Origin: Blastocatellia bacterium
GTDB lineage: Bacteria; Acidobacteriota; Blastocatellia; HR10
Assembly: GCA_035573895.1 (NCBI GenBank)
Contig: DATLZR010000173.1
Span: forward strand, 1-51,285
DNA length: 51,285 nt
Direction: 5' to 3'
Positions 1 to 51,285 of this stretch are shown here, in pieces. A program made the translations under genes and the position numbers. The notes beneath the pieces were generated by a model. It saw only the letters and a program-made list of their open reading frames with translations, was not told the origin of the DNA and ran no database searches. Every line of letters starts with the position of its first letter. Position 1 is the stretch's first letter.

Positions 1-2013
1 AGACCACGACGTGGTATCGGCTGCCAGAAGTTCGCCAAACGGAAGCGGTTTGAAGTTCCCATCCCACACCGCCATGACGCTGACGTTGTCAATGAGCCCC
101 AGGGCCGACGCGTAGAGCCGATTCCACTGACGCACATCGGCTGAAGAGAGGCAATTCCGAGTGATCGTTGCGCTGCAGGTCGGTGGTCGCACGGCACCCG
201 GAATCGTCACCGCCCCCAGGTCCGAATCAATCTGCGCCACGAGGGCACCCAGCGCGCCCAACACCTTGTCATCGCGAAGATGGAGGAAGGGAAGGTAACG
301 AACGTGTGTGCCAAACTGGAAGGTGTGCCGTCCTCTGAGCCAGTTCATATCGGCATTCCACTGGAAGTTCCGGGCATCGGTGATCTGCTTGCGCGCCACT
401 TGCGTGCCCACGTCAATGGGCTCCGACAGCAGGCTTTGTGTTCCCCCGAGCGCTCCTAGGTCCAGCGCGATATGTCCGGCAGACGTGTTCGTTCCCGGAA
501 TGTTCAGCAGCGCGGCTGAAGCGTTCGGCCGGAGGCGATCGGTCGCCGTGCGATTCCGAACCCAGCCGAAGCGGAACTCACCGGTGAAGTTCGAGGTGAT
601 GCTTCCGGTCAACCCGATGTTGAGCATGTTCTGTCGCAAGGGAAATTGTTCCCGACTCTGAACGTCTCCCCCGATGATGGACAGGAGCGTCGAGCCACTC
701 TGAATCTGACCAAGATACCGGAAGGCCACATCCAGTCGCCACCGGCTGCTCAGATTATAATCAAATCGGGCATTGTAGTAGTTGTTGTTCAGAGGGGTGC
801 TGACATTGCCGCGAAAGCCAATGGTGTTCAGACCGTCTCCTTGACTGGGATCGTTGCCCGCGGGCAACTTCGACCACAGGGCCGAGATCGTCGGACTCAA
901 CCCGATTCCCCGAGGATCGCAGGGTTGATCCCCCGTTGGCCCGCAGAGAGTGGACCGGGCGAGATCGTAGGAGACGATGTTGCCGGACGCATCCCGGAAC
1001 CGAAGGATCCCCCGGCGCAATGTATCAGTAGGAACGAAACGCAAAACCGACTCGCTCCGCGGGAAACGCCGGCCTTCGTAGTTGAGGAAGAAGAACAGCT
1101 TGTTCCGCCAGGGTAAAATGGGACCGCCCAGATTGAACCCGAAGCGGTGATCTTTTTCCTCAGCCTCTCGAATCCTGGTGCGGTTATTGGTCCAGCTATT
1201 GGCGTTGAGGTTATCGTTCTGGTGGTACCAGTAGGCGGCGCCGTGGAACTCGTTGCTGCCCCGACGGCTGATGATCGAAACCTGACCGCCTGCCCCTCGA
1301 CCGAAAGTGGCATTGGGATTGGCGACAGCCACGCGAAATTCTTCGATGCCATCAACGGGAAGCTGCGCGTAGGTTCCAAGGCCTCCGATGGACTGATTGG
1401 TAACGTCAATGCCGTCCAGAGAGAACGTGCTCTGGTCAAGACGAGACCCGGCCACTTCGCCGGTTGGCGTTGCCATCGGTTGCAGCGTCAACAGCTCGTT
1501 TGCCTGACGGGTGACCGTGGGCAGGTAGGGAAGTTGCCGACCCGAGATCACGTTCCCCACAGTGGAGTCGGTCTTCTGCAACTCCGCTCCCACCGTAGCA
1601 GTCACTTCAACGGTTTCCACCATCTCGCCCACTTCCAGCGTCACATCCACCGTATAGGACTTGGCCACGTCCACCTTGAGCGACGGGACGATGCCCTGGC
1701 GAAAACCTTGCATGGTGACGGTGATCCTATAAACACCGGGCGAAACCGTCGGGAAAACATATTGCCCGGCTTCATTGGTCGTTCGCTTCATCCGTTCGTT
1801 GGTGGCGATATTGACCAGCTCAACTTCTGCTCCCGGAATGATCGCGCCTTGCGGGTCAGTCACCGTTCCCAGGACGGTAGCCGTCGTCGCTGTCTGTGAC
1901 CACACGGCCACCGGCAAAAGCACAAGTGGAACCAAAATCACCAGAAGAGTCATCCGCCAGGCACCGCTAGGACGGGATGGCTCCTTGGAGAGAGGCGTTT
2001 TTCTGTTTCCCAT
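1..2013 (-). CDS. TonB-dependent receptor, Oar-like (5' part, runs off left edge)
   Basis: An uninterrupted 671-codon frame runs from an ATG at 2013 to base 1 with no stop, so the C-terminal barrel lies outside the window. The ATG follows an AAGGAGGG Shine-Dalgarno (2021-2028) by 7 bases. The protein starts with a basic stretch and a hydrophobic signal/anchor rich in Leu and Val. A carboxypeptidase-regulatory-like beta-sandwich follows (VLGTVTDPQGAIIPGAEVEL), then a plug-like domain (FSLDGIDVTNQS; VSIISRRGSNEFHG) and the start of the barrel (NKLFFFLNYEGRR). This order is typical of the Oar/CarboxypepD_reg receptors that are numerous in Acidobacteriota. The substrate is unknown; peptides, glycans or metal chelates are all possible. 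Confidence is high for the family and low for the cargo. Confidence 0.9.
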   Translation of the reverse strand, partial: MGNRKTPLSKEPSRPSGAWRMTLLVILVPLVLLPVAVWSQTATTATVLGTVTDPQGAIIPGAEVELVNIATNERMKRTTNEAGQYVFPTVSPGVYRITVTMQGFRQGIVPSLKVDVAKSYTVDVTLEVGEMVETVEVTATVGAELQKTDSTVGNVISGRQLPYLPTVTRQANELLTLQPMATPTGEVAGSRLDQSTFSLDGIDVTNQSIGGLGTYAQLPVDGIEEFRVAVANPNATFGRGAGGQVSIISRRGSNEFHGAAYWYHQNDNLNANSWTNNRTRIREAEEKDHRFGFNLGGPILPWRNKLFFFLNYEGRRFPRSESVLRFVPTDTLRRGILRFRDASGNIVSYDLARSTLCGPTGDQPCDPRGIGLSPTISALWSKLPAGNDPSQGDGLNTIGFRGNVSTPLNNNYYNARFDYNLSSRWRLDVAFRYLGQIQSGSTLLSIIGGDVQSREQFPLRQNMLNIGLTGSITSNFTGEFRFGWVRNRTATDRLRPNASAALLNIPGTNTSAGHIALDLGALGGTQSLLSEPIDVGTQVARKQITDARNFQWNADMNWLRGRHTFQFGTHVRYLPFLHLRDDKVLGALGALVAQIDSDLGAVTIPGAVRPPTCSATITRNCLSSADVRQWNRLYASALGLIDNVSVMAVWDGNFKPLPFGELLAADTTSWS

Positions 2014-2160
2014 ACGATGTCCCTCCTTAAGGTTTGGGTGGTGTGGGCCAAACGAATTCTTCCGGGGCAAGGCTGCATAAGTCGCGGCTGCCGGACGCTC
2101 TCCTGTTTTCCCCTCGCTTCAAGCACGGCCCCCAAGACCTCGTTCGGCACACGTTTTTGT

Positions 2161-2210
2161 GAGACGATTCGAGCCAAGCAAATGCTATTCCATAGCTGGC
2201 CCATCGCCTC
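2161..2210 (-). promoter_or_regulatory. Foldable 5' leader element of the receptor mRNA
   Basis: In the predicted leader three nested helices can be drawn on the minus strand: GAGGCGAT with ATCGTCTC (outer, one G-U pair), GCCA with TGGC, and GCTAT-GGA-ATAGC (apical). I recognise no known riboswitch class. The rest of the 2014-2556 gap shows no convincing gene. Confidence 0.35.
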
Positions 2211-2230
2211 GACTCTTTGAAAGCGCAGGG

Positions 2231-2259
2231 ATTATATACCGCATGGCATGTTCAAACAA
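2231..2259 (-). promoter_or_regulatory. Promoter of the Oar-like receptor gene
   Basis: On the minus strand a perfect TATAAT (rc of 2231-2236) is preceded, 17 bases upstream, by TTGTTT (rc of 2254-2259). A TTGACA lies slightly further upstream (rc of 2261-2266) but is too far from the -10 to pair with it. Transcription would start near 2224, giving a leader of about 210 bases before the ATG at 2013. Confidence 0.55.
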
Positions 2260-2556
2260 GTGTCAATCCCAAAATCTAGAACTCATCCCCAAATTTCTGG
2301 AAGCGCTCCGTTGCGCACTGACGCACCGATACCCCGATCCTCACCGGTTGCCGATTGAGAGGATGAGGAAAATTGATCGGCTCAACTTGGCCTTTCGCCG
2401 GCTGCTCAAACGCCTCCTCATACCGGTCTGGCGCACCGGGCGCTGGCCATTTTCTAGGGCGATGGGAGCAGATCGCCCGCACGAACAGACGCGATGAGGC
2501 CCTCAACTAGCGCACCTAAAAAGATCGCGCCGGCCTCCGGGAAGACGAGTGAGACT

Positions 2557-4104
2557 TCACCTCGAGATGTTCTTTCGGATCACCGCGCCGGGAAGGTGGC
2601 CGGTTGCGCGGCCTCTCTCCCAGACGCGCACGCCGTTGACGAACACGTATTCGATTCCGACCGAGAGCAGATGTGGCTCGCGAAACGTCGAGCGATCGCT
2701 CACCCTCTGCGGATCGAAGATGACGAGATCCGCCTTCATCCCCTCGGCCAGCAGGCCGCGATCCTTCAGTCCCAGCCGGGCTGCCGGAGCCGACGTCATC
2801 TTGCGGATAGCTTCTTCGAGCCGGAGCCAGCCGCGCGTGCGCACATACTGGCCGAGCACGCGCGGGAACGCGCCCGCAGCCCGCGGATGGCGCATCCCGA
2901 TCCCTCCGTCGCTGGCCACCATCACCCAGGGCTGGCGGTAGAAAATGCGGATGTCGGATTCTTTCATCGAGCGGCACACGACGCTCGCTCCGCCGTCCCG
3001 GACGATCTCCATGTAGATGTCAACCGGCGTCGTCTTGCGGTTGCGGGCGATTTCCAGGAGCGTTTTCCCCTCGTAATCGGGATGGGCGCGGCAATTGGTC
3101 ACCAGCACGTTCATCGCCCCGCCGACATCGGCTATGCCCCTGGCGACGGCCGCGCGATCCGAATGGCGGCGGCTGGGGACGAGAACCGTGATGGTCGAAG
3201 CCCAGGCGTCATAAGGGTAGCAATCGGCGGTCACGTCTTGTCCCCGGCGGCGGGCGCGCGCGATGAGCGCGACGGCCCTTTGGGCTTTGCCCCAGACGCT
3301 CACCGTCGCCAGCTTGATGTGGGAGATGTGGACGGGAATACTCGCCTCGCGCCCGATGCGAAGGGCCTCGTCGAGCGCTTCAAACGCCTTATCGCCTTCA
3401 TCGCGGATATGGCTCACGTAGATTCCGCCCTGGCGGGCGGCCCGGCGGGCGAGCGCGATCACCTCTTCGGTCGTGCTGGGGTGGCCGATGTCGTATTCCA
3501 ATCCGGTGGAGAGGCCGAACGCCCCCTCGCGCATCGCCTGCTCGACGAGATCGGCCATGGCGGCGATCTCCGCTTCGCTGGCCGGGCGCCCCGTGTCTCG
3601 ACCCATCACCTGCTGGCGCACCGTCGCATGGCCGACGAGCGTGATCAAATTGACGGCTGAGGGCTGCTTCTCACGCCTGGCGAGAAACTCGCCGACGGGC
3701 CACGCTGAGCTGCCGTCCTGTCCCACGACGATTGTGGTGATTCCCTGAGAGATCTGACTGATGGCCGTCGGGTCACCGTCGAGCCCTCGATCCGAGTGAT
3801 TGTGCAGGTCAATGAATCCCGGCGCGACGATCAGGCCCCGGGCATCGAGGATCTCCTCGTCCGGTTCTGGATCAAACCGCCCGATGCGCGCGATGCGATC
3901 TCCTTCGATGCGCAGATTGGCGCGAAAGGCTGGGCGACCGTCCCCGGCGATTATCGTTCCGCCGATGATGACAAGAGAGGAAGAACGCTCCGGCGGTTGC
4001 GGGAAAACTCCCGGAGGAGCTGAATCGCCGGCCCGCGCCAGTGCGATAAGGAGGATCAGGGTTCTGCTCAACAGTGGGTGACGTATGAAGGATCGTGCTC
4101 TCAT
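2557..4104 (-). CDS. Exported D-aminoacylase / N-acyl-D-amino-acid deacylase-like amidohydrolase
   Basis: The 515-residue product begins with a basic, hydrophobic signal-like segment (residues 7-27), so it is probably exported. The body is a metal-dependent amidohydrolase: a beta-sandwich start (VIIGGTIIAGDGRPAF), the DLHNHSD metal motif near residue 98, IYVSHIRDEGDKAF and VHISHIK, an ASDGGIGMRHPRAAGAFPR segment carrying the late aspartate, and a C-terminal sandwich (LAEGMKADLVIFDP). Length and motif order fit the D-aminoacylase family, which removes acyl groups from N-acyl-D-amino acids, as in peptidoglycan or D-amino-acid turnover. Where classical D-aminoacylases have a metal-binding Cys in a GNCG context, this protein reads GQDGSS, so substrate and metal use may differ. 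It is divergent from pspA. Confidence 0.85.
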   Translation of the reverse strand: MRARSFIRHPLLSRTLILLIALARAGDSAPPGVFPQPPERSSSLVIIGGTIIAGDGRPAFRANLRIEGDRIARIGRFDPEPDEEILDARGLIVAPGFIDLHNHSDRGLDGDPTAISQISQGITTIVVGQDGSSAWPVGEFLARREKQPSAVNLITLVGHATVRQQVMGRDTGRPASEAEIAAMADLVEQAMREGAFGLSTGLEYDIGHPSTTEEVIALARRAARQGGIYVSHIRDEGDKAFEALDEALRIGREASIPVHISHIKLATVSVWGKAQRAVALIARARRRGQDVTADCYPYDAWASTITVLVPSRRHSDRAAVARGIADVGGAMNVLVTNCRAHPDYEGKTLLEIARNRKTTPVDIYMEIVRDGGASVVCRSMKESDIRIFYRQPWVMVASDGGIGMRHPRAAGAFPRVLGQYVRTRGWLRLEEAIRKMTSAPAARLGLKDRGLLAEGMKADLVIFDPQRVSDRSTFREPHLLSVGIEYVFVNGVRVWERGRATGHLPGAVIRKNISR

Positions 4105-4455
4105 GGGTTTCCTCGCCCCGTCATCTGAAGAGCTGTTTGCCGGATCTCATCACGGAGATGCCAGTACCGCGACAGCATTTATCGTTTGTCACGCCGTCCG
4201 CGGGGGGATCGAGCCGCCGAAGTCCGTGCCTTTTCTCCACTTGCATTTTGCCCGTCATGCCCGGTTTCCAGGATTTAGGGAAGGCTCTTTTACCACACAG
4301 GGCCGGGGAAGACAATTGCTCGCCGCGATCCGTGGACGAGGGCGACTCCGAGGTGTCTCCTGCCCCCGGCTTGTGATAAACTTACCACCCGCACGGATCG
4401 TAATCGGACATGCACGGGATATGATGGCGAAAACCAGGGGAGGATAAAAACCATC
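4105..4455. other. Divergent intergenic region between amidohydrolase and pspA
   Basis: No convincing gene. For pspA I see a TATGAT -10-like hexamer (4420-4425) without a good -35, and a GGGGAGG ribosome site just before the ATG at 4456. No sigma-54 site of the kind used by proteobacterial psp operons was found. Confidence 0.35.
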
Positions 4456-5232
4456 ATGTGGCAGCGATTGAAGCGGCTCCTTCGCTCCATCTTCGGTGGG
4501 ATCATCGAGCGGGCCGAAGACCCGGAGTTGATCCTTCAGCAAGTCATCCGTGACATGCGCGACAAGGTGCCGCAGATGAACGAAAATGTCGCCCAGGTCA
4601 TGGCGACGCAAAAATTGCTGGAAAAAGAGGTCGCCACGCTCGAACGGGAAATCACTGAATTTGATGCCAAGATTCGAGCATCCATCAAGCAGGGCCGTGA
4701 TGATCTGGCAACGGCATTCATCAGTGCCATGCAGGAGAAGCAGACGGCTCTGGAGCGGTCGCGTCAGCAACTGGAGGCCGCTCGCCGGGCGTCCGAACAG
4801 GCCATTCGCTTCCGCGACAATTACATTCTCCAGCTCAAGAAGCGCCAGCAAGAAGCGATGCAGCTCATCTCCGAGCATCGGCGGGCTCGCATTCAGGAAC
4901 AGTTGGCGCAAACGATGGCCAGTTTCCAGGTGGGAGATGAAGCTGGAACCTTCGAGGAGATGAGAGAGAAGGTCGCGCGTCGGGTCGCATCGGCCGAAGC
5001 GAAGATGGAGCTGGCGGCCACCGGCGTCGAGACTCAGATCGCGGAGATCGAAAAGGAGGCCCTCTCGATGCAAGTTCAGGACACGTTGCTGGCCTACAAA
5101 CGGCAGATGGGATTGCTGCCGGAGGCACCGGCAGCCACGCCAGCGGGGGTCTCCCTGCCGCCGGAGAAGACACTCGGTCCTGCGGAGGAAGAACTCGCCT
5201 CCCGGTCTGAACCGACGAAAGTCGCCGAGTAG
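4456..5232 (+). CDS. pspA: PspA/IM30 (Vipp1) family membrane-binding protein
   Basis: The 258-residue, highly charged, almost wholly helical protein opens with the amphipathic helix typical of the family (LKRLLRSIFGGIIERAEDPE). Conserved early features follow (LILQQVIRDMRDKVPQMNE), then long coiled coils to about residue 220 and a Pro-rich C-terminal tail. PspA/Vipp1 proteins bind stressed inner membranes and polymerise; they are structurally members of the ESCRT-III superfamily. The gene heads a same-strand cluster with a two-TM coiled-coil protein (77 bases downstream) and a Vps4-like AAA+ ATPase, suggesting that the polymer is remodelled by that ATPase. No pspB, pspC or pspF is seen. Confidence in the family is high. 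Confidence 0.92.
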   Translation: MWQRLKRLLRSIFGGIIERAEDPELILQQVIRDMRDKVPQMNENVAQVMATQKLLEKEVATLEREITEFDAKIRASIKQGRDDLATAFISAMQEKQTALERSRQQLEAARRASEQAIRFRDNYILQLKKRQQEAMQLISEHRRARIQEQLAQTMASFQVGDEAGTFEEMREKVARRVASAEAKMELAATGVETQIAEIEKEALSMQVQDTLLAYKRQMGLLPEAPAATPAGVSLPPEKTLGPAEEELASRSEPTKVAE

Positions 5233-5309
5233 TTCATGGCACTGTGGTGAGCCCCTCATCGGGTCCTGTGCCGGAGATTGTGTGAAGGCGTCGCCGGGAA
5301 AGTACGACA

Positions 5310-6143
5310 ATGGACGAAAAACCAAATTACTTTGTCGAAGCTCTCAAAGAGCCACTCAATCTGTGGAGTCTGGTCGCTGTTCTGGGGATCGCCGTTTACA
5401 TGGGTGAGCCGATGAGTCTTTTCATCGCGCTTGGCGGGCTCGTCGCGGAGGGGATCTATCTGCTCACGGTCCCGTTTCTGCCGGCCTACAAACGCATTGT
5501 CGAGCGTCGTCAGATGAAACGCGCGGCCGCCGAGCGACGAAAAGCCCGCGAGGAGATGATCAAAACCTTCGATCCCCGGGAGCGCGAAGCCGTCGAGTAC
5601 CTGCGCTGGCTGAAGAAACAGATCTATTCCAACTACATGCGCTTCACGCGCTCGCGGACGATCCCGCCGGAGATCCGCTCCCTCGATGCGATGTGGGACC
5701 GATTCGTTGACTTCCTGGACATCTATCGTCGGTGTAAGCACCATCTGCGTTCCTTCAACCGGCAGGCGATTCAGAACCAGATCGCCCTGGCCGAACGCCA
5801 GCTTCAGACCGCCGATGACAAAACCCGCCGGATTATTGAGGGAAATCTGCAAATTCTCCGCGAGCGACTGACCGAGTACGAGAGCGTCGAACGAGCCGTC
5901 AAGCTGCTCGAAGTTCAGCTTCAGTCCATCGAGAACTTCTTTGGACTCGTGAACGACAAGGTGATGACGATGTCCTCGGTTGACAGCATCAGCTCGCTCG
6001 ATTTTGATTCGATCCTCTCCTCGATTGAGGTCACGCGCTCGGTCCTGGAAGAAACCGCACCAATCATGAGTGCGCTCGAAGCTCTGTCCAGCGCCGAGGA
6101 GGAACCGGTGCGACCTCGCAGCATGACGTCGGAACGCTCGTGA
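5310..6143 (+). CDS. Two-TM coiled-coil protein of the PspA-AAA cluster, unknown function
   Basis: This is a 277-residue protein that I do not recognise as a named family. Two hydrophobic segments (about 17-31 and 36-57) lie at the N-terminus. A strongly basic, helical cytoplasm-type region follows (about 60-240) with heptad-like coiled coil, then a short acidic/Ser tail. It ends 4 bases before the ATPase gene and lies 77 bases after pspA, so co-transcription is likely. By position it could be the membrane anchor or adaptor joining PspA polymers to the AAA+ ring, a role played by unrelated PspB/PspC in other bacteria. That role is inference; only topology and linkage are visible. Confidence 0.8.
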   Translation: MDEKPNYFVEALKEPLNLWSLVAVLGIAVYMGEPMSLFIALGGLVAEGIYLLTVPFLPAYKRIVERRQMKRAAAERRKAREEMIKTFDPREREAVEYLRWLKKQIYSNYMRFTRSRTIPPEIRSLDAMWDRFVDFLDIYRRCKHHLRSFNRQAIQNQIALAERQLQTADDKTRRIIEGNLQILRERLTEYESVERAVKLLEVQLQSIENFFGLVNDKVMTMSSVDSISSLDFDSILSSIEVTRSVLEETAPIMSALEALSSAEEEPVRPRSMTSERS

Positions 6144-6147
6144 TGCC

Positions 6148-7860
6148 ATGACGCGCCCGAAACCCTTTCTCTCGCTCGAGGAGATCGGCCGGCTCCCGTC
6201 CTGGGCCGCCGAACTGGTGAGGAAGTACTACGCCGGAGAAGCCAGTCACTTTCTGTTGCACAACAACATTCATGATCTCGTCCCCTCCAACGGTCAGTTC
6301 ACCGGATTGCTCACGTTTTTGCAACGGAAATTGCTGGGGAACAAAAACGTCGTCTTCTACAATCGGAGTGAGGGCATCACCTTCAGCTCGCCGGAGGTGG
6401 AACGACAGTTTCTCGCTCAGCTTCGCGTGGCCGATCCGCTCGTGACGCGGGAATCGCTGAGGAGCCTGCCGCGAGAGCCGGGCCGCGCACTGCCGCTCAT
6501 CGAACGGTATCTGTTTTACGGTGATCAGGTCGCCGTCATTATCAATTTCCTGGAGACGATCGTCCCCTCGGGCGAGATCAGTTACATGAGTGGGGAGGAT
6601 CGCAATAACCTGGTGACCCTGCAACGGTGGATCACCAGCTCGCGCCTGCTCAGTTCCGACAACATCGTCATCCTCATCACCGAGAACCTCGCCGATGTGA
6701 ACACCCGGATTCGGGAGAACTCGCGGCTGGCGACGATTGCCATTCCCTATCCCGATGAGGCGGAACGGCTCGCCTTCATCCGCTACGTGCGGGCCGCCAA
6801 TCCCGGATTGAAGATGGAGATGACCGATGAGCAACTGGCTCAGCTCACCTCGGGTCTCAATCGCGTTCATCTGAATGCCCTGCTGCGCAGCGCCCTGCTC
6901 GATCCTCAAGGGCTGACACTGGAGGCCGTCCGCCGGAAGAAGAAAGAATTGATCGAGAGCGAATGCTTCGGGCTCATCGAGTTCGTCACGCCCAAGCACG
7001 GGCTGGAGAGCGTGGGCGGATTGGCCAGCGCCAAGGAATTTCTCCGCACCATCGCCGAGACGATCCGTCAGGGTCGCACGGAAGAAGCGCCCATGGGCAT
7101 TCTCATCGCCGGTCCGGTGGGCACCGGCAAGACGTTTCTGGCCGAGTGCTTCGCCAAAGATTGCGGATTGAATGTCGTCGAGTTCAAAAACTTCCGCGAT
7201 AAGTGGGTGGGCTCGACCGAGGCCAATCTCGAGAAAATTCTCAACATGCTGCGAACGCTGGCTCCGATTGTCGTGCTCATTGATGAGGCTGATGCCGCTC
7301 TGGGCACGCGCCGAAGCGAGGGAGATAGCGGGGTGAATGCGCGGGTGTTCTCTCGCATCGCTTCGGCAATGGGGGACACCAGCAATCGCGGGCGCATCCT
7401 GTGGATTCTCATGACCTGCCGCCCGGACCTGCTGCCAATTGATCTCAAGCGTCAGGGCCGGTGCGAGGAACACATTGCGCTCTTTTATCCTCAGACGGAA
7501 GAGGAACGGCGGGAAATCGCCGAAGCCATGATCCGCAAGAATAAAATCGCTCATACGATCACCGATTGGTCGCCGCTCACCCGTCATCCGATGGAATTAT
7601 CGGGAGCGGACATCGAATCCATGCTGATTCGAGCGCGCCGTCTGGCCCGACAAGCGGGCCGCTCTGTAGTGACCCAGGAGGACCTCGAGCGCGTCGCTCA
7701 GGAATTCATCCCGGCCCGCGATGAGCTGGAACTGGAATATCAAACGCTCGTCGCCATCCTCGAAGCCACCTCCCGCGAGATGATTCCCCCGAAGTATCGG
7801 CATCTCACACCGGCGGAGATCAGCCGTCGGGTCGAAGAGCTGAAGGTCCTCGTTGACTAG
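6148..7860 (+). CDS. AAA+ ATPase, Vps4/Ycf46-like, of the PspA cluster
   Basis: In the 570-residue product, residues 1-270 look like a degenerate AAA+-type domain with no Walker A (note VAVIINFLETIVP and NIVILITENLADVN). Residues about 285-520 form an intact AAA+ module: Walker A GPVGTGKT (322-329), pore loop KWVGSTEANLEK (352-363), Walker B VVLIDEAD (375-382) and an arginine-finger region DLKRQGR (432-438), followed by a helical lid. The pore loop resembles that of Vps4/katanin-type remodelling ATPases. Ycf46-like proteins share the degenerate-plus-active layout. The start ATG lies 4 bases after the preceding gene. An ATPase that pulls on PspA filaments is the simplest reading. A terminator follows directly. 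Confidence 0.88.
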   Translation: MTRPKPFLSLEEIGRLPSWAAELVRKYYAGEASHFLLHNNIHDLVPSNGQFTGLLTFLQRKLLGNKNVVFYNRSEGITFSSPEVERQFLAQLRVADPLVTRESLRSLPREPGRALPLIERYLFYGDQVAVIINFLETIVPSGEISYMSGEDRNNLVTLQRWITSSRLLSSDNIVILITENLADVNTRIRENSRLATIAIPYPDEAERLAFIRYVRAANPGLKMEMTDEQLAQLTSGLNRVHLNALLRSALLDPQGLTLEAVRRKKKELIESECFGLIEFVTPKHGLESVGGLASAKEFLRTIAETIRQGRTEEAPMGILIAGPVGTGKTFLAECFAKDCGLNVVEFKNFRDKWVGSTEANLEKILNMLRTLAPIVVLIDEADAALGTRRSEGDSGVNARVFSRIASAMGDTSNRGRILWILMTCRPDLLPIDLKRQGRCEEHIALFYPQTEEERREIAEAMIRKNKIAHTITDWSPLTRHPMELSGADIESMLIRARRLARQAGRSVVTQEDLERVAQEFIPARDELELEYQTLVAILEATSREMIPPKYRHLTPAEISRRVEELKVLVD

Positions 7861-7906
7861 CGTCCCGGCGGGCTGTGCACCCGTTCCCGGGACGTCGTGG
7901 GTTTTT
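7861..7906 (+). terminator. Rho-independent terminator of the pspA-AAA cluster
   Basis: Immediately after the ATPase stop, CGTCCCGG (7861-7868) pairs with CCGGGACG (7887-7894), extended inside by CGGG/CCCG with a small bulge. A run of five T (7902-7906) follows. Confidence 0.7.
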
Positions 7907-7959
7907 CCTTACCAGAGTCGCACTTCCGCGACAGCCTCTCCCTCGGTTCGCGTCGCGGC

Positions 7960-7988
7960 TTGACAGATACGGAGTGCTCAGAAATACT
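7960..7988 (+). promoter_or_regulatory. Promoter for tRNA-Ser
   Basis: TTGACA (7960-7965), a 17-base spacer and AATACT (7983-7988) make a good sigma-70-type promoter. Start would be near 7995, about 100 bases before the tRNA. Confidence 0.6.
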
Positions 7989-8096
7989 TTGGTTTTGCCA
8001 GCGATATGACGCCGGCGTCACAGGCGAGCATCGGCTTCCGGAGCGAAGCGTGCGAGCAAGCGCGTGACGGGACGGAGTGATGCGCGAGTGAGAGAC

Positions 8097-8193
8097 GGTG
8101 AGGTGCGTGAGCCTGGCTGAAACGGACGGTTTGCTAAACCGTTGTAGGGCATTAAAAGCTCTACCGTGGGTTCGAATCCCACCCTCACCGCCA
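8097..8193 (+). tRNA. tRNA-Ser(GCT)
   Basis: Acceptor GGTGAGG (8097-8103) pairs with CCTCACC (8183-8189), then discriminator G and encoded CCA (8191-8193). The anticodon arm is ACGGT-TTGCTAA-ACCGT with anticodon GCT. A long variable arm (about 8143-8165), typical of tRNA-Ser, precedes the T arm GTGGG-TTCGAAT-CCCAC. It reads AGC/AGT serine codons. Confidence 0.95.
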
Positions 8194-8443
8194 CCTTTTC
8201 TCCTCTCGGCGTACCGTGAGTGCCGTCTGCAACGGATGCCGGGGCGTGGCGTGAAGTAAACAAGCCTTTTTCCTGCTCCTGGCGAGGGCAGGTGGAAGGC
8301 GGCGCCCATCGCCGAAAAAGTTTCTCGCCGATGGGAAGAAAAGCAGCGTCGCGGGAGTAGGAGCGGGTCTAAAAATGAGACCACGACTTGACAGGGACCA
8401 CCGCGCTTCTCCTCAAACCCTCCGATCTTGATGCCGAAAGACT

Positions 8444-9889
8444 ATGACGCAAATCCGTGTTCGATTCGCCCCTTCTCCGACAGGGTATCTCCATGTCGGA
8501 GGAGCCCGGACAGCCTTATTTAACTGGCTCTTCGCCCGCAAGCACGGGGGGACATTTATTCTGCGCATTGAAGACACCGATGTGCAACGCTCCTCGGCTG
8601 AAATGGTCGAGGGGATCATCGAGGGATTGCGGTGGCTGGGACTGGATTGGGATGAAGGACCCTATTTTCAGTCCGAGCGGATCGCTCTCTATCAGGAACG
8701 GGCCCGGGCGCTGGTGGCCTCCGGTCAGGCATATTACTGCTTTTGCTCCCCCGCTGAACTGGCGGCCAGGCGGGAGGAAGCCGCGCGTCAGAAACGAGCC
8801 TGGAAGTACGAGGGAACGTGTCGTCGGCTGATGCCGAAGCAGGTCGAAGAAAAACTGGCCCAGGGTCTCCCTCATGCGCTTCGCTTCAAGGTTCCGCCGG
8901 AAGGGGTCACCACCTTCACCGACGAGGTCTTCGGCGAAGTGACCGTCGAGAATGAGAGCCTCGAGGATTTCGTGTTATTGAAATCGGATGGATTCCCCAC
9001 CTATCACTTGAGCGTCGTCGTAGATGATGCCGACATGCGGATCAGCCACGTCATTCGCGGGGCCGATCATCTATCGAACACACCCAAGCAGGTGCTCCTC
9101 TATCGCGCCTTTGGGTGGGAACTGCCGATCTTCGCTCATGTTCCACTCATTCTGGGACCGGACCGCACGCGATTGTCCAAGCGGCATGGCGCGACGAGCA
9201 TCACGGCGTATCGAGACATGGGATTTGTTCCCGAAGCGATGCGTAATTTTCTCGCGCTACTGGGGTGGTCGCCGGGTCACCCGGATCGGGAAATCTTTCG
9301 CACCCCCGAACTGATCGAAGCCTTCTCGCTTGGTGGTATCAGTCGAACGAATGCCGTCTTTAATTTCGACAAGGCTCTGTGGATGAATGCCGAGTACATC
9401 CGCTCGATGAGCGCGGCGGAACTCTATCCCCTCGTGCGACCCGAATTGGAGAAAGCCGGGCTCTGGCGTGAGACGCTTGCCCGGGAGGAACACGAATGGT
9501 TTCTCGGTCTGATTGATTTGCTGAAAGTGCGTGCTCGCACGCTCAAAGACTTCGTCGCGGCGGGACGCCCCTATCTCGCCGAGGAATTCGAGTTCGATCC
9601 TCAGGCGGTGGATAAGAATCTCAGGAAGGAGCCGGGACTCAAGGGACTTCTCCTGGAGCTGGCCGACCGATTAGCCGAGGTGGATCCCTTCACCTTGCAG
9701 ACAACGGAAAGGGCACTGCGCGAGCTGGCCGCAAACAGGGGGATCAAAGCCGGAGTGCTGATCAACGCAGCGCGGACGGCATTGACGGGCAGTGCGGTGA
9801 CGCCGGGAATTTTCGATGTGATTGTCACGCTCGGCAAGGACCGCACCGTTGGTCGCTTGCGCCAGGCGGCGCTCAGATTCTGCGCTTGA
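8444..9889 (+). CDS. gltX: Glutamyl-tRNA synthetase
   Basis: This 481-residue class I synthetase charges tRNA-Glu. The Rossmann catalytic domain shows the HIGH-type motif (PSPTGYLHVGGARTALFNW, residues 11-29) and a KMSKS-type loop reading RLSKRHG. The family block VVVDDADMRISHVIRGADH lies between them. The C-terminal half (from about residue 330) is the helical anticodon-binding region. Length is normal for bacterial GluRS. There is no strong Shine-Dalgarno; the ATG at 8444 is chosen because it lies just before the conserved IRVRFAPSPTG start. The gene follows tRNA-Ser and stands alone. Whether it is discriminating or also charges tRNA-Gln cannot be told here. Confidence 0.95.
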   Translation: MTQIRVRFAPSPTGYLHVGGARTALFNWLFARKHGGTFILRIEDTDVQRSSAEMVEGIIEGLRWLGLDWDEGPYFQSERIALYQERARALVASGQAYYCFCSPAELAARREEAARQKRAWKYEGTCRRLMPKQVEEKLAQGLPHALRFKVPPEGVTTFTDEVFGEVTVENESLEDFVLLKSDGFPTYHLSVVVDDADMRISHVIRGADHLSNTPKQVLLYRAFGWELPIFAHVPLILGPDRTRLSKRHGATSITAYRDMGFVPEAMRNFLALLGWSPGHPDREIFRTPELIEAFSLGGISRTNAVFNFDKALWMNAEYIRSMSAAELYPLVRPELEKAGLWRETLAREEHEWFLGLIDLLKVRARTLKDFVAAGRPYLAEEFEFDPQAVDKNLRKEPGLKGLLLELADRLAEVDPFTLQTTERALRELAANRGIKAGVLINAARTALTGSAVTPGIFDVIVTLGKDRTVGRLRQAALRFCA

Positions 9890-10041
9890 GCCGCGAAGCG
9901 TGAATCGGTTTGCCACCGAGCCCGCCTCTCTTGTTTCACTGCGAACGAGAGACCCTCTGAGCAGGAACCGGGGCGCGAGGTTCTCGGGTGGTTAAACCGA
10001 TCTCACGAGAAAGCAAAACGTTCGAGCAGGGACAGTGCGCC

Positions 10042-10776
10042 TCAGTACACCACGTCAAGGCGTTGAACCAGCATGACGAGCTGGGTGCTCACCGGACGAC
10101 CGGAATTCATGGCCGGTTGGAACCGCAACCCTTGAAGCGATTCATTAGCCTGGGCGAGGAGACGGGAGCTGGCCGGAGGAGCGAGGACATCAACGACAGA
10201 GGCTCGACCATCGGGATGAACCACGGTGATGAGGGCAAATTCATCGCTTTGAGTGGCTGCAAAGAGAGCGTCCAAATTGCCGCTTTGTCGTAGCCGAGGG
10301 AGCGTGTAAACGCCGGTGGCCGAGGGAGGAACCATTCCCTGATTGAGCAACCGATATTCAACGGGCGTCAGCGTGATTTGTTGTTTGTGGGAGACAACCG
10401 GGATCACCGGCAGCGGCGTGAAGTTCGCCAGGATGGCCAGCATCAAAGAGGACGTGATCACGACGCTGGCCACCAGAGACACAACCTGCGGATGCGCGAT
10501 AGCTAACCGGACGAGATGAGAGATCAAACGATCGCGCCGGTGTGATCGTCCTATCGGAAGTGCACCAACCGCCTCCAGGATGTCCTGAGTGAGTCGGGGA
10601 GGAACAGCCGGATGTGGAAGCTCTCTGAGAGTCGAGACGAGAGAACGCAGGTTCTCTACATAATGGGCGCACTCCGGGCATTCCCTCAGATGGGCCCTGA
10701 GGGTTTGCGCACGAGTCCCTTCCAGCATTCCGTCAATGTAGGCAGAGACGTCCCGTCGGATCGTTTGGCACTTCAT
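10042..10776 (-). CDS. Zinc-finger anti-sigma factor with periplasmic TonB-C-like domain
   Basis: From the ATG at 10776 (AGGAG ribosome site, 2 bases after the sigma stop) the product has 244 residues. A TTG six bases upstream is possible but less likely. Residues 1-45 are a ZAS anti-sigma domain with C3, H29, C33 and C36 (H-x3-C-x2-C). A single TM segment spans about 97-119. The periplasmic part ends with a stretch (about 180-244) that aligns by eye with the C-terminal domain of the TonB-like protein at 11742-12563: HPDGRASVVDVL against GADGVVRNIRVL, and RFQPAMNSGRPVSTQ against KFIPARGPDGRPASVR. It should hold the upstream ECF sigma factor inactive at the membrane until a periplasmic signal arrives. 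The TonB-like ending is the unusual part. Confidence 0.88.
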   Translation of the reverse strand: MKCQTIRRDVSAYIDGMLEGTRAQTLRAHLRECPECAHYVENLRSLVSTLRELPHPAVPPRLTQDILEAVGALPIGRSHRRDRLISHLVRLAIAHPQVVSLVASVVITSSLMLAILANFTPLPVIPVVSHKQQITLTPVEYRLLNQGMVPPSATGVYTLPRLRQSGNLDALFAATQSDEFALITVVHPDGRASVVDVLAPPASSRLLAQANESLQGLRFQPAMNSGRPVSTQLVMLVQRLDVVY

Positions 10777-10778
10777 GC

Positions 10779-11627
10779 TCAACTCCTGAACAGTTTCGGA
10801 TGACTCACCAACTCCGGTTCGGTCTGCCCGAAGGCAGATTGAGCGTTGCTGACCTGGTTTTTTGTTCCATCGCCGTCAGACCCACCGGCGACAGGCGTTT
10901 TTCCGAACCGGAGTTGGTCATTCATCCGAGGTCCGCGGGCCGGGTCATGTCCACGGTCCCGTGGGGCTGGCGTGGAGTTGCTCGAATGACGTTGCATCTC
11001 CAAGACCTGCTGGCGGAGCATCTCGCGGCCTCGAGCAATTCTCGATTTGACCGTTCCCAGCGAGATGCCCAGCATCTCAGCGATCTCCTCGTAAGAACAA
11101 CCTTCGATGTCCCGCAGGACGAGAGCGGTACGAAAGGCGGGCTTCAGCCGGTGCAACGCCTGCTGCACCCGGCGTCGTTGTTCTTGCTCGATCACCTGTT
11201 GCTCTGGTGTGGCGTGAGGATCAGCCAGGGACTCGCGCAAGGGACACCCGTTGCCGTCTTCTTCGCCCGCATCAAGGGAGATGGTGCGATCACGGCGGCG
11301 CCGCCGCCACCAGCGGAGGTAATTGACCGCTTGATTCACGGCGATTCGATAAATCCATGTCCTCAGTTCGCATTCGCCACGAAATCGCCCGATATGCCGG
11401 TAGACCTTGAGGAAGGTCTCCTGGGCAGCATCACGGGCATCTTCACCTTCTCCCAGAAGGTGATAGAGGAGCCCGTAGACGCCGGCCTGATACTCACGAA
11501 CCAGCTCTTCAAACGCCTCGCGCTCACCGGCTTGCAGGCGCTCAACAAGATCCCCATCGGCGGTCCGAGCCTGCACCCGGTCAGACACACCGACAGTCAA
11601 CGCCAGTTCTCCACCAGCACGAAGCAT
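10779..11627 (-). CDS. ECF-type RNA polymerase sigma factor (RpoE-like)
   Basis: From the ATG at 11627 (GGAGGG ribosome site at 11638-11643) the product has 282 residues. The frame is open to 11732, but a terminator and promoter lie inside that extension. Region 2 (about 37-105) includes the DAAQETFLKVYRHI and RTWIYRIAVNQAVNYLR blocks. Region 4 (about 153-205) shows FRTALVLRDIEGCSYEEIAE and LGISLGTVKSRIARGR. There is no region 3, as expected for ECF factors. An extra tail of about 77 residues after region 4 is low-complexity and contains an inverted DNA repeat. The anti-sigma gene starts 2 bases after the stop, so the two are probably translationally coupled. Confidence 0.92.
   Translation of the reverse strand: MLRAGGELALTVGVSDRVQARTADGDLVERLQAGEREAFEELVREYQAGVYGLLYHLLGEGEDARDAAQETFLKVYRHIGRFRGECELRTWIYRIAVNQAVNYLRWWRRRRRDRTISLDAGEEDGNGCPLRESLADPHATPEQQVIEQEQRRRVQQALHRLKPAFRTALVLRDIEGCSYEEIAEMLGISLGTVKSRIARGREMLRQQVLEMQRHSSNSTPAPRDRGHDPARGPRMNDQLRFGKTPVAGGSDGDGTKNQVSNAQSAFGQTEPELVSHPKLFRS
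10808..10917. repeat. Inverted repeat within the sigma factor's 3' end
   Basis: CCAACTCCGGTTCGG (10808-10822) recurs as its exact reverse complement at 10903-10917. A smaller hairpin lies inside: TCTGCC-CGAA-GGCAGA on plus (10823-10838), which reads TCTGCC-TTCG-GGCAGA in the mRNA. It codes for the non-conserved tail of the sigma factor and ends about 30 bases before the anti-sigma start. Confidence 0.75.
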
Positions 11628-11646
11628 CGGTCGAGCACCCTCCGAA

Positions 11647-11674
11647 TTAGACACCATCGGACGAGGAATGTTCC
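11647..11674 (-). promoter_or_regulatory. ECF-type (autoregulatory) promoter of the sigma gene
   Basis: On the minus strand GGAACAT (rc of 11668-11674), exactly 15 bases, then GTCTAA (rc of 11647-11652) match the GGAACTT-N15-GTCTAA layout of sigma-E-type promoters with one mismatch. Start would fall near 11641, leaving a very short leader that may clip the ribosome site. Confidence 0.65.
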
Positions 11675-11680
11675 CGGCGA

Positions 11681-11720
11681 AAGAAAAAACCCTGAGTGTC
11701 GCGCAGGACGCCTCAGGGTT
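11681..11720 (-). terminator. Rho-independent terminator after the tonB-like gene
   Basis: On the minus strand AACCCTGAG (rc of 11712-11720) pairs with CTCAGGGTT (rc of 11688-11696) around a 15-base loop, running straight into TTTTTTCTTT. It separates the tonB-like gene from the sigma gene. Confidence 0.85.
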
Positions 11721-11741
11721 CAGATTGCACAACCCGAATAA

Positions 11742-12563
11742 CTAAAGGAGATTGAACTCCACTTTGATCGTTGCCCGCACGCTGGCCGGTCGCCCATCCG
11801 GTCCACGAGCCGGGATGAACTTGATCATCTTGGCTGCTTCGATGGCCTTTTCGTCGAGGCCGTAGCCGAGTCCTTTCAGAACCCTGATATTTCTCACCAC
11901 GCCGTCGGCGCCAAATGTCGCCGAGAGCTCAACAGTTCCTTGAATGCGATTACGGCGGGCTTCCTCGGTCCATTCCGGACGGGGCTTGAATGTAATGATC
12001 GGATGGCCAAATCCCCCGCGTCCTGCAATCCCTTCGCCCACGGAAGGGCCGGAGTAATCACCAATCCCACGACCTTCACCCGCTCCGTTACCGCCGCCGG
12101 TTCCACCGGTTCCCGGTGGGGCTTCCACCGGACCGTAGCTGAATGGAGCCGTGATCTGTGTCCGCGTGTCAAGCGAGGGGAGCTGAGTTTGCTGCGGTGG
12201 CGGAGGGGCTTTGAAGGGAACCGGAAGGGCCACCGGCACCGGCTCTGATTTCAGGGGTAACCGCTGCGGAGTCGGCTCGGGCGGTTTGCTCAGTTCACGA
12301 TTCCCCCCGCCCCCGGCAATTTCCAGTTCGGGCAACTCCAGTTGAACCGCGATCAGTTGCTCCGGAGGCTCCGTCTCCGGCAGCGGGCGATCGGGAAAAA
12401 GGCCCTCAAGGTGAAGAACAAAAACCACCAGATGGAATAACAAGGCCAGGCCAAAGGCCCACAGGATCCGCCGCCGCTCGCGGCCCTCTTCTCTGATGAA
12501 CTGTTCCAGCACGCCCAAAGCGCTGGGGGCGTGTTCAACGGCCTGACTTTGCACCTGAGACAT
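11742..12563 (-). CDS. TonB-family energy-transducer-like protein
   Basis: The chosen start is the ATG at 12563, 8 bases after GAGGAGG; the frame is open further upstream to 12695, but the promoter -10 lies in that extension. The 273-residue product has a short cytoplasmic N-terminus, one TM helix (RILWAFGLALLFHLVVFVL), a long Pro-rich then Gly-rich periplasmic linker and a C-terminal TonB domain (VELSATFGADGVVRNIRVL; KMIKFIPARGPDGRPASVR). Such proteins pass proton-motive energy from ExbBD to outer-membrane receptors; no exbB or exbD is in the window. Several TonB receptors nearby are plausible clients. It may instead be one of the many TonB-domain proteins without transport function. Confidence 0.85.
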   Translation of the reverse strand: MSQVQSQAVEHAPSALGVLEQFIREEGRERRRILWAFGLALLFHLVVFVLHLEGLFPDRPLPETEPPEQLIAVQLELPELEIAGGGGNRELSKPPEPTPQRLPLKSEPVPVALPVPFKAPPPPQQTQLPSLDTRTQITAPFSYGPVEAPPGTGGTGGGNGAGEGRGIGDYSGPSVGEGIAGRGGFGHPIITFKPRPEWTEEARRNRIQGTVELSATFGADGVVRNIRVLKGLGYGLDEKAIEAAKMIKFIPARGPDGRPASVRATIKVEFNLL

Positions 12564-12633
12564 CCATGCGTCCTCCTCGCAAAGTCTCACTACGGCCTGA
12601 CGCCTTGACAACGTCCGGACATAGCTGGTATCC

Positions 12634-12639
12634 ATTATA
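12634..12639 (-). promoter_or_regulatory. -10 element of the tonB-like gene
   Basis: Perfect TATAAT on the minus strand (rc of 12634-12639). The -35 at 17 bases reads TTCATG and is weak. The predicted start is about 65 bases before the chosen ATG. Confidence 0.5.
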
Positions 12640-12745
12640 GCACTTCGCAGCCAAACCATGAAGACGATTCGAGCGCGGCACGAACAACCGCACAATTGGG
12701 CCGATAATCCCCTGCCGACGGGCTGAGACTCAAGGAGGATGAGGC

Positions 12746-13495
12746 GTGGCCAAAGCCAAAAAGGTCAAAGTCACAACCCGCGAACTGAAACACGACAAGC
12801 TCCGCGATGAGTACGAAAAGCTAGCCGAATGGGCGCTGCGTCATCGTCGGTCGCTGATTCGAATCAGTCTCCTCATCGGAACCGCGGTTGTGCTCGTCAG
12901 TGGAGTTCTTCTCTACCTGCGGTATCAGCAAGAGAGTGCTCAGCAAGCATTTGCCCAAGCGTATGAGATCTTCACGGCGGAAGTGACGCAAACGCCCAGT
13001 GGGGATCCAACCCGACGAACCTACGCGAGCGAAGAGCAGAAATACCGTGAGGCTCTGGAGGCCTTCACTCGCGTGGCCTCCCGCTACCGGAGTCATCGTG
13101 AGATAGCGACCTATTACGCCGCCGTGTGCAAGATGAAGCTGAATCAACCCGAAGGCAAAGCCGAACTCGAACGGCTGGCCAACGGACAAACGCGCTCGGG
13201 GCGACTGGCCCGGATGGCGCTGGCCGAACACCTCTTCGCCCGGGGCGACTACGCCGGAGCTGAACGACACTATCGCCACCTGCTGAGCGATCCCGGCGAC
13301 ATTCCTGAAGCCGACATCCGTCTGGCTCTCGCCCGTTGCCTCGAATATCAGGGAAAGCGACAGGAAGCCGTTGATCTCTACCTCAAGCTGGCTACCGATC
13401 ACCGGGACGAAGATCAAGGACGAGAAGCCGTCGAGCGACTTGCGTGGCTGGATCCGACGGCGCTGGAAAAACTCCCATCGGAATCGAAGAAGTAG
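12746..13495 (+). CDS. TPR membrane protein (YfgM-like tetratricopeptide)
   Basis: The product has 249 residues from a GTG at 12746 with a strong AAGGAGGAT site. A basic N-terminus precedes one TM helix (about 38-58), and the rest is helical repeats facing the periplasm. TPR-like units are visible as YREALEAFTRVASRYRSH, ERHYRHLLSDP and RLALARCLEYQGKRQEAVDL. The arrangement (basic tail, single TM, TPR_21-type region of about 180 residues) resembles YfgM and related proteins that assist secretion or envelope assembly. That functional link is inference from architecture. It is divergent from the tonB-like gene and is followed by the mutase, which has its own promoter. Confidence 0.75.
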   Translation: MAKAKKVKVTTRELKHDKLRDEYEKLAEWALRHRRSLIRISLLIGTAVVLVSGVLLYLRYQQESAQQAFAQAYEIFTAEVTQTPSGDPTRRTYASEEQKYREALEAFTRVASRYRSHREIATYYAAVCKMKLNQPEGKAELERLANGQTRSGRLARMALAEHLFARGDYAGAERHYRHLLSDPGDIPEADIRLALARCLEYQGKRQEAVDLYLKLATDHRDEDQGREAVERLAWLDPTALEKLPSESKK

Positions 13496-13541
13496 CTTCC
13501 CTTCTCACCCCGATCTGAGCGACAGGGGCTGAGCCCTGTGC

Positions 13542-13570
13542 TTGGGAATAGCACTGTGGCGCAGTACAAT
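13542..13570 (+). promoter_or_regulatory. Promoter of methylmalonyl-CoA mutase gene
   Basis: TTGGGA (13542-13547), a 17-base spacer, TACAAT (13565-13570). Start is near 13577, 24 bases before the ATG. A GC hairpin (ACAGGG/CCCTGT, 13522-13539) without a T run lies just upstream, behind the TPR gene. Confidence 0.55.
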
Positions 13571-13600
13571 TCCTCATGATCCCACACGTGAGGAAAAACT

Positions 13601-15217
13601 ATGGCGGAGAGCGAGAGAAAAACGCGATTTGAGACGCCATCGCATATCGAGCTAAAAACCGTCTATCGGCCCGAGGACATAGCTCATCTCGATCCCGAGC
13701 GCGATCTCGGCGATCCGGGCGCCTATCCCTTCACCCGGGGAATTTATCCGACAATGTATCGCGGGCGACTCTGGACGATGCGTCAATATGCCGGTTACGC
13801 CACGGCGCGGGAATCAAATCGCCGATACAAGTATCTCCTGGAGCAAGGACAGACCGGCCTGAGCGTCGCTTTCGATCTGCCGACGCAGATGGGTCTGGAT
13901 TCGGATAACCCTCTGGCCGAAGGCGAGGTCGGGAAAGTGGGGGTTGCCATTGACACGCTCGCCGATATGGAGGTCCTGCTGGACGGAATTCCTCTGGAGA
14001 AGGTCTCGACCTCCATGACCATCAACGCGACGGCTGCGATTTTACTGGCGATGTATCTGGCCGTAGCCCGGAAGCAGGGCGTGTCCTGGGATCGGCTGAG
14101 CGGAACTGTTCAGAATGACATCCTCAAAGAATACATCGCTCGGGGAACGTATATTTATCCCCCAGAACCGAGCCTTCGGCTGGTGACCGATATCTTTGAG
14201 TTCTGCGCCCGAGAGGTGCCTCGATGGAACGTGATCTCGATCTCCGGCTATCACATCCGCGAAGCGGGCGCGACGGCCGTGCAGGAACTCGCCTTCACCT
14301 TCGGGAACGCTCTCACCTACGTCGAAGCGGCCTGCCGACGGGGACTGGCCGTTGACGAATTTGCTCCTCGCCTCAGTTTCTTCTTCAACGTCCACAACCA
14401 CTTTCTCGAAGAAATTGCCAAATTCCGAGCGGCCCGCCGACTGTGGGCCCGGCTGATGAAAGAGCGGTTTGGAGCGCGCGATCCCCGCTCCCTGATGCTG
14501 CGCTTTCACGCCCAGACGGCGGGTTCAACTCTCACGGCCCGGCAGCCGGAAGTCAACGTCATCCGAGTGACCCTCCAGGCCCTCGCCGCCGTTCTCGGAG
14601 GAACACAATCTCTCCACTGCAACGCGCGCGATGAAGCTCTTGCTTTACCCACTGAAGATTCAGCTCTGCTGGCACTGCGCACCCAGCAGGTCATCGCTTA
14701 CGAATCTGGCGTCGCTGACACCGTTGATCCTCTGGCCGGGTCATACGCGATCGAAAGCCTGACGACTGAGATCGAACAGCGCGTCCTCGATTACTTGAAG
14801 CGCATCGAGGCCCTCGGCGGAATGCTCCGCGCGATTGAACGAGGCTGGGTGCAAAAGGAAATTCAGGATGCAGCCTACGAATATCAACGTGCCATTGAAT
14901 CAGGCGAGCAGGTCATCGTGGGCATCAATCGTTTCGTTTTGTCCGAGGAGCGGCCGATCCCCGTCTTTCGTATTGATCCTTCCATCGAGCAGGAGCAGCG
15001 ACAATCACTGGCTCGTATCAAGGCAGCGCGCGATTCCGTTCGTGTGACACGCGCCCTCCGCGCTCTCGAAGACGTTGCTCGGAGTCAAGAGAACCTCATG
15101 CCTGCAATAATCAATGCCGTGGAAGCCTACGCCACCGTAGGCGAGATCAGCGATGCCTTGCGCCGCGTCTTTGGCGAATATCACGAGGCCGCCGCACGAA
15201 CAGCTCCTCTCAGTTAA
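13601..15217 (+). CDS. mcmA1: Methylmalonyl-CoA mutase, large (catalytic TIM-barrel) subunit
   Basis: The 538-residue protein matches the catalytic part of adenosylcobalamin-dependent methylmalonyl-CoA mutase, which interconverts methylmalonyl-CoA and succinyl-CoA. Landmarks are [19 protein letters not shown] (47-65), [33 protein letters not shown] (with R181 in the substrate-selective position), [18 protein letters not shown], the [11 protein letters not shown] histidine block and [16 protein letters not shown]. The sequence stops after the TIM-barrel region: the C-terminal B12-binding domain of long mutases (DxHxxG) is absent, as in split archaeal/bacterial enzymes. A separate small subunit must be encoded elsewhere; none is in this window. 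No meaB-like G-protein is adjacent. Confidence 0.9.
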
Positions 15218-15329
15218 TCCCGGCCGGGCCACCGAATACCTGGCCTGCAGGAAGACGTTAAAGCCGCTACTCCACGAAGTATCCAGCGGGCATAATTCCC
15301 GAACGAGGATGAGGCATGAGGCACGATGA

Positions 15330-15984
15330 ATTCTGACACCTACTGCGAACAGATCACACCGTCCGTGATGAGGTACGGCGACTGCTCCTCACCGGCGAAC
15401 TTTTAGAGCTGCCGGGTAAGCCTGACCGCTTGACTGGTGCGATCAACCGGAATGTGTCACCTCATCGAGGAAACTGCGGATGGCCATCTTTGACCCGAAG
15501 GCCAAGCCCGCACTGAGGGACGGATCGGAGAGCTGACGGAGGCTCAGACGCGCGCGTGGCGGAAACTCGCGGACGCCCAGACCCGCACGGACAAGCGCGT
15601 GGCCGAGCGAGCTGGAACACAAGCGTGAACCGAGCGGGAACTCCGTGCGCTTGCCCCACAGGTCGGATGACTCAGCGAAGTGATGGGAGGTCACGCTCGA
15701 AGATTCGGCGCGGGAGGCAACGCCCGCTCATCTCGCTCAGCACCGTGGAATTCAGATCGGCGAACTCGAACGGCACTACTTCACGATTGATGAGGTGGAG
15801 ATCGGTTTCCACGGCAATGGATGGCGCGATCAAGAACGGGTTCCTATCATCGGCGAGGTTCGCAGTCGCATCTACAGTCGAGATGTGGAAGCCGCCCTCG
15901 CCCGAGTTGAGCGATTGGCCTCAGCCCTTCCAGGGACGCCCGTTACCGCGCGAGACGCAGCGCGCCAATCGGGGTCATTTTGAT
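15330..15984 (+). pseudogene. Decayed coiled-coil / PD-(D/E)XK nuclease-like gene
   Basis: Fragments in different frames read in order like one family. An N-terminal EVRRLLLTGELLELP is followed by a heptad-type stretch (GELTEAQTRAWRKLADAQTR; TDKRVAE). A nuclease-like C-terminal part then reads IGELERHYFTIDEVEIGF and ERVPIIGEVRSRIYSRDVEA. This is the layout of the widespread small proteins with Ala/Glu/Arg coiled coils and a restriction-like fold (DUF3782-type). Here it is broken by in-frame stops and at least two frameshifts, and the catalytic GExK appears as GEVR. The flanks to 15218 and 16180 hold nothing else I can support. Confidence 0.6.
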
Positions 15985-16180
15985 CACATCCTCGGGACGG
16001 TGAACAACACCCTTTGCACTCCTCAATCCTTCTCGCCTGAAAGGAGAGCGTCAGTGCATGTTCCCCATCGAACCACTCGTTCTTTACGTGCGACGAAGGT
16101 GTCGGGCGGGTGACATTTGTTTGAGCGCGCTAGCTGGTGTCTCTTGTTGTGCCCACCTGACGGGATTCAAAAGATGGAGG

Positions 16181-17827
16181 TTACAAAATACCGCGGCGAC
16201 GAAAAACAGACCGAATCTGCTCTTTTTCGGCATCCGAATACTTTAAGAGTGCGGCCGCCGTGAGAAGGGCTTGAGCGCCGTCACGAAATGTCGCGCTGCG
16301 GGAAAGGAAGAAGTGAGATTGCAGGATAACGGTGTCGGCCTTCACACTGCCGAGAGCTGAACGAATTTCCCAGAGTGCGGCGGACCAAATCTCCCCATCA
16401 GCATGGACCTGCCCGATCAGGTCCTCAGGATAATGCTTCTTCCCATCCACGCGCCGGAGACAGGGGGGATCGGTGTCGCTGTAAGAGATGGCATCCCAGT
16501 CAGCGATGCATTCATCCTGGAATCCCAGACTCAATTGTGCACTGAGAGAAGCCGCCCAATAGTCGCCGAAGCCTTCGCCCATCGCACCGGCTTCGCGCGA
16601 GAGGCCAAAACCGGGAACCTGGTCATCCTGAATCGCATGACCGTATTCGTGCCAGATGACCTCGGCATCCTCGGCGTCATCTACGCCTCCACTGCCAAAG
16701 GTGATGCGCTTGGTGCGAGGATCGTAAAACGAATTATCCTCACCGATGGTGTTGACGCCGACGATCTGCCGACGATTGTTCACCGTTTTGAAACCCAGGC
16801 TTTGAATGTACCGCTGGCTGTAATCAATGTAGTAGTAGGCCATGACCTCTTCAAACCGACCGTCGGCTCGCCAGTAGAGGAACTGGGCCGTGCGGCTGAA
16901 AGCCCGTCGCACGCGCGGTGTCGCGCTGGTGGAAACATACAGTCCATCGAGATAACCGGTGTCATTCAAATCGAGGAGGGGAACGAGCCGATACGACGTG
17001 GACGGAACCGCCGTGTTGCTGTCACGGAGATCCGAGAGTTTATTATTTTGCGTTGCTATGACGGCATTGACGAAACCATAGACGCGCCCCTGGCCCTCAC
17101 GGTAACGGTTCACATCCTGAGGACGATTGATCAGCTCCCCTGTCCGAGCATCAATGAAAACCTCCCAGGTTCCCAGAGGAACCAGCGCGGGGAGTACAAC
17201 GTGCCAGGCCAGTCGCGGTGGTTTCACCAGAGGATAAACGACAAGATCAGCGGATTCCTCCTCTCCCTGACGGAGCGCCCGGAGACCCACGTGCTCGCGT
17301 GCTGCCTCAATGGCCGTTTCCGCCGTCACTGTGGGAGTGATTGTCTCCAGTGAGATCTCCTGGACGCCGTCATTGGTCACCACACGGATATATCCCTCGG
17401 AATCGAAGTGGACAGCGACGCTCGCTCCAAAAACAGGAATTCCCTGGTACTTCTGCTCGAAGACAAAATGTGTTGCCACCAAACTTTTTACCTGGCGGAC
17501 GAGCAGGAGATTATCCGTTGACCCATCAACCCGGAAGAGATCGGCATAGTCAGCGAGGAACTGCCGTGCCGCTGTCTCCGATATATCACCGGTGGGCGAC
17601 GGGATTTTCCCAACGAGAACGACAGGTTTCCGCTCGTTCAAATCCCATCGAACGTCAATGTTCCCTTCAGCCACCGCGTTGAGTCGTTGCCACTGCATGC
17701 GGCCGGCAGGGGGAAGCATGACGGGGATGTCTGGCGGCAGCATCCTCGCGCCCCCTGCTACACTGTCGAAGATGGGAGCGGACGATATGACGATCAAGAT
17801 GATGGGAGTTATGGCTGGCTTTTTCAC
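16181..17827 (-). CDS. Secreted zinc metallopeptidase, fungalysin/thermolysin-like (HEYGH)
   Basis: The 548-residue product has a signal-like N-terminus. An FTP/PepSY-type propeptide (about 60-235) includes KYQGIPVFGASVAVHFD and AWHVVLPALVPLGTWEV. The catalytic domain shows VIWHEYGHAIQDD (H393, E394, H397) and a downstream ligand/Asp motif GEGFGDYW with E418. The final helix block (EKEQIRSVFRRRGIL) matches the end of M4/M36-type peptidases. Such enzymes are exported as zymogens and degrade extracellular protein. The start is a GTG at 17827 with AAGGAG about 11 bases upstream. The gene stands alone between a pseudogene and the tRNA pair. Family assignment between M4 and M36 is uncertain. Confidence 0.85.
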   Translation of the reverse strand: MKKPAITPIILIVISSAPIFDSVAGGARMLPPDIPVMLPPAGRMQWQRLNAVAEGNIDVRWDLNERKPVVLVGKIPSPTGDISETAARQFLADYADLFRVDGSTDNLLLVRQVKSLVATHFVFEQKYQGIPVFGASVAVHFDSEGYIRVVTNDGVQEISLETITPTVTAETAIEAAREHVGLRALRQGEEESADLVVYPLVKPPRLAWHVVLPALVPLGTWEVFIDARTGELINRPQDVNRYREGQGRVYGFVNAVIATQNNKLSDLRDSNTAVPSTSYRLVPLLDLNDTGYLDGLYVSTSATPRVRRAFSRTAQFLYWRADGRFEEVMAYYYIDYSQRYIQSLGFKTVNNRRQIVGVNTIGEDNSFYDPRTKRITFGSGGVDDAEDAEVIWHEYGHAIQDDQVPGFGLSREAGAMGEGFGDYWAASLSAQLSLGFQDECIADWDAISYSDTDPPCLRRVDGKKHYPEDLIGQVHADGEIWSAALWEIRSALGSVKADTVILQSHFFLSRSATFRDGAQALLTAAALLKYSDAEKEQIRSVFRRRGIL

Positions 17828-18020
17828 TCCGCGGCTCGCTCCTTAAAGTACGTCTCTTCCTACTCCACCTCACCGGTTGTAAAAACGGCGACAGTTAAGC
17901 AAAATTCCACTCACATTGCAAGGATGGCAGACAATTTTCCCGGGTTCTTGACCGAAATGACGCTTGGACTCCGATCCATTACGCCGTACGGGAGATCATC
18001 GAGTGCTTCATCACGCAATC

Positions 18021-18049
18021 TTGACACACTCTCTACCAATGGATAGATT
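18021..18049 (+). promoter_or_regulatory. Promoter for tRNA-Lys/tRNA-Leu
   Basis: TTGACA (18021-18026), a 17-base spacer and TAGATT (18044-18049). It lies about 130 bases before tRNA-Lys and probably serves both tRNAs. Confidence 0.6.
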
Positions 18050-18183
18050 TACAGTCTCGCCGGTGGTCTTTGACAGAGAGTCAGCGGTGGAAGAGGGTTT
18101 TTCCAGCCTGTCCTGCCGGGCGCGGCATGGGTGGGAAGCGAATGTTGGGGAGAAACGTGCTGCGTTCGTCATCATCTTGAGGT

Positions 18184-18259
18184 GGGCCGTTAGCTCAACT
18201 GGTAGAGCAGCGGACTCTTAATCCGCGGGTTGGAGGTTCAAGTCCTCCACGGCTCACCA
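18184..18259 (+). tRNA. tRNA-Lys(CTT)
   Basis: Acceptor GGGCCGT (18184-18190) pairs with ACGGCTC (18249-18255, one G-U), then A and encoded CCA. D arm TAGCTCAACTGGTAGAGCA, anticodon loop ACTCTTAAT with CTT, T arm GGAGG-TTCAAGT-CCTCC. All arms are intact. Confidence 0.95.
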
Positions 18260-18422
18260 TTCTCATACACAGTGGGCGGAGAGTTGTTGGCAGCATGGGC
18301 TCTCAGCAGATGAGGAAACGACGGCAGGCTGGAAAGCCCGTGCGACTTTTAGGTCAGCCAACGGGAGGGCTGCTGACTGTTCTGGAGAGATCGCGCGAAG
18401 CCGCTGGCTCTTTTCCGCTTCT

Positions 18423-18920
<498 letters not shown>

Positions 18921-20243
18921 GTGACAACGGCGGCGAAATCGTCAGCGACACCGCGCCTGGGAATTCTCGTGGGAGGGGGACCCGCGCCGGGAATCAATGG
19001 CGTCATCAGCGCCGTTGCGCTCGAAGCTGGCAATCGAGGATGCCAGGTTGTCGGCATCTATGATGGGTTTTCCTGGTTGATGAAAGGAAATATCGAGCAC
19101 GTCACCTTTCTGGAGCGAGACGTCGTCTCGCGGATTCACTTTCAAGGTGGCTCTATTTTGAACACCTCGCGGGCCAACCCAACGAAAACCACTGAGGACC
19201 TGGATCGCGTCATCCATTCGCTGGAAGCCTTGCAGATCCGCTATCTCGTGACCATTGGGGGCGATGATACGATGTTTGCTGCCAGCCGGGTCGCCGAACG
19301 AGCTCAGGGGAAAATCCGCGTCTGTCACGTCCCCAAGACGATTGATAATGACCTGCCTCTGCCGGGAGAAACTCCCACGTTTGGCTTTGAAACGGCCCGG
19401 CAGTTGGGGTTTGAGCTTGTGCGAAACTTAATGGAAGATTCCCGCACGACCAATCGCTGGTACTTCGTGGTGGTCATGGGGCGATCCGCCGGACATCTGG
19501 CGCTCGGCATCGGCAAGGCCGCTGGAGCGACGCTCATCATCATTCCGGAGGAGTTTCCCGGTCCCGTGCATCTGGACACGATCGCTGATGTGCTCGAGGG
19601 CGCTATTCTCAAGCGCCGCGCTCGCTGGCAACGGCGGGATGGAGTGGCCATTATCGCTGAGGGATTGCTGGAACGAATCCCCGAGGCTGAACTGACACAG
19701 ATTGAAGGCGTTCGCATCACCCGCGATGAGTATGGCCATCTGCGCCTGGCCGAAATGGATCTCGCCCACATTCTCAAGACGGTCGTGGAACGGCGATTTG
19801 CTGCTCGTGGCGATTCGATTGCTATCGTTCACAAGAGTATTGGCTATGAAGTTCGATCTGCTCCTCCGGTGGCTTTCGATTGCGAGTATGTGAAAACACT
19901 GGGCTATGGAGCAGTTGAATTCCTTCTCAATCCGCCCCCTCAATGGGCGCATCTGACCGGAGCGCTTGTCTATGTCAGCGAGGGTCAACTCACTTACGCT
20001 CCGTTCGAGACGCTCATGGACCCGCGCACCGGTCGGACGCAGGTCCGACTGGTGGATGTGAGCAAACCGACCTATCGCATCGCCCGTGAGTATATGATTC
20101 GGCTCGAGCGGGAAGACTTTGAAGATCCCGACATGCTTCGCCAGCTCGCGGCCGCAGCTTCGACGCCGCAAAAGGCCATGACGCCGGAGGAATTCGCTCA
20201 ACGATTCTCCCATGTGGTGACTGATCTTCGCGGGGGAGTATGA
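18921..20243 (+). CDS. pfp: 6-phosphofructokinase, PPi-dependent type
   Basis: The 440-residue protein phosphorylates fructose 6-phosphate. The N-terminal block LVGGGPAPGINGVISAV and the GGDDT loop (113-117) are clear, followed by PKTIDND (138-144). In this family an Asp as second acidic residue in GGDD, together with Lys in PKTIDND, marks use of pyrophosphate rather than ATP (ATP enzymes have GGDGS/PGTIDND). VVMGRSAGHLALGIG and IIPEEF are also as expected. Length is larger than the roughly 320-residue ATP enzymes and agrees with the PPi clade. The last 4 bases overlap the next gene (ATGA), so the two are co-translated. A reversible glycolytic/gluconeogenic role is expected; donor use is inferred from motif residues. 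Confidence 0.92.
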   Translation: MTTAAKSSATPRLGILVGGGPAPGINGVISAVALEAGNRGCQVVGIYDGFSWLMKGNIEHVTFLERDVVSRIHFQGGSILNTSRANPTKTTEDLDRVIHSLEALQIRYLVTIGGDDTMFAASRVAERAQGKIRVCHVPKTIDNDLPLPGETPTFGFETARQLGFELVRNLMEDSRTTNRWYFVVVMGRSAGHLALGIGKAAGATLIIIPEEFPGPVHLDTIADVLEGAILKRRARWQRRDGVAIIAEGLLERIPEAELTQIEGVRITRDEYGHLRLAEMDLAHILKTVVERRFAARGDSIAIVHKSIGYEVRSAPPVAFDCEYVKTLGYGAVEFLLNPPPQWAHLTGALVYVSEGQLTYAPFETLMDPRTGRTQVRLVDVSKPTYRIAREYMIRLEREDFEDPDMLRQLAAAASTPQKAMTPEEFAQRFSHVVTDLRGGV

Positions 20244-20911
20244 CCATGACGGAACGATTGGACAGCCCATCTCAACCCAGCAGTTCGGATGCTCCAGCGG
20301 CTGCGGCCAGCCGCTCTTATGAATCGGCCGTGCGAACGTTTCTGGACACAGCCCTGGAGCAGCTTCAGATGCTCCGACAGCAGTTGGGACCGGGATATTT
20401 TGATCGCGCCGTTGACCTCATCATGGCGGCCGAGAAGAGCGGTGGGCGCGTCCACCTCACCGGGGTGGGAAAACCGGAGTATGTGGCTACCTATATTGCC
20501 GCTTTGCTCAACAGCACGGGGACGCCCGCCTATTTCCTGCACGGCACGGAAGCCGTCCACGGCAGCGCCGGTCAGGTGGTTCGCGGCGATGTCGTCATCG
20601 CCATCTCCAACAGCGGTGAGACCGACGAGCTGAAAGAAACCGTCACCGCCGTCAAGCGCATTGGAGCCTCCATCATCGGGGTCAGTGGCCATGCCGACTC
20701 CTGGCTGGCTCGGCATTCCGATGTCTTCCTCTTCGCCGGTGTCACAAGTGAGGGGGATCCACTCAATCTCCCACCTCGCACCAGCGTGCTGGCGGAGATT
20801 TACGTCCTGGCCGCTCTGTCGGTGGCTCTCCAGGTCTGCAAAGGGCTCACCAAACAGCAGTACAACCTTTTGCATCCCAAAGGGAGGCTCGGTCGGCTCT
20901 CGGCAGAGTAG
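20240..20911 (+). CDS. SIS-domain sugar-phosphate isomerase (KpsF/GutQ type, no CBS domains)
   Basis: The 223-residue protein opens with a Ser/Ala-rich lead, then a single SIS domain: SGGRVHLTGVGKPEYVATYI, TPAYFLHGTEAVHGSAG, VVIAISNSGETDELKE, and the final HPKGRLGRL that is typical of arabinose-5-phosphate isomerases (KdsD/KpsF/GutQ). Those enzymes convert ribulose 5-phosphate to arabinose 5-phosphate for Kdo synthesis. The usual C-terminal CBS pair is missing; single-SIS versions exist. The start codon overlaps the phosphofructokinase stop, and an in-frame ATG at 20246 is an alternative start. Linkage to a PPi-phosphofructokinase suggests a sugar-phosphate task, but the true substrate is not certain. 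Confidence 0.85.
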   Translation: MTMTERLDSPSQPSSSDAPAAAASRSYESAVRTFLDTALEQLQMLRQQLGPGYFDRAVDLIMAAEKSGGRVHLTGVGKPEYVATYIAALLNSTGTPAYFLHGTEAVHGSAGQVVRGDVVIAISNSGETDELKETVTAVKRIGASIIGVSGHADSWLARHSDVFLFAGVTSEGDPLNLPPRTSVLAEIYVLAALSVALQVCKGLTKQQYNLLHPKGRLGRLSAE

Positions 20912-20990
20912 CTCCTCCCCGGTTGACCAACGCTCCGCCGGGCGGCAGAATCTAACCGATGAGCCCTGTCATGAGCGAGGTGACGATGCC

Positions 20991-22502
20991 ATGATGAGAA
21001 AATTCAAACAGTTCATCGCCACAGTAACACTAGCTGCCTTTCTCTCTCTGACATTCCTGCCCCCGCGAACTTCCGCCCATCGGCTCCCGCAAACGGCTCC
21101 GTCGCTCGCGCAAATCGTCGAGATGTCCTACCTGGATATCCTCACGCTGGCTCCCACCGTGACGATCAACCCCCGGGAGGTGGAAGCCTTTCGCGCTCAA
21201 CTGGAGAAAGAGAGAGAAACCAAGCAAGCTGCTCTCAAGCAGGAAATCGAGACGTTAAAGCGCCAGGTCGAAACGGAAAAGAAAAAGCTTGATGCCCTGA
21301 ATCGGCGAGCCTCCCGCGACGATGAGGCCGCGGCCAAAGAGCGCCGCGAGATTCACTGCCAGATTCAACGCCTGCGAAAGAAACTCGTCGAGAAGGAGGC
21401 CGTTGAGCGAAAAACCATTGACGTCAACTACGAGAACAAGGAAGCCAAGCTCGACCTCCTGCTGCGATGGCCGCAAGAAAAGCAAAAGATTGATCAGGAG
21501 ATCCGCGCCGGACTCGCCCGCCAGCGTCGCTTTGGAAACGTCGAAGATATCGGCATCCGCGAGGTCGGCGAGGGGCAGGAAAAAGACATCAAGGCAGGAG
21601 AGGAAGCCATTCGCGAACTGAAAGCCCTGGGCCTCATTCCCGCTGAGTTCAAGGATGAACAGGTCGAGAGCTACATTCGTCATCTCGCTGAGTATATCGC
21701 CAGCAATTCCGATCTTCGTGTTCCCGTCAAAACGACCGTCCTGCTGACGGAGGAAATCAATGCTTTTGCACTTCCCGGTGGATTCCTCTTCATCAACACG
21801 GGGCTGATCCTGGAAGCCGATACGGAATCTGAACTCGCTGGCGTCATCGCCCATGAGATTGCTCACGCTGCAGCCCGTCACAGCCATCGTCTCTCCCAAC
21901 GCGCCGCCATCGCTTCGATCCTCTATCAGGCCGCTCAAATCGCCGCCTACATTGCGACCGGCGGTGTTGTGGGGCTCCTCGGCTACTACCTCTTGCAGTA
22001 TGGACTGGCCGGACTCGGCTTGCTCATTGACCTGAAACTGCTGGGAGTCAGCCGGGAGTTCGAAATAGAGGCCGACCAGCTCGGCGCTCAATACCTGTGG
22101 AAGAGCGGTTACGATCCTCGCTCCTTCGTCACCTTCTTCGACAAAATGGCGAGCAAGCAAGGCTACGCGCGGAACACGAGCTTCTTCCGCACCCACCCGG
22201 CGTTTGCCGATCGCATCTTTCAGAGCTTCCGTGAGTTCGCCTTCCTTCCTCCGAAAGAGGAATACATGACCGATAGCACGGAGTTCCATCAGATCAAGGA
22301 CCGTCTGAAGAAACTCGCCAAGGAAGCTCTGGAGAAGGAAAAAGAGAAGGCCAGGAAACGACCACGGCTGCAGAAAGAGGAGCCCTGTCCGGATGATGAA
22401 TCCTCACCGCCGAAGAAGGAAGCCGATACGATGAAACCTCCGGCGGCGGATAAGAATCTCCTGCCGGGAACAGGGCTCGGCTGTCCGGTCAGCTTTGAGT
22501 GA
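20991..22502 (+). CDS. M48-family metalloprotease with long N-terminal coiled coil
   Basis: The start is taken at the ATG pair at 20991/20994, giving about 503 residues; the frame is open far upstream but there it overlaps the SIS gene. A signal peptide (about 1-29) is followed by a charged coiled coil (about 60-175). The peptidase core has the VGEGQEKDIKAGEE entry block and VIAHEIAHAAARHSHR (H288, E289, H292). A hydrophobic membrane-associating stretch follows (ASILYQAAQIAAYIATGG and on), then SREFEIEADQLGAQYL with the third zinc ligand. The tail is Lys/Glu/Pro-rich. Such periplasmic proteases (BepA-like) act in envelope quality control. The extended coiled coil before the core is not usual. 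Confidence 0.88.
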   Translation: MMRKFKQFIATVTLAAFLSLTFLPPRTSAHRLPQTAPSLAQIVEMSYLDILTLAPTVTINPREVEAFRAQLEKERETKQAALKQEIETLKRQVETEKKKLDALNRRASRDDEAAAKERREIHCQIQRLRKKLVEKEAVERKTIDVNYENKEAKLDLLLRWPQEKQKIDQEIRAGLARQRRFGNVEDIGIREVGEGQEKDIKAGEEAIRELKALGLIPAEFKDEQVESYIRHLAEYIASNSDLRVPVKTTVLLTEEINAFALPGGFLFINTGLILEADTESELAGVIAHEIAHAAARHSHRLSQRAAIASILYQAAQIAAYIATGGVVGLLGYYLLQYGLAGLGLLIDLKLLGVSREFEIEADQLGAQYLWKSGYDPRSFVTFFDKMASKQGYARNTSFFRTHPAFADRIFQSFREFAFLPPKEEYMTDSTEFHQIKDRLKKLAKEALEKEKEKARKRPRLQKEEPCPDDESSPPKKEADTMKPPAADKNLLPGTGLGCPVSFE

Positions 22503-22561
22503 CATAATCTCTCGGCATCATCAGAGGGCACAACGCAGAGGTTTTAGGAGAGGAACCGGTC

Positions 22562-23530
22562 ATGACATGTATTCCCGCGCTCGCGATGGTCTTGCTTGGC
22601 CTCCTGATGACAACCCCGACGACTATGGCGAAATCTCGTAAAAAACCTCGACTCACCCATCGCTACGCCACCGTCAACGGCGTCCGCCTCCACTACGTCA
22701 CCGCCGGCAAAGGACGAACCATCCTCTTCCTTCACGGTTTCCCCGAGTTCTGGTACGCCTGGAAAAATCAACTGGAAGACTTCGGCACGGAATACCGGGC
22801 TGTGGCTCCCGATATGCGAGGATATAACCTCTCGGAAAAACCAGCCTCCGTTGACGACTATCGCTTGAGCATCCTCGTCGAAGACGTTAAAGCTCTCGCC
22901 GACCACCTCAAAGCGAAGCCGTTTATCCTCGTCGGTCACGATTGGGGAGGCGTCGTGGCCTGGGCCTTCGCTCTGACGTACCCTCATTATCTGGAGAGGC
23001 TCATCATCATCAACGCTCCTCATCCGGCGATCTTTCAACGGGAGTTACGAGAGAACCCCGCCCAACAAAAGGCCAGTCAATACATGCTGCTCTTTCGCCG
23101 TCCCGACGCAGAGCAACTTCTCTCGGCCAATCAATATGCTGCGCTCGTTCAGGCCGTTCTCGCTCAAGGACTTCAACGAGGGTATTTCACGGAGGAAGAT
23201 CGAAAAGCCTATCTCGAAGCGTGGTCGCAACCGGGAGCCCTTACCGGCGGACTGAACTATTATCGTGCTGCCCGCGTCGGTCCGCCCTCGTCGGCTGACG
23301 ACATCAGTGACACGGGATTGAACCAGAATCTTCCTCCGGGCCTCATCACAGTTCCTACGCTCGTGATCTGGGGAGAGCAGGATACGGCTCTGCTCACGGG
23401 AAACCTGAATGGCCTCGATCGGTATGTCAGCTCGCTCACGATCCATCGTGTCGCTGATGCCGGTCACTGGATCGTTCACGAAAAGCCCGACCTGGTTAAC
23501 TCTTTGATTCGTGCTTTCATCAAAAAGTGA
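22562..23530 (+). CDS. Exported alpha/beta hydrolase, epoxide-hydrolase-like
   Basis: The 322-residue product has a hydrophobic leader (about 1-23), so it is probably exported or lipid-anchored. The alpha/beta hydrolase core shows HGFPEFWYAW (oxyanion region, 58-67), DMRGYNLSEKP and GHDWGG with nucleophile D127. A cap region (about 145-240) is followed by IWGEQDTALL (acid) and ADAGHWIVHEKP (catalytic His). An aspartate nucleophile in GHDWGG is characteristic of epoxide hydrolases and haloalkane/haloacetate dehalogenases; the HGFPE motif favours epoxide hydrolase. The gene follows the M48 protease by 59 bases and is convergent with a TonB receptor. Confidence 0.85.
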   Translation: MTCIPALAMVLLGLLMTTPTTMAKSRKKPRLTHRYATVNGVRLHYVTAGKGRTILFLHGFPEFWYAWKNQLEDFGTEYRAVAPDMRGYNLSEKPASVDDYRLSILVEDVKALADHLKAKPFILVGHDWGGVVAWAFALTYPHYLERLIIINAPHPAIFQRELRENPAQQKASQYMLLFRRPDAEQLLSANQYAALVQAVLAQGLQRGYFTEEDRKAYLEAWSQPGALTGGLNYYRAARVGPPSSADDISDTGLNQNLPPGLITVPTLVIWGEQDTALLTGNLNGLDRYVSSLTIHRVADAGHWIVHEKPDLVNSLIRAFIKK

Positions 23531-23769
23531 ATGTGCCGCCGCTACGCGTTGAACCCACCTCGAATGTGATTGCGTCATAGGGATGCAGCGGGAGGGATCC
23601 GCGTCGTGGATCAAAGCGACGGTCTGACGTATTTTCCCTCTTTTTCCAAAAAGAGCCCCGCCAGGCATGCAAGGGGACGCAGAGGATTTTCCGTGGTTTC
23701 CGGGCGGCAGCCCGCACTCCACGAATGATCCTCCGCGTCGTCCAATCCGTCCGTCCGCTCGCTCTATTC

Positions 23770-26022
23770 TCATTCCCGAGATCGGCGTAACTCCAGCCTG
23801 AACCCGACGCGCACCGTGCGCCCGGGATCGGCGCGATCGAACGTCGGCGGCACGAGCTTCAGTTTCGGATCGGTGCTGTCGGCGAGATTATCCACCGCCA
23901 GAAAAACTTCCGCGCCTCCCCGGAGCCGCTTCGCTGTATACAAATCCCAGATCTGATAGCCCTCGGCCCGGGTCGTCGGCGAGAGCCACCACCGGCTGAA
24001 GTATGTCCCGCGCATATCAAAGCGGAGCCCGATCCGCTCATCTCCCCACGAGATTCGCACGACGCCCTGATGCCGATGCCGTTGTGGAAGATAGAGGCCG
24101 GTTTGTTTATCGCGCGCATCCAGATAGGTATAAGCGCCCGCGATCCCAAATCCCCACGGCAAGCGCCATTCAGCATCGGCTTCCAGGCCCGAGGTGCGGA
24201 TGTTCGTAAGATTGCGATAGAGGAAGAGCAGCCGATTGAGCGCCGGACTGAAGCTCGGATCAATGCCAAACTGCGCCATGATCGCTCGCAGTTGCTCCGG
24301 CGTCGAAGGACGCCCGAGAAGTTGCGTGTCTATTAAATTCCACACATCGTTGCGAAAGAGGTTCACGGCGAGGCGAAGCCCGCGCCGGTTGTAATCGGTT
24401 CCGAGCTGAAATGTCCGCGAGGTTTCCGGTTGCAGGTTCGGGTTCCCGATGACCTGATAAAGGTTCGTGGGATTGAAAAAGCGAAAGTAAAGCTGGCCGA
24501 GATCCGGCGCGCGGAAGCCGCGACCGAACGAGGCGCGCACGCGGACGCTCTCGCTCAGCCGAAAGAGGGCGCCGATCCGCGGCACGGCGTGGGAGCCATA
24601 GCGAGAATGGGTGTGGTACCTTCCGCCAAGCGCCAGGACCAAACGATCATGAAGCGCCAACCGATCCTGGAGCCAAATATCCGTCATCCTGACCTGCTGC
24701 CCCGCGTTGTCGCCGAGCACGCGATTGAAGCCGCGATACTGATCCTGAGACCACTCGATCCCGCCTTGCAAGAACTGATGCCGACCGATCACTTGCTCAA
24801 GCGCCGCCTCCCCTCGAGCATATCTTTCGTTGAGGTTCGCCACGCTATCTATTGCGGCAGGCAGCGCGATGACGTCAATCTCCGAACGCTCATCATACCG
24901 GGCGAAATAGCCGCGCAGGGTCAGCCGCGTGAGCGGCCCGAGCGATGCCTCGGCCGCGAGCGCATAGTTCTGCATGCTGTCGGCCGCCGCGCTCACCTGT
25001 GGCCCTTGCTCGCCGATCGAACGCCCTCTTTCCGTATTGCGATAGGCGTTGCCCAGAAAGCTCAAGGCGAGACGCGGCGTCAGCTCGTATTTGAGCTTGA
25101 GGAGCAAATCATTCCTGTGGAATTTTGGACTGGTCGTATCGAACGTCGTCGGAGTCAGATCGTGATCGTTGGCCCGGTGTCGCTCGGCTTCCGCGTACCC
25201 GCTGAGCTTGCCCGAAGCGAACCCCATACCGCCACGAACGTCAAGTGTGCCGAAGCTTCCGCCAGAGATGACCAAATTGCCCTCCAGCGGAGATCGAGGC
25301 TCGCGGGTGATTAGGTTGATGACCCCTCCAATAGCATCCGAACCATAGAGCGCCGAAGACGCTCCTTTGACTACCTCGATGCGATCGAGTCGTCCGACCG
25401 ACTGACGATTCAAATTGATGATGCCCGACTTGATGCCGCGCGCGCCCACAAGCGGCAGCCCATCGAGCAAAACGAGGACCTGGCGCGAATCAATCCCTTG
25501 AATCTGCTCGCCAGCGACGCCCGAACTGGCTAACCGACCGGTCGGCCGGATGAGAACTCCCGGCAGCTCAGCGAGCACATCGCCGACTCGTTCGTATCCC
25601 GTGTCGCGCATCGCCTCCTGAGGGATGACCCAAACGGTGGCTGTAGAACTCTCGCGCAGCTCCTCCTGGCGCGAGCCGGAGACGACAACCACTTGCTCGG
25701 AGATCGGCGCGGGCGATAGCACGACTTCCACTGCCAGGTTCTCCCCCGCTGTGACCTGAATGTCTCTGGTCTCGGTCGCAAATCCCGACCGCGCGACTGT
25801 CAGGCGATACTCTCCGGGATTGACCGTGAAAATGAACGTTCCCCTGTCATTTGTCAGCGCGCTCAACTCCAGGCCCGAGCGGCGGTCGCGCAGGATACAC
25901 ATCGCGTTGATGATCACCGCTCCTTGAGGATCAGCGACTGTCCCGCGAATGGTCGCCCGCGATCCTTGCGCGCTCGCCGGAAGGGATAATGCGATTGCGA
26001 AGAGCAGAGAAATACGCCTCAT
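23770..26022 (-). CDS. TonB-dependent receptor with N-terminal carboxypeptidase-like domain
   Basis: The 750-residue product has a signal peptide (1-19) and a CarboxypepD_reg-like domain (ATIRGTVADPQGAVIINAM and on). A plug follows (DVLAELPGVLIRPTGR, DSRQVLVLLDGLPLVGARG, VKGASSALYGSDAIGGVIN), then a 22-strand-type barrel (RVRASFGRGFRAPDLGQLYF; NPNLQPETSRTFQLG). The compact plug and size resemble BtuB/FepA-class receptors rather than the long Oar type, suggesting a small chelate such as a corrinoid, haem or siderophore. The C-terminus ends in a charged tail, not the usual aromatic residue. It sits 230 bases downstream of an exported CbiX-like gene on the same strand. The ATG has an AAAGGAGG site. 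Confidence 0.9.
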   Translation of the reverse strand: MRRISLLFAIALSLPASAQGSRATIRGTVADPQGAVIINAMCILRDRRSGLELSALTNDRGTFIFTVNPGEYRLTVARSGFATETRDIQVTAGENLAVEVVLSPAPISEQVVVVSGSRQEELRESSTATVWVIPQEAMRDTGYERVGDVLAELPGVLIRPTGRLASSGVAGEQIQGIDSRQVLVLLDGLPLVGARGIKSGIINLNRQSVGRLDRIEVVKGASSALYGSDAIGGVINLITREPRSPLEGNLVISGGSFGTLDVRGGMGFASGKLSGYAEAERHRANDHDLTPTTFDTTSPKFHRNDLLLKLKYELTPRLALSFLGNAYRNTERGRSIGEQGPQVSAAADSMQNYALAAEASLGPLTRLTLRGYFARYDERSEIDVIALPAAIDSVANLNERYARGEAALEQVIGRHQFLQGGIEWSQDQYRGFNRVLGDNAGQQVRMTDIWLQDRLALHDRLVLALGGRYHTHSRYGSHAVPRIGALFRLSESVRVRASFGRGFRAPDLGQLYFRFFNPTNLYQVIGNPNLQPETSRTFQLGTDYNRRGLRLAVNLFRNDVWNLIDTQLLGRPSTPEQLRAIMAQFGIDPSFSPALNRLLFLYRNLTNIRTSGLEADAEWRLPWGFGIAGAYTYLDARDKQTGLYLPQRHRHQGVVRISWGDERIGLRFDMRGTYFSRWWLSPTTRAEGYQIWDLYTAKRLRGGAEVFLAVDNLADSTDPKLKLVPPTFDRADPGRTVRVGFRLELRRSRE

Positions 26023-26044
26023 AGATGCCTCCTTTCTAGAAAGC

Positions 26045-26063
26045 GTCGCTCGCGCTGAGCGAC
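26045..26063 (-). promoter_or_regulatory. Hairpin in the leader of the receptor gene
   Basis: GTCGCTC and GAGCGAC pair around a 5-base loop some 25 bases before the ATG at 26022. I found no B12-box or other riboswitch signature in the 26023-26252 gap. Confidence 0.3.
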
Positions 26064-26252
26064 TCTAAGTCCTGGCCGCGAAGGGAGGCGGTTGCCGTCT
26101 CCTTCGCCAGGGCAATTACGGGATCGAAATGGCTTGCTGTGCTCGGGTGGGTTGCCTACAATGAGGACGACCCACCGCGAGCGATCACGGCTGGGTTGGG
26201 GCGGACGCGCTCGCCATGGCCCCGAACCGGAAGCGAGCTAGTCCGCCCGGCG

Positions 26253-26912
26253 CTATTTATGCGGTTCGGGCTCCGCCTTCGCCGCAGGGAGAAAGCGCGT
26301 CGCCTGCGCGACGAACAGCCGCGTCAGTTCCTCCCCATCGAAGGGCCAGGCGTACACAATCTTCACCCGGGGATGAGCCTTCCGCGCCTGCTCGACTTTC
26401 TGAGCGATCTCAACCTCCGCGTGAGTCCCGCCCCGGATGAGCATCGTCGTCAGCACGACGATGCGGGTCGCTCCTTTCTGGATGGCGCTCGTGATGGCTT
26501 CGCCGACATCCATCCCGCAGGATTCGTTGTGCGCGACCTCGACGACGTCAAACCCTCCGACTTGCTTGATGCGAGAAGCCAGCTCGCGCACGGCCGCATC
26601 GTAAGGATCGTTCTGCGGCGTGCGCGGCCATCGGCGCATCTCGTGCTCCAGAGCGTGAAGCCGGGCCACCAGCTCAGCCGGAGCTTTCTCCTCGCCGCCA
26701 GCCTCCATGACCTGTCCCATCAGACGGCGGAACTCTCGAAGCTTCTCGCGCGGGAAGTCCTTTGCCGGAAGTCCATGTCCAACGATGACAACGGCCACGC
26801 GCTCCCTGTCAGCGCCAAAGACGCTAACCGGAGAGAACGTCCCTGAAAACACCATCGAAAGACATGCAACCAAACACGCGACCTGTATTCCATCAAAGCG
26901 ACGTTGTGACAT
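26253..26912 (-). CDS. Exported CbiX/SirB-like chelatase-family protein
   Basis: The 219-residue product has a signal peptide (about 1-34, cleaved near VFGA). The mature part matches the CbiX class of small cobalto-/ferrochelatases: a first strand with VVIVGHGLPAKD (H46), a long charged insertion, VVEVAHNESCGMDVGEAI, GATRIVVLTTMLIRGGTHAEVE (H164, the second family His), then VKIVYAWPFDGEEL. These enzymes put Co or Fe into sirohydrochlorin in the cytoplasm; an exported one must do something else, for example load, strip or sense metal in the periplasm. The ATG follows AAGGAGGGG by 6 bases. It is flanked on the same strand by two TonB receptors, supporting a link with metal-chelate uptake. That link is inference. 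Confidence 0.82.
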   Translation of the reverse strand: MSQRRFDGIQVACLVACLSMVFSGTFSPVSVFGADRERVAVVIVGHGLPAKDFPREKLREFRRLMGQVMEAGGEEKAPAELVARLHALEHEMRRWPRTPQNDPYDAAVRELASRIKQVGGFDVVEVAHNESCGMDVGEAITSAIQKGATRIVVLTTMLIRGGTHAEVEIAQKVEQARKAHPRVKIVYAWPFDGEELTRLFVAQATRFLPAAKAEPEPHK

Positions 26913-26935
26913 ATTTCCCCTCCTTGAAAGTGTCC

Positions 26936-27037
26936 CTGAGAACGCAGGCTTCTCGCCCGCCGGATTTGATCGCGCGAGATGCGTGCGCTTTCAGGTTTTT
27001 CATCGTTCGTGACGTGCAAAAGCACATTGGTGATTCC
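26936..27037. repeat. Dispersed intergenic repeat, copy A
   Basis: Contains CATCGTTCGTGACGTGC (27001-27017) followed by an AG-ACAT-TGATTCC pattern, and upstream a GC-rich GCAGGCTTCTCGCCCGCC-like stretch. The same order recurs at 46404-46487. The 26913-27214 gap holds no supported gene. Confidence 0.6.
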
Positions 27038-27214
27038 ATTGTGCGCCCGGATTCGTGGCGCATCAGTTCATCAGTCAATCTGTGCTCACGGGAAGGGCCG
27101 GGAGCGAGCGCCTGCAGGATGCTCGATGCCGAGAGCAAACGCTCCTGGTTTTCCTCACTCATGGCGAGCATCCTTTGATGGTTCATCTGACCGGCGGTCT
27201 TAACCATCCCCCGC

Positions 27215-29611
27215 TCAAAACTGGAACCGCAGGCCGCCGTGGACCAGCCGCGGAGGCCCGGGCAAAATTCCCCGCGTTCGATCGGCGATATACAGGCGAT
27301 CGAAGAGGTTCTTCACCGCGACGAAGAACGTCAAACCGCGCGACTCCACGCGGTAGTTCATCGTCAGGTTCCAGATCGTATAGGCGGGAAGCAAACCCCG
27401 CTGGCCATCGGGCGTCGGCGCGATCGTGTTCAAATCGTCGCCGAATTGATCGCTCACGTGAACGGCCTCAAGGAACGCGTCAAATCCCCGCGGATGTGCA
27501 TATCCGAACTGGAGATTCGCAAGGTGCTTCGGCGCATAGGGGAGGCGATTGCCGCTCACGCTCACAGTACCGAAGCCGGGAATGCTGCTCAGGCGCGTGC
27601 CGACGAACTTCGCCGTCGGGACATAGGTGTAGGCGGCGCGGGCATAGACATTGTGCGTCATCCTGAGCAGCGATCCCATGTCCACCCGGCCGGTGAATTC
27701 CATTCCTTGATGGAGAGTCTCTCCGGCATTGGTGAAGGTCGCGCCGAGGCCGCCGGCGACGCTCGCCGGGACGATCTGATTCTCGAAATCCATGCGGAAG
27801 AAGGTGGCTTCGAGTTTCAAGCCGGAGATGGGCCAGCTTCGCACGCCCACCTCATAGGTCCAGCTCCGCTCGGGATCGAGATCAATCGTTCCCCCCGCGT
27901 TGTCAATGATGTCCTCGGTGCGCGGCGGAGCGAATCCGCGATGCGCCCCGCCAAAGATCGTCGTGTGCGACGCTGGAGCGAACGTGATGCCGATGCCCGG
28001 GATGACCTCCGTCAGATGCGTGCGCCCGGCGGCGCCCGCCCCGCGATTCGCTAATCGGTTGGTGCGCTCATAGCGCACGTGCTCCAGGCGCAGGCCCGGC
28101 GTGATCGTCCATCGGCCGAGCAGAAACCGATGCTGGAGGAATCCCGAATAGGCCTGGTTCTTCCGCTCATTGTCCTCAACGATGATGCCCGTGCGGGCCG
28201 TCGGCGCCTGGCCGTTCATCTGTTTGCGATCCTGCCGCTCGAAGTGCGCCCGGAATCCGAACTCGGTCTCGCCCCGGATGCCCAAGATTCGGTCGAAGGC
28301 GCGCACGCGCGGTTCGATCCCCCAGGTGTAATATTTGCGCAGCCGCCCCTCGTTGCCGCAGGTCGTCAGCAAGTCCTCCATGCCGCGGCAGCCCGGATCG
28401 CCTCGCCGATTCGGGCGCTGACCGGAATTGCTCGACTGTCGCCACCAGTCGCGGAAGAACATCGAGCCGTAGAGGCTCGTCGTGAGCACGACGTCGTTCT
28501 TCAGGACATAGGCGTGAGTGACGGACGCCCCGTACCGATCTCCCAGGAAGCGATCGTTGAGGAACGGATTCTGACGCGGGTTGGCGAGGTATTCATCGAG
28601 CCGCAGGCCCGAATAGGTCACCTGGGAGTTCTCGCCGTAGTAATTCCCCTTGATCGTCAGGGCGTGCCTGGAGCCGAGCGCCGTGACGATCTTCACGTTC
28701 GCATCATTGAGACCCGTGCGCGTGTTCTCGCGCGCGCCTTCGCCTTGCTTGCGCATGTAATCGAAGAGCAATCCGGTGCCCCCCCACGTCCCGCCATAGG
28801 TGAGGTGCCCATTGAGGTAATCGCGATTGCCGCCGATGAGCGTCAGAGCGCCGCGTGGTTTCTCGGGGGGATTCGGCGTGATGTAGTTGATGACGCCGCC
28901 AATGGTCATCGGGCCGTAGAGGATTTGCCCCGATCCTTTGATGACTTCGATGCTCTCGAACCGATCCACCGGAGGGTGATAGTACGAGGCATTGTCGCCA
29001 TAGGGGGCATAGGTGAGCGGGATGCCGTCCTCCAGGAGCAGGACTTTCGTCGAGCGCGTGGGATTGAGTCCGCGAATGCCGATATTCGGGCGCAGGCTGA
29101 ACCCTTCCTCGTCGCGGGCGAACACGCCGGTGACCTTGCGGAGGGCCTCGTTCACGGTGAAGACGCGGCTCGCATCGAGCGCTCGCCGATCCAGAATCTC
29201 AACCGATCCGGGAACCCGCGTGAGCACTTCGGGCGTATCCACGATGGAGCTGGCGAGCACGGCCACTTCCTCGACAAGAGGCTGTGTCGAGAGTGCGAAT
29301 TCGACGTGCGGATGGGCGCCGGATGTGAGCGTGAGATCGCGGGATTGAGTGGCGAAGCCTTCCGCCGAGACCTGAATATGGTAGTGGCCCGGACTGAGCC
29401 GCTCGAATCGAAAGGTTCCGGAAGGATCTGTCTGAACCATCCGGTGAACCCCTTTCTCCTGTTCCCAGAGCTGAACGCTGGCTGCCGGGATGACGGCGCC
29501 AGCCGGATCGAGCACGCGTCCGCTGATCTCTCCCCAGCGGACCTGAGCCCTGTTCGAGTTGCTTGCCCATATGAAGATGAGGCCGATCAACCACCACCCT
29601 CTGCATCTCAT
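27215..29611 (-). CDS. TonB-dependent receptor, FecA-like
   Basis: The 798-residue product has a signal peptide (about 1-22), a CarboxypepD_reg-like domain (GEISGRVLDPAGAVIPAASV; FRFERLSPGHYHIQVSAEGF) and a FecA-type plug (SLRPNIGIRGLNPTRSTKVL, LLEDGIPLTYAPYG, EVIKGSGQILYGPMTIGGVI). The barrel ends in GGLRFQF with a terminal Phe. The plug wording is close to ferric-citrate/siderophore receptors. A palindrome of Fur-box layout overlaps the transcription start, which fits metal repression. The exported CbiX-like gene follows 300 bases downstream. A cluster of four Cys is predicted in one extracellular loop (CRGMEDLLTTC nearby). The iron or other metal cargo is inferred. Confidence 0.92.
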   Translation of the reverse strand: MRCRGWWLIGLIFIWASNSNRAQVRWGEISGRVLDPAGAVIPAASVQLWEQEKGVHRMVQTDPSGTFRFERLSPGHYHIQVSAEGFATQSRDLTLTSGAHPHVEFALSTQPLVEEVAVLASSIVDTPEVLTRVPGSVEILDRRALDASRVFTVNEALRKVTGVFARDEEGFSLRPNIGIRGLNPTRSTKVLLLEDGIPLTYAPYGDNASYYHPPVDRFESIEVIKGSGQILYGPMTIGGVINYITPNPPEKPRGALTLIGGNRDYLNGHLTYGGTWGGTGLLFDYMRKQGEGARENTRTGLNDANVKIVTALGSRHALTIKGNYYGENSQVTYSGLRLDEYLANPRQNPFLNDRFLGDRYGASVTHAYVLKNDVVLTTSLYGSMFFRDWWRQSSNSGQRPNRRGDPGCRGMEDLLTTCGNEGRLRKYYTWGIEPRVRAFDRILGIRGETEFGFRAHFERQDRKQMNGQAPTARTGIIVEDNERKNQAYSGFLQHRFLLGRWTITPGLRLEHVRYERTNRLANRGAGAAGRTHLTEVIPGIGITFAPASHTTIFGGAHRGFAPPRTEDIIDNAGGTIDLDPERSWTYEVGVRSWPISGLKLEATFFRMDFENQIVPASVAGGLGATFTNAGETLHQGMEFTGRVDMGSLLRMTHNVYARAAYTYVPTAKFVGTRLSSIPGFGTVSVSGNRLPYAPKHLANLQFGYAHPRGFDAFLEAVHVSDQFGDDLNTIAPTPDGQRGLLPAYTIWNLTMNYRVESRGLTFFVAVKNLFDRLYIADRTRGILPGPPRLVHGGLRFQF

Positions 29612-29632
29612 TTTCGCGTCCCTCCTCTAAGA

Positions 29633-29653
29633 AATTGAAAACGGTTTTCAATT
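29633..29653 (-). promoter_or_regulatory. Palindromic operator, Fur-box-like
   Basis: A perfect 10-1-10 palindrome with core TTGAAAACGGTTTTCAA (29635-29651). Its inner TGAAAAC-N-GTTTTCA has the 7-1-7 spacing of Fur-family boxes (TGATAAT-N-ATTATCA). It covers the predicted start of transcription. Confidence 0.65.
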
Positions 29654-29655
29654 CC

Positions 29656-29684
29656 ACTTTATCTCAAACTCGATGGACTGTCAA
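29656..29684 (-). promoter_or_regulatory. Promoter of the FecA-like receptor gene
   Basis: Minus-strand TTGACA (rc of 29679-29684), 17-base spacer, TAAAGT (rc of 29656-29661). Start near 29650 falls inside the palindrome, so a bound repressor would block it. Confidence 0.7.
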
Positions 29685-29710
29685 CCCCTTTTGCTCAGAC
29701 CGGGAACCCT

Positions 29711-30269
29711 TTATCGTATACCCAGAGCGTGGATATGGCCGTTACTGAGGGCATCCCCGACGATCAAGAGGGTGTGGGGGGCCTCCGCCGGTGAGAGTGC
29801 GGCCTGCGCCCTGTGGGGCTCGAGAAAGGGAATTTCCGGCTCATGACGGGAATTCCTCGTCCTCAAAAAAGCCGGGAGCTTTAGCAGAAAAGCGCTCGGA
29901 ATGAACCTTCCAAAGAGAGGGGATCCTCACGGAAGGCAGACTGCGTGTCCGGAACCGAGGAAAATCTCACCACCGATCGTCACAGATGCACGGAGCAGTG
30001 AGACAATCCCCGCACATCCGCGTACACCGCCGTGATTTTCCGAAAAGCTGCGCGTGGTGCGCCAGTGGACAACTGCCGCGACACCCGGAAACCGAGAATG
30101 AGAGTCCTCCCGACGGATGGAAAAGTGCCCACCAATCCGCGAGGAGAGATTTCAGGGAAACTAGGCGATTCCCCTTAACCGCCGGACGAGAGTGAAGCTT
30201 CCTCTGCCTGATCCGGGGGATCGTATCTCGCGTCGAGTGCGCAGTGGTGATTCGCTCTCGATCCGCGCA
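29711..30269. other. Non-coding or decayed stretch
   Basis: No intact gene. On the minus strand a start-less frame of about 70 codons ends at 29711 with TLLIVGDALSNGHIHALGIR, which looks protein-like and could be the stub of a beta-propeller/WD40-type C-terminus. The rest (29930-30269) shows nothing I can support. Confidence 0.25.
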
Positions 30270-30593
30270 TCAAGAGAGGTCCCGTTTGATAGCGTCCAGA
30301 GCAAGGCCGAGGGCATAATCAACCCGGTCACCATCTCTGATCGCCCCCTGAGCGAAGTCGGGCGCGCCGCCACCGCTTCCTCCAAGCGACAGGCACACGG
30401 ATCGAAGCAATTCAACCATGTTCACGGGGAGATCCGCTGACCGGGCGAAGATGAGCCGAGCGCCGTTAGGCTCGCACACGCCAAGCAGGACAACGATCTG
30501 ATTGTGTTTGATGAGAGTGCGAGCGAGCAGGCGAACGTCATCACTTGTTCGATCACGAAAGGTGCGAACCACGAGCCGGATCGCACCGATCAT
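30270..30593 (-). pseudogene. C-terminal (DHHA1-like) part of the frameshifted AlaX gene
   Basis: This frame continues the alanyl-tRNA editing protein encoded just upstream. Reading from about 30670 it gives AQAIRELTRRLAEEEAERL, then VVRTFRDRTSDDVRLLARTL and GSGGGAPDFAQGA, the last being the Gly-rich end block of DHHA1 domains. There is no proper start of its own and it overlaps the end of the upstream frame, so it belongs to one gene split by a single-base shift near 30672. Confidence 0.7.
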
Positions 30594-30643
30594 CGAGGCT
30601 TCCTGGGTCAGTCGTTCGGCTTCCTCTTCGGCGAGCCGTCGCG

Positions 30644-31483
30644 TCAGTTCGCGTATCGCCTGAGCGAGTGTCTGTGCTCTTGGAGGAGATGAGCGACCCT
30701 GGCGGGAATCTCCTCCCGTCCGGTCGTGAGCAGGGAAGCGACGGCTCTGGCCGCGTCGTTGGCCCGGCGATAGTCGCGCAGGGCACGACCGCCGCAGACG
30801 AATTCAACGCGGCACATTCGCTTGGCTCGCTCCCAGCCGCGAACGGCGATCAACCCCACTTCGCCGGTTCGATGCGCGTGAGTGCCTCCACAGGGCGACC
30901 AATCGAAATCGGCAATTTCAACGATGCGAGCACATCCGGTCACGGCGGGCTCTTTTCTCAGAGGAAACTGCACGAGTTGTTCCGGCGCCACGATGTGACA
31001 ACGAACCTCACGATCCTCAAAGACGATTTGCGAGGCCAATTCCTCGGCCCGTCGGATCACGTCTTCGTCCGGCGACTCCAGGGTGAGGTCAATCGTGGAC
31101 GTCTCCTCGCCGAAATGTACGCTGCGCGTTTCCGCTCCGGCCACCCGCAGGAAAGCTTGCGAGAGAATATGCTGGCCCGTGTGTTGTTGCATGAAGTCGG
31201 TCCGTCTCCGGGAATCAACCTCACCGGTGATCTCATCTCCCGGAGTGAATTCGGGTCGGCCATGAACGATATGGAGGATCCGCTCCCCCTGCGAATCCTC
31301 AACGACATCAACGACACGAAGCCCGCCGAGAAGACCGACATCATGAGGCTGACCTCCTCCGGTTGGGTAGAACGCCGTGCGATCCAGTACGACGGCGGTT
31401 CGATCCCCCATCGTGATGAGATCCTCAACGCGCGCGGTAAATGTGAGCAGTCGCCAATCCGTGTAGTAAAGTCGCTCGGTCAT
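30644..31483 (-). CDS. Alanyl-tRNA editing protein AlaX-L, N-terminal part (frameshift)
   Basis: From the ATG at 31483 this frame encodes the catalytic part of an AlaX protein, which hydrolyses Ser-tRNA(Ala) or Gly-tRNA(Ala). Visible are the beta-barrel block VVLDRTAFYPTGGGQPHD, the zinc motif QQHTGQHILSQAF (HxxxH) and CGGTHAHRTGEVG (CxxxH). The frame then ends in HSLRRYAN at 30644, in the middle of the linker helix. The expected helix and DHHA1 domain continue in another frame to 30270. One missing base near 30672 would restore a protein of about 400 residues, normal for AlaX-L. It may be a real mutation, programmed shifting or an assembly error; sequence alone cannot decide. Confidence 0.85.
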   Translation of the reverse strand: MTERLYYTDWRLLTFTARVEDLITMGDRTAVVLDRTAFYPTGGGQPHDVGLLGGLRVVDVVEDSQGERILHIVHGRPEFTPGDEITGEVDSRRRTDFMQQHTGQHILSQAFLRVAGAETRSVHFGEETSTIDLTLESPDEDVIRRAEELASQIVFEDREVRCHIVAPEQLVQFPLRKEPAVTGCARIVEIADFDWSPCGGTHAHRTGEVGLIAVRGWERAKRMCRVEFVCGGRALRDYRRANDAARAVASLLTTGREEIPARVAHLLQEHRHSLRRYAN

Positions 31484-31648
31484 CGGTGGATATGCTAGCG
31501 GAATCCAGTCCCCGAAGGAAGGCGCGCTGTCACTCCGCACTTTTCTTGTGTTCCGAACGAGAAGGAACGTGCTGCGCTCCACGACCTGAACACGGGATCC
31601 CAACCGCCCGCTGCCTTCGGATGAGTTCTCCTGCCTGAGACGAGAGCA

Positions 31649-34600
31649 TCAAAACTCGAGCCGCAGGCCGAGTTCCAGCGTGCGCGGGCGCCGCGTTGCC
31701 CGTGGTTGAAGAAAGACGGAGACGCCATCCCGCGTATCGAGCGGTCCGATGAATCCGGCCATGATGAAATTCGACGTGTTGAAGAGGTTATAGATGTTGA
31801 TCCAGGGCTGAAGCTCCCACCCGTCGGTCAGACGAAACCGGCGCCCAAACCTCACGTCGCATCGCTTTTGCCCCGGTCCCTGAGCGACATTCCGGCCGAG
31901 CGTTCCATTGGTGCCAATCGTCGCAAAAGAGAACTGTCCGGCCATCGCCTGCGATTCGACGATCCGACCAGGCCGAATGAAGCGAATGGGGCCGATGCCG
32001 AGGAAGGTCGGGCGGTCCGTTTCGTTATCGTTGAGATTACGATCCTGGCCATTGGTGGTGATGGTAAACGGACGCCCCGACGACAGCGTCACGACTGACG
32101 TCAGCTCGATGCCGCCGAGAAATCGCGGCAGCTCAACCGTGCTCGTGACCACGAGACGATGGCGCTCATCAGTTCGACCGAGACCGCGCTCCAGACGGAG
32201 GTTGAACTCGTCTTGTGGTGAACTGGTATTGACGTCCACCGTGTCAATGAGCTTGGACAGGGTATACGACGCGCGCAGCGAAAATCCTCGGTGAAAGCGC
32301 CGGGTGACGATGACGTTCAATCCGTGATAGGTCGCCTGTCCGTCGGATTGAAGTTGTTCGACCTCGCCCAGTGTTGGGTTTGGTCGGAGAAACCGAACGG
32401 CATTCAGGGCGGCCAGAACAGGATCGGTCGTCGTCGCCCCACCGCCCTGGCCGTTCAATCCGAAGATGCGGATGCGACTGGCTCCGCTGCCGACATCGCG
32501 GAATCGTTGAGCGCTCAGATCAAAACGGACGAACCGCACGCCGACATCAACAATCTGGCGAGAACTGTTGTCGAAGGCCGTGCCTCCGTCGGGCGCGATG
32601 ACGACTCCGGGAAACCCAGCGGGAGGGGCGAGCAAAAAGGAGACGAGCCCTCCGGGTGGAGGAATCGGCGCATTGAGATTACGATCCCGCCACAATTTCA
32701 CCGTGCGGTTGAAGACATAGCTCACTTCGACGGCGAGCCGGGGCGCGATCTCCCGTTCGAGACCAAAACTCGCTTGCAGGCTGTAGGGAATGCGAAGGTT
32801 CGGGTTGATGCTCCGCGCCGTCCCGAGCGGGCGAATGAGGTCACGAACGAGAGGATGCGTCGGATCGTTGGGAAAGACCCGGGGAAATCCGCCGATCCGC
32901 ATCAGTTCCTCGATCGGGCCGGTTGATCCGGGACCGCTGCCGAGATCAATCTCATAGACTCGGGACTGGACGGCGAAGTCCTCATAGGTGCGCAGCAGGA
33001 CGCGATTGTAGAAGACGCCGAACCCGCCTCGAACGACTGTGCGATGATGGCCCTGTACATCCCAGGCGAAGGCCAGGCGGGGACTGACATTATTGTCGTC
33101 GTGGTTGATGAGGGTCTCGCGGTCATAGCGCACGCCGAGGCTGAGGGTGACCGTGGGGTGAATGCGCCATTCATCCTGCGCGAACAGTCCGAGGATGGTG
33201 TTCACAAGGGTCCGTTCCGATTGGCCGATGCGCTGGCGATAGCGCGAGGGCGTGCCGGCGACGAACTCGCCGAAGCTGGGAAAGTTGTAAAAGCCGAAGA
33301 AGAAACTCTCCTGCCGCGTCGCCGAGCGCAGACGCATGACATCCCCGCCCACTTTGATGGTGTGCCGGTGGATTTGCCACTGGAGCGTTTCCGTCCCCTG
33401 CCATCTCCGTTCGGCCCGGGCGTCGGGAAATCCCGACACCCCGGCAATGAATCCACTGGCGAATGGCAGACTCGATCCCCGACTGCTGCCGACGATCACA
33501 CCCGGTCGCTCCGTCGCGGGACTGTTGCGTGGATCCAGCCGGGAATACTGAAGGCGAAATTGATTGACCGCCCTCTGACCGAGGACGAGCGTATCATGAA
33601 CGGCATAGCTGGACGAGTTGCGGCGGCGGTCGAGGAGACCTTCGAACAGGGTCGCTCCTTGATCGCGCCCCCGCAGCCGATTCGTCAGCGTCGCATCAAA
33701 GCGAAAGGTCAGCGTGTGATCGGCTGACAGCGTATGATCCAGCCGACCGCTCACATACGAATGGCGGCCCGGCGTGTTGACGTCTTCCTCGAACAGAGCC
33801 ACGGGAACGCCGTCGCGGACAAAAGGCCTTCCGGTCGGAACCTCTCTCAAGGGATAGCGAGGGTTGGCCTGTGGATCAACGGGCAGCAGCGCCACGATCG
33901 AATCGGTATCGGGTTCATCGCGCCGTTCGTAGACGCCGAAGAAAAAGAGGCGATTCTTGAGGAGTGGTCCCCCGAGGCGACCGCCGTACTCGCGTCGTTG
34001 AAACGGTAGTCGCTTCTGACCGCGAGCATTGCGAAAGAAGCTGTTGGCATTCAGACTCTCGTCCTGAAAGTCGCCAAAGCCCGCGCCGCGAAATTGATTG
34101 CCGCCACGACGGGTGAGGAAGTTGATCCGTCCGCCTGAAGCACGTCCGTACTCGGCGGAGAACTGGTTGGTGATGATCTGGACCTCGGCGATGGATTCGA
34201 GACTCGGACTCGTTCGCTCTCGCGCCAGGCGGTCGTCGTTGTTATCCAGACCATCAATGGTGATGTTGTTGGAGTAGGCGCGTCCCCCGGAGAGAGAAAA
34301 GATGCCCGCTTCCTGGGGCGTCTCCGGCAACGCATCCGCGGTGGCCGGATCCCCCAGATCACGCAGTTCGAACGGTTCCGCCTGCACATTGGCAAAAAGG
34401 AAGACGAGGTCGAGCGGATTCCGACCATTGAGGGGGAGACGGGCGATCTCCTGACCGTCGAGAGTCAAACCGACGACCGTGCGGGTGGGATCAATCATCG
34501 GAGGATCGGCCTGAAGAACGACGACGGCTTCGGTGACCGGAGCCACGGAGAGCTGAAAATCCCGGCGATAGGTTTGACCGGCCCGCAAAATAATATCGGT

Positions 34601-34882
34601 GACCTCCTGGGCGGTGAATCCCGGGGCCTCTGCCCGCACGCTATAAGTCCCCGCGTTGACGCTTGTGATCCGATACCACCCGTCTTCTCGTGTCAGCGCC
34701 GAGCGACGAGAACCCGTTGTTTTCTCCGTCAACGTGATCATCGCTCCCACGATGACATCGCCGCGAGGATCTCGAACGAATCCCTCGATGGCGGCATGAT
34801 CGAGGTCATCGGCTCGGACAGATGGGAGGAAGAGGATCATCAACGAAGGAGCGAGAAGAAGCAACGGGACGAAGAGTCTCAT
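31649..34882 (-). CDS. TonB-dependent receptor, Oar-like
   Basis: The 1077-residue product has a signal peptide (about 1-24), a CarboxypepD_reg domain (AIEGFVRDPRGDVIVGAMIT) and a plug with NNITIDGLDNNDDRLARE and SAEYGRASGGRINFLTRRGG. A very large barrel follows (FFFGVYERRDEPDTD; WDVQGHHRTVVRGGFGVFYN; FSLRASYTLSKLIDTVD) ending LELGLRLEF with terminal Phe. This is the classical Oar form abundant in Acidobacteriota; cargo is unknown but such receptors are often tied to peptides, polysaccharides or proteases. The ATG follows AAAGGAGTCC. A TATAAA lies about 28 bases upstream without a clear -35. The gene stands alone between alaX and the metallophosphoesterase. Confidence 0.93.
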   Translation of the reverse strand: MRLFVPLLLLAPSLMILFLPSVRADDLDHAAIEGFVRDPRGDVIVGAMITLTEKTTGSRRSALTREDGWYRITSVNAGTYSVRAEAPGFTAQEVTDIILRAGQTYRRDFQLSVAPVTEAVVVLQADPPMIDPTRTVVGLTLDGQEIARLPLNGRNPLDLVFLFANVQAEPFELRDLGDPATADALPETPQEAGIFSLSGGRAYSNNITIDGLDNNDDRLARERTSPSLESIAEVQIITNQFSAEYGRASGGRINFLTRRGGNQFRGAGFGDFQDESLNANSFFRNARGQKRLPFQRREYGGRLGGPLLKNRLFFFGVYERRDEPDTDSIVALLPVDPQANPRYPLREVPTGRPFVRDGVPVALFEEDVNTPGRHSYVSGRLDHTLSADHTLTFRFDATLTNRLRGRDQGATLFEGLLDRRRNSSSYAVHDTLVLGQRAVNQFRLQYSRLDPRNSPATERPGVIVGSSRGSSLPFASGFIAGVSGFPDARAERRWQGTETLQWQIHRHTIKVGGDVMRLRSATRQESFFFGFYNFPSFGEFVAGTPSRYRQRIGQSERTLVNTILGLFAQDEWRIHPTVTLSLGVRYDRETLINHDDNNVSPRLAFAWDVQGHHRTVVRGGFGVFYNRVLLRTYEDFAVQSRVYEIDLGSGPGSTGPIEELMRIGGFPRVFPNDPTHPLVRDLIRPLGTARSINPNLRIPYSLQASFGLEREIAPRLAVEVSYVFNRTVKLWRDRNLNAPIPPPGGLVSFLLAPPAGFPGVVIAPDGGTAFDNSSRQIVDVGVRFVRFDLSAQRFRDVGSGASRIRIFGLNGQGGGATTTDPVLAALNAVRFLRPNPTLGEVEQLQSDGQATYHGLNVIVTRRFHRGFSLRASYTLSKLIDTVDVNTSSPQDEFNLRLERGLGRTDERHRLVVTSTVELPRFLGGIELTSVVTLSSGRPFTITTNGQDRNLNDNETDRPTFLGIGPIRFIRPGRIVESQAMAGQFSFATIGTNGTLGRNVAQGPGQKRCDVRFGRRFRLTDGWELQPWINIYNLFNTSNFIMAGFIGPLDTRDGVSVFLQPRATRRPRTLELGLRLEF

Positions 34883-34968
34883 ACGTTGGACTCCTTTCTC
34901 TCTGGTTTATACTGAACGCACGGCAGAACGTGCGATGCCATGTGCTCGGTCAGCCCTCTGGAAGCGGT

Positions 34969-35018
34969 GAGTGCTGCAGGCCTGCCGGGAGGGAAACTCC
35001 CTTTGGCTCTCAGCACTC
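34969..35018. promoter_or_regulatory. Foldable intergenic element, possible structured RNA
   Basis: GAGTGCTG (34969-34976) pairs with CAGCACTC (35011-35018). Inside, GCC/GGC and GGGAG/CTCCC (34987-34991, 34997-35001) stack, and GCAGGCCTGC is self-complementary. It lies in the 34883-35213 gap, in which no gene is supported. A smaller hairpin (CGCACG/CGTGCG, 34917-34934) sits next to the receptor promoter. No known RNA family is recognised. Confidence 0.4.
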
Positions 35019-35213
35019 CTTATTCAAAAGGTCCACCGCAAGGGCCAGAGTATAGGCCAAAACCGCCGGCACTAACAAGCACACGCCGAGGGAATTGGTG
35101 GCTTGTCCCAAGAAAAGGTTCCCCGGTTCGGTCAGGGCCGGGCATGATAGCTGCTGCTTGACGTTCAAAAACGGCTGCTGGTAGCTTTGTTTTTGCTTGT
35201 GAGGAGAATGGCC

Positions 35214-36596
35214 ATGATACTGATGTGGATGCGCCTGTCACGCTTCGCCCTGTTTGGCTTGGTGATCGCTACGGTTCTTTTTCTCATCCAGTATCGGCTT
35301 TATGTGAGAGCGCGGCGACATCTCCAGGCGATGGGGGTGAGTCCTCTGGGGCAACGACGGGTGTTGCTCATCCTTCGCGTCTTGTTGCTGATCATGAACC
35401 TCCCCTGGGTGATCGGAATCGGTGGGTCACTCCTGCTGGATTGGTCGCTCTTTTCCTCGTGGGAGAGGTTAGGATCGTGGGCGTCCTATGTGGTCTATCC
35501 GTTTGCGGTCTGGCAATACGGCTCGGTGATCGCTTTTGTCGTGCTGGTAGTCCTCGACGTTGTCCGAATGATCTGGCGATGGAGTCGAGCGGCTCTTCGA
35601 TTCCTCGGTCGGTGGCCAAGGAGCATGGCGGCTGTGCCTCCTCAGCCGGAGGGAGGCGCAGGAACCTCCCCTGAGCAGCTGACTGTCACCGCGTCTTACT
35701 CCGCTCCGCACGGGCACGGACAGGGACCGGAGGAACGGCCGTCTGGGCAAGAATCTCGGCTCCTTCTGTCCCGACGGCGGTTCATCCAAACGGCGGGCGT
35801 GAGCATCGCCACATTGCCCTACATCGCCTCCGCTTATGGAGCGATTCAAGCCGCCGATCAGTTCGTCATCGAGCGCGTGGATATTCCACTGCCGAATCTG
35901 CCGGATGCGCTCGTCGGGTTGACGATTGTTCATCTGACCGACATCCATGTCGGGCCGTTCATGAGCGAAGAGCGATGGCGCGAGTACGTGCGGGTGGTCA
36001 ATCGGCTGGAACCGGATTTGATCGTCCTCACGGGAGATTATGTGGCATCCTCGGCACGCTCGGCGATTCCCTTTGTGCGGGGGGCGGCGGAGTTGCGCGC
36101 GCGGTACGGCGTCTTCGGCAGCCTGGGCAATCACGATCGCTTCACCGAGGCGGTGCCGCTGCTTGTCGAGGGATTTGCCCGACACGGGATGAAGATTCTT
36201 TACAACGAGCAGGTGTGGGTGAGAACCCCTGGAGGACGGATCAATCTCATCGGGATTGACTATATCGGGCAATCGGGGCGGGGGTTTGCTCGGGCTCTTC
36301 GAGGGCTTCGCCTGGAGGGACCTTCGATCCTATTGTCGCATCAACCGAACGTCTTTCCTCAAGCGGCCGGGCGCGCGATTGATCTCACGCTTGCCGGTCA
36401 CACGCATGGGGGCCAGATGGTGGCCGATCTCGCCGGGATTCGCCTCTCCCCGGCGCGATTGATCACCCCCTACGTGGCCGGTCTCTACGAACACGGAGGA
36501 GCCAAACTCTACGTCAGTCGGGGGCTGGGGACGACGGGGCCCCCCGTCCGTCTCAATGCGCCGCCGGAGATCACCCTCATCAGGCTCGTTCGATGA
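35214..36596 (+). CDS. Membrane-bound metallophosphoesterase (YkuE/YaeI-like)
   Basis: The chosen start is the ATG at 35214, 7 bases after GAGGAG; the ATG at 35208 is too close to it. The 460-residue protein has about four N-terminal TM segments (10-28, 48-76, 88-120). A Pro/Gly-rich linker leads to a twin-arginine-like SRRRFIQTAGVSIATL (186-201). The calcineurin-type domain carries DIH (243-245), GDY (274-276), GNHD (305-308), SHQPNVF and AGHTHGG. Such enzymes hydrolyse phosphodiesters or lipid phosphates at the membrane. An internal Tat-like stretch after four TM helices is unusual and suggests the catalytic domain lies outside the cytoplasm. The gene overlaps the next by ATGA. Confidence 0.88.
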   Translation: MILMWMRLSRFALFGLVIATVLFLIQYRLYVRARRHLQAMGVSPLGQRRVLLILRVLLLIMNLPWVIGIGGSLLLDWSLFSSWERLGSWASYVVYPFAVWQYGSVIAFVVLVVLDVVRMIWRWSRAALRFLGRWPRSMAAVPPQPEGGAGTSPEQLTVTASYSAPHGHGQGPEERPSGQESRLLLSRRRFIQTAGVSIATLPYIASAYGAIQAADQFVIERVDIPLPNLPDALVGLTIVHLTDIHVGPFMSEERWREYVRVVNRLEPDLIVLTGDYVASSARSAIPFVRGAAELRARYGVFGSLGNHDRFTEAVPLLVEGFARHGMKILYNEQVWVRTPGGRINLIGIDYIGQSGRGFARALRGLRLEGPSILLSHQPNVFPQAAGRAIDLTLAGHTHGGQMVADLAGIRLSPARLITPYVAGLYEHGGAKLYVSRGLGTTGPPVRLNAPPEITLIRLVR

Positions 36597-37519
36597 CCGA
36601 ACTGAAGAACGAATTCAGTTGGTCTGTGAGCCGACATCGCGCCTTTGAAACCTGTCGGCGGCTGTATTTTCTCCACCATTATGCCCACTGGGGCGGCTGG
36701 GAGTACGGAGCCGATGAGCAGGCCAAAAAGTGTTATCTCTTCACCAAGATGCACACCCTCGATAGCTGGGCGGGTGACATCATTCACCGCACGATTGCGG
36801 CGGCGCTCAAGCGCCTGTGGCAGGGACAATCGCCCAACCTCGATGCGATGAAGCAGCAGGCCATCAAGCACCTCCGCGACGGATGGACGCAGTCCAAAGA
36901 GCGGCTCTGGGAGCAAAATCCCAAAAAGTTCGTCAATTTGTTCGAGCATTACTACCGGATCGAGATTTCCCCCGAACGCACGGCGGAGTTGAAAGCGCGC
37001 GTCCTGGCCTGCCTGGAGAACTTCTGGAACTCGCCGGTCCTCCGGTTCATTCGCTCGGTTGATCGCAGCGGTTGGAAAGCCATCGAACAGCTCACTCGCT
37101 TTCGCCTGGGTGAAATCCCCATCTGGATCAAGATTGATTTCGCGCTCCTCGATCAGGGCCACCTCTTCATCTACGACTGGAAATCGGGAAGGGAAGACGA
37201 AGAGGATCGGAAACAGCTCGTATGCTATGCGCTTTATGCCGTTGACCAATGGGGTATCCCTCCCGATCGGATCACCATCGTTCCGTTCTATCTCCGGGAG
37301 AATGCGGTCCGCGAGTATACGCTCACAGCCGAGGAGATCATCAACACCAAGGAAGAAATTTTCCAGAGCGCGGCCGAGATGCTCGCCCTGCTCGATGATC
37401 CGCGCGAGAATCGCGGACGCATTGAGAATTTCCCCATGACGACCGACCGGCGAAAATGCGAGCGTTGCTTCTTTCAGGAAATTTGTTACGGTGGGCGCTT
37501 CCAGCTCGGGCGTATGTGA
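36593..37519 (+). CDS. PD-(D/E)XK nuclease with four-cysteine (Fe-S type) cluster, RecB/Cas4-like
   Basis: The 308-residue protein shows the RecB-family motifs: GDIIHRTIA with H65, IWIKIDFALL with D182, IYDWKSG with D195 and K197, and KQLVCYALY with Q208 and Y212. Cysteines C21 near the start (TCRRLYFLHHY) and C289-x2-C292-x5-C298 near the end reproduce the split four-Cys pattern that binds a 4Fe-4S cluster in AddB and Cas4. A DNA exonuclease or end-processing role is expected. No cas or helicase genes are near; the only partner is the metallophosphoesterase, whose stop codon it overlaps. The coupling of these two proteins is unexplained. Confidence 0.85.
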   Translation: MTELKNEFSWSVSRHRAFETCRRLYFLHHYAHWGGWEYGADEQAKKCYLFTKMHTLDSWAGDIIHRTIAAALKRLWQGQSPNLDAMKQQAIKHLRDGWTQSKERLWEQNPKKFVNLFEHYYRIEISPERTAELKARVLACLENFWNSPVLRFIRSVDRSGWKAIEQLTRFRLGEIPIWIKIDFALLDQGHLFIYDWKSGREDEEDRKQLVCYALYAVDQWGIPPDRITIVPFYLRENAVREYTLTAEEIINTKEEIFQSAAEMLALLDDPRENRGRIENFPMTTDRRKCERCFFQEICYGGRFQLGRM

Positions 37520-37657
37520 GGACGCAAGCAGCGGCATGCTCTTTGAGAGGAGTTTTTTCACGCCGGTCATACCCCGAACCCCTCTCGCGGATGGATCGGG
37601 GCCGATCCGTCACACGATCCGCGCGCCTCTGGTGGTGAATTTCGGGAGGAGACGTAG

Positions 37658-37677
37658 CGCGGACTTTCGAGTCCGCG
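37658..37677. repeat. UUCG-loop hairpin upstream of aldehyde dehydrogenase
   Basis: CGCGGACT (37658-37665), loop TTCG, AGTCCGCG (37670-37677): a perfect 8-bp stem followed by five A. It resembles small dispersed GC palindromes seen between genes in related genomes, and lies 46 bases before the next ATG. Confidence 0.5.
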
Positions 37678-37723
37678 AAAAAGCGCAGGCTGAGAGTCCA
37701 CGCGACATTTTTCGGAGGGGAGA

Positions 37724-39289
37724 ATGAGCTGCATCGAGATAACAGATGTTCTCCGGTGCATCAACCCAGCCACGGGGGAACTGTTGGGCAACGTCCGTAT
37801 CACGACGCCGGAGGAAGTACACGATGCCGTCGCCCGGGCCCGTCGGGTCTTTCCGGAATGGGCGCAGTCGAGCTTCGCCGAACGGCGCCGGATCATCCTG
37901 AACGTGCGTCAACGAATACTCGGCCAGATCGAGGAAATTGCAACGCTCATCACCATGGAGACGGGCAAGCCGAAGGTGGAAGCGCTCTCCTGTGACATTA
38001 TCCCGGCGCTGGAAGCGATAACTTTTTTCGCTCGAAAAGCCGAACGGATTCTCAAACCGCAGCGGATCGGCCTGGGCAAATATCATCTTCTCGGGCGCAC
38101 GTCGTTTCTTCGCTTTCATCCGCTGGGCGTCATCGGCATCATCGCGCCGTGGAATTTTCCCCTGGGCATTCCCCTGAGCCAGATTGTGATGGCGCTGATG
38201 GCGGGTAACGTGGTGGTGCTCAAACCGAGCGAGCATACGCCGCTTGTGGGATTTCTCATCGGAGAACTCTTTCGCACCGCCGGACTCCCCGAGGGAGTGC
38301 TGACTCTCCTTCAGGGGGATGGTTCGACCGGAGCGGCGCTGGTGGAAGCCGGAGTGGATAAGATCATTTTCACCGGGAGCGTGGCGACGGGGAAGAAGGT
38401 CGCGGCGGCTGCCGCTCGCACGCTCACGCCCGTCATTCTGGAACTCGGCGGCAAGGATCCCATGATCGTGCTCAAAGATGCCGACCTGGAGGCGGCTGCT
38501 AGCGCCGCCGTCTGGGGAGCTTTCTGCAATTCCGGGCAGGTCTGCGCCTCCGTCGAACGCTGCTATGTTGATGAAACCATCGCCGACCAGTTCATCGCTA
38601 AGGTCGTGGAGAAAACGAGGAGGCTCCGACAGGGAAGTCCCGACGATCCGGATGTGGACGTCGGAGCCATGATCAGCGAGGGTCAATTGCGTCTGGTCCA
38701 ACAGCACGTGGATGAGGCCGTCCGACGCGGGGCTATCGTCCTCTGTGGCGGCGAGCGCAATCGCGCCCGGGAAGGCTTCTTCTATCAACCCACTGTGCTC
38801 ACCGATGTGGATCTTGAGGCGACCCTGCTTCGGGAGGAGACGTTTGGACCGGTCCTGCCGATCATTCCTTTTCGCACCGAGGAGGAGGCTCTTCGCTGGG
38901 CCAATGACAGCCCTTACGGATTGACGGCCAGCATCTGGACGAAAGATATCGAACGGGCCAAGAAACTGGCCGCTCGCATCGAAGCCGGTACCGTCATGAT
39001 CAACGAATGCACCTACACCTACGCGCTGGCGCAGACTCCCTGGGGCGGGATCAAAAGCAGTGGCATCGGAATCACCCATTCGCCGCTGGGATTGAGGGAG
39101 CTTGTTCGTCTCGAACACGTTCACATCAATCGCTTCCCCCGGCTGAAGGATTTCTGGTGGTACGGCTACTCAGAAGAAGTTTACCGGCTGTTCATCGCCC
39201 TGGCGCGATACTTCACCTCGCCGTCGCTTATCGAAAAAATCAGGGCGCTTCCCTGGCTCCTTCGAGGGCTCAGGCTGAAGAAGTACTGA
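37724..39289 (+). CDS. Aldehyde dehydrogenase family protein
   Basis: This 521-residue NAD(P)-dependent enzyme oxidises an aldehyde to an acid. Landmarks are IIAPWNFPLGIPLSQ, VVLKPSEHTPL, the IIFTGSVATGKK dinucleotide loop, ELGGKDPMIV with the catalytic Glu, GAFCNSGQVCAS with the catalytic Cys, and EETFGPVLPIIPF. The N-terminal CINPATGELLG is typical of the superfamily. A C-terminal extension of about 60 residues after the usual end (RFPRLKDFWWYGYSEEVYR and onward) is rich in aromatic and hydrophobic residues and may bind membrane, as in long-chain fatty-aldehyde forms. The start has GGAGGGGAG. The substrate is unknown. Confidence 0.9.
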   Translation: MSCIEITDVLRCINPATGELLGNVRITTPEEVHDAVARARRVFPEWAQSSFAERRRIILNVRQRILGQIEEIATLITMETGKPKVEALSCDIIPALEAITFFARKAERILKPQRIGLGKYHLLGRTSFLRFHPLGVIGIIAPWNFPLGIPLSQIVMALMAGNVVVLKPSEHTPLVGFLIGELFRTAGLPEGVLTLLQGDGSTGAALVEAGVDKIIFTGSVATGKKVAAAAARTLTPVILELGGKDPMIVLKDADLEAAASAAVWGAFCNSGQVCASVERCYVDETIADQFIAKVVEKTRRLRQGSPDDPDVDVGAMISEGQLRLVQQHVDEAVRRGAIVLCGGERNRAREGFFYQPTVLTDVDLEATLLREETFGPVLPIIPFRTEEEALRWANDSPYGLTASIWTKDIERAKKLAARIEAGTVMINECTYTYALAQTPWGGIKSSGIGITHSPLGLRELVRLEHVHINRFPRLKDFWWYGYSEEVYRLFIALARYFTSPSLIEKIRALPWLLRGLRLKKY

Positions 39290-39434
39290 ATCCTTCCAGA
39301 CCGGCCCTTTTCCAACGAAGGCGTCTGTGCCGAGAGGTCGCTGGAATTCGGCATGAGGGACGATCACCGATGGCTGCATCATCCACTCACGCACTCGGCT
39401 CCTCCGGGACAATAATAGCGGCCTGGACGTGGTA

Positions 39435-40571
39435 TCAGACGAAGACGGTGAACACTTCATTGGCCAGGATGAGCCCCTTCCGCGTCAGTTTCAATTGCCC
39501 GCCCTCCCACTCGATCAGGCCGTGTTCCCTCAAGCTTTCGAGATCGGGACCGTAGCGGGTCAGGACATCCACACCATATCGCTGAGAAAAATCCGACAGG
39601 TTGATTCCCTCTCGCCGCCGCAATCCGAGAAAGAGAGCCTCGCGGGCGCGCTCTTCGGGAGTGAGGGGAATGACCCCCGCGCGAGCGATCCCCTGCGTTC
39701 GCATTGCTCCAATATAGGCCGTCGGCGTCGGAATATTCCACCATCGGCGGGTCAGATCGTAAGAGTGGGCGCTGCAGCCAAATCCGAGATAGGGTTGGTC
39801 AGACCAGTATTTCAGATTGTGTCGCGACTGATGTCCCGGCCGGCAGAAGTTGGAGATCTCATAATGCTCATAGCCTTCGGCCGTCGCTCGATCCACGAAG
39901 GCGTAATAGAAGGCCGCCATGAGATCCTCATCGGGGGGAGGGAGAACGTTTTTGCGAATGAGAGTCGCCAATGCCGTCTCCTCATGTACGTCGAGCAGAT
40001 ACATCGAGACATGCGGCGGATGCAGAGCGAAAAGCGCATCCATTGTGCGCTGCCATCGGTCCATCGTCTGGTGCGGGAGTCCGGCGATCACATCGAGGTT
40101 GATATTTTCGATTCCCGCGTCGCGCAGAACGTCCACCGACCGATGAACCTCCTCCACCGTGTGAATCCGACCGAGCATCTTCAACTCCTCGTCATGAAAC
40201 GATTGAGCGCCCACGCTCACGCGATTGACTCCGGCGGAGGCATATCGGCGAACTTTCTCTCGCGTCAGCGTTCCGGGGTTCGCTTCCAGAGTGATTTCCA
40301 TCGGCTCGCGGAGGGCGAAACACCGGCGCACCGTATCGAGAATCTCTTCGATGTCCTCGCCCCTGAGGACCGATGGCGTGCCCCCGCCGAAATAAATCGT
40401 GTCGGCCACAAGACCGGAGAGCGCGTCATCTTCTCCCGCCCGGAGAATCTCCTGCTGCAGGGCCGCAAGATAATCGGCGATGAGCGACGGGGAGTAGACG
40501 CCGGAATCGAAGTCGCAATAGATGCATTTGTAGTGGCAAAACGGAATGTGAATGTAGATGCCCCACATCAT
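39435..40571 (-). CDS. hemW: Radical SAM protein HemW (haem chaperone, coproporphyrinogen oxidase-like)
   Basis: Starting at the ATG at 40571 (or 40568) the product has about 378 residues and opens directly with the family start GIYIHIPFCHYKCIYCDF. Its C12, C16 and C19 bind the 4Fe-4S/SAM cluster. FGGGTPSVL, EANPGTL, VNRVSVGAQSFHD and GLPHQT follow in the usual order, with the C-terminal HemN_C-like region (INLSDFSQRYG, GLIEWEGGQLKLT). HemW proteins bind haem and deliver it to respiratory proteins rather than oxidising coproporphyrinogen. Upstream codons to 40661 are disfavoured because a TATACT -10 (rc of 40590-40595) lies there, giving a very short leader. Confidence 0.9.
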   Translation of the reverse strand: MMWGIYIHIPFCHYKCIYCDFDSGVYSPSLIADYLAALQQEILRAGEDDALSGLVADTIYFGGGTPSVLRGEDIEEILDTVRRCFALREPMEITLEANPGTLTREKVRRYASAGVNRVSVGAQSFHDEELKMLGRIHTVEEVHRSVDVLRDAGIENINLDVIAGLPHQTMDRWQRTMDALFALHPPHVSMYLLDVHEETALATLIRKNVLPPPDEDLMAAFYYAFVDRATAEGYEHYEISNFCRPGHQSRHNLKYWSDQPYLGFGCSAHSYDLTRRWWNIPTPTAYIGAMRTQGIARAGVIPLTPEERAREALFLGLRRREGINLSDFSQRYGVDVLTRYGPDLESLREHGLIEWEGGQLKLTRKGLILANEVFTVFV

Positions 40572-40758
40572 CGCGAGTTCCGAGCCTGTAGTATAGCACG
40601 AACCGTTCCCGGAGGGCCTTCCGGCTTGAGAAAAAACAGACGAACTCACTTCCGCAAGCACAATTAAATGTCGGGGGTGAAGCCCACGTCCTCCACGCGA
40701 ATGGAAGCAGAGGGTCGCACGGTCTCAACGAGCCTTGCTCAAAGGTCGGTCCTGGAGC

Positions 40759-40787
40759 TTGACTGTTCTTTTCACGAATCGTAGACT
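40759..40787 (+). promoter_or_regulatory. Promoter of the small exported Cys protein
   Basis: TTGACT (40759-40764), 17-base spacer, TAGACT (40782-40787). Start near 40794, 33 bases before the ATG at 40827, which has a GGAGGTGA site. Confidence 0.6.
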
Positions 40788-40826
40788 CGACCGCTCTCGA
40801 AAAAGAACATCGAGCGGAGGTGAGCT

Positions 40827-41219
40827 ATGAGGAGAACGATCGTTATAAGTACCGTGATCGCCCTCTCGGGTCTGCTGACGTTCCGGATCCTGGCTCAAAG
40901 CCAGGTGGTCACTCTGAAGGGGCAGGTTGTGTGCTCGTCCTGTTGGTTTGAAGCGGATCGCAAGACAAAACCTTACGGCAGTGAAGCCGACATTCAATGC
41001 GCCACTGCGTGCAGCAAACGGGGTGTTCCTACAGCACTGGCCGTGACCGATGAGAACGGGACGACGCTCTATCTGCTCGAATACGGAAAGCTGCAGAAAA
41101 CCGAGAAAGGATGGCTCGCCTATATCGGAAAGAAGGTAGAGGCCAAGGGAACTGTTCGTGAACAGGAAGGCAAGCGGTATCTGAAGGTGGACGCGCTCAC
41201 CGTCATCCCGTCGTCGTAA
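40827..41219 (+). CDS. Small exported four-cysteine protein, unknown function
   Basis: The product has 130 residues with a signal peptide (about 1-23, cut near ILAQ). The mature part has four Cys in two pairs: VVCSSCWFEA (C-x2-C) and IQCATACSKRG (C-x3-C). A beta-rich stretch follows (TTLYLLEYGKLQ; YIGKKVEAKGTVREQEGKRY) that looks like a small OB-type barrel. I do not recognise a named family; similar exported proteins occur as hypotheticals. The paired Cys could bind a metal or form disulphides. It has its own promoter and a downstream hairpin, and stands alone. Confidence 0.75.
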   Translation: MRRTIVISTVIALSGLLTFRILAQSQVVTLKGQVVCSSCWFEADRKTKPYGSEADIQCATACSKRGVPTALAVTDENGTTLYLLEYGKLQKTEKGWLAYIGKKVEAKGTVREQEGKRYLKVDALTVIPSS

Positions 41220-41250
41220 AGACATGTACAACGAGTGAGGGGAATCCTCC

Positions 41251-41303
41251 GCTTGCGTGGCGGCAGCCCGAAGGGGGCCCGATCTCTAGCGGCCGCCGCA
41301 AGC
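41251..41303 (+). repeat. Large GC-rich hairpin in the 41220-41602 gap
   Basis: GCTTGCG-tg-GCGGC (41251-41264) pairs with GCCGC-CGCAAGC (41292-41303): 12 pairs with a two-base bulge. There is no T run, so it is not a clear terminator. The rest of the gap shows no gene; a ribosome site (GGGAAAGGG) precedes the next ATG. Confidence 0.55.
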
Positions 41304-41602
41304 TCCGGCCCGCGCGGGAAGAAAAATGTTTCGCCTGCACACGACGGGCGCAGCTCTCTCGTGTTGCCACGCACGTGGGCCCCGCCTGAGGGGTCTCACG
41401 AATCTTTTTGACGGGAGGCCGATCCGAGCCGTTCTGTCGTCAGGACCGGCAGGCGGGGGATCACGGCGTCGCCTCTGTGGAGGGGATCCACGTCCTCCGT
41501 CCCCTCAGGTCATTACAAGATTCCGGGTTGATTTCCTGTGACCGGGTAAGTCAGACTGTCGTACTCCTACACGACGATTAACATCGGGAAAGGGAGTCGC
41601 CT

Positions 41603-44527
41603 ATGAAAATGAGAATACGGTTTGCACTCGGAGTGGTGTGTCTTGTACACCTCGTGGTGGTCTCGGCGGGAGCATGGGCTCAGGCGCCATCGCCTCCGCC
41701 GCCGCAACCGATCATCAATCAATCCGATCATCCCCTGCTGAAGAATTTCCGCTGGCGATCCATCGGACCGGCCAGCATGGGAGGTCGCATTGACGACATC
41801 GCTGTGGTCGAGAGCGATCCCTCGATCATCTATGTGGGCTTCGCCACAAGCGGTGTGTGGAAAACGGTCAACAACGGCACAACCTGGGAGCCTATTTTCG
41901 ATACGTATTCGAGCGCGTCCATCGGAGACCTCGCTCTCTGCCCGTCGGACCCGAACATCGTGTGGGTGGGAACGGGCGAGCCGAATAATCGGCAAAGCTC
42001 CTCCTTCGGCGATGGCATTTACAAATCCACCGATGGCGGAAAGACCTTCACCCACATGGGACTGCGGGAGACTCAAACGATTGCGCGCATCGTGGTGGAC
42101 CCGAAGGATTGTAACACCGTTTATGTCGCCGCGCTCGGCCATCTGTTCGGCCCCAATCCGGAGCGGGGGATCTACAAAACAACCGATGGAGGCAAGACGT
42201 GGACGCTGGTGAAGTTCATTGATGAGGACACGGGCTTCACCGACATTGTGATGGATCCGGTGGATAACAAGACGCTCTATGCGGCCTCCTATCAGCGGCG
42301 TCGGACGCCGTGGGGATTCAACGGAGGGGGGCCGGGCAGCGGGATCTGGAAAACGACCGATGCCGGGAAGACCTGGACGCGACTGACGGGCAACGGCCTG
42401 CCGTCGGGGATTCTCGGTCGCATCGGATTAGATGTCTCTCGCTCGAACCCCAACATCGTCTATGCGCAGATCGAAGTCGGGCCGAGTCCGGGAACGGGCA
42501 GTGGAGTGGGCGGCCCGGGCGGAGGGGGCGGCCCGGGCGGCCAGCAGGCACAGCAGCCGCCGCGTCCTCCGGATCCCACCCGCAGCGGCATCTGGCGCTC
42601 GGACGATAAAGGGAAAACCTGGCGGATCGTCAGCAATCAGAACAACCGCCCCATGTACTACAGCCAGATTCGCGTTGATCCCAACAACCCCGATATTGTC
42701 TACACCGGCGGCGCTCCGTTCTTCAAATCCACCGATGGAGGCAAGACTTTTCAGGTCGTTCAAGGACTGCCGCACAGCGATCATCACGCCATCTGGATCA
42801 ACCCGCGCAACAGCAATCACCTCCTCGTTGGAAGCGACGGGGGACTCGCCGTCAGTTACGATCAGGGGGCGACCTGGGAGCACCTCAACACGATTCCGGC
42901 GGCCCAGTTCTATGCCATTGCTGTGGACATGCGCAAGCCCTATTACGTGTGCGGCGGGTTGCAGGACAATGGGAGCTGGTGTGGTCCGAGCGCGACGCGC
43001 AATCCGGCGGGCATCACTAATGCCGATTGGTATCGCATCGGTGGAGGCGATGGCTTCTACGTGCAGATTGATCCGACCGACTACACCACCATCTACGTCG
43101 AGTCGCAAAACGGTAACATGAATCGCCTCGATCTGAAGACGGGGCGAACGGTCAACATTCGACCCCGGTCGGCACGTCCTCCTCAGCAGCCGCGCGGTGC
43201 GGGACAATCGGCGCAGGGTGAATCCGGGTCGAACCAGCCCTCACCGGCTCAGGGATTCGGCCAGTTCCAGCCGGCGACCAGCAATATCGTTCCTCCCCCG
43301 CCACCGGGCGAGCAGTATCGCTTCAACTGGAGCACGCCGATTCATCTCTCTCCGCATAATCCGCGCACGGTCTACGTTGGAGCCAACAAGCTGTTCAAGT
43401 CCGTTGACCGTGGAGAGACCTGGACGGCCAGCCCCGATCTCACCAAGAAGATTGATCGCAACACGCTACCCATCATGGGCGTTCCGGGCGACCAACCGAT
43501 GCCTTCCAAGCACGATGGCACGCTCAATTACGGCAACATTACCACCATCGCCGAATCGCCCGTCCTTCCCGGCGTCCTCTGGGTGGGAACGGATGACGGC
43601 AACATTCAATTGAGCCGCGACGGCGGGGTGACCTGGACCAATGTTGCCGAGACGCTTCCCCCGGCGTTGCAGACGTATCAGATCTCTCGCGTGGAACCCT
43701 CGCATTTCGATGCGGCCACCTGTTATGTCAGCATTGATGGACATCGGAGCGACGACCTCAAACCCTACGTCTTCGTCACCCGCGACTTCGGCAAGACCTG
43801 GACCTCAATCTCCAGTAATCTTCCGATGGGAAATGTCAATGTCATCCGCGAAGATCCGAAGAACAAGAATCTCCTCTACGTGGGAACGGAATTCGGTTTC
43901 TACATCTCGCTCAACGGGGGAGCCGAGTGGCATCGGTTCATGAACGGGATGCCGACGGTGCGGGTGGATGACATTCTCGTCCATCCGCGTGACAATGACC
44001 TCATTGCCGGCACGCATGGGCGAGGCATTTACATCATGGATGACATCACCCCGCTGCAACAGTTGAGCGATGCTGTCATCGCGAGCGACGTCCATCTGTT
44101 CGCCGTGCGACCGGGAACGCAATGGGTCCAGGATGTCACGCTCAGCCGCTACATGGGCGGAGCGAAGCACTTCCGGGGAGCCAATCCCCCGCCGGGGACG
44201 GCCATCAGCTACTATCTGAAAGCGCCGGCCTCGGGAGAGGTCAAGATCACCATCACCGACATCACCGGCAAAGTCGTGCGCACGCTCACCGGCAGTAAGG
44301 ATCCGGGGGTGAATAGCGTTCAGTGGAACCTGCGCGGTGAGCCACCGCCACGCCCGGCAGGGGCTCCGCCCCAGGGATTTGGTGGTGGTGGAGGCGGCGG
44401 GGGATTTGGTGGTTTCGCTCAGGGTCAACCCGTCGCTCCCGGAGTCTATCTGGTTAAACTCTCGGTGGATGGGAAGGAACTGACCACCACCGTCGTTGTG
44501 GAAGAAGACCCCGGACCGATTCGGTAG
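41603..44527 (+). CDS. Sortilin/VPS10-type beta-propeller protein with Asp-box repeats (secreted)
   Basis: The 974-residue product has a signal peptide (1-26) and then many BNR/Asp-box repeats of the S/T-x-D-x-G-x-T-W type: KSTDGGKTF, KTTDGGKTWTL, KTTDAGKTWTRL, RSDDKGKTWR, SYDQGATWEHL, SVDRGETWT and LSRDGGVTWT. This is the layout of the sortilin-like propeller proteins common in Acidobacteriota and Bacteroidota, often annotated as glycosyl hydrolases without proof. A C-terminal FlgD/Ig-like beta domain follows (VKITITDITGKVVRTLTG). Two low-complexity Gly/Pro/Gln-rich insertions interrupt it, at about residues 295-325 and 915-950. Enzymatic activity is doubtful; ligand or protein binding is likely. 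Confidence 0.88.
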   Translation: MKMRIRFALGVVCLVHLVVVSAGAWAQAPSPPPPQPIINQSDHPLLKNFRWRSIGPASMGGRIDDIAVVESDPSIIYVGFATSGVWKTVNNGTTWEPIFDTYSSASIGDLALCPSDPNIVWVGTGEPNNRQSSSFGDGIYKSTDGGKTFTHMGLRETQTIARIVVDPKDCNTVYVAALGHLFGPNPERGIYKTTDGGKTWTLVKFIDEDTGFTDIVMDPVDNKTLYAASYQRRRTPWGFNGGGPGSGIWKTTDAGKTWTRLTGNGLPSGILGRIGLDVSRSNPNIVYAQIEVGPSPGTGSGVGGPGGGGGPGGQQAQQPPRPPDPTRSGIWRSDDKGKTWRIVSNQNNRPMYYSQIRVDPNNPDIVYTGGAPFFKSTDGGKTFQVVQGLPHSDHHAIWINPRNSNHLLVGSDGGLAVSYDQGATWEHLNTIPAAQFYAIAVDMRKPYYVCGGLQDNGSWCGPSATRNPAGITNADWYRIGGGDGFYVQIDPTDYTTIYVESQNGNMNRLDLKTGRTVNIRPRSARPPQQPRGAGQSAQGESGSNQPSPAQGFGQFQPATSNIVPPPPPGEQYRFNWSTPIHLSPHNPRTVYVGANKLFKSVDRGETWTASPDLTKKIDRNTLPIMGVPGDQPMPSKHDGTLNYGNITTIAESPVLPGVLWVGTDDGNIQLSRDGGVTWTNVAETLPPALQTYQISRVEPSHFDAATCYVSIDGHRSDDLKPYVFVTRDFGKTWTSISSNLPMGNVNVIREDPKNKNLLYVGTEFGFYISLNGGAEWHRFMNGMPTVRVDDILVHPRDNDLIAGTHGRGIYIMDDITPLQQLSDAVIASDVHLFAVRPGTQWVQDVTLSRYMGGAKHFRGANPPPGTAISYYLKAPASGEVKITITDITGKVVRTLTGSKDPGVNSVQWNLRGEPPPRPAGAPPQGFGGGGGGGGFGGFAQGQPVAPGVYLVKLSVDGKELTTTVVVEEDPGPIR

Positions 44528-44600
44528 CCCAGTGGCGCGCGGTTGACCTTCCCGGCTCGACCGCGGATCATCGAGAGAAGCCTGCTCGGGAATATTCCCC

Positions 44601-46232
44601 TCAGCGCTCGACATCCGGTCGGGCGCTGGGGGTTTTTGACAGCGCGTCTCCCAGTCGCGTCAGCGTCACAAACTTGGCGTCCTTAATCGGCGGGACAGAC
44701 CGAATGGCCCGAAGCAGATCCTCGCTCAAAGGGGAATCAACCGTGAGGATTCCGATCGCTTCGCCATCGCTGCGAGCGAGAGCGAAATTGCCGATGTTCA
44801 CCCGGGCATCTCCGAGGATCGTTCCGATCCGCCCGATGACGCCGGGGACATCCTCGTTTCGCACTACCAACATGTAGGGAGCGAGGGGGATCTCCACATC
44901 AACTCCATCCATCGAGACCAACCGCAGGCTTCCCTGATGAAGAACGGTTCCCTCGACCCAATCGGTATGGCCTTGCCCATCGCGCAGTTGAACACTGATG
45001 AGATTGGAGTAGCTGCGCGGTCGCGTGCTCCGCGTCTCGATGACTTCGATCTGTCGCTCGCCGGCTTTCGCCCGCGCGTTGATGAGATTGACCTCTTCGC
45101 CCAGGGTATGACTCAACACGCCGCACACGACGGCGCTGGAAATCGGATCAACGGTGAGATGAGTCAGCTCACCGTAGTAGCGGATACCGATCTCGCTCAC
45201 CCGGACGCGCCCGACCTGAGCGATGAACGAGCCGAGCGTTTCTCCCAGCAGGAGGAAAATGCGGAGGCGCTGAAATTCCTCTCTCGTGATGGCGGGGAAA
45301 TTGACCGCCGTCGTGATGACGCCCGAGCGCAGGTACTCCCGTACAGACATGGCGATGTCAATACCGACCTGCTCCTGGGCCTCGACGGTCGAAGCGGCAA
45401 CATGCGGCGTCGCCACCACGCGGGGATGCTTCACCAGTTCCCACCGGGTCGGAGGCTCCTCGACAAAAACATCGAGCCCGGCTCCGGCGATCTTGCCCGA
45501 ATTCAGGCCGTCGAGCACGGCCGCTTCGTCCACCAGCTCACCGCGTGCGCAGTTGATGAGGATGACGCCGTCTTTCATCCGGGCGATCGCTTCCCGACCG
45601 ATCATCCCCTGCGTCGTTCGGGTCAGCGCGGCGTGGAGCGACACAATATCCGATCGAGCATACAGCTCATCGAGGTCCACCAGCGCGACATCGAGATCGC
45701 GCGCGACACGTTCGGAGATGAAGGGATCGTGAGCGATCACCTGCATTCCAAAAGCCCGGGCCCGGCGCGCTACTTCCTGCCCGATTTTTCCCAGTCCGAT
45801 GAGGCCGAGCACCTTTCCCTTCAGCTCGTTTCCGGTGAATCGCTTTTTCTCCCACTCCCCGCGCTTGAGCGAAGCGTCGGCTTCAACGATGTGACGCATC
45901 AGGCAGAGCATCAATCCGAAGGTATGTTCGGCCACGCTGACGCTGTTTCCTCCCGGCGTGTTCATCACCAGGATCCCTCGACGGGTGGCGGCGTCAACGT
46001 CAATGTTATCCACCCCAGCTCCCGCCCGACCGATCACCTTGAGGCGCGAAGCCACTTCGATCACCGAAGCCGATACCTGCGTTCGACTGCGAACGATGAG
46101 TGCATCATAGCCGCCGATGATCGCTCGAAGCTCTGAGAAGGAGATGGTCGGCCTCACGTCAACGGTCCATCCTTCGGCTCGAAGCAGATCAACGCCGGCC
46201 TGCGCAATCTGATCGGCGATCAAAATCTTCAT
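44601..46232 (-). CDS. serA: D-3-phosphoglycerate dehydrogenase
   Basis: This 543-residue enzyme makes the first step of serine synthesis, oxidising 3-phosphoglycerate to phosphohydroxypyruvate. Landmarks are RAGAGVDNIDVDAATRRGI, GLGKIGQEVARRARAFGM (NAD fold, about 145-165), NCARGELVDEAAVLDGL, and VATPHVAASTVEAQEQVG with the catalytic His. A long intervening domain and a C-terminal ACT domain (LVVRNEDVPGVIGRIGTIL) follow. The length and layout are those of the long type I form, in which the extra domains allow serine feedback control. The gene is convergent with the sortilin-like gene. Confidence 0.95.
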   Translation of the reverse strand: MKILIADQIAQAGVDLLRAEGWTVDVRPTISFSELRAIIGGYDALIVRSRTQVSASVIEVASRLKVIGRAGAGVDNIDVDAATRRGILVMNTPGGNSVSVAEHTFGLMLCLMRHIVEADASLKRGEWEKKRFTGNELKGKVLGLIGLGKIGQEVARRARAFGMQVIAHDPFISERVARDLDVALVDLDELYARSDIVSLHAALTRTTQGMIGREAIARMKDGVILINCARGELVDEAAVLDGLNSGKIAGAGLDVFVEEPPTRWELVKHPRVVATPHVAASTVEAQEQVGIDIAMSVREYLRSGVITTAVNFPAITREEFQRLRIFLLLGETLGSFIAQVGRVRVSEIGIRYYGELTHLTVDPISSAVVCGVLSHTLGEEVNLINARAKAGERQIEVIETRSTRPRSYSNLISVQLRDGQGHTDWVEGTVLHQGSLRLVSMDGVDVEIPLAPYMLVVRNEDVPGVIGRIGTILGDARVNIGNFALARSDGEAIGILTVDSPLSEDLLRAIRSVPPIKDAKFVTLTRLGDALSKTPSARPDVER

Positions 46233-46403
46233 GACCTTTGGGTTTTATCCGAGAGTCAGTGCATCTGTCAATCGGACGCTCGGCTTCTTTACGGCAGTTG
46301 CTGATCCTTCTCCCAATGGTGCTCGCAGGAGAGGGCCTCTCTTTTCGAGTGCGCCGACGAAAGCTCGGCGGTGGAGCACTTCGATCCCCTCCGAAAATCT
46401 CCC

Positions 46404-46487
46404 GGGAGTGCGGGCCTCTGGCCTGCCAGATACGCCTTCTCCAAGCGCCCCATCGTTCGTGACGTGCGTGAGTACATGAATGATTCC
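46404..46487. repeat. Dispersed intergenic repeat, copy B
   Basis: Shares the exact CATCGTTCGTGACGTGC (46451-46467) and the AG-ACAT-TGATTCC pattern with copy A at 26936-27037, preceded by a similar GC-rich stretch (GCGGGCCTCTGGCCTGCC). Confidence 0.6.
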
Positions 46488-46619
46488 CCCGAGGTACGAA
46501 ACAGCATTGTGGTCGTCCTTTGAGCGTTATTGCTCGACGGAAGCGAGAATCCGACCTCCCGCTATGCTCGCGGCGGGAGCGTCTTGAGGGCCGCATCCGG
46601 ACTGTCGGGCGTGGCGCAT

Positions 46620-47575
46620 CACGATGACGTCGCCGGTCGCACGTTCTCTTCAGCAGGTGAATTCAAGGTCACCGAGTATGACGTTCCCACACCGAATTCC
46701 CCGCCTCAGGATCCGGCGGTGGATGCCACCCCACATCGGGAGGGCAACCGAGATGAACGCCAACAGGATCGGGCGGTTCGATCCGGCCACCGCCGAGTTC
46801 AGAGAATATCCCATCCCCGCACCCGATTCGGGAACCGCATGGGTTGGTCGCTGACCGTGGGGGGAATATCTGGTTCACCGAAAACTTCGTGGGAAAAATC
46901 GGAAAGCGGAATCCTAAAACGAGTGAGATCGTCGAATACCCGTTGCCGGATCCGGCGGCTCGTGATCTTCGCGCACCGATTTTCAACCCCAAAGGGAATC
47001 CTCTGGTTCACCCTCAAGCAGGCGAATCGCATCGGCCAGCTCGATCCCGCGACGGGTCAGATCACCCTCAATACGGTTTCCCACGCCGCGCTCTCGACCC
47101 TATGGGCTCATGATTGACTCCAAGGGAAATCCCTGGTTCTGCGAGTTCGGGACACATAAGCTCGCCCGCGTCAATCCGGCAACGGGAGAGATCACGGAGT
47201 TCACCTTGCCCCGCGCCGATGCGCGTCCCCACCGCATCGCCATCGCGTCCGACGATGCCGTCTGGTACACGGATTTTCAGGGCGGACGGCTCGGCCGCTT
47301 CGATCCCGTCACCTCTCAAGCCAGGGAGTGACCCTCGCCATCGGGGCCGACGTCCTGGCCCTATGGGATTTGCGTCGGATCAGAGGGACATCATCTGATA
47401 TGACGAATTCGGAGCCAGCAAAATGATGTGATTCAGCCCCAGGACCGAATTTTTTCACCCCCACTCCCATCCCGACCCCCGGCACGGCCGTGTGCCACCT
47501 GTGGTTGATTCCCGAGGCCGAATCTGGTGGGCTCGAAGCGGAACGTCCAGTAAGATCGGGAACGTGGCTTTTTTT
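46620..47575 (+). pseudogene. Decayed Vgb-like (streptogramin lyase) beta-propeller gene
   Basis: Successive fragments in at least three frames read as one six-bladed propeller: FKVTEYDVPTPNSPPQDPAV, then IGRFDPATAEFREYPIPAPD, GGNIWFTENFVGKIGKRNP, ILWFTLKQANRIGQLDPATG, GNPWFCEFGTHKLARVNPAT, AVWYTDFQGGRLGRFDPVT and finally RIWWARSGTSSKIGNVAFFE. The order and spacing of blades match virginiamycin-B-lyase-like proteins. Several frameshifts and in-frame stops, including a TGA and TAATAA-like region after 47331, make it non-functional. No start with ribosome site is kept. It lies just upstream of an intact Oar-like receptor. Confidence 0.75.
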
Positions 47576-47727
47576 GAAACCGATGGGCCGATCAGTTCGT
47601 CTTTTGCCAGTGAGCGAGAGAAGGGCTGATGGCACGCATCAGCCTCGGCGGAAAAAATGAGAAGCGCCGCCAGAAGCGGGCGCGATTTTCAACAGCGACA
47701 CGGGGCGAGAAAGGAGTGGCAGTCGTG

Positions 47728-50700
47728 ATGAACAACAAGAGAATGCGGTATCAGAGGAGAGAAGGAGCGACATGGCATCGCGGTATAGCCAAACGGGCGT
47801 GCCGTGTCCTTTGCTGGGTACTCCTCGCGGCGATGATGGGGACGCCGATGAGCACCTGGGCGCAAGGGACTCGCTCTTCGGTCGAGTTGCACGGGCAGGT
47901 CGTTGATCAGCAGGGGGCTTTGATCGTCGGAGCGACTGTTCATCTGACCGACGCGCAGGGTCACCGGATCACAGTCACGACCGATAGTCGGGGCCAGTTT
48001 CGCTTCCCCAATCTCACGCCGGGTCGCTATGACCTGATCGTCACGGCGGAAGGATTTGAGGCTTTTCACCAGGCCGATACCCTCATTGAGGCGGGACCCT
48101 CGGGAACTGTTGTTCGCTTCGGTCCGGAGGCGGCTGTGCAGCCCTATCCTTTGGTGATCACCCTCTCGGTGATCATTAAGGAACAGATCGAAGTGACCAA
48201 CGAGACCCAGATCTCGGTCGAACCCGACAGCAATATGTCCGCTGTTGTGATCAAAGGCGAAGACCTGGAAGCCTTACCCGACGATCCCGAACAACTGGCC
48301 GAGGTCTTGCGCGAGATGGCCGGTCCGGGTGCGGGGCCGGGAGGGGCTCAGTTCTTCGTCAACGGCTTTCGCGAGCAGGGGCGCATTCCTCCCCGCGATG
48401 CCATTCGGGAGATCCGCATCAATTCCAATCCCTTCTCGGCGGAGTTTCGTGAGCCGGGACGCGGACGAATCGAGATCCTCACCCGACCGGGAACGAATCA
48501 GTTTCGCGCGGGCGGTTTCTTCAACTTCAACGACGAAGCGCTCAACGCCCGCAATGCCTTCGCCCCCGTGCGAGCGCCGCTTCAGGTGCGTCGCTATGGA
48601 GGGACGCTGAGCGGGCCTCTGCTGCGTCGGCGCTCGTCCTTTTTCGCTGACGTGCAGCGTCGGGAGATTGACGAGAACGAAACCGTCAGCGCCACGGTAC
48701 TCGACCCGATCACGCTCTTGCCGACACCGTTTGCGACCGTCGTTCAAACGCCGCAGCGCATGACCGATTTCAACCTGCGCACGGAGTGGCAACTGGCGAA
48801 GTCCCACACCATGGGCGTCAGTTACCGATACGGGATCAATACGTGGGAAAATCAAGGTGTCGGTGGATTCAATCTTCCCGAACGTGCCGCCACCAGCGAG
48901 GACCGCGAACACACGCTCCGCTTCTCCCTGACCTCGTATTTTCATCAGCGCATGGTCAATGAATTGCGACTTCAGCTCGAACGAGAACGATCCGGCAGCC
49001 GGGCTCTCTCGGACAAGCCCGCCATCATTGTCCTCGATGCCTTCAGCGGCGGAGGCAATCAGGGCTCGCTTTTCAGCCGTCGCTCCAGCGATGACCTGGA
49101 GATGACCAACAATCTCTCCATTGCACATCGTCGTCACACGCTCAAGATGGGCGTTCGAGTAGAAGCCTCACACCTGGTGGAGGAGAGCCGCTCGAATTTT
49201 GGCGGGACGTTCACCTTCTCCAGCCTCGACCAGTATCGGGATGTGCTCCTCGGTGTTCCGGGAGCGCGACCGTCACAATTTTCCATCAACCGGGGCGATC
49301 CGCTGGCGGGGCTCACGCTGTGGGAATTCGCCTGGTTCATTCAGGACGACTGGCGCGTGCGCTCGAATCTGACGCTCTCGCTGGGAGTGCGGCACGAGTT
49401 TCAGACCTGGCTCCGCGATAAAGTCAATTTCGCACCGCGCATCGGCTTTGCCTGGTCGCCGCGCAACAGTCGCACGACGGTTGTGCGCGGGGGGGCCGGT
49501 CTCTTTTATGATGCGCTGGGACAGGGACTTGTCCTCTCGACGATCCGTCTGGATGGGCAGCGCCAGCAGCAACTCATCATTCTCAATCCGGGCTTCCCCG
49601 ATCCCTTCAGCGGCAACGGGGAGCAGCTCATTCGTCCAACGAGCCTGCGCACGCTGGCTGCCGACCTGAATGCCCCTTATACGCTTCAGGCTACTGTCGA
49701 GCTTGACCGTCAACTTCCGCGCGGTTTTGTCTTGAGCACCGGGTATACGTGGATTCGGGGCGTGCATCTCTACCGCAGCCGCAACATCAATGCTCCCCTG
49801 CCGGGAAGCCTCCTTCGCCCGATCCCCGAGAAGGAAGCCATCCTGCAATACGAGTCAACGGCTAATTCAAAACGACATGAGCTGAGAGTGGGAGTGCGAC
49901 GACAGATTAGTCGCACGTTCACCGTCTTTGGAAATTACGTCCTGTCCTGGAACCGCAACGATGCCGATGGTTCCGGCTCCACTCCGGCCAATCAGTACGA
50001 CCTCCGAAGCGAATGGGGCCGCGCCTCCTTCGACTCTCGTCATCAGATCTTCGTGGGCGGATTCATCAATCTGCCCTGGAAGTGGCGCGTCTCCCCGCTG
50101 ATCACCTTCCGGTCGAGCCGACCGTTTAACATCACCACGGGCCGTGACAATAACTTCGATACGCTGTTTTCTGACCGACCGTCACTGGTGGATCCGTCCA
50201 TGCCTGGAGCTGTGGTCACTCCCTTCGGCGCCTTCAATCCGAATCCTCAGCCGGGAGAGAAGATCATCCCACGCAACTTCGGCATCGGACCGAACTTCAA
50301 GAACGTGAGCATGGAAATCAGCCGCACATTTGGCTTCGGCCAGCCGCGTGGACGAACCCCCTCTCCCCAACTGGGTCAGCAAGGACCGATGCCACCGCAG
50401 GGGCCGGCGGGTCAAGTGTCGTCTCCGGGAGGACAACCCGGTGAATTCGGTAGGCGTGGAGGATTCCCTCAAGGGCCTCCGGGTGGGGGTCCTGGTCGTG
50501 GCGGTGGAGGATTCGGTGGTGGCCAGGGCCGTCCGGGTGGCGGTCCCGGAGGTGGTTTCGGTGGCGGTGGATTTGAAGGGTTCGGCGGAGGCGAATACCG
50601 CTATAGCTTCACGCTCTCGGTGCGATTCAACAATCTCTTCAACATGGTCAACTTCACCAACTACAGCGGCGTGCTCACATCGCCTTTCTTCGGCCGCGCC

Positions 50701-50754
50701 AATTCGGCCATGCCGGCTCGGCGCATTGAACTGGCCCTGAGGTTTAATTTCTGA
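47728..50754 (+). CDS. TonB-dependent receptor, Oar-like, with Gly/Pro-rich insertion
   Basis: The start is taken at the ATG at 47728 (GTG at 47725 fits the AAGGAG site equally well), giving 1008 residues; the frame is open back to 47629 without signal features. A basic leader and hydrophobic signal (VLCWVLLAAMMGTPM) precede a CarboxypepD_reg domain (LHGQVVDQQGALIVGATVHL) and a plug with AQFFVNGFREQGRIPPRDAI and SAEFREPGRGRIEILTRPG. The long barrel (SFFADVQRREIDENE; FAWFIQDDWRVRSNLTLSLG) ends RIELALRFNF. About 85 residues (roughly 871-954) of almost pure Gly, Pro, Gln and Arg are inserted shortly before the last strands. Cargo is unknown. A strong terminator follows. Confidence 0.92.
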   Translation: MNNKRMRYQRREGATWHRGIAKRACRVLCWVLLAAMMGTPMSTWAQGTRSSVELHGQVVDQQGALIVGATVHLTDAQGHRITVTTDSRGQFRFPNLTPGRYDLIVTAEGFEAFHQADTLIEAGPSGTVVRFGPEAAVQPYPLVITLSVIIKEQIEVTNETQISVEPDSNMSAVVIKGEDLEALPDDPEQLAEVLREMAGPGAGPGGAQFFVNGFREQGRIPPRDAIREIRINSNPFSAEFREPGRGRIEILTRPGTNQFRAGGFFNFNDEALNARNAFAPVRAPLQVRRYGGTLSGPLLRRRSSFFADVQRREIDENETVSATVLDPITLLPTPFATVVQTPQRMTDFNLRTEWQLAKSHTMGVSYRYGINTWENQGVGGFNLPERAATSEDREHTLRFSLTSYFHQRMVNELRLQLERERSGSRALSDKPAIIVLDAFSGGGNQGSLFSRRSSDDLEMTNNLSIAHRRHTLKMGVRVEASHLVEESRSNFGGTFTFSSLDQYRDVLLGVPGARPSQFSINRGDPLAGLTLWEFAWFIQDDWRVRSNLTLSLGVRHEFQTWLRDKVNFAPRIGFAWSPRNSRTTVVRGGAGLFYDALGQGLVLSTIRLDGQRQQQLIILNPGFPDPFSGNGEQLIRPTSLRTLAADLNAPYTLQATVELDRQLPRGFVLSTGYTWIRGVHLYRSRNINAPLPGSLLRPIPEKEAILQYESTANSKRHELRVGVRRQISRTFTVFGNYVLSWNRNDADGSGSTPANQYDLRSEWGRASFDSRHQIFVGGFINLPWKWRVSPLITFRSSRPFNITTGRDNNFDTLFSDRPSLVDPSMPGAVVTPFGAFNPNPQPGEKIIPRNFGIGPNFKNVSMEISRTFGFGQPRGRTPSPQLGQQGPMPPQGPAGQVSSPGGQPGEFGRRGGFPQGPPGGGPGRGGGGFGGGQGRPGGGPGGGFGGGGFEGFGGGEYRYSFTLSVRFNNLFNMVNFTNYSGVLTSPFFGRANSAMPARRIELALRFNF

Positions 50755-50820
50755 TCTGTCGCCACAGATGGAGGCGTTCCTCCTACACCAAAAAACTCTG
50801 TTGCTCGTGCCGGTCATTCG

Positions 50821-50856
50821 ATGAGAGCGCTGTTCCAGGCGCTCTCATCCCTTTTC
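50821..50856 (+). terminator. Rho-independent terminator after the Oar-like gene
   Basis: ATGAGAGCGC (50821-50830) and GCGCTCTCAT (50839-50848) form a perfect 10-bp stem with an 8-base loop, followed by CCCTTTTCC. Confidence 0.75.
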
Positions 50857-50904
50857 CCCACGTAACTCCCCGGTCAGTGGTGACGGATTACCGGGAGACC
50901 AATT

Positions 50905-51231
50905 GTGCAGGAAGACCGTGCTGCAAAAATAACCTCAGGAGTTACCCCGTCAGCAATTCCCGCTGAAGAACAAGGAGAGAAGGTCACACCTCCGGGAGAA
51001 AATATCTTCCGCACAAAAAGGGGACCGGAGATTGATAAAAGAGACAGGGATGATGTCGGCTTAAGGGAAGAACCAGGTCATCTCTTCCGCGAGGAACTGG
51101 TTGAGCTGGTATCGCATTGGTTCCAGGAAGCGGAAGATGAGCGAGCCAGAGGCAAGGGGCAAGCAGCCGTCGTCCGACGTGAGTGGAGCGGCGATGATCT
51201 CCTTTCCCCCTCCGTCGCTGCTCGCGTTTGA
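50905..51231 (+). CDS. Small hypothetical protein, doubtful
   Basis: A GTG-started frame of 108 residues with a GGGAG about 8 bases upstream. The middle (REEPGHLFREELVELVSHWF and onward) is charged and could be helical, but the N-terminal half is low-complexity and no family is recognised. It may be chance. The remaining bases to 51285 show no other supported gene. Confidence 0.25.
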   Translation: MQEDRAAKITSGVTPSAIPAEEQGEKVTPPGENIFRTKRGPEIDKRDRDDVGLREEPGHLFREELVELVSHWFQEAEDERARGKGQAAVVRREWSGDDLLSPSVAARV

Positions 51232-51285
51232 GCGAGTGATGGAGCGACGAGGACGCCTCTCTGCCGGTTAGTCCCGGACAATGCC

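Follow-up and report, generated by a model that had tools for sequence, protein, structure and literature searches.

Does a bacterial PspA, a coiled-coil member of the ESCRT-III superfamily, have an ATPase of its own to act on it? PspA is not known to require a dedicated ATPase (PMC11746142), and the question is raised by a locus in a 51,285-nucleotide stretch of DNA (the window) from a Blastocatellia bacterium of the Acidobacteriota (contig DATLZR010000173.1). In this locus pspA is followed by genes for a two-TM protein and an AAA ATPase:

4456..5232, + strand: pspA, 258 aa; PspA/IM30 (ESCRT-III superfamily) coiled-coil protein, PF04012
5164..5181, + strand: PspA tail motif EKTLGP, residues 237-242; proposed ATPase recognition motif, which co-varies with the ATPase across genomes
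5310..6143, + strand: TM protein gene; 277-aa putative membrane partner with a helical hairpin, then a cytosolic all-helical domain
5352..5477, + strand: two-TM hairpin, residues 15-56 of the 277-aa protein; from hydropathy and model helices
6148..7860, + strand: double-AAA ATPase, 570 aa; inactive N-half, active C-half and conserved C-terminal helical extension
6148..6972, + strand: degenerate N-terminal AAA half, P-loop absent; from the AlphaFold2 model, a candidate docking platform
7111..7134, + strand: Walker A GPVGTGKT, residues 322-329; from the sequence, G/GK positions invariant in the ATPase alignment
7201..7236, + strand: pore loop 1 KWVGSTEANLEK, residues 352-363; from the sequence, G355 and N360 invariant in the ATPase alignment
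7270..7293, + strand: Walker B VVLIDEAD, residues 375-382; from the sequence, D379, E380 and D382 invariant
7860..7906, + strand: likely intrinsic terminator at the operon end; hairpin, then GGGTTTTTCC

Gene linkage and the longer operon

The three genes lie on one strand, with gaps of 77 nt between pspA and the TM gene and 4 nt between the TM and AAA genes, and these coordinates match exactly those given in an earlier note on this DNA. That note had also placed a terminator after the ATPase gene. A simple scan flagged none at this position, and folding energy brought out a strong hairpin at 7860-7895 (dG -25.4 kcal/mol, z -2.13) with a T-rich tail behind it. The identity of PspA was equally secure, as the protein scored 97.8 bits against PF04012 (E=8.9e-28; gathering score 33.9), in keeping with the note's assignment of it to the ESCRT-III superfamily; it is the only match in its own genome. 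Its N-terminal amphipathic helix is MWQRLKRLLRSIFGG. Alignment with orthologues revealed that residues 217-258 form a variable tail with EKTLGP inside, and the tail peptide of this locus is EKTLGPAEEELASRSEPTKVAE. Sigma-54 control of pspA was rejected: no site lies upstream of the gene, and the number of sites across the window was at chance level. A defence-system reading was also rejected, the AAA matches to IetA models being weak and nothing else having been found for it.

We found that pspA adjoins the TM gene in 77 of the 80 named Blastocatellia loci, with the ATPase gene next in 19. The order pspA-TM-AAA is kept in Blastocatellia families f1-f4, f7 and f9, and f8 also keeps it; at locus L079 an extra TonB_C gene stands ahead of the ATPase gene. 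An orthologous ATPase was present in 22 of the 50 Blastocatellia genomes searched whole. Among these genomes, the Pyrinomonadaceae keep pspA-TM and have no orthologous ATPase, and six Pyrinomonadaceae hold only a diverged paralogue of it. That the Pyrinomonadaceae manage without this ATPase is an observation that speaks against reading it as dedicated to PspA. In the f6 genomes all three genes are present, but dispersed. The counts of 77 as against 19, the Pyrinomonadaceae and the f6 genomes together indicate that the invariant pair is PspA and the TM protein, and that the ATPase is separable. Outside the class, PspA was found in 28 of 34 ATPase-bearing Acidobacteriota genomes compared with about 28 of 231 ATPase-less ones, a denominator inferred from the draw of genomes. 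The gene linkage is far beyond chance, and it is old. Conservation of gene order beyond the genome of origin and co-occurrence of PspA with the ATPase across Acidobacteriota, both of which the earlier note had put forward for checking, were thus found. Remoter relatives of the ATPase have no PspA alongside: for homologues on Bacillota plasmids (30-32% identity), those in Paenibacillaceae among them, no PspA neighbour is annotated.

In other Acidobacteriota, a longer operon, seen also at second loci within Blastocatellia, encodes PspA, an SBP-OmpA protein, an ABC permease, an ABC ATPase, the TM protein and the ATPase (loci L061, L062, L080, L082, L085 and L094). The OmpA-domain protein of this operon has a solute-binding region, which is NMT1-like in L080, and the TM and AAA genes frequently adjoin each other. 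A search of the genome of origin for the SBP-OmpA protein gave no match over its full length. The trio looks like a version of this PspA/ABC-transporter/OmpA operon that has no transporter genes. The earlier note had described a self-contained three-part machine. A conserved unit of PspA, TM protein and AAA protein is indeed present, but 'self-contained three-part' was too strong, because the Pyrinomonadaceae lack the ATPase, the f6 genomes disperse the genes and other operons include ABC transporter and OmpA genes.

The two-TM protein and the ATPase

A search of the 277-residue protein against family HMMs, which the earlier note had recommended, matched no known family, with no Pfam or NCBIfam entry above its cut-off. 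The AlphaFold2 model of this protein (pLDDT 87.8, pTM 0.73) combines a short helix with a membrane hairpin (15-31, 35-56) and a helical domain; hydropathy and the model agree on the two hydrophobic segments. Residues 57-90 contain 12 K/R and 5 D/E, a charge distribution that would place the C-terminal domain in the cytosol. A relative of the protein was found in 96 of 98 relatives. PspC (PF04024) was found in none of 30 genomes searched (the genome of origin and 29 relatives), which makes it plausible that the TM protein is the membrane partner of PspA.

In the ATPase, Pfam placed PF00004 at residues 318-444 only, and the Walker A, pore loop and Walker B elements could be read straight from the sequence. 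The N-half had no Pfam match and no P-loop. The AlphaFold2 model (pLDDT 86.3, 17 sequences) nevertheless has two AAA-like halves, the N-half fold included, as expected from the note's description of a degenerate AAA half ahead of the active one. Residues 8-556 of the model align to chains of p97 D1+D2, Rix7, NVL and Pex1/6. Within an alignment of 22 members, Walker A, Walker B, the pore loop and the R435/R438 region were invariant or nearly so.

A PspA tail motif and its possible role

The disordered tail of PspA contains a motif of the form [KR][TSED][LIM]G(P) or C-terminal KT[ML]. In PspAs of ATPase-bearing Blastocatellia, a variable linker is followed by EK[TS]LGP or close variants, and a KALE or KLTE end is common. 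As the linker varies and the motif is kept, the pattern is that of a short linear motif. The tails of Pyrinomonadaceae PspAs are different and lack the motif. Scored with the pattern [KR][TSED][LIM](G/AP/end), 23 of 26 PspAs from ATPase-bearing Blastocatellia had the motif compared with 0 of 22 from ATPase-less ones (Fisher 8e-11, relatedness ignored), and it was present in all six f6 PspAs, whose genes are dispersed. Outside the class, K[TSED][LIM]GP or KT[ML] at the end was found in 28 of 32 ATPase-linked PspAs compared with 0 of 32 unlinked PspAs, which were taken from ATPase-less genomes and from the second PspAs of ATPase-bearing genomes (Fisher 6e-14, relatedness ignored); those second PspAs had the motif in 0 of 6 cases. 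The earlier note had predicted a signal in the C-terminal tail of PspA, and these counts show one that tracks the ATPase.

The pattern was drafted after the tails had been seen and was revised once to exclude a helix: a first scan, covering the terminal 45 residues, picked up the helix KREMG in 7 of 22 Pyrinomonadaceae PspAs, and the final scan considered only what follows the conserved YK..MG helix. Shuffled tails gave a chance expectation of less than one per group, and the motif fits both of the linked PspAs that were held out and fetched later (L301 and L303). Exceptions are three f9 tails, each of which keeps APPxRAK[AM]LE, together with L081 and L083. Among the six Pyrinomonadaceae that have only the paralogue, the main PspA has the motif in one (L152, which ends GRTM). 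Few independent evolutionary events underlie these counts: most ATPase-less Blastocatellia come from a single clade, and outside the class the unlinked PspAs are members of a different PspA subfamily. The Pyrinomonadaceae lack the motif although they have the TM protein, and Blastocatellia keep the motif in an operon that has no transporter genes. Of the operon products, it is thus the ATPase that best matches the motif.

The computations established how the genes are ordered, how the ATPase is built, that the TM partner is conserved and that the presence of the motif matches that of the ATPase. The tail motif and its pairing with the ATPase suggest an enzyme that would pull PspA polymers apart, as Vps4 does with ESCRT-III. 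We consider it somewhat probable that the ATPase is dedicated to PspA, gripping its tails and remodelling its polymers, with the logic of Vps4 but not its descent. PspA, to judge from its family, would polymerise on the inner membrane, and the two-TM protein would be its constant membrane partner, presumably recruiting or positioning it where PspC is not found. The double-AAA protein would form a ring and recognise the flexible C-terminal tail of PspA through EK[TS]LGP or equivalents; the contact sites may be the inactive N-half, the KWVG pore loop or both. ATP use by the C-half would then extract or exchange PspA subunits, an action like that of Vps4 on MIM-bearing ESCRT-III tails, performed by another AAA lineage. 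More tentatively, and with a little less than even confidence, we propose a fuller version, in which PspA would be served by a dedicated AAA machine for disassembly, one that is not Vps4 and arose independently of it, with K-[TSED]-[LIM]-G-P or -KTM as the tail motif and the TM protein as a dedicated adaptor.

The same operons could be read with PspA in a minor role. The ATPase might be an assembly or quality-control unfoldase for the TM protein or for the ABC transporter/OmpA complex encoded in an ancestral operon, with PspA only stabilizing the membrane and the motif inherited with the PspA subfamily. The longer operon, which places SBP-OmpA, ABC permease and ABC ATPase genes between PspA and the TM/AAA genes, is consistent with this idea, as are the frequent adjacency of the TM and AAA genes and our finding that the TM-protein tails too differ between ATPase-bearing and ATPase-less Blastocatellia. 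We nevertheless regard it as unlikely, given that in Blastocatellia the ATPase and motif persist in an operon without transporter genes, that f6 PspAs keep the motif although the genes are unlinked and that the Pyrinomonadaceae have the TM protein and no motif. Alternatively, the direction of control may be reversed, so that the PspA tail keeps the ATPase bound or inhibited until it is freed by membrane stress. PspA inhibits the AAA+ protein PspF in Escherichia coli, which provides a precedent, and such control would give the same linkage and motif pattern. However, PspF is of the NtrC type, whereas no DNA-binding domain occurs in this ATPase, whose double AAA cassette is of the unfoldase type and has an aromatic pore loop, and we think that this explanation is quite improbable.

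A further explanation concerns the TM protein, which might be an ESCRT-III (Snf7-like) subunit in divergent, TM-anchored form, assembling into joint polymers with PspA. Similar operons have been reported to encode TM-bearing Snf7 homologues (Ravi et al. 2024, PMC11237479), and the helical domain of the 277-aa protein matched CdvB2 (Z 8.0) and CHMP3 (Z 7.9). BAR domains and designed bundles scored as high or higher, and the structural comparison, with BAR domains and other bundles at its head, was not discriminating; a Foldseek search with the model returned nothing at E <1e-3. Profile-profile comparison with PspA (hhalign) gave a probability of less than 1%, and there was no Pfam match to Snf7. 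The TM protein is therefore not detectably ESCRT-III. Its identification as a PspA/Snf7 paralogue was rejected, profile support being absent and the structural matches not discriminating, and we give the co-polymerising subunit little credence.

If the ATPase is indeed dedicated to PspA, the PspA tail motif would play the role of the eukaryotic MIM. A motif that tracks the ATPase would be a concrete handle for testing if a dedicated ATPase recycles PspA polymers in bacteria, and natural controls exist: the Pyrinomonadaceae have PspA and the TM protein with no orthologous ATPase or motif, and the f6 genomes have all three genes dispersed with the motif kept.

Comparison with known systems

Ravi et al. 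2024 reported PspA beside a double-AAA protein with an inactive N-terminal copy (PMC11237479; AEY64321.1, OGG56892.1), so the association itself is not new. The same study described longer operons with an ABC ATPase, a permease and a PBPB/OmpA protein, and already proposed a role in ATP-dependent membrane remodelling. Going by its description, that double-AAA protein and ours both have two AAA domains, an inactive N-terminal one and linkage to PspA; the trio differs from the longer operons in having no transporter genes. Its main text makes no mention of Acidobacteriota, the 277-aa partner or a PspA tail motif. The constancy of the TM partner and the tail motif appear to be new, as neither was found in the literature searched, supplements aside.

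The classical PspABC-F system shares a PspA of PF04012 with this locus. It differs in having PspC, whose family PF04024 was found in neither the genome of origin nor the 29 relatives searched, and a PspF-type regulator, of which there is none in the operon here.

Profile comparison aligned residues 173-551 of the ATPase, at 100% probability, with proteins of about 500 aa from the same phylum, which we take to be Ycf46-like. Ycf46-like (COG0464) bacterial AAA proteins are homologous over this range, and the linker ahead of the active AAA domain has the same signature in them, but they are only about 500 aa long and do not align with the first 170 residues. Cdc48/p97, Rix7/NVL and Pex1/6 likewise have a double AAA fold and match both halves of the ATPase at Z about 21-23, with identity of at most 22% over that range; the ATPase differs from them in having no Cdc48 N-domain and an N-half without a P-loop. 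Ycf46-like and Cdc48-type proteins are the nearest matches to the ATPase.

The earlier note had called the ATPase Vps4/katanin-like. Domain content and profile scores both speak against descent from Vps4, which was rejected: we found no Pfam match to an MIT domain (E<=1) or to Vps4_C, the protein has two AAA cassettes, its closest relatives include the Ycf46-like proteins and its NCBIfam scores were 99.7 bits for CDC48, 91.2 for PAN, 75.7 for FtsH and 49.8 for CdvC. Structure comparison left Vps4 tied with p97 D2, spastin and FtsH. With Vps4 and archaeal CdvC it nonetheless shares a gene position beside an ESCRT-III superfamily protein, an aromatic KW.G pore loop and, as proposed here, recognition of a C-terminal tail motif. 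'Vps4-like' is a fair term not for the lineage of this ATPase but for what it may do.

C terminus of the membrane partner

Comparison of the two-TM membrane partner of PspA across Blastocatellia revealed that its C-terminal end differs between lineages with and without the ATPase. In ATPase-bearing genomes, the TM protein (5310-6143 in the window) ends in an RPPxxQRQ-like tail, whereas the ends in ATPase-less Blastocatellia are GNYELLP- or LDLLLS-like. These sequence patterns suggest that the TM-protein tail may be a second contact, in addition to that proposed between the ATPase and the PspA tail.

Gene neighbourhood and additional genes

The operon in the window is flanked by the following features:

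2557-4104, (-) strand, amidohydrolase (PF07969), upstream of pspA and divergently oriented
8097-8193, tRNA-Ser(gct), separating the operon from the glutamyl-tRNA synthetase-like gene
8444-9889, glutamyl-tRNA synthetase-like gene, beyond the tRNA as seen from the operon

Among genomes of the Blastocatellia family f8, a 363-aa TonB_C-domain protein separates the TM and ATPase genes in L079 (8379-9470). In one Pyrinomonadaceae genome, pspA-TM is followed directly by a PemK/MazF-like toxin gene (L077:8640-9083). Diverged second copies of the TM-protein locus, adjoining ABC transporter genes, were also found within Blastocatellia (L061, L062 and L064-L070); L061 and L062 encode an additional unannotated protein of 253-257 aa between TM and ATPase.

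Distant ATPase homologues

Ten loci (L283-L288, L304-L306 and L313) encode double-AAA proteins that form a remoter branch of the family, with HMM E-values of roughly 1e-72 to 1e-92; the stretches searched around them gave no PspA or TM match. Full-length ATPase homologues (30-32% identity) are also encoded on Paenibacillaceae megaplasmids (L290-L293); none of these four loci had an annotated pspA nearby, and three contained a DUF262 protein within the stretch.
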